From Burkholderiaceae bacterium (GTDB lineage Bacteria > Pseudomonadota > Gammaproteobacteria > Burkholderiales > Burkholderiaceae), in contig JAGTRK010000008.1 in assembly GCA_018261955.1 (NCBI GenBank), positions 1 through 64,000 on the forward strand: a stretch of DNA of 64,000 nucleotides, given 5' to 3'. Positions 1 to 64,000 of the stretch are shown in pieces; position 1 is the stretch's first letter; each line of letters begins with the position of its first letter. The notes beneath the pieces are model-generated. The model did no database searches. It saw nothing but the letters and a program-made list of their open reading frames with translations, and was not told where the DNA came from. The position numbers and the translations under genes were made by a program.

Positions 1-383
1 AAAACTTCTCAGTGGCTGAAGGTGCGACTGTGAATATGGGTGGTAATGTGGTTCAAAACGTCGCTCCAGGGGTCAATGGTACCGATGCAGTGAATGTCAA
101 TCAGTTGAATGCGATGGGTGCACGTGTGGAGAGCAACCTGAATAATTTGGATAAAAAATTATCCGCTCGGGTCGCGGCAGCCGTGGCATTGGAATCGGCT
201 CCGTATATTCCACGTAAATTCACGTACTATGTGGGTACTGGGTACAGCGGTGGTCAGGCAGCACTTGGGGCTTCCTTCCGTAAAACTTCTGACAATGGTC
301 GTTGGTCGGTCACGGGTGGTATAGCAGGCTCTGGAGTGGGCGGTGTGACTGCTCGCATCGGTTTCACTGGCATTATTGACTAA
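1..383 (+). CDS. Trimeric autotransporter adhesin, C-terminal end (partial)
   Basis: The reading frame is open from base 3 and ends in TAA at 381-383, so this is the 3' end of a gene that starts outside the window. The product is about 126 residues. It begins with a stalk segment containing GTDAVNVNQL, the typical neck motif of YadA/Hia-type (type Vc) adhesins. A short coiled coil follows (ESNLNNLDKKLSARVAAAVA), then a membrane-anchor region of about four beta strands with glycine-rich turns. In this family three chains form one 12-stranded outer-membrane barrel that displays the adhesive head. The last residues are GFTGIID, so the C-terminus is not the aromatic residue usually seen in outer-membrane barrels. 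The OmpA-like gene follows 56 bp downstream on the same strand. The family call is firm; the ligand is unknown. Confidence 0.9.
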   Translation, partial: NFSVAEGATVNMGGNVVQNVAPGVNGTDAVNVNQLNAMGARVESNLNNLDKKLSARVAAAVALESAPYIPRKFTYYVGTGYSGGQAALGASFRKTSDNGRWSVTGGIAGSGVGGVTARIGFTGIID

Positions 384-439
384 AAAGAGCCAAGGCAGAA
401 GGAATGATTCCTTCTGCCTGTCTATCACAAGGATAAATC

Positions 440-1222
440 ATGAAAAAAACAACCCATTTCAATAACGTCATTGCGACTATATTGCTTGGTCTGAGTTTTA
501 CAACCCAAGCAACACCAACATCGGATGCCACTGAAAGTATCGATGTGCAGTTCCCTGAACCAAGCCACTCCTATATTCCAGAGGGAGATTTTATTAATCC
601 ACAATCTGTTGGACGAATGAATCACGGCTTAACAAAAGATCAAGTCGCTTTATTATTAAGCAACCCTCACTTTGATGAAGGGATAAATAGCAAGACATGG
701 AACTACCTGTTTAACTTTTATATTGGCTCGGGCAAAGAATACATTCAATGTCAGTACCAAGTGCATTTTAATGCCAACAATCAAGTTGATAACACAGCAT
801 GGCGAACAGAGCAATGTGCCGACTTAGTCAATCCGCAACACAAGCCAATTGCAAAAATGGTATTGGCAGCAGATGGCATGTTTGCTTTTGGTAAGGGGCA
901 ACTGTCGGACATGGATTCTGCAGGTGTTCAAGCGTTGAATGGTGTGGTTGAAAAAATTCAAGCGGCGGGCAATGGGGTTCATCAAATTACGGTAGAAGGC
1001 TTTACCGATCGCTTTGGTTCGAATCAATCGAATAATACGCTCTCTCGTGAACGTGCCCTTTCGGTTAAAAACTACTTGGTTGCCAAAGGAATTGACGCAT
1101 CTGTTATTCGAGTCGTTGCCAAGGGGGCAACAGAGCCTGTGGTTTACTGCCCAGGTTTTAAAACCCCAGCGGTGATTGCTTGTTTAAAACCCAACCGACG
1201 AATTGCTGTAACGGTTGAGTAA
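440..1222 (+). CDS. OmpA-family protein with an N-terminal BamE/SmpA-like region
   Basis: The product has 260 residues. Residues 1-24 look like a signal peptide ending near TQA. Residues 60-110 (HGLTKDQVALLL, then a WNYLFNFY strand) resemble the BamE/SmpA fold that is sometimes fused to OmpA domains. Residues 143-260 form an OmpA C-terminal peptidoglycan-binding domain: MFAFGKGQL, then GFTDRFGS, then NNTLSRERALSVKNYL. Four cysteines (104, 126, 237, 248) could form two periplasmic disulfides. The likely role is to tie the outer membrane to the cell wall. The start ATG has AAGGA about 6 bp upstream. It lies 56 bp behind the adhesin gene, so the two may be co-transcribed and the protein may support the adhesin; that link is inference. 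Confidence 0.82.
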   Translation: MKKTTHFNNVIATILLGLSFTTQATPTSDATESIDVQFPEPSHSYIPEGDFINPQSVGRMNHGLTKDQVALLLSNPHFDEGINSKTWNYLFNFYIGSGKEYIQCQYQVHFNANNQVDNTAWRTEQCADLVNPQHKPIAKMVLAADGMFAFGKGQLSDMDSAGVQALNGVVEKIQAAGNGVHQITVEGFTDRFGSNQSNNTLSRERALSVKNYLVAKGIDASVIRVVAKGATEPVVYCPGFKTPAVIACLKPNRRIAVTVE

Positions 1223-1300
1223 ACCACGATAAAAATAAAGTCTCATCTTAAATTGACTGATGGTTTGGGTTTAATTTAAGCCAAATTGGACATGTTGATA

Positions 1301-1340
1301 AACGCCCAATGCATTGATTTGCATAGGGCGTTTTAAATTT
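1301..1340 (+). terminator. Hairpin terminator after the OmpA-like gene
   Basis: Arms 1301-1313 and 1320-1332 pair (AACGCCC and ATGCA against TGCAT and GGGCGTT) with one A-A mismatch and a loop of about 6 bases. A T-rich run follows at 1331-1340. It lies 80 bp after the stop and fits a Rho-independent terminator with a weak U-tract. Confidence 0.55.
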
Positions 1341-1604
1341 TAAGGAAAGCACGGAATCACTCAAGCCCATCTACACAAACGGTAAGAATTGTTGCGTACT
1401 TCTTTAGAAAACAAGTGGTTTTGCTCAATTGAATCAAACAATGAATGGGTAATCATTATTCTTGCTTGCTCTAAGTTCTCGGTCTGGATTGGTCAGAAAC
1501 TCTGTTTCAATATATTATCTATGCTGTGTGCTTTGGTAATACTTTGAAATAAACGTGTGTGTTCTTGATTGGATGGCTCAAACTATTCACGGGTTTAAAT
1601 CATT

Positions 1605-1633
1605 TTCACAAGGCACAACGGACAAACTACTAT
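1605..1633 (+). promoter_or_regulatory. Possible sigma-70 promoter of the pseudouridine synthase gene
   Basis: TTCACA at 1605-1610 and TACTAT at 1628-1633 are separated by 17 bp and lie about 40 bp upstream of the ATG at 1672. The match to consensus is moderate and there is no other support. Confidence 0.35.
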
Positions 1634-1671
1634 AAACTACTCGCTTTAGAAATACTTATGCAAAGTCAATC

Positions 1672-2970
1672 ATGAGCAAAACCCTCACCATCCATAAACG
1701 TACTACATCAAGTTCAAGCAAAGATGCAAACAACACCGCTCGCGCGCCTGTGCGAGGACGCAATCGTAACAACCACGTTGCACCAAGTAAACCCTCTGCA
1801 GCGCGTGCGGACTTTGGCACGCGTCCGCAGCGAGACGATAAAGCACCACGTCCGTCGCGAGAAAACCGTGAGGGGGGTGACAGGCGCGATGATGGTCGTG
1901 ACCATCGCGATGACCGCCGAGATGACAGATCACGCGCACCACGTGCGGATTTTGGTGCACGTCCAACACGTGATGACAGAACACCGCGTCCGCCAAGAGA
2001 AAATCGTGAACAAGGTGATAAGCGCAATGGTCGCGATGCACGCGACAGTCGTGATGCACGAGGTGCTAAACCCAACCACCGTGAATCATTGTCACGTGCG
2101 CCGCAACGTCACGGTAAAGTGCGTGATGGCGTGCGCGAGGTGGTGGATGGGCATGTGGTGCGTGGTGAAAAACGTCCCGCGCCGCGCAAACCGCAGTTCC
2201 CCAAAGAACGTGACCACAGCAGTGAACTCAAGACCAATCCTGCTGAGGGCATTCGGGTGTCCAAATATTTAGCCGACAAAGGTCTGTGCTCCCGTCGCGA
2301 AGCCGATCACTACATCGAAAAAGGTTGGGTCACGGTCAATGGCGTGCGCGTGACCTTGGGGCAACGAATTTTGCCGACCGATAAAGTACAACTGGCGCGT
2401 CAAGCCAGCGTGGCGCAAGAATCGCGCGTGACCATCATCATCAATAAACCGATGGGCTTTGTATCAGGGCAAGCCGAGGATGGCTACGCGCCCGCAGTGA
2501 GTTTGGTCACGGCTGAAAACCAGTGGGATGAAGCCGAATTTCAACAAGACTTTAATTTCAAACACCTGCGCGGGCTCGCACCTGCTGGGCGTTTGGACAT
2601 TGATTCAGTTGGATTGCTTGTGCTCACCCAAGATGGACGTGTTGCCAAACAACTCATCGGCGAGAATTCGGATGTCGATAAAGAATATTTGGTGCGCGTG
2701 GAAGGTGAGTTGATTGAAAGTGGTTTGGCTTTGCTCAATCATGGTTTGGAACTCGATGGCGTGCCGTTGCGCCCTGCACAGGTGAGTTGGCAAAACGACG
2801 AGCAATTGATGTTCGTTTTGCGCGAAGGCAAAAAGCGTCAAATCCGCCGCATGTGTGAATTGGTCGGCTTAAAAGTTGTCGGTTTAAAACGTGTGCGCAT
2901 TGGCAATATCCGACTCGGGCATTTACCCACGGGCAAGTGGCGTTATTTATCGCCCGATGAGCAGTTCTAA
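1672..2970 (+). CDS. rluF: RsuA/RluB-family 23S rRNA pseudouridine synthase, RluF-like, with a long Arg/Asp-rich N-terminus
   Basis: The product has 432 residues and should convert a uridine in rRNA to pseudouridine. Residues 1-190 are low-complexity, rich in Arg and Asp, and probably disordered. They contain a diverged duplication of 46 codons (RADFG at residues 45 and 91). An S4 RNA-binding domain spans about 193-240, and the catalytic domain follows with GRLDIDS at 306-312, where Asp309 is the expected nucleophile. The order GRLDIDSVGLLVLTQDG then DKEYLVRVEGE resembles RluF (U2604) more than RluB. Another member of the family, a clear RluB, is at 60630. The exact target base is inferred. 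The TatD gene follows 69 bp downstream. Confidence 0.8.
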   Translation: MSKTLTIHKRTTSSSSKDANNTARAPVRGRNRNNHVAPSKPSAARADFGTRPQRDDKAPRPSRENREGGDRRDDGRDHRDDRRDDRSRAPRADFGARPTRDDRTPRPPRENREQGDKRNGRDARDSRDARGAKPNHRESLSRAPQRHGKVRDGVREVVDGHVVRGEKRPAPRKPQFPKERDHSSELKTNPAEGIRVSKYLADKGLCSRREADHYIEKGWVTVNGVRVTLGQRILPTDKVQLARQASVAQESRVTIIINKPMGFVSGQAEDGYAPAVSLVTAENQWDEAEFQQDFNFKHLRGLAPAGRLDIDSVGLLVLTQDGRVAKQLIGENSDVDKEYLVRVEGELIESGLALLNHGLELDGVPLRPAQVSWQNDEQLMFVLREGKKRQIRRMCELVGLKVVGLKRVRIGNIRLGHLPTGKWRYLSPDEQF

Positions 2971-3039
2971 TCAGTTTGACAATCGCAATTGCGACTGCGC
3001 GGTCATTTCCTCAATAACGGTTGATTTGTACAGGTTGCT

Positions 3040-3843
3040 ATGTGGATAGACACACACGTTCACTTTGATGCCCCTGAGTTTGACGCAACCCGCGCCAATG
3101 ATTGGACACGGGCGCGCGATGCGGGTGTGTCGGCGCAAATTGTGCCTGCGGTCTCGCCTGACAATTTTGAGACAGTGCGCGCGCACTCAGTTCAGTTTTC
3201 CAATACGTTTTACGCACTCGGCATTCATCCGATGTATGTGATGGGGTTGCCTAAAAAAGTTTCGATTGAGTTGTTGCGTTCTGCTGTGGTGCGCAGCATG
3301 AATGATGACAAATTCATCGCCATTGGCGAAATTGGCTTGGATGGTTTTGTATCCGATGTGGATTGGGACACGCAGGTGTGGTTTTTACGCGAGCAGTTGA
3401 ACATCGCGCGCGAATTTGATTTGCCTGTGCTGCTCCACGTGCGCCGCAGTGTCGATAAGGTCAGTAAATATCTGCGTGAGTTCAATATTCAAAAAGGCAT
3501 TGCCCATGCGTTCAATGGCAGTTTCGAACAGGCTTATGCCTATATTGAGATGGGTTTGCATCTGGGCTTTGGCGGCACATTGACTTTCGAACGCGCACGG
3601 CAAATCCGCCGTTTGGCAAGCGAGTTGCCTTTATCATCGTTGGTGATTGAAACCGATGCGCCTGACATTCCGCCTACGTGGCTCAATGCGGGTGAGCACA
3701 ATTATTCCCATCATCTACCGCGCATTGCGCACACTTTAGCCGAGTTGCGTGGACTCAGTCATGAGGTTTTGGCGCAGTCGCTGTGGCAGAACACCTTAAA
3801 TGCGTTGCCGAGATTGGCTCAAGTGTTGCCAGCAGATATTTAA
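3040..3843 (+). CDS. TatD-family metal-dependent hydrolase
   Basis: The product has 267 residues, the usual length of the TatD/YjjV family of amidohydrolase-fold nucleases. Expected metal ligands are visible in order: His6 and His8 in DTHVHFD, Glu97 in GEIGLD, His133, His156 in IAHAFNGS, and Asp206 in ETDAP. Known members are metal-dependent 3'-5' exonucleases or DNases; the substrate here is not shown. The gene sits between a pseudouridine synthase gene and comEC on the same strand. Its stop codon is part of the comEC Shine-Dalgarno region, so translation of the two is probably coupled. Confidence 0.85.
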   Translation: MWIDTHVHFDAPEFDATRANDWTRARDAGVSAQIVPAVSPDNFETVRAHSVQFSNTFYALGIHPMYVMGLPKKVSIELLRSAVVRSMNDDKFIAIGEIGLDGFVSDVDWDTQVWFLREQLNIAREFDLPVLLHVRRSVDKVSKYLREFNIQKGIAHAFNGSFEQAYAYIEMGLHLGFGGTLTFERARQIRRLASELPLSSLVIETDAPDIPPTWLNAGEHNYSHHLPRIAHTLAELRGLSHEVLAQSLWQNTLNALPRLAQVLPADI

Positions 3844-3853
3844 GGAGCATCAC

Positions 3854-6349
3854 GTGCATCAACCTTGGCGTTTCATCCTGTTGGCAGTGGTTGCGCTTTG
3901 GGCGGTGTGTGTGGCGTTCGCATTCGATGCGCCTTGGGTGGGTGCGAAGTATCTGTTTGTATGTGCTTGGGTATGTGCCGTGGCATTTGTGTGGTGGGCG
4001 CGCTCGCATCGTTCGAGTGCTATGGGTACGTTTACGGCGATACTGTTGTGTGCGTTGTTGGCTTTTTCTTGGGCGCAATGGCGTTGGTCTGAGCGCAGCG
4101 CACACACCATTCCAGCTGAATGGAACACCCAAGTACAAATGGTGCAGGTGCGCATTATTTCCATGCCGACACGCACCGATTATGGTTGGCGCATGTTGAT
4201 TCAACCCGAATCCGCGCAAATTCAAGTCGCGCCGAATACCCCTGCGCAAATGTCGCTTTCATGGGCGGACGATGATTTGCCCCTACCCATTTCCTCGATT
4301 CGCGTTGGGCAAACGTGGCGTTTGCCCGTACACATTCGTACACCTCACGCCTCTAAAAACGAAGGGGTGTTTGACCAAAGCCGTTATTGGCTGGCGAACA
4401 ATATCATGGGGCTGGCGTATGTGCGTGTTTACAAAAACAGCACGCCCGAGCAAATGCCCCAATTGTTGGCGACGCATCACAGTGTATTGTCCATGATTGA
4501 AAATTGGCGGTTTGATACTTTACAAGCCATTGATGCAACCTTGTCCGAAGCAAATCATTCGAACGTGAACGCCAGTGGCAATGTGTTCAAAGCACTGGCT
4601 TTGGGCGATCAGGCTGCGGTATCGGCGTGGCAATGGCAATTGTTTCAAGACACAGGCGTGACCCATTTGGTGAGTATTTCGGGGTTACACGTGACCGTGT
4701 TGGCGGGGATTTTGGCTCTGTGCGCACGTTGGGCATGGCGACGCAATGTGTGGCTGACCACGCGCATCCCGGCGATGCACGTGGCGCAGTGGGTTGGGCT
4801 CATCGGTGCGTTGGTGTATGCCTTGCTCTCGGGTTGGGGGCTGCCTGCGCAACGCACGGTGTGGATGCTCGCGTTGTGGTTGGGCTTGGCACGGCTCGGT
4901 GTGGCGCGCTCGGGATTGCGCGTGTTGGGCTTCAGTGTGTTTTGGATACTGATATTTGATCCATTCGCGGTATTGTCGGTTGGGTTTTGGTTGTCGTATG
5001 GCGCAGTGGCGTGGTTGATTGTGGCGTTTGATTCGTTTGCAGTGATCAAACAATCAGACGAAGATATGCCCAAACACCGTCAATTGGCTCGCTGGCTCAT
5101 CGGTTTGATGGGCGCGCAGTTGGGCATTTCATTGTCACTGCTGCCGATGACTTTGTACTTTTTTCGTCAAACCTCGCTGTTGGGTGTGGGCGTGAATTTT
5201 TTGGCGATTCCTTTGATGACGGTCTTGCTCGTGCCACTGTTGCTCAGTGTGATGGTATTGGCACTGACGGGTTGGGGCGAACCAGTGGTGTGGATGAATG
5301 GCGTGTTGGGTTGGCTGTTAAATGGTTTGCAATACCTACAAGGCTGGGCAAAATCGAGTGATTGGCTTGGGCGAATTGAGTTGTGGCAGGTGTTGGCATT
5401 GTTTGTGCTCTCGCTGTGTTTGGTCGTGTGGGTTCGTAAGCTGTGGCATGGCGAACCACTCAAACGCGCATGGAGATTTGTTGGCGCGGCTGTTTTAGCC
5501 ATCATTGTGGTCATCAACATACCGCCGAACTACCCACGCGTCCAAGAGGGGCAACTGCGCGTGACGGTATTTGATGTCGGGCAAGGCAGTGCGGTGCTGC
5601 TGCAAAGTGCGCATCAAAACTGGCTGTATGACGCAGGGGCGCGATTCTCGTCGGATGCAGATGCAGGCGCGCGCATCATCGTGCCGCACCTGCGCTATAT
5701 CGGAGTGACGCAAATCGACACACTCGTGCTCTCGCACAACGATTCTGACCACACGGGTGGTACGCAAAGTGTTCTTAACGCATTGCCTGTGCGACGCATG
5801 ATTACCTCTTTGAATGTATCGCAACGTGCTAGTTTGGGTATCGAACCAATCCCCGTGAATCTATGTGTCGCAGGGCAAACCGAGCAATTTGACGGTGTGC
5901 GCATGGCTGTGCTCTCACCCGATGCGCAGACCTTGAATGCGGACAGCGCATCCGACAATCAAAAAAGTTGTGCCTTGCGCTTTGAGGTGAGCAGTGCACA
6001 GCCGAACGCCCTCAAAAGTATTTTGCTCACGGGGGACATGGACATGTGGTCCGAGGCAAATATGGTGGTGGACAAAACCCCCAATGGTGTGGGTTTACGC
6101 ACCGTCGATGCGCTGAACCAAACGCCGTTGCAAACCGACATCGTGCTCATGCCCCACCATGGAAGTGACAGCAGTTCAAGCGCACCGTTGATAGATGCGA
6201 CTCAACCCAAATGGGCGGTGGCGCAAGCGGGTATGTACAATGCTTTTAGACACCCACGGGCAGAGGTGGTGCAAAGATACCAAGCCGCAGGCGCGCAAAT
6301 TTGGCGTACGGATATACAGTTTTCGCGCGTATTTATATTGGGGCAATAA
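3854..6349 (+). CDS. comEC: ComEC/Rec2 DNA-uptake channel protein
   Basis: The product has 831 residues from a GTG start at 3854. I chose this start because AAGGAG at 3842-3847 lies 6 bp upstream; a longer in-frame start at 3800 would overlap tatD. There are N-terminal membrane helices, a soluble segment, and then the multi-helix Competence domain, which begins around TGVTHLVSISGLHVT. The C-terminal third is a metallo-beta-lactamase-like domain with VFDVGQGSAVLL, LSHNDSDHTGG and MPHHGSDSSSS. In transformable bacteria ComEC carries single-stranded DNA across the inner membrane. All three parts are present and uninterrupted. Together with pilMNOPQ it suggests natural competence. Confidence 0.93.
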   Translation: MHQPWRFILLAVVALWAVCVAFAFDAPWVGAKYLFVCAWVCAVAFVWWARSHRSSAMGTFTAILLCALLAFSWAQWRWSERSAHTIPAEWNTQVQMVQVRIISMPTRTDYGWRMLIQPESAQIQVAPNTPAQMSLSWADDDLPLPISSIRVGQTWRLPVHIRTPHASKNEGVFDQSRYWLANNIMGLAYVRVYKNSTPEQMPQLLATHHSVLSMIENWRFDTLQAIDATLSEANHSNVNASGNVFKALALGDQAAVSAWQWQLFQDTGVTHLVSISGLHVTVLAGILALCARWAWRRNVWLTTRIPAMHVAQWVGLIGALVYALLSGWGLPAQRTVWMLALWLGLARLGVARSGLRVLGFSVFWILIFDPFAVLSVGFWLSYGAVAWLIVAFDSFAVIKQSDEDMPKHRQLARWLIGLMGAQLGISLSLLPMTLYFFRQTSLLGVGVNFLAIPLMTVLLVPLLLSVMVLALTGWGEPVVWMNGVLGWLLNGLQYLQGWAKSSDWLGRIELWQVLALFVLSLCLVVWVRKLWHGEPLKRAWRFVGAAVLAIIVVINIPPNYPRVQEGQLRVTVFDVGQGSAVLLQSAHQNWLYDAGARFSSDADAGARIIVPHLRYIGVTQIDTLVLSHNDSDHTGGTQSVLNALPVRRMITSLNVSQRASLGIEPIPVNLCVAGQTEQFDGVRMAVLSPDAQTLNADSASDNQKSCALRFEVSSAQPNALKSILLTGDMDMWSEANMVVDKTPNGVGLRTVDALNQTPLQTDIVLMPHHGSDSSSSAPLIDATQPKWAVAQAGMYNAFRHPRAEVVQRYQAAGAQIWRTDIQFSRVFILGQ

Positions 6350-6384
6350 TTCTGTCGGACTTCGATAACAAGAAGTTTGCATGG

Positions 6385-6390
6385 TAAAAT
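6385..6390 (+). promoter_or_regulatory. Possible -10 box upstream of the MFS gene
   Basis: TAAAAT at 6385-6390 has a weak -35 candidate, TTCGAT at 6361-6366, 18 bp upstream. It lies 32 bp before the proposed ATG at 6422. The support is positional only. Confidence 0.3.
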
Positions 6391-6421
6391 GCGCCTTCAC
6401 ACAATCCAATCAAATATTAAA

Positions 6422-7848
6422 ATGCCTCAATCCAACACTGAACAAACCGTTACGACCACCGTTAAAAAATACCTACCTTGGTTGGTTGCAATTGCTTTAT
6501 TTATGGAGCAATTAGATGCCCCATCGTCAATACAGCTGTTCCAAGCATGGCACTTAGTTTGCATGCGACCCCATTGAGTTTAAAGGCTGTTGTGGCGAGT
6601 TACATCCTCAGTTTAGCAGTGTTTATTCCCATCAGCGGTTGGTTAGCTGACCGCTTTGGTACACGGCGTATTTTTGGTGCTGCGGTGATGGTGTTTACCA
6701 TTGCATCGGTATTGTGCGGCATCTCAACCAGTGTCCCTATGTTGGTGTTGGCTCGATTGTTGCAAGGTGTCGGTGGTGCAATGATGATACCTGTGGGGCG
6801 TTTGGCGATTGTGCGCACGTTTCCAAAATCCCAATTACTGACCGCGATGAATTTCGTCATCATCCCTGCCTTGATTGGTCCTTTATTGGGACCAACTGTC
6901 GGTGGATTGGTGGTGCACTTATTGTCTTGGCGTGACATATTTTTCATCAATGTTCCGATTGGATTGTTTGCGTTGTATATGATTTATCGGCACATGCCTG
7001 ATTACTATGGTGAGACCAATCAACCTTTGGATAAAGTTGGTTTTGTTTTGTTCGGGGTGGGCATTGCTTTGCTCTCGTGGCTGTTGGAGATTTTTGGTGA
7101 ATCCCGTTTTGCAATTTCAGAATTAATTATTCTGTTTGTTATTTCTATTTTGTTTTTGGTCGCTTATGTTTGGCACTCTGGTCGAATGAGCGCGCCCTTG
7201 TTGAAACTTTCTTTGTTTAAAATTAGAACTTTTCGGATCTCGATTGTGGGTGGGTTTGTGACCAGTTTGGGCATTGGTGGTATGCCGTTTTTATTGCCAT
7301 TGCTTTACCAAGTTGGCTTGGGAATGCCCGCATGGAAATCAGGCGTACTGATGATGCCAGCGGCTTTGGCGGCTATGAGTATGAAATATGTTTCTAAAAA
7401 CATGTTGCAACGGTTTGGCTACCGCCAAGTGCTCATCGTCAATACCATAATGATTGGAATTAGCATCGTGTCATTTTCTTTGATTAACCCCAATTCGTCA
7501 GCAGCATTGATTGTTGTACTGGGCTTATGTCAAGGGCTATTTAATTCATTGCAATTTTCCAGTATGAGTTCTATGGTGTATGCCGATGTTCCCGATAACC
7601 AAGTCAGTATGGCGAGCACCATTTCCAGTTCATTTCAGCAGATTTCTATGAGTTTTGGTTTGGCGATGGGGTCGTTGACTGCGGGGTGGTTTTTGCATGG
7701 TTTACCTCAAACCAATCAAGTCGCAGTGACCACGGCAATTCATCATGCGTTGTGGGTACTTGGTGCGTTGACCATATTGTCGTCGCTGACTTTCTGGGGA
7801 CTGCACGCCCATGATGGGGATAGTGTCAGTCGAGGGCAACAGCAGTAA
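6422..7848 (+). pseudogene. MFS drug-exporter gene (DHA2, EmrB/QacA-like), split by a one-base frameshift
   Basis: The first frame runs from ATG 6422 through PWLVAIALFMEQLDA. At the C-run 6519-6522 the homologous sequence moves to another frame, continuing IVNTAVPSMALSLH through to TAA at 7848. Joined, the two parts give an uninterrupted exporter of about 475 residues with the family motif LDxxIVNTAVP in helix 1 and GWLADRFGTRR between helices 2 and 3. One base is missing from or next to the C-run. As written, the product of the first frame ends shortly after the junction, and the downstream frame has no strong Shine-Dalgarno site. This could be a real inactivation, phase variation at a short C-tract, or a sequencing error. 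Without the indel it would export drugs or other small molecules by proton antiport. Confidence 0.82.
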
Positions 7849-7874
7849 TGCCAGCAAATAGATGAGTTGTGTTT

Positions 7875-9815
7875 TTAGTTAGAAATTAATTGTGCCTCAA
7901 TTGCTTCTAACTCTTCGTGTAAACCCAACCACTCTTCTTCCAACGTGTGTATCTGTACCGCCAACTCACTCGTTCGGCGCACTTTTTCGGCGAGGGTGTC
8001 TTTGTGCTCAGGCGCGTAGGCGGACTCGGAAGCCAGCCACTCTTGTAGTTGAGTATGCTCGGTTTGCGCACTGTGCAAGTTTTTTTCAAGTTTGGTCAGT
8101 TGGTGTTTCAATGGTTTTTGCGCATTTGCCAAAGCAATGCGGTTTTGTGTCGCTTGTTGGCGGGCTTCGCGTTTATTGACGTTGGACGGTGCATCGGCAG
8201 TTTGTTCAGACCCATCCACTTGGTTCTTATCCTGTTTGTACAGTTGCCAACTTTTTGCACACCACGCGCGGTAGTCTTCCAAATCGCCCTCAAACGGTTT
8301 GACCGTGCCATCGGCGACGAGCCAAAAATCATCCACGCAGTTCGCCAGTAAACTGCGGTCATGCGAGACCACAATCAATGCGCCATTAAACTGCTGCAAA
8401 GCCACGGTGAGCGCGTGGCGCATGTCCAAGTCCAAATGATTGGTTGGCTCATCGAGTAGCAATAGATGCGGCTTTTGCCAAATCAATAAAGCCAATGCCA
8501 AACGCGCTTTTTCCCCACCCGAAAAATTGGTGATGGACTCAATCACGCGGTCGCCCTGAAAATGAAAGCCACCGAGAAAATTGCGCAGAGTTTGCACATT
8601 TTCATTCGGTGCAAGTCGTTGCATGTGCCACAGCGGTGATTCGTCTTCGCGCAGGGTATCCAAATGTTGTTGCGAAAAATACCCAATGCGCAGATTTTGC
8701 GCCGTGGTGATGCTGCCCGACTGCGGCGTGAGTTCTTGCGCGAGGGCTTTAATCAGCGTGGATTTGCCCGCGCCATTCATACCGAGCAAACCAATGCGGT
8801 CGTGCGATTGAATGCTAAATGCAACTTTATCGAGCAAGGTTTTTTCACCATAGCCCAGTTTGATGCCATCGGTTTGCATCAAGGGGTTGGGCAAATCATG
8901 CAGTTCGGCAAACTCAAAGGTAAACGGCGAATCCAAATGCGCTACTGCCACCAGTTCGAGGCGATCGAGTGCTTTGATGCGCGATTGCGCTTGGCGCGCT
9001 TTGGTTGCTTGCGCACGAAAGCGGTCAATATAGCTTTGCAGATGGGCGATGTGGCGTTGCTGTTGGGCGTACAGGGCTTGTTGTTGCGCGAGCCGCTCAC
9101 CACGGATGCGCTCAAACTGGGTGTAATTGCCTTTGTAACTGGTGAGCGTTTGTTGCGCGACCTCAATGATGTGGGTGCACAGCGTGTCGAGAAAATCGCG
9201 GTCATGCGAAATGATGAGTTGCGTCGCGGGGTGCGTTTTTAAATACTGCTCTAACCACAACACAGTGTCCAAATCCAAGTGATTGGTCGGCTCGTCCAAT
9301 AGCAATAAATCCGAGCGACACATCAGCGCACGCGCTAAATTTAAACGCATGCGCCAACCGCCCGAAAACGAGTTGACTGGGTTGGCTTGTAGATTTTGCG
9401 CAAAGCCCAATCCATTGAGCAATTGCCCCGCACGCGCAGGCGCACTGTAGGCATCAATCCGCGCCAACTCACTGTGGCAATGTGCGATGGCAACGCCGTC
9501 GTTTTTATCCTCGGCGATTTTGAGTTCTGCGTTCAAACGCAACAATTCTTCATCGCCTTGCAGCACATAATCCACTGCTGAAATCGAGGTTTCGGGCATT
9601 TCCTGCGCGACGTGCGCAATTACCCAGTTAGCAGGAATATTCACATCACCCGCATCACCGTGCAACTCGCCACGCAGCAATGCGAACAAACTCGATTTGC
9701 CCGTGCCATTGCGACCAATCACGCCGACGCGTTGTCCCACGTCGATACGGGCATTGGCGGATTCGAGCAGGACTTTTTGTCCGCGTTGGAGGCGAAGGTT
9801 GGTAATGGTAATCAT
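7875..9815 (-). CDS. yheS: ABC-F family ATPase YheS
   Basis: The product has 646 residues from ATG 9815. That start places the first Walker A (GRNGTGKS, residues 34-41) at the family's usual distance, and the -10 box at 9843-9848 lies upstream of it; the longer frame reaching 9881 would start upstream of the promoter. Two ABC modules are present, with signatures FSGGWRMRL and FSGGEKARL and LLLLDEPTNHLDLD in both. They are joined by a linker (LQSYIDRFRAQATKARQAQS) and followed by a charged coiled-coil tail from about residue 560. There are no membrane segments. ABC-F proteins act on the ribosome. The sequence matches E. coli YheS along its length. It is divergent from rhlE. Confidence 0.9.
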   Translation of the reverse strand: MITITNLRLQRGQKVLLESANARIDVGQRVGVIGRNGTGKSSLFALLRGELHGDAGDVNIPANWVIAHVAQEMPETSISAVDYVLQGDEELLRLNAELKIAEDKNDGVAIAHCHSELARIDAYSAPARAGQLLNGLGFAQNLQANPVNSFSGGWRMRLNLARALMCRSDLLLLDEPTNHLDLDTVLWLEQYLKTHPATQLIISHDRDFLDTLCTHIIEVAQQTLTSYKGNYTQFERIRGERLAQQQALYAQQQRHIAHLQSYIDRFRAQATKARQAQSRIKALDRLELVAVAHLDSPFTFEFAELHDLPNPLMQTDGIKLGYGEKTLLDKVAFSIQSHDRIGLLGMNGAGKSTLIKALAQELTPQSGSITTAQNLRIGYFSQQHLDTLREDESPLWHMQRLAPNENVQTLRNFLGGFHFQGDRVIESITNFSGGEKARLALALLIWQKPHLLLLDEPTNHLDLDMRHALTVALQQFNGALIVVSHDRSLLANCVDDFWLVADGTVKPFEGDLEDYRAWCAKSWQLYKQDKNQVDGSEQTADAPSNVNKREARQQATQNRIALANAQKPLKHQLTKLEKNLHSAQTEHTQLQEWLASESAYAPEHKDTLAEKVRRTSELAVQIHTLEEEWLGLHEELEAIEAQLISN

Positions 9816-9842
9816 GGGCTTGGGCAGAGCGATAAAGGCGAG

Positions 9843-9871
9843 ATTATACCAAAACGGGCATGAGCCAATTA
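9843..9871 (-). promoter_or_regulatory. Promoter of yheS
   Basis: On the minus strand a perfect TATAAT occupies 9843-9848, with a poor -35 (TAATTG, 9866-9871) 17 bp away. Transcription would start near 9836, giving a leader of about 20 bases before the ATG at 9815. Confidence 0.5.
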
Positions 9872-9901
9872 GGCTATCCAATCGTATGGGGCAAACTCTG
9901 T

Positions 9902-9907
9902 TACAAT
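9902..9907 (+). promoter_or_regulatory. Candidate -10 box of the rhlE transcript
   Basis: TACAAT sits here with no clear -35 element at 17 bp. If used, transcription would start near 9914, exactly at the hairpin of 9913-9939. Confidence 0.4.
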
Positions 9908-9912
9908 GACGT

Positions 9913-9947
9913 ACCGCGCAAAGGAATTTTATGCGCGGTTATTTTTT
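9913..9947 (+). terminator. Hairpin with U-tract in the rhlE leader, possible attenuator
   Basis: ACCGCGCA (9913-9920) pairs perfectly with TGCGCGGT (9932-9939) around an 11-base loop. A T-rich run follows at 9940-9947. It has the form of an intrinsic terminator but lies about 100 bp upstream of rhlE on the same strand, not at the end of any gene. Confidence 0.6.
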
Positions 9948-10048
9948 GCGTGATATTTTGACGCAACCACAGCGCAGTGGGAATCAGTGGGTATTTTGAA
10001 GTGAATCAACTCTGCGCACCATTTAAGACAATAAACAAAGTTGATATT

Positions 10049-11392
10049 ATGAAATTTACTGAACTCGGTTTGGCCGAGCCCATTCTCCGCGCTGTTGCCG
10101 AACAAGGCTACGACACCCCAACCCCGATTCAAGCGCAAGCGATTCCGCAGGTTTTGGCAGGCGGCGATTTGCTCGCCGCAGCGCAAACAGGCACAGGCAA
10201 AACTGCTGGTTTTACCTTACCGATTTTACAACGTTTAATCAATACGCCCAATCAAAAACACCCACGTGTGCTCGTGCTCACACCCACGCGTGAACTCGCA
10301 GCGCAGGTGGGCGAGAGCGTTGAGAACTACGGCAAATATTTAAAACTCAAATCCATGGTGATGTTTGGCGGGGTGAACATCAATCCGCAAATCGACAAAC
10401 TGCGCCGAGGCGTGGATATTTTGGTCGCCACGCCAGGGCGTTTGATGGATCACCATGGGCAAGGCAATATCGATTTATCGCACGTGGAAATTTTGGTGCT
10501 CGATGAAGCCGACCGCATGCTGGATATGGGCTTTATCCACGACATCAAACGGATTTTTAAATTGTTGCCCAAACAGCGTCAAAACCTATTGTTCTCGGCG
10601 ACCTTCTCGGATGAAATTCGCACATTGGCGCAGGGTTTGCTGCATGAGCCGAAAACCATTGAAGTTGAGCGCAGAAATTCGACGGTGGAAATCATTGAGC
10701 AGACCATTTACACCGTTGACCGCGAGCGCAAGCGCGAGTTGCTCACGCACCTCATCAAAGCGCAAAATTGGTTTCAAGTGCTGGTGTTCACGCGCACCAA
10801 GCACGGCGCGAACCGCCTTGCCGAACAATTGGACAAAGACGGCATCAGCGCGATGGCGATTCATGGCAATAAAAGTCAAGGCGCACGCACGCGTGCATTG
10901 AGCGAATTCAAAGACGGCAAATTGCAGGTCTTGGTCGCGACCGACATCGCGGCGCGCGGGATTGATATTGATCAATTGCCCTATGTCGTGAACTACGAGT
11001 TGCCCCAAGTCGCTGAGGATTATGTGCATCGGATTGGACGCACAGGGCGCGCAGGCGCGACAGGCTTGGCGGTGTCTTTGGTGTGTGTGGATGAATTTAA
11101 ATTGCTCAAGGACATTGAGCGATTGACCCATCGCGAATTCACTCGCTATGCGGTCAAGGGTTTTGAGCCTGATTTGAGCGTAAAGCCAGAACCGATTCAA
11201 AAGCCTCGCACGGGCGGTCGTTCAAGCCCTGCCAATCGTGGTGGTGCGCGCACGGGTTCAACAAAAACCGCATCTCCACAAAACCGCACCAATCGCCCGC
11301 AAAGTTCCGCAGGTCCCGCAACGCACGGTGCGAAAAAACCTGCGTCAGGACACAAACCATCGATGCACCGCACAGGTGGGCGCGGGCAGTGA
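10049..11392 (+). CDS. rhlE: DEAD-box ATP-dependent RNA helicase RhlE
   Basis: The product has 447 residues from ATG 10049, which matches the family start FTELGL; a longer frame begins at 9977 but has no family sequence. The Q motif (TPIQAQAIP), Walker A AQTGTGKT (45-52), DEAD (152-155), SAT and [10 protein letters not shown] are all present. The C-terminal tail from about residue 385 is basic and rich in Gly, Arg, Thr and Pro, as in other RhlE proteins. It unwinds RNA during ribosome assembly or RNA decay. The roughly 230 bp leader contains a hairpin with a U-tract, which may regulate expression. Confidence 0.93.
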
Positions 11393-11553
11393 TTGATTTG
11401 CTGCCGTTGCGAGGAACGAAGGAGTATTGACTGAGGGTTTGGGTTCAATACAGTTTGGTAGAAAAATTTTGGGCGATATGGGGATTTCGAATAATCTCAG
11501 CAAAAAATCAAAGGAATTTGCTACCTTTAATTTAATGCCTTTGACTATGGAAG

Positions 11554-13053
11554 TTAATTTGACAATGTTTTTTTTGTCAAATTGTCCATCCATGCAAACA
11601 ATTCATCTAAATCATAGTCTCCGCTGTGTGGCACACCCCAAGGCAAGGAGTAATCGACCGATTTGCCCGTATTTTTTAATTTAAGGCTCAGCATGGCAGA
11701 AACCGCCAGAGCAGTGTCGCGATCGTTCGTGCCGACACGGATGCGCCAGTGTTGTGCCGTTTTTACGTTGGGTTTGCCAACATAATTCATTGGATTCATA
11801 AGTTTGACGATGTGGGCATCGGCTTGTTTATTTGTAGTGTGGCTATTGTCATTGGCTTGGGCATACGCGGTGAAATGTTGGGCTGGAATGTTTGTTGTGC
11901 CAAATAAGTCATTCTCGCCACTACTCATATCCAATGCGTCAAAAGCAGGTGGGGTTTTCATGCGCGATACGCCATGAGCGTATTGATTCAGGTCGATTGT
12001 GCCAACTTGACCGTTTTGGATAGACAGCCATGAGTAAGTTGATAAGTCTGCGCCTTGATTCAAGGCTTTTTGCGCAGAGACTTGAATTTGCGCACTCACG
12101 TAGTTTTTAAAACTGCCATCGCCATTGTTGTCAAGTGTGAGCAGTGTGCCACGCGCATCTTTAAGCTTGAGGCTGTTTAAATAGGCAGGAAATTGCTTTT
12201 TAAGCGCGTCAGAGGTTTTGATTTCATCGGTTGTGAGTGTGCCCGAGATTTCTTTGCGCTCCATGTGAAAATCAATCATATTGCCCATGAGCATTTTTTT
12301 ATAAGCATTCACGCCATTAAATTGCCACTCATACGCTGCATCGGCATTCTCTAAATTGGTAATCGGGCAATAAGCCGATACGGCAAAAATATCATCACGC
12401 GCATTGGCTGCACCGAGTGCTTTGAGATAGGGTATGTAGTCAGCACTGTTGCCACTGGCACCGAGTAGTGCTGACATCGCACCGCCTGCGCTCGTGCCAT
12501 TGGAAATGATTTTGCGTGCATCCCCCAACATCACCGAGTCATTAAAGCGCAAATAACGTACTGCGGCTTTAAGATCAACAATAGCCGCAGGTGCTTTACC
12601 CGTGTACTGACCGTTAGTATCTTTCAAAGAGCGTCCACGTGCGCCAGGCGAGGCTACCACATACCCGTGAGCCAAAGCATAGGCGATGGTGCTGGTTTTG
12701 CCTGCATTTGGACCACGGTCGCTGGGCGTGGCGGTGATGGGCTCAGTAGGCATATAGCCCCCAATGCTATTGGGTAAAAAAATCGGTGCAGTTTGAGCCG
12801 TAAAACCGTTGATATTGCCGCCTTGGAAATATACCTCTGGTATGTAAATATTCATCTGTTGGTACTGAGCATCAACAGGATTGCGCACATAAACAATGTG
12901 CTCATAAGCGCGGTATTTTATAACTTGACCATCAACGTCCACCGATTGAGTAGCGTAATTTTGAGGGTTAAAATTCAAATCATTGGCAGCTACTGCCAAT
13001 ATCGGCGAGCAAAGTAAGCCAAACATCAAGTGGATTGTTGATGGGAATTTCAT
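11554..13053 (-). CDS. Exported alpha/beta hydrolase resembling subtype B tannases
   Basis: The product has 499 residues with a signal peptide ending near residue 22 (PILAVAAND). The nucleophile motif NGTSAGG places the active serine at Ser188. SAYCPITNLENADAAYEWQF follows, a stretch I associate with bacterial subtype B tannase/feruloyl esterase relatives. Candidate Asp and His partners are in RVGTNDRDT and VPHSGDYDL near the C-terminus. It probably cleaves ester bonds in plant phenolics outside the cytoplasm, but the substrate is inferred. It is a single gene flanked by unrelated genes. A small inverted repeat overlaps its last codons. Confidence 0.65.
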   Translation of the reverse strand: MKFPSTIHLMFGLLCSPILAVAANDLNFNPQNYATQSVDVDGQVIKYRAYEHIVYVRNPVDAQYQQMNIYIPEVYFQGGNINGFTAQTAPIFLPNSIGGYMPTEPITATPSDRGPNAGKTSTIAYALAHGYVVASPGARGRSLKDTNGQYTGKAPAAIVDLKAAVRYLRFNDSVMLGDARKIISNGTSAGGAMSALLGASGNSADYIPYLKALGAANARDDIFAVSAYCPITNLENADAAYEWQFNGVNAYKKMLMGNMIDFHMERKEISGTLTTDEIKTSDALKKQFPAYLNSLKLKDARGTLLTLDNNGDGSFKNYVSAQIQVSAQKALNQGADLSTYSWLSIQNGQVGTIDLNQYAHGVSRMKTPPAFDALDMSSGENDLFGTTNIPAQHFTAYAQANDNSHTTNKQADAHIVKLMNPMNYVGKPNVKTAQHWRIRVGTNDRDTALAVSAMLSLKLKNTGKSVDYSLPWGVPHSGDYDLDELFAWMDNLTKKTLSN

Positions 13054-13470
13054 ATAAGAAAGCTTTCAAAATATAGTCATGGTGCAGGAAAATTGTACTA
13101 ATCAGATTTTTGATAAAGACCAAATTTGTTTCATGGTCATTGTCAATCTGTGTGCAAATATAGCATAACAATGTTAAGACAAAGTTAATGTGGTGTTAAG
13201 TTTTGTAAAGCAAGTCAATCTATGAAGAGTTTCTACACAAAACCAATTAAGGGTATCAGACTTCACTAATTCTATCATTGGATTGCACAAAGAAGGACAG
13301 TTCGCAATGACGACATGGATTTATGTCGAAACAGTAGTGTTGTGAATAAGTACTCTTGCACCATAACTTTACAAATTTTTACACCCCCTTAATATTCAGT
13401 TAATCTGAGTTTGGTTTAATACGTCTATGCAATCAGCATTTGAATTTTTTACCAAACTGAGGAGAACGAA
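13054..13470. other. AT-rich gap between the tannase-like gene and the rubredoxin gene
   Basis: No coding frame is supported in these 417 bp. Both neighbours are transcribed away from it, so it must hold two divergent promoters, but I could not place them with confidence. At 13278-13312 the pieces TTGGATTGC and CGCAATGACG match one half of the dispersed palindrome seen complete at 38063-38216, so a worn copy is likely. Confidence 0.55.
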
Positions 13471-13644
13471 ATGAGTGAATTTAAAACTTGGATGTGCGCA
13501 ACCTGTGGCTGGATTTATGACGAAGAAGTCGGTGCGCCTGAAGAAGGCATTGCCGCAGGTACGCGCTGGGAAGATGTGCCCGCAGATTTTCTTTGCCCAG
13601 AGTGCCAAATGGGCAAAGATGATTTTGACATGATGGCAATCTAA
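13471..13644 (+). CDS. Rubredoxin
   Basis: The product has 57 residues and was recognised by its iron-binding motifs CATCGWIYD (near residue 9) and LCPECQMGK (near residue 42). These give the four cysteines that hold a single iron. It is a small cytoplasmic electron carrier. GAGGAG at 13459-13464 lies 6 bp before the ATG, a strong ribosome-binding site. It stands alone, 81 bp upstream of the DUF2461 gene, with no rubredoxin reductase nearby, so its partner cannot be inferred. Confidence 0.93.
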   Translation: MSEFKTWMCATCGWIYDEEVGAPEEGIAAGTRWEDVPADFLCPECQMGKDDFDMMAI

Positions 13645-13725
13645 AGCACAGAGTAGGGCGAGGCGGCAGTGTGATGGCATCGGTGCTACAATTTGGCATC
13701 ACACGAGCATTACTAAGGAGCGACC

Positions 13726-14391
13726 ATGCAACTGCCCTCAGATACCTTGCCTTTTTTGCGTGAGTTGGCGAACAACAATCACCGCGAGTGGTTTGCCGCA
13801 CACAAAACGCGCTACCAAAGCCTGCATAGCGAACTGCTGGATTTCACCGATGATTTAATCGGTGTATTGATTGCGCATGACCCATTGCTCATCGGTGTCG
13901 AGCCGAAAAATTGCTTGTTTCGGATTTACAAAGACGCGCGGTTTGCACGCGATGGCGCACCGTACAAAACCCATTTTGGCATCCACGTGGTCAGCAGTGG
14001 CAAACGCTCAGATTTTAACCGTGCAGGGTTTTATCTGCACATCGAGCCGAATGCGAGCATGATTGCAGGTGGTGCGCATTCGCCTAGCCCTGAATGGCTC
14101 AAACACATTCGCCTGCGCATTTCGCACAACGGCAGCGAATTACAAAGCATACTTCAAGACAAAGGTTTTAAAAAACACTTTGGTGAAGTTCAAGGCGAAC
14201 GTTTGTTGCGACCGCCGCAAGGTTTTTCAAAAGATGATGCGAACATCGAACTCATCAAGTACAAAACCCTGTGGGTGAAAAGTGATGTATCCGACAATAT
14301 GATCTCGGGGAAAAAACTGCATGCGCATATTGATAAAGTCTTTACGGCGTATCAACCGTTTCAGCAATTTTTAAACGCAGCGAGTTCATAA
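13726..14391 (+). CDS. DUF2461 family protein
   Basis: The product has 221 residues, the usual length of the DUF2461 (TIGR02453) family. Family features include FLRELANNNHREWF near the N-terminus and FRIYKDARFARDGAPYKTHF with GGAHSPSPEWL in the middle. It is cytoplasmic with no signal peptide. The function of the family is not known. AAGGAG precedes the ATG. The stop codon touches the perfect hairpin at 14393-14420, which separates it from the convergent ZIP gene. Confidence 0.85.
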   Translation: MQLPSDTLPFLRELANNNHREWFAAHKTRYQSLHSELLDFTDDLIGVLIAHDPLLIGVEPKNCLFRIYKDARFARDGAPYKTHFGIHVVSSGKRSDFNRAGFYLHIEPNASMIAGGAHSPSPEWLKHIRLRISHNGSELQSILQDKGFKKHFGEVQGERLLRPPQGFSKDDANIELIKYKTLWVKSDVSDNMISGKKLHAHIDKVFTAYQPFQQFLNAASS

Positions 14392-14392
14392 A

Positions 14393-14420
14393 AATACTGG
14401 GGCAAAAATGCCCCAGTATT
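14393..14420. terminator. Bidirectional terminator between the DUF2461 gene and the ZIP gene
   Basis: A perfect 12-bp stem (14393-14404 with 14409-14420) surrounds the loop AAAA. On the minus strand the stem is followed by a T-rich run, ending the ZIP operon. On the plus strand it directly follows the DUF2461 stop. Confidence 0.85.
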
Positions 14421-14447
14421 CAAAACGACTCAAAGTTTGTGTCATCA

Positions 14448-15161
14448 TCAATGTGCGGTGTACAACTGGAACGCCCAAAACATCAAAAATCCTGAGAACA
14501 ACCACAATACTGAGGTGGGATTTTCTTGTACAGTGTGCGCCTCAATCAATAACTCTTCGGTTACCAAATAGAGCAACGCCGCCACACCAAATGCTAAAAT
14601 CGCGCTGATAACCGCGGTGGATGCACCTGTGAGAAAATAATTGCCGAGCAAAATCGATGCAATCATGTCGATACCGAGCAGTGTGGTGAGTCCCACAATC
14701 CGCCAGCCTTTCATGGTGTTGGACACCAAAGATAAACCCAAAAACAGCATCTCTACCGACAAACCTATGGCCAAGATAAACCCCGTTTCTTTACTGGCGG
14801 CAAAACCTGCGCCGATGATGAGCCCATCCACTGCCGCATCAATAAACACCGTGGAAATCAAGCCTATATTCATGCCTTCACTACCCGATGCGGCAGATTT
14901 GGCTTCTAAATGTTCGCTCCAAATTTTCATCACATACATCAAAAACACACCAAATGCGAACGAGGCAATCAAGACCCAATTGGGTGCGTGTTCGCGCGTG
15001 AGTTCTGGCAATACTTCAACCGCAAGCACTGCAATCACCACGCCTGCGGCAAAGTGTTGAATCAAACTACGCGCATGATGGGAGGGGTGCCAAATGAGTG
15101 CCAAAACACCGCTGAGGGCGACGACAATGGCTGGGATGAGCATAATGGCGATAGGGGGCAT
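14448..15161 (-). CDS. ZIP-family metal transporter
   Basis: The product has 237 residues with about seven to eight membrane helices. HFAAGVVIAVLAVEVLPE in helix 2 and the helix with VFIDAAVDGLIIGAG carry the polar and acidic residues of ZIP transporters. The classical His-rich loop is short. Such proteins import divalent metals such as zinc, iron or manganese; the metal cannot be told from sequence. AGGAAAATT before the ATG is a good ribosome-binding site. It is the last gene of a minus-strand run beginning at 16536, 33 bp after the cytochrome b gene, which suggests a link between redox and metal handling (inference). Confidence 0.8.
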   Translation of the reverse strand: MPPIAIMLIPAIVVALSGVLALIWHPSHHARSLIQHFAAGVVIAVLAVEVLPELTREHAPNWVLIASFAFGVFLMYVMKIWSEHLEAKSAASGSEGMNIGLISTVFIDAAVDGLIIGAGFAASKETGFILAIGLSVEMLFLGLSLVSNTMKGWRIVGLTTLLGIDMIASILLGNYFLTGASTAVISAILAFGVAALLYLVTEELLIEAHTVQENPTSVLWLFSGFLMFWAFQLYTAH

Positions 15162-15194
15162 AATTTTCCTTATACGTTTGCGGGTTGAGGGGGA

Positions 15195-15719
15195 TTAGCG
15201 ATGACCGTGTGGGCGTTTTTTGCCGTGTATCATTGCAAAAGGTAGGTTTTCACGGGTTTTAATACTTTCAAAAATAGCACCCAAAACGTGCAATCCGATG
15301 GCAACCAAAATTAAGTTTGAAGCGATTTCATGCCACTCTTCAAGCCATTTTTCGCCAAAAAATTGGTCGGTTCCCATCATAAAGCCCGTTAATCCTTGAT
15401 TTAATACCAATACAATCAACAGCAACATCATGACTGCACCCAAAGGATTATGCCCGATGTAACGTGGCGCTTGTCCTTTAAGTTTCAGTCGTGTGTATTC
15501 TATCACGCGCGCGGGTGTTGGGAACCAATCCGAGAAGCGCGCGTGTTTCGTGCCAACGAATCCCCAAACAATACGCACCACCACAATTGCGGTGGCTGTA
15601 TAACCTATCCAGCGATGGTAAAATTCACCATCCTCATTTAAAAAATTGGCAATAACTAAAACAGCTAAAATCCAGTGTAAGATTCGTACCAGAGGATCCC
15701 AAACCAATATTTTATTCAT
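15195..15719 (-). CDS. Cytochrome b561 family membrane protein
   Basis: The product has 174 residues when started at ATG 15719, chosen because GGGAG lies 5 bp upstream; a start at 15731 is also open. There are four membrane helices. Histidines 15, 35, 130 and 144 lie in or near the helices where bacterial di-heme cytochrome b561/Ni-Fe hydrogenase-type b subunits bind heme. WDPLVRILHW at the N-terminus is typical. It would move electrons between quinol and a periplasmic partner. It sits directly behind a small DUF4405-like protein and ahead of the ZIP transporter. Confidence 0.85.
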   Translation of the reverse strand: MNKILVWDPLVRILHWILAVLVIANFLNEDGEFYHRWIGYTATAIVVVRIVWGFVGTKHARFSDWFPTPARVIEYTRLKLKGQAPRYIGHNPLGAVMMLLLIVLVLNQGLTGFMMGTDQFFGEKWLEEWHEIASNLILVAIGLHVLGAIFESIKTRENLPFAMIHGKKRPHGHR

Positions 15720-15733
15720 CATAACTCCCATGT

Positions 15734-16036
15734 TTAATCATCATATTCTTCGCCGTCACCGAGTTCGCCAAATCCGCCAGCAAAACTGAGCAGCAGCAAG
15801 GCCGCAAACGTGCCGAAAATCCATTTTCCGCGAGGAGTTTGGAGTTGTTTTTTCAGTCCCTGCCAATTGAGTAAAATGTGTAATACCGCACCAGACATCA
15901 GTACCATACCAAGCCATTCATGAATTTCCTCTTGAAAATCGTTTGCTATGTCAAAAAACATCAGTGCACCTGTTAAGCCCGAAACGAGTATTGAACCAGC
16001 CATGATGGGCGTAATCCATTTTCTATCAAATGCCAT
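15734..16036 (-). CDS. Small DUF4405-like membrane protein
   Basis: The product has 100 residues from ATG 16036, which has GGGA 6 bp upstream; a TTG at 16048 would add four residues. It has two to three membrane helices and an acidic tail (GELGDGEEYDD). His39 and His53 lie 14 residues apart in FQEEIHEW and AVLHILLNW, the spacing of heme-binding pairs in cytochrome-b-like proteins. It probably belongs with the next gene, whose start is 14 bp away, in a small electron-transfer module. The family assignment is by overall pattern only. Confidence 0.6.
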   Translation of the reverse strand: MAFDRKWITPIMAGSILVSGLTGALMFFDIANDFQEEIHEWLGMVLMSGAVLHILLNWQGLKKQLQTPRGKWIFGTFAALLLLSFAGGFGELGDGEEYDD

Positions 16037-16128
16037 TTTGAATCCCAATCTCGAAAAATAAACTAAATAAAACCAGTATCCAAGTCATGTGTTAATGTTC
16101 TCGGATACTGTGTATTTAATAATTAATA

Positions 16129-16536
16129 TCAATTGCCTTTTTTTACAATCGCCATGGTTTTTGCATCGAAATACACTTCGGCTTTTTTACCGTCTTTATC
16201 AAAGCCATACATTTCATAACAGTTACCTGTGACTTCAAATGTTTTTGCTTTATAGCCCAATTCAATCAATTTGGCTTTGGCATCCGTTTCATTCATCCAT
16301 TCATTTTTTGGATAAGCGATACAACCATTTTTATCCTTAACCACAGCTGCGGCAACTGTGGTGGCAGTATTGGCCACTGTTGTTGCAGCTGTATTGGCAG
16401 CAGATGCGACGGTATTGGCGGTGGCAGTTACTGGGGCAGTCGCTGCGGTTTTAAGTTCTTTTTTGTCATCGCCACATGCACTCAATGACAGTGCAACAAC
16501 AGAGCCAAGCAATGCGAGTTTTAAAAAATAGTTCAT
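16129..16536 (-). CDS. Lipoprotein with a PepSY-like domain
   Basis: The product has 135 residues from ATG 16536, preceded by AAGGAATCATT. The lipobox LSAC puts the lipid-bearing cysteine at residue 21. A low-complexity Ala/Thr/Val linker (about residues 28-67) leads to a PepSY-like domain with ELGYKAKTFEVTGNCYEMYG and AEVYFDAKTM. It should be anchored to a membrane on the periplasmic side. It is the first gene of the minus-strand group leading to cytochrome b561 and ZIP. PepSY domains often accompany membrane ferric reductases or cytochromes; the role here is inferred. Confidence 0.72.
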   Translation of the reverse strand: MNYFLKLALLGSVVALSLSACGDDKKELKTAATAPVTATANTVASAANTAATTVANTATTVAAAVVKDKNGCIAYPKNEWMNETDAKAKLIELGYKAKTFEVTGNCYEMYGFDKDGKKAEVYFDAKTMAIVKKGN

Positions 16537-16763
16537 AATGATTCCTTTAAAAAGTAGATGATTCAAATGATGTGATGAAATTAATACAATTAATTGGTGT
16601 ACAACTGTCACGAGGACGGCGTGATTAAACCAAGTTTAGATTAAGGTAGTATTAAGAATGGTTGAAATCCACGATTGATTGTAAAAAATCACTTTACAAA
16701 GCCAAAGAAGGAAAAAGTTTGCATTATGATGTGCCTATGTAGAACCAAACAAAGGGATTTCAT

Positions 16764-17477
16764 ATGAAACAACGCTATCTCTTCGGTGTATTCGCGGCTA
16801 CCTTATCACTCTCTGCCTGTCAAAACATGGGTAATTTACAATCGGTGGTGGACTTGGGCGCGCAAATCGCCATGGCATCGGTATATGGCAACCAAACCAG
16901 CATGGTGGGCGGGTTAAAAGAAATGCTTACACTCAGTTCTGACCGTGCCAGTACGTATTTATCTAGCGCAAACGTATGGAATATGCTGTTGCCTGATTCG
17001 GCGAAAAACGTGGTGACGACGTTGCGTGCAGTCGGTTTGGGTGCGTATGTGGATAAAGTGCAAGGCACTATGAACCAAGGTGCGGCTCTGGCAGCGCAAG
17101 AGGCCAAACCGATTTTTGCAGCAGCGGTGCGTGATATGACGGTGGTCGATGCTTTATCGATTTGGAAAGGCGGCGATACGGCTGCGACGCAATACTTCAG
17201 GGGAAAAACCGAAGCCGCTTTGCGGGTGAAATTTCAGCCGATTGTACAATCCTCATTGAAACAAACAGGTTATTACAACCAATACCAAACCCTCATCAGT
17301 GCGTACAACGCCATCCCACTGACCTCCAAACCCAACTTGGATTTGGAGGCCTATGTGTTGGATAAAACCTTGGATGGCATGTTTGCGAAGATGGCGAATG
17401 AAGAAACGCTGATTCGCAAAAATCCCGCGCAACGAGGCACGGCGGCGATACAGGGAATTTTGGGGGCGATTAAATAA
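16764..17477 (+). CDS. DUF4197 family lipoprotein
   Basis: The product has 237 residues. The lipobox LSAC gives a lipidated Cys19. The rest is helical and matches DUF4197 in length and pattern (ALSIWKGGDTAATQYF, NLDLEAYVLDKTLDGMF, and a C-terminal ENPAxR-like EETLIRKNPAQRGTAAIQ). The family is found in proteobacteria and has no known function. It is divergent from the PepSY lipoprotein gene (227 bp apart) and convergent with rlmJ. Confidence 0.85.
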   Translation: MKQRYLFGVFAATLSLSACQNMGNLQSVVDLGAQIAMASVYGNQTSMVGGLKEMLTLSSDRASTYLSSANVWNMLLPDSAKNVVTTLRAVGLGAYVDKVQGTMNQGAALAAQEAKPIFAAAVRDMTVVDALSIWKGGDTAATQYFRGKTEAALRVKFQPIVQSSLKQTGYYNQYQTLISAYNAIPLTSKPNLDLEAYVLDKTLDGMFAKMANEETLIRKNPAQRGTAAIQGILGAIK

Positions 17478-17594
17478 TAGCGCGTAAGTGCGATTAGCGG
17501 ATTTACCGCGTCATTGTGCGCATGTTTTGTGCGATAAATTTCATGCGTACGATGATGCAAAAAATGCAAATCAGTCCTACGGGCTAACAAGGAG

Positions 17595-17614
17595 ATTGCG
17601 GGGCAAGCCCGCAA
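17595..17614. repeat. Short inverted repeat between convergent genes
   Basis: ATTGCGGG and CCCGCAAT form an 8-bp stem with a 5-base loop, followed by GACTC. The GCAATGAC edge is shared with the dispersed palindrome at 38063-38216. There is no T-run, so a terminator role is doubtful. Confidence 0.45.
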
Positions 17615-17651
17615 TGACTCAGCAGTTATTTGGGCTCAATCAGAGTAACCA

Positions 17652-18551
17652 TCACATCCCCGTCATCAATTCATACCGCCCAGAACCGCTGGTTTTGAGG
17701 CATTCAGTGATCACGGGCAAACTCGCTTGCAACTGCTCTGCCAAGGTCCACGGTGGGTTGAATACAAACATGCCTGAGGCTTGCAAACCCGCCGCGAGGT
17801 GGGTCGGTTGTACTTGGTCAATCGCCAAACTGGCGTGCAGCCACTTTGCCCCCGCATCGGTGGCGATGCGCTCTAACTGAGTGGCAAGGTTGCGTGATTC
17901 GGGGCGTGCAAGGATGGGATACCAAATTGCATACGTGCCTGTGGGAAAGCGCACCATCGCGTCTTTCATGGCTTTGGCGACTTTGGTGTAATCGTCTTTG
18001 ATTTCATACGATGGGTCAATCAGCACCACGCCACGGCGCGAGGGCGGTGGTAGGTTGGCTTTGAGCCCGACAAAGCCATCAACGGTTTTAAATAAAATGC
18101 GTTTGTCGTCGGTGCTGTTCGGCAAGTTGATATATTTGAGGTTGTCATCAAGCAAGCGCATGTCGGTCGGGTGCAGTTCAAATATTTTCAGGCGGTCGAT
18201 TTCACGCAGGTTGTGTGACGCAACCGTGGGTGAACCCGGGTAATGCTTGAGTTCGCCCGATGGGTTTAAGTCACTGATAAATTTGAGGTATTGGTGCAGC
18301 AGTTCGGGCAGGGCGTTGCGCTTGCCTTTGTTGTCCCACAGTGCCCACAGTTTGCTGATGCCTGTTTCGTGCTCACCACTTTTTTGCGCCATTGGGTTGG
18401 ATAACTGGTACATACCCACGCCCGCATGGGTGTCGATGTAGGTGACGGGTTTGTCTTTTTGCGTCATGTACTGGCAAATCTGCATGAGCGTCATGTGTTT
18501 GAGTACATCGGCGTGATTGCCTGCGTGAAAGGCGTGGCGGTAGCTGAACAT
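17652..18551 (-). CDS. rlmJ: 23S rRNA (adenine-2030-N6)-methyltransferase RlmJ
   Basis: The product has 299 residues from ATG 18551, matching the family start MFSYRHAFHAGNHADVLKH. The SAM-binding segment (YIDTHAGVGMYQL) and the catalytic VLIDPSYEIKDDY are present, the DPSY-like motif being typical of N6-adenine methyltransferases. It modifies A2030 of 23S rRNA. GGGAA sits about 7 bp upstream of the start. A hairpin terminator of the upstream recA gene ends only about 20 bp before the start codon, so a promoter for rlmJ must lie in or before it, or readthrough is used. Confidence 0.93.
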   Translation of the reverse strand: MFSYRHAFHAGNHADVLKHMTLMQICQYMTQKDKPVTYIDTHAGVGMYQLSNPMAQKSGEHETGISKLWALWDNKGKRNALPELLHQYLKFISDLNPSGELKHYPGSPTVASHNLREIDRLKIFELHPTDMRLLDDNLKYINLPNSTDDKRILFKTVDGFVGLKANLPPPSRRGVVLIDPSYEIKDDYTKVAKAMKDAMVRFPTGTYAIWYPILARPESRNLATQLERIATDAGAKWLHASLAIDQVQPTHLAAGLQASGMFVFNPPWTLAEQLQASLPVITECLKTSGSGRYELMTGM

Positions 18552-18561
18552 GGTGTTTCCC

Positions 18562-18595
18562 AAAAATGATAGGGGCAAATACAGATTTGCCCCTA
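18562..18595 (-). terminator. Terminator after recA, directly in front of rlmJ
   Basis: On the minus strand a perfect 11-bp stem (TAGGGGCAAAT with ATTTGCCCCTA, 18570-18595, loop of 4) is followed by ATCATTTTTGG. It sits 63 bp after the recA stop and about 20 bp before the rlmJ ATG. Confidence 0.7.
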
Positions 18596-18657
18596 CGGTG
18601 AGTGCGTTGCAAAGAGTGTTTCTGCTCGCAATTGTAACAAATAAACCCTATCGGTTT

Positions 18658-19776
18658 TTACTCATCTTCAGCCAGTGCTTTGTCATCAAACGAAGCTTTG
18701 GCGGCTTTTTTGTTTTCAACGGGTCTGTCTGCCACAGCACGTGATTTCACACCGAGTTTGTCGCGCACGAGGTTTTCGATTTCAACCGAGAGTGCAGGGT
18801 TTTGGCGCAGGTATTCGCGCACGTTGTCCTTGCCTTGTCCGATGCGATCCGCGCCATAACTGTACCACGCGCCTGATTTTTCGATGATGCCTTGCGTCAC
18901 GCCCATGTCGATGATTTCGCCTTCGCGCGAAATGCCTTCGCCATAGATGATGTCGAAAAAGACTTCTTTGAACGGCGGGGCAACTTTGTTTTTCACCACT
19001 TTGACTTTGGTTTCGTTGCCGACGATTTCATCGCCTTTTTTGATACTGCCGATGCGGCGGATGTCCAAACGCACCGAGGCGTAGAATTTGAGTGCATTAC
19101 CACCCGTAGTGGTTTCAGGCGAGCCGAACATCACACCGATTTTCATACGAATTTGGTTGATGAAGATGACGGTACAATTCGAGCGACCGATGGATGCGGT
19201 GAGTTTGCGCAGGGCTTGGCTCATCAAACGTGCTTGTAAACCCGGTAGGGAATCCCCCATATCGCCTTCAATTTCGGCACGGGGTACAAGGGCGGCGACC
19301 GAGTCAACCACGATGAGGTCAACTGCGCCTGAGCGTACGAGTGCATCGACCATTTCGAGGGCTTGCTCGCCTGTGTCGGGTTGGGAGATGAGCAGGTCGT
19401 TAAAATCCACACCGAGTTTTTGCGCGTATTGGGTGTCCAATGCGTGCTCGGCATCCACAAAGGCACAGGTACCGCCGAGTTTTTGCATCTCTGCAACCAC
19501 GTGCAAAGTGAGGGTGGTTTTGCCTGAGGATTCGGGGCCGTAAATTTCAATCACGCGACCACGCGGCAAACCGCCCACGCCGAGCGCAACGTCCAAACCG
19601 AGTGAACCTGTGGACACCACGTCAATGTCTGGAGGTGTGTCGTTGTTGCCCAAACGCATGATGGAGCCTTTGCCAAATTGTTTTTCAATCTGTGCGAGGG
19701 CAGCGGCGAGGGCTTTGGCTTTTTCGGAGTTATTGGTGGCTTGATTGACTTGGGGTTTACTTTCGGCTTTTGCCAT
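18658..19776 (-). CDS. recA: RecA recombinase
   Basis: The product has 372 residues. Walker [10 protein letters not shown] is at 80-88, and [19 protein letters not shown] and [10 protein letters not shown], typical of RecA loops, follow. It forms filaments on single-stranded DNA for homologous recombination and for cleavage of LexA-type repressors, and loads incoming transforming DNA. AGGA is about 9 bp before the ATG. I could not find a clear LexA box upstream. No recX follows; rlmJ does. The upstream gap of 179 bp separates it from fbp. Confidence 0.98.
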
Positions 19777-19955
19777 GATGTTGTGTCCTTATACTGTGGG
19801 TTTTGATGTTGGGTTGCGCATTCAAAAACGCGACCCATTGCAAAGATGTGTCACTCTAACACAGTTTAAAATCGGCGTGTGGTTTTTGTTACAAAATTCA
19901 AACAATCGAAAGACAAGCAGGCAAACGCGCCGTGCGTTTGCCCAATTGTCCTGAT

Positions 19956-20960
19956 TTAGGCGTTCAAATGGTAATCGGTGATGCGTTGGACTTCTTCGGA
20001 TGAGCCCATAAACACCGCCACGCGTTCATGCAATCCTGAGGGTTGAATGTCAAGGATGCGTTGCGTGCCATTGGTGGACATGCCGCCTGCTTGCTCAATC
20101 AGCATGGAGATGGGATTGGCTTCGTAGAGTAAACGCAATTTACCTGCGCGCTCAGGTTCGCGCAAATCGTAGGGGTACATAAATATCCCGCCGCGCGTGA
20201 GAATACGGTGGGTATCGGCAACCATCGCTGCAACCCAACGCATATTGTAGTCTTTGTTCAATGGCCCTGTTTTGCCTGCACGCAATTCGTTGATATAACG
20301 TTGTACAGGTGCTTGCCAGTGGCGTTCGTTCGAGGCGTTGATGGCGTATTCATTGGTGGTTTTTGGAATTTGCATGTTTTCTTTGGTCAAAATCCATGAA
20401 CCGAGTTCTAAGTCTAAGGTAAAACAGTGCGTACCAAAGCCCGTGGACAGTACCAATAAAGTCTGTGGTCCATAAATCGCGTAGCCTGCGGCGACTTGTT
20501 CGGTGCCTTTTTGTAAAAAATCCTCTTCGTCAACGTGGGTGTCCATATCGACTTTTTTCATCACGGAGAAAATCGTGCCGACGGGTGAATTGATGTCGAT
20601 GTTGGATGAGCCATCAAGCGGGTCGAATACGAGTAAATACTCGCCTTGTGGAAAACGATTGGGGATTTCGTAAATGGTTTCCATTTCCTCAGAAGCCATG
20701 CCCGCGAGGTGTCCGCCCCATTCATTGGCTTCTAATAAAATTTCGTTGGAAATCACATCGAGTTTTTTTTGTGCTTCACCTTGTACATTTTCGGTACCTG
20801 CACCACCGAGCACATCGCCGAGCGCGCCTTTGGACACCGAATGGCTGATGAGTTTACACGCGCGTGAGACGACTTCGAGCAGGTGGCGTAAATCATTGGG
20901 GATGTTGCCGTGTTCGCGTTCTTGTTCAATCAGATAGCGTGAGAGTGTTTTGCGTTTCAT
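19956..20960 (-). CDS. fbp: Fructose-1,6-bisphosphatase class I
   Basis: The product has 334 residues from ATG 20960, with AGGA 6 bp upstream; a longer frame to 21074 overlaps pepN and has no family sequence. Metal and substrate motifs are present: [31 protein letters not shown] and [17 protein letters not shown]. It removes a phosphate from fructose-1,6-bisphosphate in gluconeogenesis. The start lies 46 bp after the pepN stop on the same strand, so the two are probably co-transcribed. Confidence 0.96.
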
Positions 20961-21006
20961 CATGTTTCCTTTAAAGTTTAAAAATCGGTCGGCTTGCTGA
21001 TATCGG

Positions 21007-23667
21007 TTACTGAATGCGCAGGGCTTTGTGTACGATCTCGCGCGTGTCATCCGAGAGTGTACTTGCCTGAGCAACGCGCTCTAAGGCATTTTTCATCTGA
21101 GTTTGATAGGGCTCGGCAAAGGTGCGCCAATGTTCGCAGGTGCGCGCTAAACGCGAAGCGACTTGCGGATTTTTAGCATCAATTGCCAACACTTGCTCCG
21201 CCCAAAATTGATAGCCAGTGCCATCGGTTTGATGAAAATGATGGGGATTGCTGTTGCAAAAAGCGAAAATCAATGAGCGCAGACGGTTGGGATTTGGGTT
21301 GGCAAAAGCAGGGTGCGCCATCAACTGTGTAAGTGTGTTGTGCATCTGCGAAAACTCGCCTGAGGTGCGTGTCGCCTGAGCAGTGAACCATTTATCAATC
21401 ACCAATGCTTCGTTTGCAAAACGCTGGTAGAAATCTTCAATCAATGTATTTGATTGTTCGCTAAAGTTTTGAATCGCGGTGCTGAGTGCGCTGTAGCGGT
21501 CAGTCATATTGTCGGCTTTGTGGTATTGGGTTTGCACCGCATCCCAAGCCATTGGCTCGGCTTTTGCCCAATAACTCAAAGCCAAATTTTTCAGGCTGCG
21601 TTCGCCCGCTGCGTTGCCGTTGTACACATAGGCTTGGTCGTGGTTAAACTGTTGGTAAATGCTTTGCCACTGCGAGGCGAGCGCGTGCGCAAGGGCGTTT
21701 GCCACGGTTTCGCGGGCGTTGAACAAAGCTTGCGGATTGAGTAATTCGGTCTGTTGTACGCGTTGCGACAGGTTGGAAAAGCTGGGAAGCGTGAATAAAA
21801 ATCCACGGTACGCAGGTGAAAGTGTTGCGTCATCTAATAGTCGTGCCAACACTTGAATCAATGCATCATCGAGTTCGATGGCGTGCCCACGCATCACCTT
21901 TAAAATCGCGCGGGTGAACAATTGCTGTCCCGCATCCCAGCGATTGAACGCGTCTGTGTCGCACTCGAGCAAAGTCAATAATTCTGCATCGCTGTAGTCA
22001 AACTGCACCTGTATCGGCGCGCCGAAATTGCGGTTGAGCGAGGGAATCGGTGCGTTTGGAATGTTGTTAAATACAAAAGTCTGTGTGGCTTGGGTCAACT
22101 CAAGCGTGAGCGTGTCGGCACCTGCGTCGTTTAACGCCAAACCTGTGCGCTGTATGCTGTCGATTAAGCCAAAATTAAACGGAATGTGCAGCGGCGGTTT
22201 GACCAAGTTTGCGTCTTCCAATTCAATGCCCACCGCAGGATTGGATTGGGTCAGGGTCAATGTGTAGGTCTGCGTTGCTGCATTGTATGTGCCCTGCACG
22301 TGCACGCGCGGCGTACCCGCTTGCTCGTACCAACGGGTAAATTGCGTTAAATCCACACCATTGGCATCTGCCATTGCCATGCGAAAATCATCGCAAGTGA
22401 CGGCTTGTCCGTCGTGGCGTTTGAAGTATAGATCCATACCACGGCGAAAACCGTCGCGCCCGAGCAAGGTTTCGTACATGCGCACCACTTCCGCGCCTTT
22501 TTCATAGACGGTCATGGTGTAAAAATTATTGATTTCCTCGTACGCATTCGGGCGTATCGGATGTGCCATCGGCCCCGCGTCTTCCATGAATTGTGAGGAG
22601 CATAGGTTGATGACATTGGAAATGCGTTGCACCGCGCGTGCGGATTGGGCTTCGGACTCAGACAAACCTTGAGCCAATTGGTCGGCAGTGAATTCTTGGT
22701 CGCGATAAACCGTTAGCCCTTCTTTTAAACTCAGTTGAAACCAGTCTTGGCAGGTCACGCGATTGCCCGTCCAGTTGTGGAAATATTCATGTCCCACGAC
22801 GGCTTCGACATGTTCGAAATCCACATCGGTTGCGGTCTGGGGATGCGCGAGTACGAATTTGGTGTTGAAAATATTCAAACCCTTGTTCTCCATCGCGCCC
22901 ATATTAAAGTCGCTGGTCGCAACAATCATAAAGCGTTCTAAATCCAGTGGTAAACCATAGCGCGCCAAGTCCCATGTCATCGAGGCTTTCAGACTGTCCA
23001 GCGCAAATTGCGCTTTGGGAAGGTCGTGCAGCTCAACATACACTTGCAACAATTTGGATTGTCCATTGTGCTGCACAGTTTCTTCGATGTGCGCCAATTG
23101 ACCCGCGACAACGGCGAACAAATACGATGGTTTGGGAAATGGGTCGTGCCAAAGTGTGCGGTGCAAACCCTTGTCCAAATCGTGTGCTTCGAGCAAATTG
23201 CCATTGGCCAACAACACGGGGTAGGTGGCTTTGTCGGCAATCAGTTCAACCGTATAGACCGTCAACACATCGGGGCGGTCGGCGAAATAAGTGATGCGGC
23301 GAAAGCCCTCGGCTTCGCACTGCGTCATCAAATGTTTGCCCGTGGCGAATAAGCCCGACAGACTGGTGTTGCTGATGGGCGCGCAGGTGGTGGTGATTTC
23401 CAACTCGCCCGCATTGGGGACGTTGTGCAAGGTGAAGCCTGTATCGGTTAGGGTGTAATCGCTTGGACTGAGCGTTTTGCCATCAAGCACAACTTTGATG
23501 AGTTCAATATGCTCGCCATCGAGTGTGAGTTCGTATATATCAAAACCTGCTTTGCGTTCAAACGCGATGCGCGTGCGCACCTGTGTGGCGTGCGCATCCA
23601 AGTGTAGTGACAAGTGAATTTCAGGAAAGGTGTATGGGTAGGGTTGGTAGTCTTGACGCAGTGGCAT
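21007..23667 (-). CDS. pepN: Aminopeptidase N (M1 family)
   Basis: The product has 886 residues, close to E. coli PepN. The exopeptidase motif GAMEN is at 257-261 and the zinc site HEYFHNW at 293-299, with the third ligand Glu316 in [13 protein letters not shown]. It releases N-terminal amino acids from peptides in the cytoplasm. No strong Shine-Dalgarno site precedes the ATG at 23667. It is upstream of fbp and is separated from mrcA by a terminator at 23728-23761. Confidence 0.97.
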
Positions 23668-23727
23668 GGGGTGCTCGAATGGTTTTATAAAGGTTAAAAT
23701 AGTAAGTTCAATTGTAAACGATGTGCA

Positions 23728-23763
23728 CTAAAAAAGCGGATTATTCAATCCGCTTTTTTAGGG
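23728..23763. terminator. Terminator between mrcA and pepN
   Basis: A perfect 15-bp stem (23728-23742 with 23747-23761, loop ATTC) has GC-rich centre pairs and A/T-rich outer arms, which provide the U-tract in either direction. It ends mrcA on the minus strand. Confidence 0.85.
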
Positions 23764-23804
23764 TTGTGCTGCGCTGGTCTGCTACCTGTTTGACCGAATT
23801 AGAA

Positions 23805-26285
23805 CTAATTGGGTGCCGTAATGGGCTTGACAGGTTTGGGTTGTGTCGGCGCAGCAGGTTTGACGGGCGCAATGATTTCCTCGAGTTTGCGCTCGGACGC
23901 GGCTTTGACATCGGCTTCATTGACTGTCTCAGAGGCTTTGCGCGCGTCCGAGTTGGGCAATGGTACAGAGTTTGGATCCGCGTTCAACTCTTCAGGCGCG
24001 GGCGGTGGTGCGGGCTGCCCGTCAATGGTGATGGTCGGATCGGTTGGATTGCGTGTGATATCGCCACCCGCATCGGTGACGGCATTTTGCCATTGGGTTT
24101 CACGCGTTTCAACTTTTTTGCCTTGCAGAGCCATGCGCATGTAGTCCATCCAAATCGGCAATGCCAAGCCACCACCAAATTCGCCTTCACCCAATGATTT
24201 ATTGCCCGTATCAAATCCCATCCAAGCCACACCAACGAGTTTGGGTTGGTAGCCAGCAAACCACGCGTCCACTGCGTCATTGGTCGTACCCGTTTTTCCC
24301 GCAATGTCCGAGCGACCCAATGCGCTGGCGGCGCGTGCAGTACCGCCACGCACAACACCTTTGAGCAACGCGTCGGTCATGGCGGCGTTTTCTTTGGTAA
24401 TTACGCGATTTTTTTCATCGTTGGCCAAACGGGGTTTGGCTTCTAATATGACACGACCAGAGCGATCCACCACTTTTTTGATGAAGTACGGATCGACTTT
24501 GTAACCGCCATTGGCAAATACGCCGTAAGCACCGACCATTTCATAAGGCGTGGCTTCAATCGCCCCGAGTGCGACGGTTAAAAATTTATCAATCCGTTGA
24601 CCCTCAAAACCAAAACGCTCGGCATAACTGCGAAAATAATCATTGCCGATGCTTTGCAACAAACGAATCGAGACCATATTGCGCGAGGATGCCAAGGCGG
24701 TGGACAACGGTATTGGACCCAAATAGCGACCATCGGCGTTTTTCGGCTCCCAAGAGCCGACCTTAATCGGTTTGTCATCGACAATCGAGTTCGGATTCAT
24801 GCCGTTTTTCTCCATCGCAGCAGAGTAAATAAACGGTTTGATGGTTGAGCCTGGTTGACGATAGCCTTGTGTGATGTGGTTGAATTTGCTCAGTCCAAAG
24901 TCAAAGCCACCGACCAAGGCGTGAATCGCACCATCGGTCGGATCCATAGCGACAAAAGACGCTTGTACGCTGGGAACTTGCGTGATGCGGTAATTTGCAC
25001 CGTCGCTCGACTCAATCACGCGAACCACCGAGCCTGCGCGAATGCCTTTTTTGTCGCCACTGCCCAGTAAGTTTTTCGCAGGCCCTAAATTGGCACCACT
25101 GACTGTAATTTCTTCGCCGTCAGACGTGACACCTTTAAATGCGCCACCGCCCGTTGAAATGACGACCACGGTTTTGAGCGTGTCCAAGTCAGGATGCTCT
25201 TCAAAAATGCTGTCGAGCATTTTGAGACGCTCTTCGGGTTTGCTGGGCAAATTGTATTGAGCTTCTGCGCCGCGATAACCATATTTGCGATCATACGCAA
25301 ACACCGCTTTGCGCACGGCGGCGTAGGCGGCATTTTGTTCTTGACTGCGGATGGTGGTGTAGACTTTTAAGCCTTCAGTGTATGCCGCCTCTTTGTAGCG
25401 GTCATACATCAACATGCGCGCCATTTCGGCCACGTAATCTGCGTGTACTGTAAATTTGTTATTACGAACAGCGGCTTTGGTGTCAACAATCTGGACGACT
25501 TCGGCGCGTGCTTGGTTGTATTGCGCTTGAGTGATAAAGTTCAATTCCAACATGCGTTCCAACACATAGCGTTGACGCTCATCGGCGCGTTTGCGATTGC
25601 GAGCAGGATTGTTGCTGCTCGGTGCTTGCGGTAGGGTGGCAAGCATCGCCGATTCAGCCAAAGTCAAATCTTTGAGTTCTTTGCCGAAATAAATATCCGC
25701 TGCTGCCGCAAAGCCATACGCACGTTCTCCCAAATAGATGTGATTCATATAACGTTCTAAAATCTCGTCTTTGGTGAGGTTTTGTTCGATTTTTTTCGCC
25801 ATCAAGGCTTCGTAGAATTTACGCGTGAAGGTGCGTTCGTTGGTTAGAAAGAAGTTTTTTGCCAATTGCTGGGTAATGGTTGATGCGCCTTGTTTGCTAC
25901 CGCCAGTGAGGTTGTTCACGATGGCACGCCCCAAACCGAGATAGTCAATGCCGTCGTGCTCATAAAAACGCGCATCTTCAATGGCAATCAGTGCTTTCTT
26001 GAGATGGTCAGGTACTTCGGAGAGCAATACGGGTCTGCGGCGTTCTTCGCCGAATTCACCGATGAGTTGACCATCATCACTGAAAATCTGCATTGCCATG
26101 CGTGGTTTGTAGTCTTTTAGGGTGTCGATGGATGGCAAATTTCTCCAAGCGACCATAGACGCAAATGCCAACACAACTGCGGCAACGACGGCAGCAAAAA
26201 ATCCCCAAATCAAAAGGTTTTTAAAGATACGCCCAATCGGACTGGTTTGTGTGGGATGGGGGTTTGGGGTTTTGTCAGTGCTCAT
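23805..26285 (-). CDS. mrcA: Penicillin-binding protein 1A, bifunctional
   Basis: The product has 826 residues. One membrane helix spans about residues 24-46. The glycosyltransferase domain follows (AIEDARFYEHDGID, catalytic Glu103, then KQGASTITQQLAKNFFL), then an OB-like insert and the transpeptidase with Ser480 in GSTIKPF and a late KTGT motif. The C-terminal tail is rich in Pro, Ala and Asn. It builds and cross-links peptidoglycan. It is divergent from pilM, the arrangement known for ponA and the pil cluster in betaproteobacteria and Neisseria. Confidence 0.96.
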   Translation of the reverse strand: MSTDKTPNPHPTQTSPIGRIFKNLLIWGFFAAVVAAVVLAFASMVAWRNLPSIDTLKDYKPRMAMQIFSDDGQLIGEFGEERRRPVLLSEVPDHLKKALIAIEDARFYEHDGIDYLGLGRAIVNNLTGGSKQGASTITQQLAKNFFLTNERTFTRKFYEALMAKKIEQNLTKDEILERYMNHIYLGERAYGFAAAADIYFGKELKDLTLAESAMLATLPQAPSSNNPARNRKRADERQRYVLERMLELNFITQAQYNQARAEVVQIVDTKAAVRNNKFTVHADYVAEMARMLMYDRYKEAAYTEGLKVYTTIRSQEQNAAYAAVRKAVFAYDRKYGYRGAEAQYNLPSKPEERLKMLDSIFEEHPDLDTLKTVVVISTGGGAFKGVTSDGEEITVSGANLGPAKNLLGSGDKKGIRAGSVVRVIESSDGANYRITQVPSVQASFVAMDPTDGAIHALVGGFDFGLSKFNHITQGYRQPGSTIKPFIYSAAMEKNGMNPNSIVDDKPIKVGSWEPKNADGRYLGPIPLSTALASSRNMVSIRLLQSIGNDYFRSYAERFGFEGQRIDKFLTVALGAIEATPYEMVGAYGVFANGGYKVDPYFIKKVVDRSGRVILEAKPRLANDEKNRVITKENAAMTDALLKGVVRGGTARAASALGRSDIAGKTGTTNDAVDAWFAGYQPKLVGVAWMGFDTGNKSLGEGEFGGGLALPIWMDYMRMALQGKKVETRETQWQNAVTDAGGDITRNPTDPTITIDGQPAPPPAPEELNADPNSVPLPNSDARKASETVNEADVKAASERKLEEIIAPVKPAAPTQPKPVKPITAPN

Positions 26286-26455
26286 GTATGGAGTATGTGC
26301 GAATAAAGCGCAAAATTTTAGTGGAACAAAGGTGCTTATTGTATACTCTTGAACATCAGTTGTGGGAAAATCCAGCTATTCTTTGCTATTTGATCCCACT
26401 GAATTAACAGCAAGGTTTTGCAAAGGTATTTGGGTACATAAAAGGGCATTAAAGC

Positions 26456-27421
26456 ATGATTCGTGAAACGTTGCGCCATTGGTTTGGGATGAACGAACCC
26501 ACATTGGCGTTGCAATTGGTGGAACAAGAGGCTCGGTATGTCGTGCGTCATGGCTCTCGCATATTAGAGCAGGGCTCTTGTTTTGCACCCAATGCGATTG
26601 TGGATGGGCATCTGTCTAATCCTGCTGAATTGGCACGGGTATTGTTGCCAAAACTACCCAAAATCAAAGGTCAAGTGGCGGCGTTGTTGCCCACGCGTTG
26701 GTTGCACTTGCACGAAATGAGTTTGCCCCACGGTTTGGATGGCGAGGAATTGTCCTACCAAATCAGCCGACACATCACCCATACTTTGGGCTTGTCACTC
26801 AATGACGTTTTTTACGATTGGACGACTCAAAGTGATTCCACAGATAGACATAAGACAAATATTCAACTGGCCATCGCTCGACAAACGGATGTAGCCCCAT
26901 ATTATCATGTGTTTGTTGACACCGATTGGAAAATGAAATGGGTGTGCTCCGAAGCTCAGGTGTGGGCGTTGGCGTATCAAAAGCGCATGGCAGGGCAAGC
27001 TGTGGCGATTTGTCAAGTTGAATCGCGTGAAATTTCATTTTGGGTGATTGACAAGAATTTGCGCGTGCATTCGTTTTATAAACGTTTTGATGACAACCAG
27101 ATTGTGCGTGCAGGCTTCGTGTACCAAACCTCTACCGAAAAAGAAGGTTCTTTAAAATTGCCTGCACGTTTTGTTGCAGATGAATTGGCAGTGTTGCTTC
27201 CCGTTTGGTTAGGGGCGAGTTTGCAAGACCTGGCGATGATTTATGGTACAGGCAAAGGGGTTTCTTGGCGCGATGATATGGCGGTGATTCAATCGCGTGT
27301 TGGTTTGCCCATACGCATGGCTGAAGACAAATTGACCTCGGATAAATTGAACAGTAGTTCCGTGCGATCACAGGCAGGGCTGGCAATTTTATGGCATCTA
27401 TCCAAACAGGTGAACGCATGA
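26456..27421 (+). CDS. pilM: Type IV pilus assembly protein PilM, divergent
   Basis: The product has 321 residues. It is identified mainly by position as first gene of pilMNOPQ and by features such as ALLPTRWLHLHEMSLPHGLDGEELSYQ, which matches the PilM pattern for the segment after the first subdomain. The usual start with a GxDIGSSSVKxVEL-like phosphate loop is replaced by TLALQLVEQEARYVV, so ATP binding may be lost. PilM is a cytoplasmic actin-like protein that holds the tail of PilN. Its stop overlaps the pilN start (ATGA). Confidence 0.82.
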   Translation: MIRETLRHWFGMNEPTLALQLVEQEARYVVRHGSRILEQGSCFAPNAIVDGHLSNPAELARVLLPKLPKIKGQVAALLPTRWLHLHEMSLPHGLDGEELSYQISRHITHTLGLSLNDVFYDWTTQSDSTDRHKTNIQLAIARQTDVAPYYHVFVDTDWKMKWVCSEAQVWALAYQKRMAGQAVAICQVESREISFWVIDKNLRVHSFYKRFDDNQIVRAGFVYQTSTEKEGSLKLPARFVADELAVLLPVWLGASLQDLAMIYGTGKGVSWRDDMAVIQSRVGLPIRMAEDKLTSDKLNSSSVRSQAGLAILWHLSKQVNA

Positions 27422-28056
27422 AATTGTTGAACTTATGGCCGAAAGAACAGGAAATTGCCCATCCTCAAAAACGTTTGTTGTTGGAAATGCTGTTAGCGGT
27501 GCTTGCGGTGGTCGCGCTTTTGTTGAGCATGGGGTTGTGGCTCAATTGGTGTTTACTCAATGTTAGCGAGGTCAATCAACAACTTCAAGCCGAATGGGTA
27601 CAACTCAATCAATCGCGAGCGGTTGAAATATCATCGGACACAGAGATGCCACGGGTGATGCGCCAGTTATTGGCTGGGCAACTCGATTGGATGGGTGAGT
27701 TGCCGCAATGGTTGGTGGACGAGCGTGTGCGTTGGGTTTCCGCCAAATATGATGACAAGGGTCTTAAATTGGCGGGCGTGGCACTTAACGGAGAAGCCAT
27801 CAATGCCATGCTTGACACAGTCAGGGCGCGCTATCCCAATCCGCCCGTGCAGATTAGCGAAATTGCCAATGCGAGTATCGCAGGGCAAACTTTGTGGCGT
27901 TTTGAAATGAACATAGATGCGCAAACTTTGCACAACAAGGTCGAATTGACGGCTGATGCAGAACCATCTGTGGCGCAATCGAAAGTGACAGATGACAACG
28001 ACAACGCAAAACCTCAATCACAGGTGAATACGACCGTGGGAGGCGCGCATGAGTGA
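27418..28056 (+). CDS. pilN: Type IV pilus inner-membrane protein PilN
   Basis: The product has 212 residues from ATG 27418, in ATGA overlap with pilM. The cytoplasmic tail KLLNLWPKE is a variant of the INLLPWR motif that binds PilM. One membrane helix spans residues 21-43, followed by a periplasmic coiled coil and a ferredoxin-like fold. The last 45 residues are polar and probably disordered. With PilO it forms the alignment complex. It overlaps pilO. Confidence 0.85.
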   Translation: MKLLNLWPKEQEIAHPQKRLLLEMLLAVLAVVALLLSMGLWLNWCLLNVSEVNQQLQAEWVQLNQSRAVEISSDTEMPRVMRQLLAGQLDWMGELPQWLVDERVRWVSAKYDDKGLKLAGVALNGEAINAMLDTVRARYPNPPVQISEIANASIAGQTLWRFEMNIDAQTLHNKVELTADAEPSVAQSKVTDDNDNAKPQSQVNTTVGGAHE

Positions 28057-28702
28057 TTATGTGAGGCGCAACACCCGTTGGCGAGATTTGGATATGGCGC
28101 AAATGCACCTGTGGCCCAATGCGCCGCGGCGTTGGACGGTGGCGTTCTTGGCTGCGTTGTTACTCGGACTTGGTGTGTTCTATTGGATTGTACCGCGCTA
28201 TGAGCGTTTGACAGAAGCTCAAAAACAAGTGCTCGATACGCAAAATCAAATCATCAAGGCATACCAGACCTCACCCGTATCATTGACCAACATCCCGCCG
28301 ATTCGCCAGATTAAACGCAGTGAAGAAAGCGTCTGGCTGAGCGATTTGGCGAGCTTAGCGCACAATCACCATTTGAATGCGGTGGTGCTTAAAACCCATG
28401 AATTGGATGAAACGGAACGCACTCGGTTGCGCGAGCAGATTCAAACCGCCGTCAAAAACAATCCGCAATGGGTCAATAAACAAGGTGGCGATTTGCCCTT
28501 GGATTGGTTGGCTCAAGTTGGTTGGGTTGATATTTCAGCGCAGGGCTCCTACGCGGATGTATTGGCGTTTGTGTCTGATTTGGGTGCGCACGATGAATGG
28601 TTGGCAGTCGGAGGGGTTGAGTTGAACGCCATTAATCAGACACAGGTGCATTGGCATGGTGGTTTTTGGTACTATAAAGAGGCAACGCATGTGCCTAAGT
28701 GA
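28049..28702 (+). CDS. pilO: Type IV pilus inner-membrane protein PilO
   Basis: The product has 217 residues with one membrane helix (about residues 30-48), then a coiled coil (YERLTEAQKQVLDTQNQIIK) and a periplasmic domain ending in a beta-rich segment (SAQGSYADVLAFVSDLGAH). It pairs with PilN and contacts PilP. Its start overlaps the end of pilN by 8 bp, and its stop lies inside the start region of pilP. Confidence 0.86.
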   Translation: MSDYVRRNTRWRDLDMAQMHLWPNAPRRWTVAFLAALLLGLGVFYWIVPRYERLTEAQKQVLDTQNQIIKAYQTSPVSLTNIPPIRQIKRSEESVWLSDLASLAHNHHLNAVVLKTHELDETERTRLREQIQTAVKNNPQWVNKQGGDLPLDWLAQVGWVDISAQGSYADVLAFVSDLGAHDEWLAVGGVELNAINQTQVHWHGGFWYYKEATHVPK

Positions 28703-29327
28703 ATTGACTTCGCGTATTGTTTTGCGGGTATTTGCCGTTCTGTTGAGTACATTGCTTATCGCGTGTGGCGACAATTTGCCAACACGGAACAGTTCATTGA
28801 GCAGTGATGCATTGCCCAGCATTGATAATTCCCATGATGCGCAGGTATGGTTAGAACAACAAAAGCGGCAGTCGCAAAACGCGGTTGCGGGCAATGTCAA
28901 CACCCCAGCGCAGAACGACCGCGGCTTGTTGCGCAACATTGGTTCAGTGTCAGACAAAACATTCGTCTCTATGAATGCCAGCGCGGTGGATTCGCTTAAA
29001 AACAAATCCACTGATGGCGCGGCGATGGTTCAAAGTGCTCAAGCCAACTCAGGACTTTTGGATGCGAGCGTTGATATGGCAGGGATTCGGGCCGAGTCCA
29101 AGGCACGAGTCGAGTTAGAATTGCCTCAGGCGAGTTTGTCGCAAATCAAATTTTTGGGCGTGATGCAAGCCCCAGACGAACTGTTTGGACTGGTGCAGGT
29201 CGGTGAGCGAGTGTATCGAGTGAAACAAAATGAGTCGATTGGCGCAGGTAAGTGGCGGGTTGCCTCGATTGATGAGGCGCGTATGCAACTCAAGGTCAAA
29301 GGCAAGGTTGTGACGTATGACAAATAA
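28689..29327 (+). CDS. pilP: Type IV pilus lipoprotein PilP
   Basis: The product has 212 residues from ATG 28689, with GAGG 6 bp upstream. The lipobox LIAC puts the modified cysteine at 26. A long disordered region follows, then the HR-like beta domain near the C-terminus (LSQIKFLGVMQAPDELFGLV, VGERVYRVKQNESIGAGKW). PilP links PilNO to the secretin PilQ. The disordered middle (about residues 35-140) is longer than in the classical 170-180 residue PilP. Confidence 0.86.
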   Translation: MCLSELTSRIVLRVFAVLLSTLLIACGDNLPTRNSSLSSDALPSIDNSHDAQVWLEQQKRQSQNAVAGNVNTPAQNDRGLLRNIGSVSDKTFVSMNASAVDSLKNKSTDGAAMVQSAQANSGLLDASVDMAGIRAESKARVELELPQASLSQIKFLGVMQAPDELFGLVQVGERVYRVKQNESIGAGKWRVASIDEARMQLKVKGKVVTYDK

Positions 29328-29366
29328 AAATCTGGAAAACATCTCATGGTGGATGGGAGCAGTCGA

Positions 29367-30716
29367 ATGAAGAAACGAGTGACAGTCAAAGGCGTGCAGC
29401 ATATGATTTGCGCATCCATTGTGCTTGGCGCATTGTGCTTGCCGAGTGTTTGGGCGCAGACCGTGAGCGACTTGAACGTGACCGTCTCGCCCGCGCAGCA
29501 AGACTCTGGCAAACGCATGGTGTTTGCTTTTCAAGATGTGCCTGTGCGTGCGTTGCTACAAGTATTGGGTGAGACCGCGGGCGTGAACATCGTCGCCGAC
29601 GACTCAGTGACGGGCACAATCACCCTAAACCTCAAAGACGCCACATGGCAAGAGGCTTTGGATGTGATTGTGCGCGCCAAAAACCTGCGTTTGGAGCCAT
29701 CGGGCGGAACGATGTTTGTGCGCGGCAGCAATGTGTTTATGGGCTCAGACGTTTATGGTGCGACGGGCTATTCGAGTAACGGCAACGGCTATCAAAGGGA
29801 CTCAGGTGCGCGCCCAAGATTTGAGCAACAAGTATTGATAGAAGCGCGCATTGTCGAGGCGGAAGACTCGTTTTCGCGCAGTTTGGGTGTGAAATTGGGT
29901 TTTAATGACAGAAGTCGCATGGGCACAACCTATGTGCCAGATCCTGCCAATGCGGGCAAATTCATTCAAGTGCCCACGCGCACCGACAGCGGCGTGATGT
30001 TCGGCGGCAACACCGACAGTTTGCAAAGTTTGAGCGGGCAAAACTCCGCCACAGGTATTGGGCAAGTGCCCTCGGTTGCCAATACGATGATTAATTTTCC
30101 TGCGGCTGTCTCTGCTTCTGGAGCCGATCCTGCTGCATTTGCTATGACTTTGTTTAATGCGGGTTTGACCCGTTTCATCAATTTGGAACTCACTGCTTTG
30201 GAGACCGATGGCAAAGGCAAAATGATTTCCAATCCGCGTGTGGTGACAGGCAACAACATCAAAGCTGTGATTGAGCAAGGCACAGAAATTCCGTACAAAG
30301 AAACCAGCACATTGGGTGCGACCAATACCTCATTTCGCAAAGCCAACCTCAAACTCGAAGTCACACCGAAAATTGCGCCGAATAGCGAAGTTCTGCTGGA
30401 TGTCGATGTGACCAAAGACAGCGTGGGTACTTACACTGCGGATGGCTTTACCATCAACACCAAACACGTGCAAACTCAGGTGAATATTGACAACGGTGGC
30501 ACTTTGGTCATCGGTGGCATTTATCAAGAGGACAGCCGCAAAGCCGTTGATAAAGTACCGTTTTTGGGCGACATACCACTGTTGGGCAATTTATTTAAAA
30601 CCACCACCCGCGCCACCAGCAAAACCGAATTATTGATATTTTTAACGCCGCATATTTTAGACTCGCGTGGTAATATTTTGCCCGCGAATACTCAGAAACT
30701 CAGCATCAATGAGTAA
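29367..30716 (+). CDS. pilQ: Type IV pilus secretin PilQ, short form
   Basis: The product has 449 residues from ATG 29367, which has GGAG 7 bp upstream; an ATG at 29346 lacks a site. A signal peptide ends near Ala30. A single STN/N0 domain spans about 51-118 (FAFQDVPVRALLQVLGETAG). A linker rich in Gly, Tyr, Ser and Asn covers 119-152, and the secretin domain starts at QVLIEARIVEA (155-165) and runs to the C-terminus (VPFLGDIPLLGNLFK near the end). The AMIN domains and the second N-domain that normally lie before the secretin are absent, so it is far shorter than typical PilQ (about 700 residues). It forms the outer-membrane pore for pili and DNA. Confidence 0.87.
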   Translation: MKKRVTVKGVQHMICASIVLGALCLPSVWAQTVSDLNVTVSPAQQDSGKRMVFAFQDVPVRALLQVLGETAGVNIVADDSVTGTITLNLKDATWQEALDVIVRAKNLRLEPSGGTMFVRGSNVFMGSDVYGATGYSSNGNGYQRDSGARPRFEQQVLIEARIVEAEDSFSRSLGVKLGFNDRSRMGTTYVPDPANAGKFIQVPTRTDSGVMFGGNTDSLQSLSGQNSATGIGQVPSVANTMINFPAAVSASGADPAAFAMTLFNAGLTRFINLELTALETDGKGKMISNPRVVTGNNIKAVIEQGTEIPYKETSTLGATNTSFRKANLKLEVTPKIAPNSEVLLDVDVTKDSVGTYTADGFTINTKHVQTQVNIDNGGTLVIGGIYQEDSRKAVDKVPFLGDIPLLGNLFKTTTRATSKTELLIFLTPHILDSRGNILPANTQKLSINE

Positions 30717-30740
30717 TCGAATAAACGAAGACCACAATCA

Positions 30741-31340
30741 ATGACCTCGAGACAAAATAAAAACGCCTTAGCCATCACGCCTGCGCAAAAAGCCTTGCTC
30801 AAACAAGCCCCCAATATTTACCTGATTGGGTTGATGGGCGCGGGCAAATCGACTGCGGGGCGACTTCTCGCCCAAACGATGGGGCGCGAGTTTTATGATT
30901 CGGACGATGAAATTGTCAAGCGCACGGGCGCGAGCATTCCGACGATTTTTGAAATTGAGGGCGAAGCAGGCTTTCGCGAGCGTGAGCAACGCATGATTGC
31001 CGAGTTGTGCGCGAAAAAATCCGTGGTATTGGGCACGGGTGGCGGCGCGATATTGCGTGAAGCCAATCGTGAAGCACTGAAAAACACAGGCTGGGTGGTG
31101 TATTTATCCACCTCGCCCGAACGCTTAATTAACCGCACGCGCTATGATAAAAATCGCCCGCTGTTGCAAACTGCTGATCCCTTGTCTGTGCTCACGCAAT
31201 TGTATGCAGTGCGTCACCCGATTTATCAGGACTTAGCGGACATTGTCATCACCACGGGTGCGGGGCATGTCACCCATGTGGTGGCACAGATCATTGAGCA
31301 ACTCATCGCACGCATCGGACAAAACTTGCACGCGCAATAA
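30741..31340 (+). CDS. aroK: Shikimate kinase
   Basis: The product has 199 residues. The Walker A motif GLMGAGKST, substrate residues in YDSDDEIVKRTGASIPTIFE, and LGTGGGAILREANR are typical of AroK. It phosphorylates shikimate at the 3-hydroxyl in the pathway to aromatic amino acids. It follows pilQ by 24 bp and precedes aroB by 21 bp, which is the common pilQ-aroK-aroB order. Confidence 0.96.
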   Translation: MTSRQNKNALAITPAQKALLKQAPNIYLIGLMGAGKSTAGRLLAQTMGREFYDSDDEIVKRTGASIPTIFEIEGEAGFREREQRMIAELCAKKSVVLGTGGGAILREANREALKNTGWVVYLSTSPERLINRTRYDKNRPLLQTADPLSVLTQLYAVRHPIYQDLADIVITTGAGHVTHVVAQIIEQLIARIGQNLHAQ

Positions 31341-31361
31341 CTTTTAAACATACGAAATACC

Positions 31362-32438
31362 ATGACCACACTGACCGTAGAATTGGGCGAACGCGCCTAC
31401 CCCATCATCATCGCGCCGAACGCATTGCACAACGCCGCCGCGCTCAACCACGCGATTGCGGGTGACACCGTGGTGATTGTTTCCAACACCACCGTCGCGC
31501 CGTTGTACGCCGAGCAATTGGCGCAGACCGTGCGTGAGTTGGGTAAAACGGTTCATATTCACGTTTTGCCCGATGGTGAGCAATACAAAGACTTGGCGAA
31601 TTGGCAAACCATCTTCGATACATTGTTGTCCAAACAGTGCGACCGCAAAACCACGCTGATTGCGCTCGGTGGCGGCGTGATTGGCGACATGGCTGGTTTT
31701 GCGGCGGCGGCGTATATGCGCGGCGTGCCCTTCATTCAGTGTCCAACCACCTTGCTCTCGCAGGTTGATTCATCGGTTGGCGGTAAAACGGGCATCAACC
31801 ACCCCTTGGGTAAAAACATGGTCGGCGCGTTTTACCAACCGCAACTGGTGCTTGCCGACATCAACACTCTGAACACCTTGCCCGACCGCGAACTTTCAGC
31901 AGGCTTGGCAGAAATCATCAAACATGGTGCGATTTACGACACCGAATATTTTGAATTTTTAGAAAAAAATATCGATGCCATCCGTGCGCGTGATGTGGCT
32001 GCGCTCACCCACACCATCGTGCGCTCGTGCGAAATCAAAGCCGAAGTCGTGGCGCAGGACGAACGCGAATCGGGCTTGCGCGCGATACTCAACTTCGGAC
32101 ACACCTTTGGTCACGCCATTGAAGCGGGCATGGGCTATGGCAATTGGCTGCACGGCGAAGCGGTGGGTGCGGGCATGGTTTTGGCGGCGGATTTGTCGCA
32201 TCGTCTTGGACAACTGACTGAGCAAGAGGTGAACCGCATTCGTGCACTCATCCACGCGGCGGGATTGCCCACCGAAGCCCCGCGTTTGGGCGTGAAAGCC
32301 ATGCTTGAGCACATGCAATTGGACAAGAAAAACAGCGCGGGTTCAATACGTTTTGTGTTGTTGAATGGTTTGGGTAAAGCGGTGATTCAAAAAGTGGATG
32401 ATGGGGTTTTGCGGGACACTTTGGCGGTGTGTGAATAA
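31362..32438 (+). CDS. aroB: 3-Dehydroquinate synthase
   Basis: The product has 358 residues. NAD- and metal-binding motifs are visible: [40 protein letters not shown] and [11 protein letters not shown]. It forms 3-dehydroquinate from DAHP in the shikimate pathway. It is last in the run from pilM through aroB, after which the next gene has its own leader. Confidence 0.97.
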
Positions 32439-32525
32439 TCCATAAACCGCCCATCACCTATGTCGCACTTGCATCTATGCTACAGTGCGTCCCGTGCATC
32501 TTGCACATTCCAACATCGAGACCCC

Positions 32526-33284
32526 ATGAAAAAATTTAATTCATTCCCCCTTTTTGCCATCAGTGTACTGTTTGGTTTGACCTTAACCGCTTGTGACAAA
32601 AAAACACAGGTGCAAGAATCCACAACTGTGACCAGCACGATGGCGGTGGGTGGCGCACCGACGGGTGTTGCACCGATTACGCCGAGTTCGAGCACCAGCC
32701 TAATCGGTTCAGGCGTTGCTGCGACGCAAACCTTGACCTTGAGTCAGCCTGTCAAGCGCGTGGTTGCGGATGTGTCGGCGACCTTTATTTATGACCCATC
32801 GGTGGGTGATAAAATCGTGGTGACGGCGGATGACAATATTCAAAATCAAGTCAAAGTCAGCGTTGAGCAAGGTGTGCTCAAACTCGCGCCGATTGCCAAC
32901 ACCATTCAACAAAAAACCCCGATTCAAATCACGTGGGGTGGGGTTGCACCAGAGGAGTTGGACATCACGGGTTCAGCCAAAGTGATTGTGCGTCAATTTA
33001 AAGGCAGTCAATTGAATGCCAATATTTCGGGTTCAGGCGCGGTGGATGCCGATGGACAAACGCAACAGTTGAATATTGCCATTTCGGGCAGCGGCTCGTT
33101 TGTGGGTGCGCAGTTGGTGGCGCAAAAAGCGATGCTGAACATCACAGGTTCAGGCAATATTGTGGTGCAAGTCAAGCAAGAGGTCAGCGGAAAAATTGCG
33201 GGTTCGGGCTCAGTGGTTATCAGTGGCAATCCGAAAACTCGTACTTTAATGAGCGAGGGCTCGGCGCAAGTGGTTTATCAGTAA
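32526..33284 (+). CDS. Lipoprotein with a GIN/DUF2807 beta-helix domain
   Basis: The product has 252 residues from ATG 32526. The lipobox LTAC gives Cys23. A Thr/Ser-rich linker follows to about residue 65. The rest carries the repeated GSG turns of the DUF2807 (GIN, putative autotransporter head) fold: ITGSAKVIV, ISGSGAVDAD, ISGSGSFVGA, ITGSGNIVVQ and IAGSGSVVISG, spaced about 20 residues apart. It should sit on the outer membrane with a right-handed beta-helix-like surface. Its ligand is unknown. It stands alone after aroB. Confidence 0.8.
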   Translation: MKKFNSFPLFAISVLFGLTLTACDKKTQVQESTTVTSTMAVGGAPTGVAPITPSSSTSLIGSGVAATQTLTLSQPVKRVVADVSATFIYDPSVGDKIVVTADDNIQNQVKVSVEQGVLKLAPIANTIQQKTPIQITWGGVAPEELDITGSAKVIVRQFKGSQLNANISGSGAVDADGQTQQLNIAISGSGSFVGAQLVAQKAMLNITGSGNIVVQVKQEVSGKIAGSGSVVISGNPKTRTLMSEGSAQVVYQ

Positions 33285-33320
33285 ATTATCAGTAAATATT
33301 GAAAAACGGCCACTTTATAA

Positions 33321-33350
33321 AAATCCGCAGTGCACGCACTGCGGATTTTT
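33321..33350. terminator. Bidirectional terminator after the GIN lipoprotein gene and the sulfurtransferase gene
   Basis: AAATCCGCAGT (33321-33331) pairs with ACTGCGGATTT (33338-33348) around a 6-base loop, and T-runs occur on both strands. It lies between two convergent genes. Confidence 0.85.
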
Positions 33351-34229
33351 TTATGATTTTTTTGTCATTGGCCGACATGCATCTGCGCACCATTCTGACC
33401 ACGAACCTGTGTAGATGCCCGCGCCTGTGGTCGATACATCCAGACCCGCGACGTGCATGGACAGTAGGTTGTGACACGCAGTCACACCCGAACCACAGTA
33501 ATGAACCACGGTGTCCATCGGCGTGTCCTCGAGCAATTCTAACCACTGCGCACGCAAAATGTCAGCGGGTTTGAAATATCCATGTTCATCGATATTGTTC
33601 ATCATAAATTGATTGAGCGCGGTGGGGATGTGCCCTGCAACAGGGTCGAGCGGTTCGATTTCGCCACGGTAGCGTTCGGGTGCGCGTGCATCGACCAAAG
33701 TAAATGCGGCAATCGGCAACTGCGCCACAATTTCATCCGCAGTGACTGTGCGATTGAGCGAAGGTTTGCGGGTGAATGTGCCGACTGCGGTGGTGACTTT
33801 AGTGCTTGATGGTTCCGCGCTCAACGCAAAGCCTGCTTGAGTCCACGCGCCGATGCCACCGTCTAAGACCGCAACATGCTCAAAGCCCAACTCACGTAAA
33901 AGCCACCACACGCGCGCAGCCATTGTGCCTGATGCATCATCATAGGCGATGACTTGCATGTCATCGCGCAAACCCAAAGCGCGCAATGTGTTTGCCAATA
34001 CCTCCAAATCAGGCACAGGATGGCGACCATTGCTCCCCGTTTTTTCACCCGATAAATCGGTTTCCATATTGAGAAAATGCGCATTGGGGATGTGTGCTTC
34101 TAAATACGCATTTTTCCCAAAATCAAAATCCGTTAGGCTGTGGCGCGCATCAATGATGAGCACGTCGTTGGCGGGGAGCAAATGCAGTGCTTTTGCGCCA
34201 ATTAAATTATTGAAATAGGGGGTGGTCAT
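33351..34229 (-). CDS. sseA: Sulfurtransferase with two rhodanese domains (SseA-like)
   Basis: The product has 292 residues from ATG 34229, with AAGGA 8 bp upstream; an ATG at 34238 is too close to that site. There are two rhodanese domains, and the active Cys245 lies in YCGSGVTACH, the loop type of 3-mercaptopyruvate sulfurtransferases. It transfers sulfur to acceptors such as cyanide or thiols. It starts 20 bp after the EamA gene stop, so the two are probably one operon; whether they act together is unknown. Confidence 0.88.
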   Translation of the reverse strand: MTTPYFNNLIGAKALHLLPANDVLIIDARHSLTDFDFGKNAYLEAHIPNAHFLNMETDLSGEKTGSNGRHPVPDLEVLANTLRALGLRDDMQVIAYDDASGTMAARVWWLLRELGFEHVAVLDGGIGAWTQAGFALSAEPSSTKVTTAVGTFTRKPSLNRTVTADEIVAQLPIAAFTLVDARAPERYRGEIEPLDPVAGHIPTALNQFMMNNIDEHGYFKPADILRAQWLELLEDTPMDTVVHYCGSGVTACHNLLSMHVAGLDVSTTGAGIYTGSWSEWCADACRPMTKKS

Positions 34230-34249
34230 AGCGTGCATCCTTTGGTCTT

Positions 34250-35113
34250 TTATTGTTTGTGTTTCAAACTATACACCGTCGCTGACAGCCCCGCAACAAT
34301 CACCAAAACCATGCCCAAGAAGCCCATCAAATCAATGCGTTCGCGCCAAATCACTTCGCCCCAAATCGTCGCAAAAATAATCGTGGTGTACTGTAGGGTC
34401 GCACTCAAAGTGGCGTGACCGTGACCAAACGCACGCGTCATGCACAACTGCGCAATCATGCCAAAAATCCCCACGCCTGCGAGTACGAGGATAGAGTACA
34501 GTGAATAATGCGGCGAAAAACCGAGCACTGCCACGCCGACCACACCCGACAATATCACCGACACTGAGAATAACATCACCGTGCGCCATTCGGGTTCGCC
34601 CAGTTGTCCTAAATTGCGCACGGTCATGTATGCCATCGCGCCGAATGCCCCACCGCACAAGCCGACGAGCATGGCAAAGCGGCTCCAATCGGTTTCGCCA
34701 AATGGGTTAAAAATCAGCAACACTCCGATAAAACCAAGCACAATCGCACCAAAGCGCAGCCATTGCTCGCGTAAAATCCCTGCGTAGTAACCTGTGTACA
34801 GCAGGGCAATCGCAATGAATAAAGGTGAGGTGTAGTTTAATGTTGTGGACATGCCCAAAGGCAAATGGGTCATGCCATAAAAGCCCATCCACATCGAGGT
34901 CACGCCGCTGGCATTGCGAATCGCGTGGGTGCGTAGGTTTTGCCCAAACAGCGGATAGCCTTTGTACACGGCAAAGCCAGCAAGCAGCAGCACGCTGGGC
35001 ACGCCACGAAACAGAATGATTTCACCGAGGTTGTGGTGCTCTGAGGCGAGTTTGATGCACACCCCCATGAGCGAGAAAAAAAATGATGCGCCGAGCATCC
35101 ACAGTGATTGCAT
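34250..35113 (-). CDS. EamA-family (DMT) transporter
   Basis: The product has 287 residues from ATG 35113, with AGG 8 bp upstream; a GTG at 35155 is also in frame. There are ten predicted membrane helices in two halves (FRGVPSVLLLAG and NYTSPLFIAIALLY in the first; ILVLAGVGIFGMIAQLCMTR and LQYTTIIFATIWGEVIWRE in the second). Members export amino acids, nucleosides or other metabolites; the substrate is not shown. It lies upstream of sseA and divergent from prfB. Confidence 0.87.
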   Translation of the reverse strand: MQSLWMLGASFFFSLMGVCIKLASEHHNLGEIILFRGVPSVLLLAGFAVYKGYPLFGQNLRTHAIRNASGVTSMWMGFYGMTHLPLGMSTTLNYTSPLFIAIALLYTGYYAGILREQWLRFGAIVLGFIGVLLIFNPFGETDWSRFAMLVGLCGGAFGAMAYMTVRNLGQLGEPEWRTVMLFSVSVILSGVVGVAVLGFSPHYSLYSILVLAGVGIFGMIAQLCMTRAFGHGHATLSATLQYTTIIFATIWGEVIWRERIDLMGFLGMVLVIVAGLSATVYSLKHKQ

Positions 35114-35160
35114 GGGTTTGACCTGATCCTTGATTTTGAAGGCGAATTTTAGCACGAAGA

Positions 35161-35189
35161 TTGGAAAAATACGGTAGATGCTTTATAAT
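35161..35189 (+). promoter_or_regulatory. Promoter of prfB
   Basis: TTGGAA (35161-35166) and a perfect TATAAT (35184-35189) are separated by 17 bp. Transcription would start near 35197, about 60 bp before the prfB ATG. Confidence 0.7.
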
Positions 35190-35255
35190 GCCCGATTACG
35201 TTAATCGCCTCGCACATTCGTATTCGTGTGGGCATCTATTTTATTTAGAAAAATC

Positions 35256-36360
35256 ATGGAAATCGAACGCATCAATGCCTTATCGAACCAGTTGACTGAC
35301 CTGCAAGCGCGGATTGAAGCGCTATGGGGGTATCTTTGACTACGCTGTCAAAGCCGACCGCCTCGTTGTTGTCAACGCTGAGTTAGAAGACCCCAATGTT
35401 TGGAATGACCCCAAACGCGCGCAAGATTTGGGGCGTGAAAAAAAACTGTTAGAAAGCACCACCCTTAAATTAGACCATCTCAAAGCACACCAAGCGGATA
35501 CCGCAGAATTATTCGAGATGGCGCAGATGGAGGATGATGTCGACACCATGACCGCATTGGAAGCGGACGTGGGCGCATTGGAACAAGAAGTCTCGCAAAT
35601 GGAGTTCCGACGGATGTTCAACAATCCGCTTGACCCACAACCATGCTTTATCGATATTCAGGCGGGCGCGGGCGGCACTGAGGCATGTGATTGGGCGAGC
35701 ATGTTGTTGCGTCAATATGTGCGTTATTGCGAGCGCAAAGATTTCAAAGTCGAGATTCTCGAAGAATCCCCCGGTGATGTGGCGGGGATTAAATCGGCAA
35801 GTATTAAGGTCGATGGCGAGTATGCCTATGGTTTACTGCGCACCGAAACAGGCGTGCATCGCTTGGTGCGCAAATCGCCGTTTGATTCGTCGGGTGGTCG
35901 CCATACCTCGTTCGCCTCGATTTTTGTGTACCCCGAAGTCGACGATTCGATTGAAATTGACATCAACCCCGCGGATTTGCGTGTGGATACTTATCGTGCT
36001 TCGGGTGCGGGTGGTCAGCACATCAATAAAACCGACTCGGCAGTGCGCATCACACACATCCCAACCAATACCGTGGTGCAGTGCCAAAATGACCGCTCAC
36101 AGCACAAAAACCGTGCCGAAGCGATGTCGATGTTAAAATCACGCCTGTATGAGTTGGAGTTGCGCAAGCGTCAATCCGAGCAAGACAAATTGGAGGCGAC
36201 CAAGTCCGACGTGGGCTGGGGGCATCAAATTCGCTCGTATGTATTGGACAACTCGCGGATTAAAGACTTGCGCACCAATGTCGAAATCTCTGCCACGCAA
36301 AAGGTACTCGATGGCGATTTGGATGCGTTTATTGAGGCGAGTTTGAAGCAGGGCGTTTAA
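35256..36360 (+). CDS. prfB: Peptide chain release factor 2, with programmed +1 frameshift
   Basis: The gene starts at ATG 35256 and reads 27 codons to an in-frame TGA at 35337. Translation continues in the +1 frame from GAC at 35338 to TAA at 36360, giving 367 residues, close to E. coli RF2. It ends translation at UGA and UAA. The stop-recognition loop is the SPF tripeptide ([10 protein letters not shown]) and the catalytic motif is GGQ ([18 protein letters not shown]). The internal UGA makes the protein regulate its own level. prfB is followed by lysS, the usual order, here with a palindromic element between them. Confidence 0.96.
35325..35340 (+). promoter_or_regulatory. RF2 programmed frameshift site
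   Basis: A GGGGG run (35326-35330), serving as an internal Shine-Dalgarno-like element, is followed by TAT CTT TGA C. The ribosome pauses at UGA when RF2 is scarce and slips from CTT to the +1 frame. The shape is the classical prfB site. Confidence 0.95.
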
Positions 36361-36376
36361 CTCGCGTGTTTAGTTT

Positions 36377-36484
36377 GTAGGGCGCAATAAGCGTTTTTTA
36401 CGCATTGCGCCGTATGTCGCCATTCTTTTATTAACATTCATTAACATTCGGCGCAATGCGCGAACCCCGCTTATTGCGCCCTAC
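36377..36484. repeat. MITE-like palindromic element between prfB and lysS
   Basis: Terminal inverted repeats of 17 bp (GTAGGGCGCAATAAGCG at 36377-36393, its complement at 36468-36484) enclose a second inverted pair, CGCATTGCGCC (36401-36411) and GGCGCAATGCG (36450-36460). There is no reading frame inside. It looks like a small non-autonomous repeat. Confidence 0.75.
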
Positions 36485-36509
36485 GGTTTATCTTTTATTT
36501 GAAACCACC

Positions 36510-38033
36510 ATGATCGAACACAACCAAAACCCAGACATTCAGATTGACGAAAATGCCATCATGGCAGAACGTCGCCAAAAACTCGCCCACTTGCGCGCGC
36601 AAGGCATTGCGTTTCCGAATGACTTTGTGCCTGAACAGCGCGCAGCGCAATTGCACGAGCAGTACGGCGCGTGGACGCGTGAGGATTTGGAGCAAGCCAA
36701 TGTGCACGTCTCCATCGCAGGGCGCATGATGCTCAAACGGGTGATGGGCAAAGCGAGTTTCGCCACTGTCCAAGATGCCACAGGGCAAATTCAGTTTTAC
36801 ATCAATGACAAAGGCGTGACTGAGGCGGTACACGAGCAATTCAAGCACTGGGACATGGGCGACATCGTGGCAACCACGGGGCAGTTATTCAAAACCCAGC
36901 ATGGCGAACTCTCGGTGCGTTGTGCGAACTTGCGTTTGCTGAGTAAATCACTGCGTCCCTTGCCCGATAAATTCCATGGTTTGGCGGATCAAGAAATGCG
37001 CTATCGTCAACGCTATGTTGACCTCATCGTCACCCCTGAAACGCGCGCGACTTTTATCAAACGCACTAAGGCGATGAACGCGGTGCGTGAATTTATGGTG
37101 GACAACAACTTCATGGAAGTGGAAACCCCGATGCTCCATCCGATTCCCGGTGGAGCATCGGCCAAACCCTTTATCACCCACCACAATGCACTCGACATGC
37201 AAATGTTTTTGCGCATCGCGCCTGAGTTGTACCTTAAACGCTTGATTGTCGGTGGTTTTGAGCGCGTGTTTGAAATCAACCGCAGTTTCCGCAACGAGGG
37301 TGTGTCACCGCGCCATAACCCTGAATTCACCATGATGGAGTTCTACGCGGCGTACACCGATTATCAATGGTTGATGAACTATACTGAGGAATTGTTGCGC
37401 AACGTTGCCATCCGCGCGACAGGCAGTGCGACTTTGAATTACCAAGGCAAAGTATTGGATTTAGCCCCTGCGTTTGATCGTCTGACCATTGTCGGGGCAA
37501 TTGAAAAATACGCACCGCAGTACGTCGGCGCGACTTTGGATGATGCCGATTATTTACGTGCAGAGTTGAAAAAACATGGTGTGGATTTGAACGACCCGCA
37601 GGTGAAAAACGCGGGTGTGGGCGCGTTGCAATTGGCGTTGTTTGAAGAAGTGGCCGAGCATTTATTGTGGAACCCAACCTTCATCATTGACTATCCGATT
37701 GAAGTCTCGCCACTGGCGCGCGTGTCTGACACGCATCAAGGCATTACCGAACGGTTCGAGTTGTTCATGACAGGGCGCGAAGTCGCCAATGGCTTCTCCG
37801 AGTTAAACGATCCTGAAGATCAATCTGAGCGTTTCTTGGCTCAAGTGGCTGCCAAAGACGCGGGTGACGATGAAGCGATGTTCTACGATGCTGATTACAT
37901 CCGCGCTTTAGAGTACGGTATGCCGCCGACAGGTGGTTGCGGGATTGGTTTGGATCGCCTGATGATGTTGCTCACCGACAATCCGAATATCCGCGATGTG
38001 TTGCTGTTTCCGCATTTGCGTAAAGAAGACTAA
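36510..38033 (+). CDS. lysS: Lysyl-tRNA synthetase (class II)
   Basis: The product has 507 residues from ATG 36510. A longer frame back to 36456 lies in the palindromic repeat and has no family sequence. An N-terminal OB-fold anticodon-binding domain precedes the class II core with [19 protein letters not shown] (motif 2) and [12 protein letters not shown] (motif 3). It charges tRNA-Lys. It follows prfB, as in many proteobacteria. Confidence 0.97.
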
Positions 38034-38062
38034 AGAGGACTAAACTCGAAAATTAAACAAAA

Positions 38063-38216
38063 CCGCCGTCATTGCGAGCAGATCCACCGCGAAGCAATCC
38101 ATCTGAATCAAATCGATAGATGCTGTATGGATTGCCTCGCTGAAAACAGGTTTATCGTTTCTACAAAACAACCGAAGTGCAGTTTCTGCATAAAACGTTG
38201 CGCGCAATGACGGCGG
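38063..38216. repeat. MITE-like palindromic element between lysS and ribF
   Basis: Perfect 14-bp terminal inverted repeats CCGCCGTCATTGCG (38063-38076) and its complement (38203-38216) enclose a second imperfect pair, GCGAAGCAATCCAT and ATGGATTGCCTCGC. Its pieces recur at 42979-43056 and 13278-13312. Confidence 0.7.
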
Positions 38217-38237
38217 TGCATAATTGCACATCACACA

Positions 38238-39173
38238 ATGAACATCCACCATCGTCCATCTAAATCATCTGCACCCAGTGCTGTCACCATCGGCAACTTC
38301 GATGGCGTGCACGCGGGGCATGCGGCGGTTTTGAAACGTTTGGTGGCGATGGCGAACGAGCGCGGACTCACGTCGACTGTCATCACTTTTGCACCCAATC
38401 CCAAAGCCTATTTTGCGCACAAGCGTGGCGTATCCGCACCCACGCAAATCATGCCGCTGCGCGATAAGGTCGTGGCGATGAAAACTTTGGGCGTTGCGCA
38501 AGTGGTGGTTTTGCCGTTCGATGTGCATTTGGCGAGTATGCCTGCCGAGGATTTTGTACGCATTATTTTGCACGAGACTTTGAATGCAAAATTGCTCATG
38601 GTGGGTGATGATTTTCGTTTTGGCGCACAGCGCAAAGGCGATTTTGCGTTGTTACAATCTTTGCAAAATCAATACGGCTACGCCTTGGAAAATCTGCACT
38701 CAGTTGAACAAAACGGAGCGCGGATTTCCTCATCGCTTATTCGCCAGCATTTGGAGCGCGGTGAGATTAATGAAGCAACCCAGTTGCTCGGACATTCACT
38801 GACCCTCTCAGGACACATCATCCACGGTGAAAAACTTGGGCGCACGATTGGCGTGCCGACCATCAATATCAAAATGCCTGAGCGTTTGGCACTACAGGGA
38901 ATTTACGCGGTCAGTGTGCAATTGCAATCCGCGCCCGAGCAAATCATTCAAGGTGCGGCAAGCATTGGTATTCGTCCGAGCGTAAAAACCAATGGACAGT
39001 GCTGGTGCGAGGTGCATTTGTTTGATTTTAATCAAGAAATCTATGGACAAATCGCTTGCGTGACCCTGCATCAAAAAATTCGTGACGAAGCCAAATTCGA
39101 TGATTTTGAGGAATTGCTCAAAGCCATAGACAAAGATATTGCGCAATGCCGAGCATTTTTCGCTCAGGCGTAA
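38238..39173 (+). CDS. ribF: Bifunctional riboflavin kinase/FAD synthetase
   Basis: The product has 311 residues. The N-terminal FAD synthetase half has the nucleotidyltransferase signature VTIGNFDGVHAGH and DDFRFGAQRKGDF. The C-terminal riboflavin kinase half contains LGRTIGVPTINIKMPER and GIYAVSVQL. It makes FMN and FAD. In many proteobacteria ribF, ileS and lspA are adjacent; here a TauE gene on the opposite strand lies between ribF and ileS and overlaps the end of ribF by 10 bp. Confidence 0.96.
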   Translation: MNIHHRPSKSSAPSAVTIGNFDGVHAGHAAVLKRLVAMANERGLTSTVITFAPNPKAYFAHKRGVSAPTQIMPLRDKVVAMKTLGVAQVVVLPFDVHLASMPAEDFVRIILHETLNAKLLMVGDDFRFGAQRKGDFALLQSLQNQYGYALENLHSVEQNGARISSSLIRQHLERGEINEATQLLGHSLTLSGHIIHGEKLGRTIGVPTINIKMPERLALQGIYAVSVQLQSAPEQIIQGAASIGIRPSVKTNGQCWCEVHLFDFNQEIYGQIACVTLHQKIRDEAKFDDFEELLKAIDKDIAQCRAFFAQA

Positions 39174-39943
39174 TATCCGTAGTATTTAAGCGCGTAAAAC
39201 ACCGACAAGCCCAATCCCAAAGCAATCACAATGTGGCGCAACCACAGCGCGGGCAACCAGCGTGCGATTCGCCCGCCCCAGTAACCGCCCATTACCGCAC
39301 CTGTAAAAGCAATCAATGTGTATTGCCAATGCACCAAACCAGAGAAAACAAACACCAGCGCGGCGACACTGCTAATCACTGCGGCCAATAGATTTTTCAG
39401 CGCGTTGTTTATCTGAATATCGCGCACGCCGAGCATTTGCAAGCCCGCCATCAGCATAATGCCCAAACCCGCAATAAAAAATCCGCCGTAAATCGCAATC
39501 ACGAATTCAAATACATGCGCAACGCCGCGCCGCGGTAAGGCTTGATGATCCTCGGCATGGTTGGCAAGCCAACCACGAATCGCATCGCTGAACGCAAACA
39601 ACAGCGTGGCAAATAAAATCAACACAGGAATGAGTTTGAGAAACACCGCGTTTTGAATCCACACCAACAGTACCGCCCCAATGATGCCGCCGAGCAGCCC
39701 CAAGAACAAAGACAAGCGCAAACCCTGTGGGTGCGCGCGCAATTCACGGCGATACGCCACCACCGCCAAAGCGTGCCCAGGCCAAACAGCGATGGCATTG
39801 GAAGCGTTTGCCACCACAGGCGGCAAACCTGCGGCTATAAACACAGGAAAGGTGAAAAATGTCCCGCCGCCCGCCGTGGCATTGCAAATCCCCGCCATGA
39901 TGCCAGAGAGAAATAACAAACTGAAAATCAAAAAATCGTGCAT
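39164..39943 (-). CDS. TauE/SafE-family membrane permease
   Basis: The product has 259 residues from ATG 39943. There are about seven to eight membrane helices and the family pattern GICNATAGGGTFFTFPVFIAAG near the N-terminus and GAVMGGYWGGRIAR near the C-terminus. Relatives move sulfite, sulfonates or organic acids; the substrate here is unknown. It runs against its neighbours and is wedged into a ribF-ileS arrangement normally continuous. Its stop overlaps the ribF stop by 10 bp. Confidence 0.82.
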   Translation of the reverse strand: MHDFLIFSLLFLSGIMAGICNATAGGGTFFTFPVFIAAGLPPVVANASNAIAVWPGHALAVVAYRRELRAHPQGLRLSLFLGLLGGIIGAVLLVWIQNAVFLKLIPVLILFATLLFAFSDAIRGWLANHAEDHQALPRRGVAHVFEFVIAIYGGFFIAGLGIMLMAGLQMLGVRDIQINNALKNLLAAVISSVAALVFVFSGLVHWQYTLIAFTGAVMGGYWGGRIARWLPALWLRHIVIALGLGLSVFYALKYYGYYA

Positions 39944-40164
39944 GGTGTGAATGAATGTGTGATTGAGGTGGCAGTGTACTATGAATTGTTTGGGTGTTAG
40001 CGAGCATGTGGCGTTCATGCAGTTTACGAAATGATGGGTAGTCAACTGAAAGCAGATGCACCAAAAGCCCAATCAAAACCCATGCAATGGGCATTTCATC
40101 ATGATTTACCCTCGGTTTTCAGTTAAAATACCGCATTCTGAATCCCTTGATTGCAAAGCCCGTT

Positions 40165-42960
40165 ATGAGTGAAAAAAACACCTATCCCGTTAATTTATTA
40201 GACACCCCATTTCCGATGCGGGGTGATTTGGCAAAACGTGAACCGCAGTGGGTTGCCGCTTGGCAAGCACAAAAACGTTATGAAAAAATTCGTGCTGCCG
40301 TCAAAGGTCGTCCGAAATTCATTCTGCACGATGGCCCGCCGTATGCCAATGGCGATATTCACATTGGTCATGCAGTCAATAAAATTCTCAAAGACATCAT
40401 TGTCAAGTCCAAAACCATGGCGGGTTTTGACGCGCCGTACGTTCCTGGCTGGGATTGTCACGGCATGCCGATTGAGAACAAAATTGAGTCAATTCACGGG
40501 CGTGGTTTGCCCACGCGCGAAGTGCAGGAAAAATCCCGTGCCTATGCAGGCGAGCAAATCGAAAGACAAAAAATTGATTTCATGCGCTTGGGCGTTTTGG
40601 GCGAATGGGGCAATCCGTATAAAACCATGAACTTTGCCAACGAAGCCAATGAAATTCGCGCGCTCGGTGAAATCCTCGAAAAAGGCTATGTGTACCGCGG
40701 CTTGAAACCCGTGAACTGGTGTTTCGACTGCGAGTCGGCATTGGCAGAGGCTGAGGTTGAATATCAAGACAAAACCGACCCAGCGATTGATGTGGGTTTT
40801 GGCTTTGCCGAGCACGATAAATTGTCTAAAGCATTTGGCGTGACCGTGGCGCAAAAAGGCTATGTAATTATTTGGACCACCACGCCGTGGACGATTCCTG
40901 CCAATCAGGCTTTGAACGTGCATCCCGAAGTGGTCTATGCTTTGGTCAACACCGATAAAGGTCAACTGATTTTGGCGCAGGATTTGGTGACCAGTTGTCT
41001 CACACGCTACGAATTGACAGGCGAAGTCGTCGCAACCACCACGGGTGATAAACTTGATGGCATCGCTTTTAAACATCCACTCTATGATGCGGACAAGGGT
41101 TATCAACGTTTGTCACCCGTTTATCTGGGCGAGTACGTGACCACCGATGCGGGCACGGGGATTGTGCATTCCGCACCTGCTTATGGTGTCGATGACTTTA
41201 TTTCCTGCACCACGCACGGCGTGGCGAACGACGATATTTTGACCCCCGTGATGGGCAACGGCGTGTATGCGTCTGATTTGCCATTTTTTGGTGGGATGCA
41301 CATTTGGAAGGCCAATCCAGTCATCGTTGAAAAACTCAACGAAGTGGGTGCATTGTTCAAAGTCGTCAACGCACCGCACAGCTATATGCACTGCTGGCGG
41401 CACAAAACGCCCTTGATTTTCCGCGCGACCACACAGTGGTTTGCCAGTATGGACAAACCTGTCAATGGCGAATCCTTGCGCCAGACCGCGCTCAAGGGCG
41501 TGGAAGCGACACAGTTTTTCCCTGCGTGGGGTAAGGCGCGCTTGCACGCGATGATTGCCAATCGTCCCGATTGGACGCTGTCGCGCCAACGCCAATGGGG
41601 CGTGCCGATGCCGTTTTTCTTGCACAAAGCCACGGGACAGTTGCATCCAAATACCCCTGAGTTGCTCGAGCGCGTGGCGCAATTGGTTGAAGTGGGCGGG
41701 ATTGAGTCTTGGCAAACCTTGGACATCAACGAATTCCTCGGCGCGGACGCGAATGATTATGTCAAAAACAAAGACACGCTGGATGTGTGGTTCGACTCAG
41801 GTACGACGCATTTTCATGTGTTGCGTGGTTCGCATGCCGAGCAGTTGGCGTATCCAGCGGATTTGTATTTGGAGGGTTCAGACCAGCACCGTGGTTGGTT
41901 CCACTCGTCTTTGCTGACAGGCGCAATGCTTGATGGGCGCGCACCGTACAACGCCTTGCTCACCCACGGTTTCGTGGTTGATGGGCAAGGGCGCAAAATG
42001 AGTAAATCGGTCGGCAATATTGTCGCACCGCAAACTGTGGCGAATAAAATGGGCGCGGAAATCATCCGTCTGTGGTGTGCCTCAACCGATTATTCGGGTG
42101 AGTTGTCGATTTCAGATGAAATTCTCAAACGGGTGTCTGAGGGTTATCGCCGCATTCGCAACACCTTGCGTTTTTTGCTCGCGAATATTTCGGACTTCGA
42201 TGCCAAAACGCAGTTATTGGATGTCAACGACTTGCTTGAAATCGACCAATACGCCTTAGTGAAAACCCGTGAATGGCAGGCTGATTTGCTTGCTCATGCC
42301 GATAAATACGAGTTCCATCCGATGGTGGCGAAAATCCAAAACTTCTGCTCAGAGGATTTGGGTGGCTTTTATTTGGACATTCTTAAAGACCGCTTGTACA
42401 CCAACGCGCCTGACTCCAAAGCCCGCCGCTCGGCGCAAACCGCACTGTGGCACATCACCCAATCACTGGTGCGCGTGATGGCACCGATTTTGAGTTTCAC
42501 CGCCGAGGAAGCATGGGCGGTGATGACGGGGGACGACACGCAAACCATTTTCACCGAGTTGTATCACGACATTCCTGTGCCAGCGAACAGCGTGCAGTTG
42601 TTGAGTGATTGGACGCACATTCGTGCGTTGCGTGACGATGTCAATAAAGCTTTGGAAGATGCGCGTGCTGCCGAGCAAATCGGTTCGGCTTTGCAAGCGA
42701 CGGTGCGCATCAGCGCGCCTGCCGCAGATGCGCAGCTGCTGCAACGTTTGGGCAATGATTTGAAATTTATTTTGATTACATCGGGCGCGTCAGCGGTTGA
42801 AGGCGAGGCGCAGGTTTCGGTTGAATTGGCGCAGGGCAGCAAATGTGAGCGTTGCTGGCACGTCACTGTCGATGTCGGCGCGAATGCTGAGCACCCGACT
42901 TTGTGCGCGCGCTGTGTCAGTAATGTATTTGGACAGGGCGAAGCGCGCCAGTTTGCCTGA
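40165..42960 (+). CDS. ileS: Isoleucyl-tRNA synthetase (class I)
   Basis: The product has 931 residues from ATG 40165; a TTG six codons upstream is possible. The HIGH motif is in [14 protein letters not shown], the editing domain holds [13 protein letters not shown], and KMSKS is in [12 protein letters not shown]-terminal zinc-binding segment has CERCWH and CARC. It charges tRNA-Ile and edits valine. The lspA gene follows after about 200 bp that hold a worn palindrome. Confidence 0.98.
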
Positions 42961-42978
42961 TGTTTGCTGTCGTTCGTT

Positions 42979-43056
42979 GTCATTGCGAGCGACACCTTAT
43001 CGGTGAAGCAATCCACACCGCGTTAAACGAATGATTGAGCATGGATTGCTTTGTGG
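42979..43056. repeat. Degenerate copy of the 38063-38216 palindrome
   Basis: GTCATTGCGAGC (42979-42990), GAAGCAATCCACAC (43005-43018) and ATGGATTGCTTTGTGG (43041-43056) repeat the inner parts of the larger element in the same order, but the right outer arm is missing. Confidence 0.6.
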
Positions 43057-43161
43057 TCAAACTGTTCATGATGAGGTTTTATTGATTTAACCTCGCGTTC
43101 ATAAACACATGATTTTTATGCCATCTGTGTTTCGCAATGGATTTATTTAAAAGGTTTTCTT

Positions 43162-43668
43162 GTGTCAAATAATTCTCAACCTTCCACCCACGTGTCCACA
43201 CCACGCACGATGTGGTTTTATGTGGCAATCATTGCATTGGTCATCTTAGTTGATCAGATGACCAAATTTTCGATTGAGGCGCGCTATGCCTTTCATGAGT
43301 TTGAGCCCATCACTTCGTTTTTTAATTTGGGTTTAACGTATAACCCTGGTGCGGCGTTTAGTTTTTTAGCCAATCACAATGGTTGGCAAAAATGGTTGTT
43401 TACCATATTGGCAATCGGTGCATCGATTTTTCTCGTCATGCAAATTCGTGCCAATCGTGAAAAAATATTGCAAAACATTGGCTTTGCCATGATTGCAGGT
43501 GGCGCATTGGGCAATATGATTGATCGTTTGCGCATTGGTATGGTGGTCGATTTTCTGGATTTTCACTGGCAGGGCGTGCATTGGCCTGCGTTTAATATGG
43601 CGGATTCGGCGATTTTTATCGGGGTCGTTTTGGTGATTTGGCAGGAAATTTTCCGTAAAAAACAATAG
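43162..43668 (+). CDS. lspA: Lipoprotein signal peptidase
   Basis: The product has 168 residues from a GTG start at 43162 with AAGG upstream. Four membrane helices are present. The catalytic aspartates are Asp130 in GMVVDFLDF and Asp148 in FNMADSAI, with NPGAAFSFL in the family position. It cuts signal peptides of lipoproteins; several such proteins are encoded in this window. It sits between ileS and glnD. Confidence 0.97.
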   Translation: MSNNSQPSTHVSTPRTMWFYVAIIALVILVDQMTKFSIEARYAFHEFEPITSFFNLGLTYNPGAAFSFLANHNGWQKWLFTILAIGASIFLVMQIRANREKILQNIGFAMIAGGALGNMIDRLRIGMVVDFLDFHWQGVHWPAFNMADSAIFIGVVLVIWQEIFRKKQ

Positions 43669-43677
43669 GGATTCTCT

Positions 43678-46317
43678 ATGCGCAACCCCCCGTCCACACA
43701 GGCTTATTCAGCGGAATACTATCAAGCCACACGGCAAAGTTATTTGGATGAGTACCTTGCATCCTCCGCTCCAACGCGCGCGGTGCATCGGCTGATACGC
43801 AAACTCACCGCGCTGACCGATGCGGTGGTGCAGGCGCGTTGGCGCAGTTCGGTGATGCAGGTTTTGCCTCCTGAATTATTGCCCCACATCTCTTTGGCAG
43901 CGGTTGGCGGTTATGGGCGTGGCGAGTTGTTGCCCAACTCTGATGTCGATGTGTTGGTTTTGATTGATGACAAAAAACTCTCTGAGCAAGGGCGTGAGCG
44001 CATCAATGCGGCGATTGAGCAGTGGCTCGGCACCTTGTGGGACTCAGGACTTGCGCCATCGCACAGTGTGCGCACGATTAGCGAATGTTTGCAGTTTTGC
44101 CATGAAGATTTGGCAACTGAAACCGCGATTATTGAGGGGCGTTGGCTGATTGGTGAAAAAAAAGTATTTGATGACTTTTATGCACGCTTTTATAAAGGTT
44201 TTCAGGCGCGTACTTTTTGGCGCAATAAAATTGCCGAAAAAAATGCCCGCTATTCACGTTTTGAAGAAACCCCATTCAGTTTGGAGCCCAATTGCAAAGA
44301 ATCCCCTGGGGGTTTGCGCGATTTGCATTTGATGATGTGGCTGAGTAAATCCTCAGGTATTGCGCAAAACTGGGCGGATTTGCACACCTTGGGTTGGCTC
44401 AACGAGCGTCAGACCAAACTGATTCAAAAGTGCGAAACCCTACTGTTGGCGATTCGTGCACACCTGCACATCATGACCCGCCGCTCGGAGAACCGTTTGT
44501 TGTTTGACTTGCAAGGTGGTTTGGCGCAGGCATTTGGCTTTGTTGATGCCGAGGGCAAGCGCGCGAGTGAATTTCTGATGCAAAAATACTATGTCGCGGC
44601 GAGTGTGAATTCGATTCGCATGAAATTGTTTTTGCAAAAATTCGAGGACTATATCGCGCCTGAGAACGCACCACACATTGAACACGCGATTGAGGATTTT
44701 CCTGAATTCATCGAGGTCAATCACGAGTTGGACATCGTTGATGTGGACGAATTTGCGCGCAAGCCGCATCTACTACTCGATATGTTTTATGTGTTTGGCA
44801 CGCGCCCTGGATTGACGGGCTGCACCGCGCGGTTGTGGGATGCGGTGCTCAAATATCGTGATTTAATCAACCCTGCATTTCGTCGGGACAAAGCCAATCG
44901 TGCGCGGTTTATCCGCATTCTAAAAATGGAAAGTGGCATCACGCACACGACCCGATTGATGCACCAAATGGGCATACTCTCACGCTACTTGCCCGTGTTT
45001 CGCAAAATTGTTGGGCAGATGCAGCACGATTTATTTCACATTTACACGGTTGATCAGCACATCCTCATGGTCGTGCGCAATTTGCGTCGATTTACGATGG
45101 ATGAATACATCCCGCAGCATGAATTGCCCAATCAGGTCATGGCGGAGTTTGGTCAACCGTGGTTGATGTACATTGCGGGCTTGTACCATGATATTGCCAA
45201 AGGTCGCGGTGGCGACCACTCCAAACTCGGCATGGTTGAAGTGGTGCGTTTCGCGCGCCAACACGGATTGAGCAAAGCGCAAACCGACCTCGTGGTGTTT
45301 TTGGTTGGCGAGCATTTGGAGATGAGCCAATTTGCACAAAAAGAAGACCTCTCAGATCCCGATGTGATTTTACGTTTTGTTGATAAAGTCAAAACTCCAG
45401 AACGTTTGCAAGCCTTGTATTTATTGACCGTCGCCGACATTCGCGGTACCAGTCCAAAAGTGTGGAACGCATGGAAAGACAAATTGCTCGCAGGGCTGTA
45501 TCGCGCTGCCATGCATGTGTTAGAGGGCAATAGCCAGCAACCGCGTGCGACGGTGATTAAAGAGCGTCAAGAGCGCGTGCGTGAATTGCTCGCACAACAA
45601 ATCGAACGCCCAGAAATTTTAGAACGTGCCGAGCAACTTTGGCGCGACCTTACGCCTGAGTATTTCTTGCGCCACGATACTATGACGATTGCGTGGCATG
45701 CCTACCACATCATCCAAGCCGATGAGCACGAAGAAATCTTGGTGGCGGGGCAACATTATGTGCTCAACGATGACGACAATTGCGTGCAACTCATGGTTTA
45801 TACCCACGACCAGCCCGATTTATTCGCGCGAATTTGTGCGGCGATTATGCAACGCGGCTACTCGATTTTTTCAGCACACATCTACACCAGCGCGCAAAAC
45901 AGAGCCTTGGACACCTTTCAAATCATCGTCCCTGACTCGGTGCAGGTTGACCAGCAGTTTCTCAATCAATTCGCTCATGTCGTGCGGGACTCGGTGCAAA
46001 ACCATACCCACCTGCGCAAACCGAGTTTGGGACGACTGTCCGCGCGCTCGCGCAACTTTCCGATTAAACCCTCCATGAGCCTGATGCCGACAGGCAACGA
46101 TGATTATGTGCTCAAACTGACCGCAACCGATCGGCCAGGGGTGTTGTACAGCGTAGCGTATCATTTTCATGAAATGGGCGTGAAACTGCACAATGCGCGC
46201 ATCACCACATTGGGTGAGCGATTAGAAGACGTGTTTGTCGTACACAGCCCGCAACTGGCATCGCCGAGTTTTGCGGCTGAATTGGAGCATCGATTGATGA
46301 CCGTTTGTACCATATGA
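43678..46317 (+). CDS. glnD: [Protein-PII] uridylyltransferase/uridylyl-removing enzyme
   Basis: The product has 879 residues. The nucleotidyltransferase domain has GGYGRGELLPNSDVD (77-91), the HD hydrolase domain has YHDIAKGRGGDHSKLG, and two ACT domains lie at the C-terminus (LFARICAAIMQRGY; ATDRPGVLYSVAYHF). It senses glutamine and modifies PII proteins to set nitrogen metabolism. It starts 9 bp after lspA and overlaps the next gene by ATGA. Confidence 0.97.
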   Translation: MRNPPSTQAYSAEYYQATRQSYLDEYLASSAPTRAVHRLIRKLTALTDAVVQARWRSSVMQVLPPELLPHISLAAVGGYGRGELLPNSDVDVLVLIDDKKLSEQGRERINAAIEQWLGTLWDSGLAPSHSVRTISECLQFCHEDLATETAIIEGRWLIGEKKVFDDFYARFYKGFQARTFWRNKIAEKNARYSRFEETPFSLEPNCKESPGGLRDLHLMMWLSKSSGIAQNWADLHTLGWLNERQTKLIQKCETLLLAIRAHLHIMTRRSENRLLFDLQGGLAQAFGFVDAEGKRASEFLMQKYYVAASVNSIRMKLFLQKFEDYIAPENAPHIEHAIEDFPEFIEVNHELDIVDVDEFARKPHLLLDMFYVFGTRPGLTGCTARLWDAVLKYRDLINPAFRRDKANRARFIRILKMESGITHTTRLMHQMGILSRYLPVFRKIVGQMQHDLFHIYTVDQHILMVVRNLRRFTMDEYIPQHELPNQVMAEFGQPWLMYIAGLYHDIAKGRGGDHSKLGMVEVVRFARQHGLSKAQTDLVVFLVGEHLEMSQFAQKEDLSDPDVILRFVDKVKTPERLQALYLLTVADIRGTSPKVWNAWKDKLLAGLYRAAMHVLEGNSQQPRATVIKERQERVRELLAQQIERPEILERAEQLWRDLTPEYFLRHDTMTIAWHAYHIIQADEHEEILVAGQHYVLNDDDNCVQLMVYTHDQPDLFARICAAIMQRGYSIFSAHIYTSAQNRALDTFQIIVPDSVQVDQQFLNQFAHVVRDSVQNHTHLRKPSLGRLSARSRNFPIKPSMSLMPTGNDDYVLKLTATDRPGVLYSVAYHFHEMGVKLHNARITTLGERLEDVFVVHSPQLASPSFAAELEHRLMTVCTI

Positions 46318-47309
46318 GTTCGTCATTCAAACCCGCATGGTGGGCGCGTCATACCCACCTGCAAACCATACTGCCTGTGCTCATGCCATTCACTGCGCCG
46401 AACTACACCCGAGAGCGTTGGGATACGCCTGCGGTGGACAATATTCGTGACTTTATTGATTTGGATTGGGTCAATCTTGAGTCAGCGCATTTGCGACAGC
46501 AAAAAATATTCATCCTATTTCATGGCTTAGAAGGCTCCAGTCAAAGTTCCTACTCAAAAGCACTGATGCGCCTTGCACAATTGCGTGGTTGGACGGGCGT
46601 GGTGGTGCATTGGCGTTCGTGCAGTGGGCAAATGAACCGTGGGCGTGTCATGTACCACTCGGGATTTTCAAACGAAATTGACTGGGTAGTCAAACGCATC
46701 GCGCAGCGTTTCCCCGACAGTGTGCGTCACATCGCAGGCGTGTCGCTCGGTGGCAATGCCCTGCTTAAATGGTTGGGTGAGTCGGGTGCGGATGCTGAGC
46801 GGTTGGTCGCCAGTGCCGCGTCCATCTGCGCACCGCATGACCTCAAAGCAGGCGCGGTGGCGTTGGAATCAGGGTTCAATCAGCGTGTGTACATGTGCTC
46901 GTTTTTACATACACTCAAACAAAAAGCCTTGGCGAAAATCGCCCAGTTTCCTGATTTACCCATCACGGTGGCGCACATCCACTCGGCGCGCAATTTCTTC
47001 CACGTCGATGAATACTTCACCGCGCCGCTGCATGGATTCAAAAACGCCGAGGATTACTGGCAAAAATCATCGAGCAAACAATACCTGCACGGCATCGCCG
47101 TGCCGACCCTAATCCTCAACACCGCGAACGACCCCATCGTGCCCAAACACAGCCTCGCACGTGCGGATGAAGTGAGCCCATCGGTGCGGCTGTGCTATAC
47201 CGAGGATGGCGGACATGTGGGTTTTGTCACCGCTCGGCAAGCGGGTGATGACATGGCGCATTTTGGGTGGATGCCTGAGCGGGTTTTGGATTTTTTTGAG
47301 AATGTCTAA
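46314..47309 (+). CDS. YheT-family alpha/beta hydrolase
   Basis: The product has 331 residues from ATG 46314, in ATGA overlap with glnD. The nucleophile elbow is GVSLGGNALLKWL, with NTANDPIVP and EDGGHVGF as the likely acid and histidine sites. The N-terminal WWARHTHLQTILP is typical of YheT/UPF0017. Known relatives are cytoplasmic esterases or lipases of uncertain substrate. The link with glnD is probably only translational coupling. Confidence 0.87.
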   Translation: MSSSFKPAWWARHTHLQTILPVLMPFTAPNYTRERWDTPAVDNIRDFIDLDWVNLESAHLRQQKIFILFHGLEGSSQSSYSKALMRLAQLRGWTGVVVHWRSCSGQMNRGRVMYHSGFSNEIDWVVKRIAQRFPDSVRHIAGVSLGGNALLKWLGESGADAERLVASAASICAPHDLKAGAVALESGFNQRVYMCSFLHTLKQKALAKIAQFPDLPITVAHIHSARNFFHVDEYFTAPLHGFKNAEDYWQKSSSKQYLHGIAVPTLILNTANDPIVPKHSLARADEVSPSVRLCYTEDGGHVGFVTARQAGDDMAHFGWMPERVLDFFENV

Positions 47310-47412
47310 CTTATGCCTTCACGATGTATAGAAGGCTTAAACGGTCTATGTTTGAGCAACCACATTTTTCCAAAAGGAAGTTTAAAAATAATTAAGAAGA
47401 AACGGGTTTGTC

Positions 47413-47955
47413 ATGATGAATTTCAAGAGAAAATTATTTACATCTCAACGTGATTATGAAATCGCTTTGATTGTTTTAGCTGTTACCTATACTTTTATTA
47501 TGTCTTTTTGGTTTGAAGCTAAATGGGCTGATAGTAAATGGGCAATCTCTTTAATTGAAAAAATAGGTCGCATTATACCTGTTGTCAACAATATAAAAAA
47601 CTCTCTGCCAGGTTACTCAAATTATATAGGGCTCTTTTATGCTGGGATTTGGTTGCTTGCTCCATTTACTATCTATTTAGGATGGATGATGGAGAAAAAT
47701 CCTAATGTAAAAGTTATTAATCAAAACTTATTACCATCAGATCCATCTCATTTGTTTAAGTATTTTGTAGCCTTAGGAATATTAATTTTTTTGATTTGCA
47801 TGCCCATTTCTCCCACACACCAAGATTGGCAGCAGGATTTATTGACTAAAGGTTTTTTTGGAATGGGGTTTTCATCGTTTATTTTTATTTCTATACCAGC
47901 ATACTTAACTGTAGTATTAAAGAAAATTATTAAGATAATTTTATTAAAAGAATAA
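47413..47955 (+). CDS. AT-rich orphan membrane protein
   Basis: I do not recognise the family. The product has 180 residues with four likely membrane helices at about 17-36, 70-92, 116-136 and 150-172, a short basic N-terminus and a Lys/Ile-rich C-terminus. It is clearly richer in A and T than the genes on both sides, with codons such as AAA, ATT and TTA dominant, which suggests transfer from outside. It stands alone, about 100 bp after the YheT gene and 36 bp before an inverted-repeat element. A second ATG one codon later is equally possible; the ribosome-binding site is weak. Confidence 0.6.
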   Translation: MMNFKRKLFTSQRDYEIALIVLAVTYTFIMSFWFEAKWADSKWAISLIEKIGRIIPVVNNIKNSLPGYSNYIGLFYAGIWLLAPFTIYLGWMMEKNPNVKVINQNLLPSDPSHLFKYFVALGILIFLICMPISPTHQDWQQDLLTKGFFGMGFSSFIFISIPAYLTVVLKKIIKIILLKE

Positions 47956-47990
47956 ATAAAAGAAGCAAGTTATGACACCTCATTAACAGC

Positions 47991-48088
47991 GAGTAGGTGG
48001 GTGAGCTGATTTTACGAACCCCAACATCGTGGCATGCACACCCATCTTGGTATTCGTAAAACCAATTCACCACCAACCTACGGCACTC
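47991..48088. repeat. MITE-like palindrome after the orphan gene
   Basis: An imperfect inverted repeat of about 98 bp pairs GAGTAGGTGG at the left with CCAACCTACGGCACTC at the right, and TTTTACGAA (48010-48018) with TTCGTAAAA (48053-48061). The GTAGGT...ACCTAC ends and the ATCGTGGCATGC centre resemble widespread small proteobacterial repeats. Confidence 0.6.
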
Positions 48089-48139
48089 GATAAATCGCTA
48101 TAATGGGTTTAATTCCGAACCCATTTTTAATGCTCTCCC

Positions 48140-50950
48140 ATGCCCATCTCTGATTTATTTTCCGATGATTTACCCGATACTGCGCATGGCTTGAACGTCT
48201 TGCCCTGTACGTTTTCCCATGCCTTTTGGGATGAGGTGGTGGGGTGGATGGCTGGCTCGGACGCACCATTGATGGGGCAGTTGCTCATTGTGCCCGATGG
48301 CTCGATGGGTTTGGTGTATCGACAGGCTTGGGGACGGTGGGCGCAGTCGCACAAGCGAGCATGCGTCATGCCGAGGATTTTGACCTTGATGAATTGGGCG
48401 CGCTCGCATGGTGCGGATGATTGGGATGCGCGAAATACTGAGCGCACTTTGCAGTGGATGCAGTCTTTGCCCACAGTGCCTGCACTGCTGAATATACTTT
48501 CGGGCAATACACCCAATGATGTGATGGGGCTGGCACAACAAATCATCGCCATGAGCGACGAGTTGAGTGTGCATTTGCTCGCGGGGCGCGATGTTTTGTG
48601 GGTGAAAAAATCGGTCACTGCTGCAATCGAACAGGTGTACTCGGATGCGGGGCATCACTTGGCGCAGGAGGAATTGCAGGTGTTGTTGCATTGCTGGGCT
48701 GCGGATGTTGAAAAAAATACGCCCGTTGTTCAGTATTTAGCGACTTTGCGTGAGATGGCAAATGCGCCAGAATTCCAACAAATTTGGGTGTTGCGCAACC
48801 GCACGTGGACGGCGCATGAAGCGGATTTTTGGCAGCGGTTGAGCACAAAGGCGCGCGTGCAGGTTTTGGATGTTTCACACATTCAGGTGGCTGCCGATGC
48901 CACGCGACAGCAAGCATTACAGAAAATCGCTTCACAGCCTGCGCGCTATACTGCGAGCGTTGGTACCACCAACGCTGCGGTTCAGGTTTATGCCGCAGCG
49001 AATATCGAGGATGAAGCCCAAGCAGTGGTACAGCAGGTTTTGGCGTGGCGCGGCGAGGACAAAAATATTGCCTTGGTTGCATTGGACAGGCAGGTCTCGC
49101 GGCGGGTGTGGGCGTTGTTACAACGCGTTGGCGTGGACATTCGCGATGACACGGGCTGGCTGCTCTCCACTTCGCGTGCGTCACACGCATGGCAAATGGG
49201 TCTGCGTTTGATGCAGGGTGAAGTGCATTCGAACGAGTTGCTCGATTGGCTGGCACATCCTTTGGTGTGCGCGCATTTGTCGGTAGAGGATAAATCGACT
49301 TTGGTGCAAGCATTGCAGCACGTATCCGACCAACAGGTTCAGTACCAAAGAACCACCGTTTGGCGCACTTGGACAGATTGGCAACATGCGGTTCATCAAT
49401 ATTCTGAGCACACGCCTTTGCATGAGTTTGTTACTCAAGCAGTTCAGCTGAGCCAGCGGTGGACAAATTCAAAAACATCTGCACGCAGTTTGGCGCAGTG
49501 GGCGCAGGCGTTCATTGACTGGGCGCAGATGTTTGGCTTGTGGGACGCGCTCAATGCCGATGGCGCAGGGCAAAAATGGTGCGCGCTGATGACGCGCTGG
49601 ACGCGGGTTGAGGATGATTGGCAGATGCCGCTGTCCACTGCTTTGCGTTTGATGAGCAGTGAAGTTGATGGCTTGACCTATCGCCCCGAGCGTGAGCAGG
49701 AAAATCGCGCAGAAACCGTGGTGCTGATGCCTTTGGGCAACACGCGCCTGCGTCAGTTCGATGCGGTGTGGTTGATGGGGGCGGATGCAGGCAATTTGCC
49801 GAGCAGTGAGATGGATGTCGGTTTGCTCAACACCGCCGTGCGCCGTGCTTTGGGGTTGCCGAATGTTGAAGACAAACAAGCCGTCTTGCGCGAAGCCTTG
49901 CTCGATGTGCTCGCGCTCAATCCGATTGTCTGCGCGAGTTACTGCACGCAAAAAGACGGCGCGCCGAATAGTTTGTCTCCGTGGCTCAGACAATATTTAC
50001 GCGCGAGCAATGACCAAATCATTCGCATCGAACCGCAGGTTGTGGACATACAGCCCCAAGTGCGCGGACGCAGTGCGGCTGTGGTTTTAGAGTGTGTGCC
50101 TAGCGTGGTTTCTGCGACTGCGTTGAGTAGTTTATCGGCTTGCCCGTATCAATTTTATGCGCGTCAAGTGCTCGGCATCACGCCCATCGCGTCAGTGACG
50201 AATGCGGTCAGCCCAAGTGATATTGGCAATGCGTGGCACAAGGTGGTTGAATATTTTCATAAAACGCGTCAAAGCGGAATTGATGATGAGGATGTTTTTG
50301 CGCAGAGCATCGAAAAAATACTGCACGATAAATGCATTGAAAACCCACGTTATTGGGCGTTAAAACCTTTGTTTGCCTCATATCAAACTGCGTTTATTCG
50401 CTGGTGGCAAGCGCGTGAGGCGCAGGGTTGGCATCACATCCACAGTGAATATTCGCCTACGGTTTCTCCTGTGCAAACCATCGTGGATGCGGTGCACCAG
50501 CCGATTCATTCATTGCAATGGAAAGGGCGCATTGATCAAGTGGATGAAAATGTCGAGGGCGTATTCTCGCTGATTGACTACAAGACCAATGGGCTGAGCA
50601 AACATAAAAAACAAGTGGCGAATGACGAGGATGTGCAATTGGCGTTTTATGTCAATCTGATGGAACAGTCGCAAAACGCAGCCATCGCCGACGCGCTTTA
50701 TGTGGGGGTTGAGAAAGATGCCAACAAGTCGAGTCCTCAGGTCAGCATCGGCACAGAGGATGAACTCAAAGCCAAAGCGCAAAAATTACGCGAGCAGGTC
50801 AATCAAGTGTTCGCGCAGATGTGTGCGGGCGAGCCACTGCGCGCTTTAGGCGAATTGAGTGCGTGTGCGTATTGCGATGATCGTGCGGTCTGTCGTAAAG
50901 ATTATGTCTTGGCGGCGAACGATGAGAACACTACGGAGGTGGCGCAATGA
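48140..50950 (+). CDS. addB: AddB-like nuclease subunit of the helicase-nuclease
   Basis: The product has 936 residues. The N-terminal two thirds resemble an inactive UvrD-type fold (VLMPLGNTRLRQFDAVWLMG). The C-terminal third is a PD-(D/E)XK nuclease (GRIDQVDE, SLIDYKTNG). Cysteines in SACPYQFYARQ and CAYCDDRAVC are in the positions of the iron-sulfur cluster that AddB proteins carry. It works with the next gene to process double-strand breaks. It overlaps that gene by 4 bp (ATGA), and the two probably form the AddAB-type complex in place of RecBCD. Confidence 0.82.
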   Translation: MPISDLFSDDLPDTAHGLNVLPCTFSHAFWDEVVGWMAGSDAPLMGQLLIVPDGSMGLVYRQAWGRWAQSHKRACVMPRILTLMNWARSHGADDWDARNTERTLQWMQSLPTVPALLNILSGNTPNDVMGLAQQIIAMSDELSVHLLAGRDVLWVKKSVTAAIEQVYSDAGHHLAQEELQVLLHCWAADVEKNTPVVQYLATLREMANAPEFQQIWVLRNRTWTAHEADFWQRLSTKARVQVLDVSHIQVAADATRQQALQKIASQPARYTASVGTTNAAVQVYAAANIEDEAQAVVQQVLAWRGEDKNIALVALDRQVSRRVWALLQRVGVDIRDDTGWLLSTSRASHAWQMGLRLMQGEVHSNELLDWLAHPLVCAHLSVEDKSTLVQALQHVSDQQVQYQRTTVWRTWTDWQHAVHQYSEHTPLHEFVTQAVQLSQRWTNSKTSARSLAQWAQAFIDWAQMFGLWDALNADGAGQKWCALMTRWTRVEDDWQMPLSTALRLMSSEVDGLTYRPEREQENRAETVVLMPLGNTRLRQFDAVWLMGADAGNLPSSEMDVGLLNTAVRRALGLPNVEDKQAVLREALLDVLALNPIVCASYCTQKDGAPNSLSPWLRQYLRASNDQIIRIEPQVVDIQPQVRGRSAAVVLECVPSVVSATALSSLSACPYQFYARQVLGITPIASVTNAVSPSDIGNAWHKVVEYFHKTRQSGIDDEDVFAQSIEKILHDKCIENPRYWALKPLFASYQTAFIRWWQAREAQGWHHIHSEYSPTVSPVQTIVDAVHQPIHSLQWKGRIDQVDENVEGVFSLIDYKTNGLSKHKKQVANDEDVQLAFYVNLMEQSQNAAIADALYVGVEKDANKSSPQVSIGTEDELKAKAQKLREQVNQVFAQMCAGEPLRALGELSACAYCDDRAVCRKDYVLAANDENTTEVAQ

Positions 50951-53900
50951 ACACACCGTATTTGAAAAATAATGCACCAGTCGGTTTGGCAGAATTCACC
51001 CGCGCGGCCTTGGAGCCTGCACACAGCGTGGTGGTGCGCGCCTGTGCGGGCAGTGGCAAGACGTGGTTGTTGACTTCGCGCATCATTCGCTTGCTCATCG
51101 CTGGGGTTGTGCCCAAGCATATTTTAGCAATTACCTTTACCAAAAAAGCCGCGCAAGAGATGCGCGATCGCGTGGCGCAACTGTTGCGCGAGATGGCGGA
51201 CGGCACGCCTGAGCAAGTGGTTGAGTTGTTGACCATGCGCGGTCTGAGCATCGCGCAAGCCGAGCAGAGCGTAGTACGCGCGCAAATGTTGTATGACGAG
51301 ATTCTTGGCGCGGGGCAGGAGTTGCCCATTTACACCTTTGATGCGTGGTTTTACCGTTTACTCAAAGCCGCGCCGATGGGATCGGGTGTGGCGCGCGATG
51401 CGGTGTTGCTGACCGATGCAGATGAGTTGCGCGAGTCGGCTTGGCAGGGTTTTTTTGAGTTGTTTAATCGCCCTGAGGGTGAGCGCATTCGCACACACTA
51501 TCTGAATTTAATTGAGCGCATGGGCGCGCACAACACGGAGAACATGCTCAACGCAGCATTGTATTTGAGTAATGAATTTGAGTTGTGGTTGGACGGCGTG
51601 GGGGGTACGGTCGAGGAGGGTTTGCTCGCCTTGCAAAACGAGATTTTGGCGCAAACGGGCTTGGATGTCGGCATCGGTGCGGAGGGTATTGCACATAATG
51701 CGCATCAAGCCATCATTGCATCGGGTGCATTGGCAGTCGTTGTGCGCAGTTTGGGTGCGGGCGATGACAAAAAAGTCACACGTGCCGAGCATTTACAAAA
51801 GGCTTTGGATGCTGACGATACTCAGGTTTTTTGGGAGATTGTGAATCAATATGTCGCTACGAGCACAGGGCTTCTCAACGGCACACAATTTAAGTTGGAG
51901 AAAAAACAAAAAGCCACCATGCAGGGCGCGGGCATTAGCGAGGACGATTATGTGCAAGCAGTCGCGCAAGTCAATTCGCATTTGGATGAGGCACACGCGC
52001 AGAGCGCGGATTTAAGTGCGTATCAAATTCACGAGGACATGCTGCCATGTGTGTTTGCTTTGCTTGAGTTGTATCGCCAACACAAGCGAGATGCCAATGC
52101 CGTCGAATTTGCCGATGTCTCACGCCAGTGTTTTGAATTGCTCAACAGCCCTGAAACCGCAGCGTTTATGCAGACCGCTTTGGATGCGCGTTATCGGCAT
52201 TTATTGTTTGACGAGTTTCAAGACACCAACCCCGTGCAGTGGGGTATCATCCACGGCTGGCTCTCGGCGTATCAGGGCGATGCGCACAAACCGTGCGTGT
52301 TTTTGGTCGGTGATGTCAAACAATCAATTTATCGTTTTCGCGATGCTGATTCGACCCTGTTCGCTACGGCGCAGGATTATTTGGTGAACGAATTTGATGC
52401 AACCGTGCTGCAAACCCAGTTCACGCGGCGCAACAGCTCTGCGGTGGTTGCGTGGGTCAATCGCATGTTTGAACGCGCCGACAGCCAATTGGATGATTTC
52501 ATCGCGCACAGCACCGCGCAAACTGAAATGGTCGGGCATATTGCGTGCTTGGGATTGGTTAAAGCAGATGAACACACGAATGATGAAAATGCAGTTGTTG
52601 AAAGTCATAAACATCAAACCCAACGTGATTGGTTGAATGAACCTGCGCAGGTCATTGAGCTGACGCGCCATGATGATGAAAGTGCGCAGTTGGTGCAAGC
52701 GATTCATGCCTTGGTCGGGCACTATCCTGTCTGGGATGAGCAGCAGGAGCATTATCGCCCCGCGCGGTATGCCGATATCATGATATTGATTTACGGGCGC
52801 ACGCATTTGAGCAGTTATGAGCGGTTGTTGCGCCAAGCCCAAATTCCCTACGAGAGCACACGCCGTGGCGGGCTGATGGACACGCTCGAAGCCTTGGATT
52901 TAATGGCGTTGCTCAAATGGTTGACGCGCAGCGACGATGATTGGGCGTTGATTCAGGTATTGCGCGCGCCGATGTTTGCCATCAGTGACGCACAATTGAC
53001 GCAACTGTTGATGTATAAACGCGGATTGGAACAATTGCACGCAACTGAGTTGTCGTATTGGCAAACGCTGGCGCAATTGGCACAAGTGGATGCGACGTGG
53101 CGGACAATTTATGAATTGTTAAATGAATGGTTACAGATGGCGGGACACGCACCGCCGCATGATGTGCTTGACCGAATTTATGCGCAAGGCGATATTTACA
53201 ATGCCTATGCGCGGGTCGTACCCACTTGGCTTAATCCGCAAGTACAAGCGAATTTGCGTGGGTTTTTGCAGTTGGCATTGAATGTCAATGCGGGGCGTTA
53301 CCCAAGTTTGATGACTTTTTTGCATGCTTTAGAGCGTTGGCAAGAGCGCGAGACCGAAGGCGTGTCCGAAGGTGAACCGCTTGGTATGTACGATGCGGTG
53401 AAAATTCTCACGGTGCATGCGTCGAAAGGTTTGGAGTCGCCGATTGTCATGCTGATTGATATGCGCACGAATAAAAAGCCCGACATCAAAGGCAATCAAT
53501 GGTTCATCCAACGTGAGGGCGACGCAGTACCCACACATTTGTCGTGGTTGGGCAATCAAAGCGAGCGCGGACGTTGGCGCGCAGCAACCATCGCGCGTGA
53601 ATCTGAACTCAACGCTAAAGAGCATTACAACAAATGCTATGTCGCCATGACCCGTGCCAAACAAATGCTGCTTGTGAGCGCGGCGCAGGAAATGGACATC
53701 CAGCGCGATGATGAAGGCAATGTGGCATCAACCCAACCGAGCAAAAAAATGGATGGCTTGTTTGAGGCATTGCACGAGGAGTCTTTGAATTTAGAATGCT
53801 GTTTGCCCAATGACATTGTGCAATGGTCTGCGCTGTGGCAAGCGTATTGGAAGACCCATCCCATGCAATCGGCTGAATCGGTACAAAGTACAGCACAGGG

Positions 53901-54462
53901 TGCTGTTGATGTGGCAAATTCGGAAGTATTGAAAGTGTCTGAAATTGCACACAACGCACAGGGCTTGGCGCGTTGGCGCAGTGCGTTTGCATCGAATACC
54001 ACTGATGCGCTTGAAGAGCAAGCCGCACAAATGGGTGTGGCTTTGCACAGCGCACTCGAATGGGCAACCGACACTCATCATCCCCAAACTGTGACTGAGG
54101 ACATGCTCGTCGAACGGTGCGCGTTGACACAGGCGCAAGCGCGCACCGTCATGCAATGGGTGACACAAATTATGCTGCATCCTGCGCATCAAACATGGTT
54201 CGACAAAACTCAATTTGATGAGGCACACAATGAGATGGCACTGGTGGATGCGCAGGGTCAGGTCAAACGCATGGATCGTTGGGTGCGTCATGGTCAATCC
54301 ATCACAATTTTGGATTACAAAAGTGCTTGGTCAGTTGAAAATTTAGCCGTGTATGAAACGCAGGTGCGCGAATATATGGATTTGATGAAACAGGTTTATC
54401 CCGAACACAGCATATGCGGCGTTTTGCTTCGGGTGGATGGTGTGGCGCACCGTATTGAATGA
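50947..54462 (+). CDS. addA: AddA-like UvrD/RecB helicase-nuclease
   Basis: The product has 1171 residues. Walker A is RACAGSGKTWLL, motif Ia is AITFTKKAAQEMR, Walker B is LLFDEFQDTNPVQW, then GDVKQSIYRFRDAD, VHASKGLESPIV and YVAMTRAKQML. The C-terminal nuclease domain has VKRMDRW and ILDYKSAW. It is a DNA-end-processing motor and nuclease that loads RecA. No recC- or recD-like gene is nearby. The gene directly follows the AddB-like gene; ppc follows 119 bp later. Confidence 0.87.
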   Translation: MNTPYLKNNAPVGLAEFTRAALEPAHSVVVRACAGSGKTWLLTSRIIRLLIAGVVPKHILAITFTKKAAQEMRDRVAQLLREMADGTPEQVVELLTMRGLSIAQAEQSVVRAQMLYDEILGAGQELPIYTFDAWFYRLLKAAPMGSGVARDAVLLTDADELRESAWQGFFELFNRPEGERIRTHYLNLIERMGAHNTENMLNAALYLSNEFELWLDGVGGTVEEGLLALQNEILAQTGLDVGIGAEGIAHNAHQAIIASGALAVVVRSLGAGDDKKVTRAEHLQKALDADDTQVFWEIVNQYVATSTGLLNGTQFKLEKKQKATMQGAGISEDDYVQAVAQVNSHLDEAHAQSADLSAYQIHEDMLPCVFALLELYRQHKRDANAVEFADVSRQCFELLNSPETAAFMQTALDARYRHLLFDEFQDTNPVQWGIIHGWLSAYQGDAHKPCVFLVGDVKQSIYRFRDADSTLFATAQDYLVNEFDATVLQTQFTRRNSSAVVAWVNRMFERADSQLDDFIAHSTAQTEMVGHIACLGLVKADEHTNDENAVVESHKHQTQRDWLNEPAQVIELTRHDDESAQLVQAIHALVGHYPVWDEQQEHYRPARYADIMILIYGRTHLSSYERLLRQAQIPYESTRRGGLMDTLEALDLMALLKWLTRSDDDWALIQVLRAPMFAISDAQLTQLLMYKRGLEQLHATELSYWQTLAQLAQVDATWRTIYELLNEWLQMAGHAPPHDVLDRIYAQGDIYNAYARVVPTWLNPQVQANLRGFLQLALNVNAGRYPSLMTFLHALERWQERETEGVSEGEPLGMYDAVKILTVHASKGLESPIVMLIDMRTNKKPDIKGNQWFIQREGDAVPTHLSWLGNQSERGRWRAATIARESELNAKEHYNKCYVAMTRAKQMLLVSAAQEMDIQRDDEGNVASTQPSKKMDGLFEALHEESLNLECCLPNDIVQWSALWQAYWKTHPMQSAESVQSTAQGAVDVANSEVLKVSEIAHNAQGLARWRSAFASNTTDALEEQAAQMGVALHSALEWATDTHHPQTVTEDMLVERCALTQAQARTVMQWVTQIMLHPAHQTWFDKTQFDEAHNEMALVDAQGQVKRMDRWVRHGQSITILDYKSAWSVENLAVYETQVREYMDLMKQVYPEHSICGVLLRVDGVAHRIE

Positions 54463-54581
54463 TGGGTTGTTCGGTACAAACTGTGTTGATGCTTCACCAT
54501 CCACCCTGCACCAACAACGTGCCAAGCATTTTTTCAAGATTATGTTAGACTTGATTCATTAAATAATCGCTCGGAGATACC

Positions 54582-57419
54582 ATGTTTTTGCCCACCACCC
54601 CCTTGTTTCAACTCGCGCCCGATGAGAAAGAGCGGCCCTTATTAGAAGACATCCGTTTGTTGGGGCGAATGCTCGGTGATGCAGTGCGCAATTACGCAGG
54701 CGATGAGGCGTTTACCCATACCGAGAGCATACGCCAAGCAGCGGTGCGTTTTCGCAAAAGCGAATCGGGTTTGGCGGGTTCGCTCGAGGAGCAAAATACT
54801 GCACACGAGGCGCGTAAAATGCTCACCGATTTGTGCGAGAGTTTGGGCGATGCTCAGGCCTTGCGCGTGATTCGGGCGTTTAGTTTATTTTCTTTGTTGG
54901 CCAATATTGCCGAGGATGTGCATCAAAATCGCCGTCGTCGCTATTACCGTCAGCATGGTGCGCAGGCGCAGGTCGGTAGTTTGTCGCGCGCGTTGCTGAA
55001 TTTGCAAAACCGTGGGGTATCGGCTCAAGATGCCTTGCGCGCGATGACGCGCACGCATGTCGTCCCCGTTCTGACCGCGCATCCCACGCAGGTGCAGCGC
55101 AAAACCATTTTGGATTTAACCCGCACGTTGTCGCAACGCCTGTCTGCGCGCGATGGGGTGTTGCAAGATGTGGAAACTGAGCAAGAGTTGTTGGCGGACA
55201 TTGAACGTTTGGTACAAACGCTGTGGCAAACCGCGATTTTGCGCAAAGCAAAACTCAATGTGATGGATGAGATTAACAGCGCGGTGAGTTATTACCCGAT
55301 TACGTTTTTGAAACGCATTCCCTCATTGGTCATGCGTTTTCAAAAAATGGCACGTGAACTCGGTGCTAACGAGCGCGAAGTGCAAGCCTTGTTGCCGATG
55401 TCGATGGGTATGTGGATTGGTGGCGATCGCGATGGCAATCCATTTGTGACCGCGCAGACTTTGCGCGAGTGTACACTGGCGCAGGCTCGTGTGGTGTTTG
55501 CGCATTACGTGCGCGAACTCAAAGCCTTGAGGCAAGAGTTGCCTTTGTCCAATGCGATTACCACGGTCAGTGCCGATTTACAGGAATTGGCCGAGCGTTC
55601 GGGCGATGATTCTTTGCACCGTGCGCAAGAACCCTATCGTCAGGTTTTGGTAGGTATGTGCGCGCGCATGGTCAAAACCGCACACGTTTTGTGCGATTGG
55701 GTGATGGGCTCGGAAACCGAGGTGATGGACGCGCCCGCATACACATCGGCACAAGAGTTTGCCAACGATTTGCAAGTGATTGCGCAGTCATTGCGCGACA
55801 ACCACGCTGCTTTTTTGATTGAGGGGCGTTTGAGTCAATTAATTCAGACCGTGCATGTGTTTGGTTTTCATTTGGCAACGATTGATTTGCGCCAAAACTC
55901 CGATGTGCACGAAACCTGCGTGGCGGAATTGCTCGCCAGTTCGGGCGTGTGCGCGAATTATCGCGAATTGGATGAGGACGAGCGTTGTCAACTTTTGACC
56001 GAGCAATTGCGCACCGCGCGTTTGCTTGGCAGTCCTTGGGTGGCGCAGAGTGATTTATTGCGTGGCGAATTGGCGATTTTCAACGCTGCGCGCGAATTGC
56101 GCGAGCGGTTTGGTGCGCGTTTGATTGAGCAGTCGATTATTTCAAAATCGACCAGCGTCTCGGACATGCTGGAGTTGGCGGTGATGCTTAAAGAAGCAGG
56201 TTTGGTGGCGGTGCAACCCGAGCCACGCTGTGAATTGGGCATCGTGCCCTTGTTCGAAACCATTGAGGATTTACGTGCTGCGCCTGCGATTATGCGCGAT
56301 TGGTTTGCCACCGATTTGGTGGATGCGTGGTTGAACTTATCCAATGACGAAAGTCAGCGCAATCGCAAACAAGAAATCATGCTCGGTTACTCAGACAGCA
56401 ATAAAGACGGTGGTTTCTTGACCTCGATTTGGTCACTGTACGAAGCGCAACAAGCACTCATCAAAACTGCACACCATGCAAAGGTTGAAGTGTCGTTTTT
56501 CCACGGACGTGGTGGCTCGGTCGGACGTGGTGGAGGTCCTTCCTACGAGGCAATTTTGGCGCAACCTGCGGGGTGTATGACGGGCAAAATCCGCCTGACC
56601 GAGCAAGGTGAAGTCATTGGCGCAAAATACGCCGACCCCGATATGGGTTTGCGCAATTTGGAAACACTGGTGGCAGCATCCATGGAAGCGGTGGCGAACG
56701 ATGTCGGCGAGACTGCTAATTGGGCTGAGTTTGAAACCGCGATGAGCGAAATGTCGCAATTGAGTTTTTTAGCGTATCGCAAACTGGTGTACGAAACCGA
56801 TGGTTTCACCGATTTTTTCCGCGCAGCCACGCCCATCAATGAAATTTCTCAATTAAACATTGGCTCGCGTCCATCCTCGCGTAAACCCTCACAGAGGATT
56901 GAAGATTTGCGCGCGATTCCGTGGGTGTTCTCATGGGCGCAGTCGCGCATGATGCTCCCTGGTTGGTACGGCGTGGGCTCGGCGATTGAGCAGTGGGTTG
57001 GCGGTGATGAAACTCGCTGGGCGCAACTGCGCCAAATGCAGGCATCGTGGCCTTTTTTTCAATCGGTCATCTCAAATTTAGACATGGTGATTGCGAAAAC
57101 CGATTTGGCGATTGCCGAGCGTTATGTGCAACTGGTCGAGGATAGAGAGTTGGCAGATACAATTTTCGGCGAAATTGTCGCGGAGTGGAAACGTGTGGTC
57201 AATGCCATTATGGCGGTGACAGGCGAGAGTGCTTTGCTTGCGAGCAATCAGACCTTGGCGCGCAGTTTGCGTAATCGCTTGCCTTACCTTGACCCACTGA
57301 ATTACTTTCAAGTGGAACTCATCAAACGCTATCGCGCAGGCGATGACTCTGAAGAGGTGCAAGACGGCATTCATATTGCCATCAACGGATTGGCAGCAGG
57401 TTTGCGTAATAGTGGATGA
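54582..57419 (+). CDS. ppc: Phosphoenolpyruvate carboxylase
   Basis: The product has 945 residues. Active-site segments are visible: LTAHPTQVQRK, GGDRDGNPFVTAQ, LGYSDSNKDGG and FHGRGGSVGRGGGP. It adds bicarbonate to phosphoenolpyruvate to make oxaloacetate. The ATG has GGAG 6 bp upstream. It is a single transcription unit before acpP; the 240 bp downstream hold an inverted repeat at 57481-57515 that may end the transcript. Confidence 0.98.
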   Translation: MFLPTTPLFQLAPDEKERPLLEDIRLLGRMLGDAVRNYAGDEAFTHTESIRQAAVRFRKSESGLAGSLEEQNTAHEARKMLTDLCESLGDAQALRVIRAFSLFSLLANIAEDVHQNRRRRYYRQHGAQAQVGSLSRALLNLQNRGVSAQDALRAMTRTHVVPVLTAHPTQVQRKTILDLTRTLSQRLSARDGVLQDVETEQELLADIERLVQTLWQTAILRKAKLNVMDEINSAVSYYPITFLKRIPSLVMRFQKMARELGANEREVQALLPMSMGMWIGGDRDGNPFVTAQTLRECTLAQARVVFAHYVRELKALRQELPLSNAITTVSADLQELAERSGDDSLHRAQEPYRQVLVGMCARMVKTAHVLCDWVMGSETEVMDAPAYTSAQEFANDLQVIAQSLRDNHAAFLIEGRLSQLIQTVHVFGFHLATIDLRQNSDVHETCVAELLASSGVCANYRELDEDERCQLLTEQLRTARLLGSPWVAQSDLLRGELAIFNAARELRERFGARLIEQSIISKSTSVSDMLELAVMLKEAGLVAVQPEPRCELGIVPLFETIEDLRAAPAIMRDWFATDLVDAWLNLSNDESQRNRKQEIMLGYSDSNKDGGFLTSIWSLYEAQQALIKTAHHAKVEVSFFHGRGGSVGRGGGPSYEAILAQPAGCMTGKIRLTEQGEVIGAKYADPDMGLRNLETLVAASMEAVANDVGETANWAEFETAMSEMSQLSFLAYRKLVYETDGFTDFFRAATPINEISQLNIGSRPSSRKPSQRIEDLRAIPWVFSWAQSRMMLPGWYGVGSAIEQWVGGDETRWAQLRQMQASWPFFQSVISNLDMVIAKTDLAIAERYVQLVEDRELADTIFGEIVAEWKRVVNAIMAVTGESALLASNQTLARSLRNRLPYLDPLNYFQVELIKRYRAGDDSEEVQDGIHIAINGLAAGLRNSG

Positions 57420-57659
57420 TGATTTTTGCGCGAAGATAATGATAAATAGGTGAAAAATACTGTCATTATTGAGTGCATTTAAATATTCAGTAATTGACGG
57501 GAACTTTGAATATTTTTAAGCAACTCCTTGTAAATTCAGACAAAACCGAACGCCCGTGCCGTTAAAAGTTGCTTGAATAATTGCATTGCGCTGGGCAAAT
57601 CCTGTTACAATGCGCGCAGTAAATCGTTGGATTTATTTTTTTCTATCAATGGAGAGAAC

Positions 57660-57896
57660 ATGGAAAACATCGAACAACGTGTCCGTAAAATTGTTGCAGA
57701 ACAATTGGGCGTGAATGAAGCAGACATCAAAAACGAATCGTCTTTTACCAACGACTTGGGCGCGGATTCATTAGACACCGTTGAACTCGTGATGGCTTTG
57801 GAAGACGAATTTGAATGCGAAATCCCTGACGAAGACGCAGAAAAAATCGGTACAGTACAACAAGCGATTGATTACGTGACTGCCAATTTGAAATAA
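57660..57896 (+). CDS. acpP: Acyl carrier protein
   Basis: The product has 78 residues from ATG 57660, with GGAGAG upstream; the longer frame from 57573 has no family sequence. Ser37 in [11 protein letters not shown] is the phosphopantetheine site. The protein is strongly acidic. It carries growing acyl chains in fatty-acid synthesis. fabF follows. fabD and fabG, which usually precede acpP, are not here; ppc is the upstream neighbour. Confidence 0.98.
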
Positions 57897-57943
57897 GTTA
57901 TTCAACCAGTCTTTGGGCTGTCTGAATCATGGCACTATTCAGT

Positions 57944-57971
57944 AAAAGAGACCCAAAAGGTCTCTTTTATT
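57944..57971 (+). terminator. Terminator between acpP and fabF
   Basis: AAAAGAGACC (57944-57953) pairs perfectly with GGTCTCTTTT (57959-57968) around CAAAA and leads into a T-rich end. acpP may thus be expressed above fabF, with partial readthrough. Confidence 0.8.
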
Positions 57972-58019
57972 GTATGGTTCTTGGTTGACGATTAGTTAGA
58001 TTATGATAGAGGTTAAGCG

Positions 58020-59258
58020 ATGAGCAAACGCAGAGTAGTCATCACAGGTTTGGGTGCAATTACGCCCGTGGGCAATACGGTGCAAACCACATGGGACAAC
58101 CTAATTGCAGGGCAATCAGGGATTGTGCGCATCAGCAAATTTGATGCCAAAGATATCAATAGCCAAATAGCTGGCGAGGTCAAAGACTTTGATGTGTCCG
58201 AATACATTGGGCAAAAAGAAGCGCGCACGATGGATACCTTTATCCATTATGGCTTGGCAGCAGGCATACAAGCCTTTCGTGATTCAGGCATTGAGGTGAC
58301 GGACGAGAATTCTGAACGCATCGGTGTCATTATTGGTTCAGGTATTGGTGGTTTGCCTTTGATTGAAGCCAATTGTGAAAACTTATTCAATAAAGGCGCG
58401 CGCCGCGTGTCGCCTTTCCTCATCCCAGGTTCAATTATCAACATGATTTCAGGACACATGTCCATCATGTATGGTCTGAAAGGGCCGAACATCGCTGTGG
58501 TCACGGCGTGTACCACGGGCACACACTGCATCGGCGAAGCCATGCGCATGATTCAGTACGGCGATGCAGATGCGATGCTCGCAGGTGGCGCGGAATCGAC
58601 GATTTCCGCGCTCGCGATGGCAGGCTTTGCCAATATGCGCGCACTTTCAACACGCAACGACGACCCAGCGGCGGCTTCACGTCCGTGGGACAAAGACCGC
58701 GATGGCTTTGTCATGGGTGAAGGTGCGGGTGTCTTGATGCTCGAAGAATACGAGCACGCCAAAGCACGTGGCGCAAAAATTTATGCTGAACTGGCAGGCT
58801 ACGGTATGAGTGCAGATGGCTACCACATGACTGCGCCGTGCGAAGATGGCGATGGTGCAATGCGCTCGATGCGCAATGCGATGCGTGACGCGGGCGTGAA
58901 TGCGGATGCAGTCAATTATGTCAATGCGCATGGTACGTCAACCCCCTTGGGTGACGTGGCAGAAACCATTGCCATTAAACGTGCTTTGGGCGATGCGGCA
59001 AGCAAAGTGATTGTCAACTCAACCAAATCCATGACAGGGCATTTGCTCGGTGGTGCGGGCGGGGTTGAGGCAGTGTTTACTGTGTTGGCGATTGCCCATC
59101 AAAAGTCTCCGCCGACCATCAATTTGGACAACGCAGGCGAAGGCTGTGATTTGGATTACTGTGCGAATGTCGCGCGTGACGCAAAAATTGAGATTGCCAT
59201 GAGCAATAACTTTGGTTTTGGTGGCACGAATGGCACACTGTTGATGAAAAAAATCTAA
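58020..59258 (+). CDS. fabF: 3-Oxoacyl-[acyl-carrier-protein] synthase II
   Basis: The product has 412 residues. The active-site Cys164 is in [10 protein letters not shown], and the His residues are in [11 protein letters not shown] and [10 protein letters not shown]. It condenses malonyl-ACP with acyl-ACP in fatty-acid chain elongation. AGAGG lies about 8 bp before the ATG. It is the partner of acpP immediately upstream. Confidence 0.98.
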
Positions 59259-59290
59259 TCGATTATTTACACTAACAACCTTTCTAAAGT

Positions 59291-59328
59291 AAGGGCAGAC
59301 CTGATTGGGTTTGCCCTTTATTTTTGCA
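59291..59328 (+). terminator. Terminator after fabF
   Basis: AAGGGCAGACC pairs with GGTTTGCCCTT (one G-T pair) around a short loop and is followed by TATTTTTG. It lies about 32 bp after the fabF stop. Confidence 0.8.
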
Positions 59329-59352
59329 ATGAAGATTAATTAAAAATATAAC

Positions 59353-59381
59353 TTGCCAAGCGATGCGTAAACCATTACAAT
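59353..59381 (+). promoter_or_regulatory. Promoter of the tRNA pair
   Basis: TTGCCA (59353-59358) and TACAAT (59376-59381) are separated by 17 bp, and the first tRNA starts 15 bp later. It is a good sigma-70 promoter. Confidence 0.75.
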
Positions 59382-59396
59382 ACTGGTCTTGGTTAT

Positions 59397-59486
59397 GGAA
59401 GCGTGGCAGAGTGGTTGAATGCAGCAGTCTTGAAAACTGCCGAGGGTGTGAGCCCTTCGTGAGTTCGAATCTCACCGCTTCCGCCA
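59397..59486 (+). tRNA. tRNA-Ser(UGA)
   Basis: The acceptor arm GGAAGCG pairs with CGCTTCC, followed by G and an encoded CCA. The anticodon stem GCAGT/ACTGC encloses the loop CTTGAAA with anticodon TGA (59431-59433). A long variable arm, typical of tRNA-Ser, is present, and the T-loop is GTTCGAATC. Length is 90 bases. Confidence 0.95.
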
Positions 59487-59544
59487 AATAACCATGTCAA
59501 AACTTTTGTGTTTTTAAATTTTTTGACGCGATATATTTTACTGG

Positions 59545-59621
<77 letters not shown>

Positions 59622-59844
59622 ATTGAAAAAGCACAGCATCGCAAACAGACGCACCAGTCGTCGTTCAATTCTCCAGTAATTCTCTTAGCAGTGTCACAAA
59701 CATCATAAGCAACACCAAAGAGCCCACTTCATTTAGAATTCTCAAAGTACGCCTTGCAGTCGTTCGCGTTGCGCTTGAGTCCATATTGCAACGATTCAAA
59801 ATTGAATGCAATTGATGATTACCCACATCTAACCTGATAGTCAC

Positions 59845-60570
59845 ATGACACCAAACGAAATCAAACGCATCATAGAAGCATTGATATTGTGCCACGACGT
59901 GCCCATGAGTTTGGCGCATCTCAAAGAAGCATTGGCGATGGATATCAACAACGATACTTTGCGCCTATTATTGGATGAAATTAAAACGGAGTGGTCTGAG
60001 CGCGCGGTGCATTTGACTCAGGTGGCGACGGGCTATCGCTTCCAAACAGCACCTGATGTGATGCCTTATATTGACCGATTGCGCGCTGAAAAACCGGTGC
60101 AATACTCGCGTGCGGTATTGGAAACTTTGGCAATTATTGCGTATCGACAGCCCGTGACACGAGGTGATATTGAGGACATTCGCGGTGTGACCGTGTCATC
60201 GAATATCATCAAAAATCTTGAAGAACGTGGTTGGATAGACACCGTTGGGCATCGCGAAGTACCGGGTCGTCCTGCGTTGTTGGCAACCACCAAACAGTTT
60301 TTGAATGATTTGGGGCTGGTGTCGCTCAAAGAGTTGCCCGTTTTGATGGGTCAAGCCGACGCAGAAACAGGGCAATTGGAATTGGTTGATCACCATGATG
60401 AGGCTGACGAAATACAGTTGCAACAAATGACACAGACGCTCGAGCCTTTGACAGCACAAATCACAGACGCAGACAGCATTGCGATACATCTCACAGAAAA
60501 CACAAACGAGTTGGGCACGACAACGGATGACTCAGAGCCATCAGAACCCAAGGATTCCAGTCCCACCTAA
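59845..60570 (+). CDS. scpB: Segregation and condensation protein B
   Basis: The product has 241 residues. The two winged-helix parts are recognised by [43 protein letters not shown] and [18 protein letters not shown]. It forms the kleisin-associated part of the SMC complex for chromosome segregation. The C-terminal 60 residues are acidic and polar, probably disordered. The usual partner scpA is not next to it. It is followed by rluB, a common pair. Confidence 0.94.
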
Positions 60571-60629
60571 GCGCGTTCGACGCATGGGCGACATTCACCA
60601 ACAATTTCTTGACTAAGAAATGGAATTAC

Positions 60630-62303
60630 ATGAGCGAAATAGAGCATAAACCCGCAAAGAAAAAAAGCACATTATTGCGCGGTAAACATGGCGTGCGCAA
60701 ACGCACCGAACGCCCAACCCACTCGGGTACAGTTGCTGAACACGCAAAAGCCAGCACAAAAAACACATCGCCACGCACCATAGATGACAGCCTGCCTGAG
60801 CAATGGGGTTGGCAAGATAAACCCCAAACCCATTCAGTGCCGAGTACAGGCGATGCCTCAAAAGCCCCTCGTGAACGCAAGGGTCAACGCCTCTATCGAG
60901 CGGGCGTGCGCTCAAATCGCAAAAACAATACCCAAAAACCGACTTCGCAAAACTTTGGTGAGCCCACCGAAGCGTTGGCAATCGATGCTTTTGACGATGT
61001 CGCGAACGAGCACGCCGACACCTATATGGACGGCAGCATCAAACTGCAAAAAGTACTGGCGGACGCAGGTATCGGTTCGCGCCGCGATATGGAAGAGTTG
61101 ATTATTTCAGGGCGCGTATCCATCAATGGCATGCCCGCGCATGTCGGGCAACGCATCACCGATGACGACCAAGTGCGCATCAATGGCAAACTGCTGCAAC
61201 GCAAAAAACTCACGCCAACCGTGCCGCGCATCGTGATTTACCACAAACCCGCTGGCGAAATCGTCAGCCACAGCGATCCCGAAGGTCGCCCAACGGTGTT
61301 TGACAAACTGCCATTCACGCGCAAAGGCAAATGGTTGGCGGTTGGGCGGTTGGACTTCAACACCGAAGGTCTGCTGATTCTGACGACTTCGGGCGATATT
61401 GCCAACAAAATGATGCACCCGCGCTATGGCCACGAGCGCGAATACGCCGTGCGCGTATTGGGCGAAGTGACCGATGCGCAACTCAAACAACTCACTGAAG
61501 GCATTCAACTTGAGGATGGCTTGGCAACTTTCTCTAAAGTCGAGCATTTGGGCGGCGAGGGCGCAAATCGTTGGTTGCGCGTCATCATCAGCGAGGGACG
61601 CAACCGCGAAGTGCGCCGAATGTTTGAAGCGATTGGCTTGACCGTGAGTCGACTCATCCGCGTGCGCTTTGGTCCCGTCATCCTACCCAGCCAACTCAAG
61701 CGTGGTAAATCCGCAGAGTGGGAACGCCCGCAAGTGTTGCAACTCATGCGCGAATTGGGGTTGAATATTTCTGCGGGTTTAAGCCGTAGCCATCGCGTGG
61801 ATAGCGAAAACGATGGCGAAGCCGTACCACAAGATGCGCATTTAATGAGTGCGTTCGGCGTGGATCACAACCGAGATGCGGGGCTGACAGGGCGTGAAAC
61901 GCGTGGGGACAAAAAAGGTGCGCGCCCCATAACAAAAGGACAAGGGGCTCGCATGGGTACGGGCGCACGCACATTGACCTCGCGCACGCCAGGCGATAGA
62001 AGCACAGGCGGTAGAGCGGCTGGTACACGCAATTCAGGTGGCAGTGGTCGTGGCACAGGCACACGCGGTATGGGCGAGTCAACACCACGCACAAACGCGG
62101 GACGCACAAGCAATCCGCGAGCAAATGGTTCACGTAAGCAAAATCAAAACCGTGCATCTATGCCTATGGGCACAGAGGGTGCAAGCCATGCAGAACGCGG
62201 ACAAAACACCCAACGCAAAAGCCGTTCACAGGTGGGGCACGCAGGCGCGCGTCCAGCACGACCAAGTTCGCGTGGTACGCGGCGCAATACTCACCGAGAG
62301 TAA
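60630..62303 (+). CDS. rluB: 23S rRNA pseudouridine 2605 synthase RluB, with long basic tails
   Basis: The product has 557 residues from ATG 60630; a TTG at 60609 would add seven. An S4 domain is at about 134-190 and the catalytic Asp242 is in [13 protein letters not shown]. The sequence [19 protein letters not shown] and the following [16 protein letters not shown] fit RluB. Both ends are disordered: about 130 residues rich in Lys, Arg and Thr at the N-terminus and about 150 residues rich in Gly, Arg, Thr and Ser at the C-terminus. It follows scpB by 59 bp. Confidence 0.92.
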
Positions 62304-62770
62304 CTAAAAAACGGTGTTTTTACCAACAGCATGGATGGAGTATTTAAATTCAACGATTGAAAATTAACGCTGATTAAAAAAGTGTAAACAACGCCTCGAT
62401 TTTCAACAGCTAAAAAAGCGAGCGGGTTGCCGACAAAACAATGAATTCTCAGCGTGGTTTCTATAAAAGTGCGGTAGAGCGCAGTGATAAAAGTATAGTG
62501 AATGTAAGTTATAGAGGGGCAAAATCATCGATTTTGCCCCTCTTTTTTGTCTTAATAAATTGCGATGGGTTTTGTAAAAATTTATACAGTAGAGGGAGAA
62601 AATATGTTGCTACGTTAATATTCTTTAATTATAATTAAGTAAGTATTGGATACTATTTGATATTATTTGATATTATTAAGAATGAACGGCAAATTATAAC
62701 GATAAACCGCTACACAAGCTTTAATTTTGTCTTTTTGAAATACACATCTTTTAAGAGAGGGTAATACATT
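62304..62770. other. Gene-free, AT-rich region between rluB and the second adhesin gene
   Basis: No supported protein gene lies in these 467 bp. It holds the strong terminator at 62513-62548. After it, AGAGGGAG (62591-62598) precedes a four-codon frame, ATG TTG CTA CGT TAA (62604-62618), and a perfect tandem duplication of TATTTGATAT sits at 62654-62673. TATAAC at 62695-62700 is a possible -10 box for the adhesin gene, but no -35 is evident. Confidence 0.6.
62513..62548 (+). terminator. Strong hairpin terminator downstream of rluB
   Basis: A perfect 13-bp stem (62513-62525 with 62531-62543, loop CATCG) is followed by six or more T residues. It lies 210 bp after the rluB stop, farther than usual, so it may end a separate small transcript. 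Confidence 0.85.
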
Positions 62771-64000
62771 ATGAATAAAATTTATCACACCGTGTGGAAT
62801 GAAACTACAGGGACTTGGGTAGCGGCTTCAGAACTTAGTAAGAACAAGAAAAAAGCTAACTCAAAAAAAATCATCTTAGCTATTTGTGCAGGGATATTGG
62901 CATCAGTTCCTTTTGGTGTTGCGAGCGCAACTACTTATAGTCCTGGTACCTGCAATGCTGTTGGGACAGCGACGATTTATCAGATCAGTGTAACAGGTAC
63001 GAATGCACAACCTGTTGATGGATCAGGTCAGTGGTCAAATGTTGTGGGTTGTAATGCGTCTGGTAGTGGTGCAAACGCTGCGACAGTTTATGGGTCTTAC
63101 TCCGTTGTGAGTGGGCAAGGGGGTACTGCAATCGGCTTTAATACAAGGGCTGCTCAATGGGCGACAGCACTGGGAGTTGAATCCCGTGCAACGGCTACGG
63201 GCACCATCGCGGTTGGAGCAGGTGCGCAGGCAACCAGCACAGATGGTATTAGTATCGGTCGATCTGCCACCGCATCGGGTTCAACGGGTGACCAAATTGC
63301 GATTGGCGCGTCTGCCACTGCGTCTAATCAGGATGCCATCGCTTTGGGTGGTCAAGCTCAAGCAACAGGCATTGATAACATCGCGATTGGCGGTTCAGGC
63401 ATTACAGCAGGTGGTACAGCCACAAAATCCAGTGCCACAGGAGCTACCAGCATTGGTTATGGTGCTACAGCAAACAGCACCTATACTACAGCAATCGGTA
63501 CGGGTGGCACCAGTGCAGCGACCAGTGTGGCGGCAACGGCAGCGGGTGCGACAGCCATTGGTGCCAATGCCACTTCGGGTGCGCGTGCCACAGGCACTGA
63601 TTCAATCGCGGTTGGCGGACAGTCACTTGCCAGTAACACCTCGGCTATTGCGATTGGTAACAATGCGCAGGCACTCAGTGCATACTCCATTGGTATTGGT
63701 GCGGGAGCAGGGCTTGGTTCAGTCACGGCTGGAAATAGCAATACGGCGATTGGCAAAAATGCGGGTAACACAGTTAATGGTAGTGATAATATTGCTGTGG
63801 GCAGAGGATCTGGTAGCACAGTCACAGGTGACAATAATCTTTCTACGGGTGTTTTGTCGGGTATCAATGTCACGGGTAACCGTAACCAAGCCTATGGTGA
63901 TTTAGCAGGTCAGAATGTGACGGGTAGTTGGAATATGGGTTTTGGTGCCTCGGCAGGTAGAGATGTTTTGGGTAGTCAAAACCAAGCTTTCGGTGATTCT
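62771..64000 (+). CDS. Trimeric autotransporter adhesin, N-terminal part (partial)
   Basis: The frame is open from ATG 62771 to the end of the window (410 codons) and continues beyond it. It starts with an ESPR-type extended signal peptide: NKIYHTVWNETTGTWVAASE, then basic residues and a hydrophobic stretch ending near Ala53. The mature part has a Cys-containing segment (two cysteines, about 40 residues apart), then head repeats of the YadA/Hia type with AIG, SIG or AVG turns every 13-20 residues (for example TIAVGAGAQATSTDGISIG). From about residue 350 the pattern changes to longer units such as NQAYGDLAGQNVTGSWN. GAGAGGG-like Shine-Dalgarno bases precede the ATG. It belongs to the same family as the fragment at the left end. 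Confidence 0.93.
   Translation, partial: MNKIYHTVWNETTGTWVAASELSKNKKKANSKKIILAICAGILASVPFGVASATTYSPGTCNAVGTATIYQISVTGTNAQPVDGSGQWSNVVGCNASGSGANAATVYGSYSVVSGQGGTAIGFNTRAAQWATALGVESRATATGTIAVGAGAQATSTDGISIGRSATASGSTGDQIAIGASATASNQDAIALGGQAQATGIDNIAIGGSGITAGGTATKSSATGATSIGYGATANSTYTTAIGTGGTSAATSVAATAAGATAIGANATSGARATGTDSIAVGGQSLASNTSAIAIGNNAQALSAYSIGIGAGAGLGSVTAGNSNTAIGKNAGNTVNGSDNIAVGRGSGSTVTGDNNLSTGVLSGINVTGNRNQAYGDLAGQNVTGSWNMGFGASAGRDVLGSQNQAFGDS

Follow-up and report, generated by a model that had tools for sequence, protein, structure and literature searches.

A PilQ-type secretin without the N1 domain and its recurrence in small-genome Burkholderiaceae

The pilMNOPQ locus and the layout of its secretin

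The window, a 64,000-nucleotide stretch of DNA that makes up most of contig C9 of a Burkholderiaceae genome (G000; 1.85 Mb, 9 contigs, 88.7% complete), carries a pilMNOPQ cluster in which pilQ is the last gene and pilP lies directly upstream of it (Table 1). The cluster is flanked by conserved genes, which we take to encode PBP1a on one side and AroK and AroB on the other. PilM, PilN, PilO and PilP evolve much faster than PilQ, the Aro proteins and PBP1a, and they barely reach or miss the Pfam models; the two outgroup genomes searched for PilM gave 271 and 278 bits. Further downstream, the stretch 32460–33284 contains a lipoprotein-like ORF with repeated GSG motifs (identified by eye), whose only matches among 17 loci compared are in the other two genomes belonging to the window's genus.

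Table 1. Features of the pilMNOPQ locus (window coordinates) and of the gene preceding pilQ in genus g13
Feature	Coordinates	Strand	Basis
Conserved upstream neighbor	23805..26285	-	Homologues 45–91% identical in 15/17 loci searched
pilM, divergent	26456..27421	+	Pfam PilM_2, 27.2 bits (cut-off 27)
pilN	27391..28056	+	Pfam PilN, 15.6 bits (below cut-off, 22.8); similar and syntenic in 6/8 other genomes
pilO, by position	28049..28702	+	No Pfam family above cut-off; similar and syntenic in all 8 remaining genomes of the two genera
pilP, 223 aa, HR-like C-terminal domain	28656..29327	+	Pfam PilP, 27.4 bits (cut-off 25.6)
pilQ, N1-less secretin, 449 aa	29367..30716	+	TIGR02515 and Pfam STN/Secretin
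Probable signal peptide, residues 1–31	29367..29459	+	By eye, from translation
N0/STN domain, residues 49–120	29511..29726	+	Pfam STN; alignment to N0 of PDB 4av2 and 4ar0
Gly/Tyr/Ser/Asn-rich linker, residues 121–153	29727..29825	+	Composition; alignment with relatives
Secretin domain, residues 154–432	29826..30662	+	Pfam Secretin
Conserved downstream neighbors, two genes	30741..32438	+	Homologues of each in 14/17 loci searched
About 230-aa protein of g13	L067:9757-10449; L072:8980-9678	-	With 16 loci in addition, 15 g13 genomes in all

Translation from the ATG at 29367 yields a protein of 449 residues; the program-called ORF opens 7 codons upstream, at 29346 (456-aa form). The protein scores 332 bits against the NCBIfam model for PilQ (TIGR02515; cut-off 284), and Pfam identifies an STN domain (PF07660) at residues 73–119 (33.4 bits, cut-off 28.4) and a secretin domain (PF00263) at residues 277–431 (170 bits, E = 3.8e-50, above cut-off), the latter spanning profile positions 1–168 of 169; a GspD-like N0 match falls below the Pfam cut-off. 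Neither AMIN nor Secretin_N, which represents N1, gives a Pfam match at E ≤ 1 in the 456-aa form. The linker, counted from the end of N0 to the first secretin strand, comprises 33 residues, 52% of which are Gly, Tyr, Ser or Asn. The layout read in the original prediction, i.e. a single N0/STN domain connected to the secretin domain by a Gly/Tyr/Ser/Asn-rich linker, with both AMIN and N1 missing, is thus confirmed.

N1 sits between N0 and the barrel in type IV pilus secretins. When the window protein is aligned with N. meningitidis PilQ (4av2), its N0 pairs with chain residues 317–409 and the secretin domain resumes at residue 489, leaving a gap of about 80 residues at the place of N1. AlphaFold2, run on a 4-row alignment, gave a model too poor to read (mean pLDDT 41). 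The window protein is an intact PilQ-type secretin made of N0/STN, a linker and a secretin domain. It resembles the T4aP PilQs (TIGR02515; N. meningitidis 4av2, P. aeruginosa 6ve2, V. cholerae 6w6m) in its pilMNOPQ operon, N0, secretin domain and family score, but it has neither AMIN nor N1 and is shorter than the solved chains (449 residues versus 571–745). HofQ/ComE-type secretins (E. coli HofQ, NF010083; PDB 2y3m), which are linked to DNA uptake, are also short and devoid of AMIN; however, they retain N1, unlike the window protein. Against the two curated HofQ models, the window protein scores 201/554 bits (NF010083) and 149/598 bits (NF007851), below cut-off in both cases.

The absence of AMIN is ordinary, that of N1 unusual. 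According to a survey of 197 proteobacterial T4aP secretins, these proteins mostly consist of STN, Secretin_N, the secretin domain and 0 to 3 AMIN domains, AMIN being missing in 27 of them (PMC7545093). Of the 369 genomes in a class-wide sample, 344 matched the N1-less profile; among the matches listed, we scanned the PilQs of 41 genomes by profile search and Pfam, namely the 29 best matches besides the window, 12 matches starting early in the profile (positions 95–122; G412 belongs to both sets) and G397. Among these better-scoring matches, Secretin_N is present in 41/41 PilQs and AMIN in 40/41; as a few early-start matches, G147 among them, and the weaker matches of the class lie outside the scan, N1-less PilQs may occur elsewhere. 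Hence, of the initial claim that PilQ normally contains AMIN and N1, the part concerning N1 stands, whereas the part concerning AMIN is overstated. Three other candidates for an N1-less PilQ were rejected: G397, the sole match apart from the window that starts before profile position 95 among the matches listed, has N1, and in the short ORFs of G421 and G356 an N1-like sequence, recognized by eye, precedes the secretin domain.

Distribution of N1-less PilQs and their place in the trees

A pilQ match was found in all nine genomes of the two nearest genera, three of genus g1 (common to both family samples) and six of g22. N1 is absent from PilQ in four of them (G000, G022, G041 and G085) and present in four others (G021, G056, G065 and G075), while in G042 (L066, about 6175–6280) a run of N spans the N0–secretin junction, making the architecture unreadable. 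G022, a separate record from the same genus as the window with a 344 kb contig, encodes a PilQ that is 84% identical to that of the window and has the same architecture. The linkers of G022, G041 and G085 contain 27, 31 and 18 residues, respectively, which gives a range of 18–33 residues with the window; the same interval, from the end of N0 to the first secretin strand, measures 85–87 residues in the N1-containing PilQs of the group and 93–109 in three outgroups. Pfam detects STN in 7/7 and Secretin_N in 0/7 of the N1-less PilQs (the four above and three from genus g13, described below), and both domains in 7/7 N1-containing PilQs scanned. AMIN is found in none of the seven N1-less PilQs and in three of the seven N1-containing ones; we take these three to be the outgroup proteins (715–736 aa), in which case the four sister-genus PilQs are devoid of AMIN. 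Searched as a whole, the four N1-less genomes contain no Secretin_N and the four N1-containing ones a single match each, inside PilQ. The former measure 1.85 (G000), 2.0 (G022), 2.1 (G041) and 1.7 Mb (G085), the sizes of G000 and G085, which are less than 90% complete, being those of the assemblies; the latter measure 2.2, 2.4, 2.5 and 2.7 Mb.

Additional N1-less PilQs occur in g13, a genus of the same family that is probably Polynucleobacter, with genomes of 1.7–2.4 Mb, many of them single-contig. Among 398 family genomes searched, we read 21 from g13, nearly all of them best-scoring matches; the pilQ ORFs are 365–402 aa long and N0 is joined to the secretin domain. Counted from the Trp of N0, the first secretin strand is 54 residues away in the 20 g13 genomes measured and 60 in the window; in the 21st genome, G740, the N1-less layout was read by eye. 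No Secretin_N was detected in PilQ in the three g13 genomes scanned with Pfam, nor anywhere in eight of the nine tested genome-wide. The exception, G050, carries three Secretin_N domains in another frame, of 780 aa, which lies next to a second, GspE-like T2SSE ATPase. The g13 PilQs resemble the window protein in that N0 leads straight onto the secretin domain, but they differ from it by their separate origin, by a linker that is not rich in Gly, Ser and Asn and by the lack of pilMNO between the PBP1a gene and pilQ in the loci read.

We built two trees, one from PBP1a, AroK and AroB (1247 columns, 15 rows) and one from PilQ, restricted to the N0 and secretin columns with N1 left out (327 columns). 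Both place g13 outside the two genera, which unite at 100/100. In the housekeeping tree, G021, which has N1, and G085, which does not, are sisters (100/100); N1-less G041 branches beside them, with a support of only 78/74, and the window's genus forms a separate branch (100/100). This tree rejects a single clade of N1-less genomes (p-AU 1.6e-8; five rows, the undecided G042 included) as well as a single clade of the four N1-containing ones (p-AU 1.9e-5). The PilQ tree agrees with these results: G021 and G085 group at 99/98 and G041 lies beside them at 84/86, a single N1-less clade and a single N1-containing clade giving p-AU values of 0.003 and 0.0015, respectively; this tree leaves the deepest split within the group unresolved (49/14). 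Since N1-less and N1-containing PilQs occur as sisters in both trees and since N1 is present in outgroup PilQs outside g13 (by Pfam for three of them, by eye for others), N1 would, most simply, have been lost three times in the two genera and once more in g13.

The tree tests count changes and do not give their direction, and the same counts could arise from a single ancestral loss of N1 followed by its regain through recombination in some sister-genus lineages. We consider such a course improbable: the presence of N1 in the outgroups outside g13 makes loss the simpler direction, and the N1 of G021 is no closer to that of G075 (41/61 identical residues) than are the flanking N0 (52/72) and secretin domain (178/252), which argues against recombination. 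Note that the N1 domains of G056 and G065 have changed more relative to G075 (36/62 and 37/62 identical residues, respectively) than N0 (57/72) and the secretin domain (236/271), as expected if the domain were loosening, although the G075–G021 comparison does not display this pattern.

Selection on PilQ and the remaining pilus machinery

Selection was estimated from one N1-less pair, G000 and G022, wider PilQ pairs having a dS above 1.4 or undefined. PilQ has a dN of 0.083 and a dS of 0.96 (dN/dS 0.086), compared with dN/dS ratios of 0.062 for AroB (0.047/0.75), 0.043 for AroK (0.043/1.00) and 0.053 for PBP1a (0.057/1.08) and of 0.10–0.32 for PilM (0.16/1.55), PilN (0.25/1.28), PilO (0.20/1.31) and PilP (0.36/1.12), all these ratios being rough because dS is near or above 1. 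Within PilQ, the ratio is 0.075 for N0 and 0.031 for the secretin domain, the latter being the best-kept part (265/279 identical residues versus 61/72 for N0), while the linker drifts, with 13/27 identical residues and 6 gap columns. The N1-less PilQ is under purifying selection.

These values bear on the possibility that the pilus machine is in early decay, the deletion of N1 being the first step of pseudogenization. The fast change of PilM, PilN, PilO and PilP (PilP is 53% identical between G000 and G022) could be a sign of a machine losing function, despite the above ratios, and the N1-less genomes are smaller than the N1-containing ones in these genera, with the reservation made above for G000 and G085. 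However, the reading frame is intact in the four N1-less pilQ genes of the two genera, including that of the window, the within-genus pair displays a low dN/dS with the secretin domain best preserved, and other type IV pilus genes are present in the genome; early decay is therefore unlikely, in agreement with the original prediction, which had read the intact frame as speaking against it.

G000 encodes PilB-like (596 aa) and PilT-like (340 aa) ATPases, together with PilC-like and PilD-like proteins. The PilT-like protein passes TIGR01420, and the PilB-like and PilC-like proteins fall short of the equivalog cut-offs. One pilin gene stands alone; four N_methyl pilin-like genes form a cluster with a fifth gene that has a weak GspK-like match only. 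The last gene of the cluster (G000:C8:176436-176891, i.e. L117:3937-4392) encodes a minor pilin matching PF16732 (ComP_DUS, DNA uptake sequence receptor) with 59 bits. A strong T2SSE match of PilB size was found in 8/8 genomes of the two genera searched, and a second T2SSE match, in a frame of 341–381 aa, in the same eight genomes, that of G041 being partial.

A search of this 88.7% complete genome found the missing domains in no other gene: one secretin was detected in G000, and no match to AMIN or Secretin_N. An anchor or a second secretin may nevertheless lie outside the assembly, given its incompleteness. LysM anchors, of which TsaP and FimV are examples, were also considered as a means of holding the pore to the cell wall, but the sole LysM protein found in G000 bears an SLT (lytic transglycosylase) domain, a weak ground for rejection since the genome is incomplete.

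Lastly, an assembly collapse or a wrong gene model, such that N1 is present in the organism and not in the sequence, is barely credible: the window's genome is incomplete, the named relatives are MAG contigs and the run of N in G042 lies right at the junction, but the same layout recurs with differing linkers in G022, G041 and G085, single-contig g13 genomes share it, and Secretin_N is found nowhere in the window's genome. In conclusion, the loss of N1 is genuine and has occurred more than once; it also seems new to the literature, in which our search for an N1-less secretin or PilQ found no paper that describes one.

In 15/15 g13 genomes, the gene directly upstream of pilQ encodes a protein of about 230 aa (ORFs of 166–260 aa) with a conserved N-terminus (SQSFDxILSxLGDDPAIPDP), one hydrophobic stretch and a C-terminus faintly resembling the HR domain of PilP. 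Where the locus extends as far as the PBP1a gene (L067, L072 and L073), no space is left for pilMNOP beside the gene for the 230-aa protein. Solved PilP domains are matched by a profile of 11 PilPs, that of the window included; PilP is absent from the PDB matches of the profile of the g13 protein, and direct comparison of the g13 profile with PilP aligns 66 columns at the HR end (E = 0.008, probability 4.8%), a suggestion that the two may be related. In 10 of the 12 g13 genomes searched, the T2SSE ATPase frame is 362–379 aa long, with no stop reported and no second strong match. In G093 and G671, also from g13, a stop is reported inside the ATPase match; the secretin match of these genomes is either weak (6e-35) or located in a frame of 179 aa.

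Possible working of a PilQ without N1

We consider it likely, with a probability of roughly three in four, that the window PilQ is a working T4a-pilus secretin from which N1 was excised in frame, in which N0 is flexibly tethered and for which N1 is dispensable, its function being judged here from sequence. AMIN would have gone earlier, and the N1 ring domain would then have been cut out in frame. In such a protein, (i) the C-terminal domain would still form a gated outer-membrane barrel; (ii) N0 would still dock on the HR domain of PilP, and hence on PilNO; (iii) a tether of 18–33 residues, predicted to be flexible because of its 52% Gly/Tyr/Ser/Asn composition in the window and its drift, would stand in for the rigid ring of N1, leaving the periplasmic vestibule one ring short, with only the gate and N0/PilP to guide the pilus. 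In these lineages, N1 would then be a dispensable spacer or stiffener and not a required part of the pore, a role suggested by its loss on several occasions while the gene is well kept.

What is known of the N domains in other species bears on this proposal. In N. meningitidis, titration indicates that PilP binding affects N0 and not N1 (PMC3441751). Since N0 is kept, and constrained, in the window protein, and pilP lies directly upstream, the expectation that a different contact with PilP must be found has no support. In V. cholerae, the domain that we call N1 is named N3; it is reached via a 32 Å helix after N0 and narrows the channel from 90 to 60 Å (PMC7545093). An experimental parallel is that of Thermus thermophilus PilQ mutants, in which, according to a review (PMC8578077), the secretin works in part without its periplasmic ring structures; these are laboratory deletions in a six-ring protein. 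There, ring-structure deletion strongly affects piliation and twitching, but not transformation. Losing rings is therefore costly for piliation, which counts against a working PilQ in the window; conversely, because transformation is spared, the likeliest use of the system would be a T4aP serving DNA uptake or adhesion, with little need of sustained twitching force. Our literature search found no data on pili, twitching or transformation for this group; the description of a Hydromonas-related species reports non-motile cells, and a text search of it gave no match for pili.

A broader proposal, to which we give appreciably less than even odds, is that a minimal outer pore for the type IV pilus has arisen convergently, at least four times, in small-genome Burkholderiaceae. 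This pore would lack the N1 ring and combine a tethered N0 with a tunnel that is shorter by one ring or open in places, and the pilus would act mainly in DNA uptake through the gate and N0/PilP alone; in g13, the trans-periplasmic complex would have shrunk to one membrane protein and one short ATPase. Were this so, N1 would not be a core part of the pilus pore. The repeated loss of N1, combined with continued selection on the remainder of PilQ, amounts to a natural deletion experiment, suggesting that N1 is unneeded for pore assembly or for the link to PilP. The sister pair formed by G021, with N1, and G085, without it, offers a system in which to study what N1 contributes to the guidance and force of the pilus or to DNA uptake. 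Note that in G021 PilM and PilN are fused in a single 516-aa ORF (L062:12094-13644, minus strand), with PilM_2 at residues 41–150 and PilN at residues 424–495.
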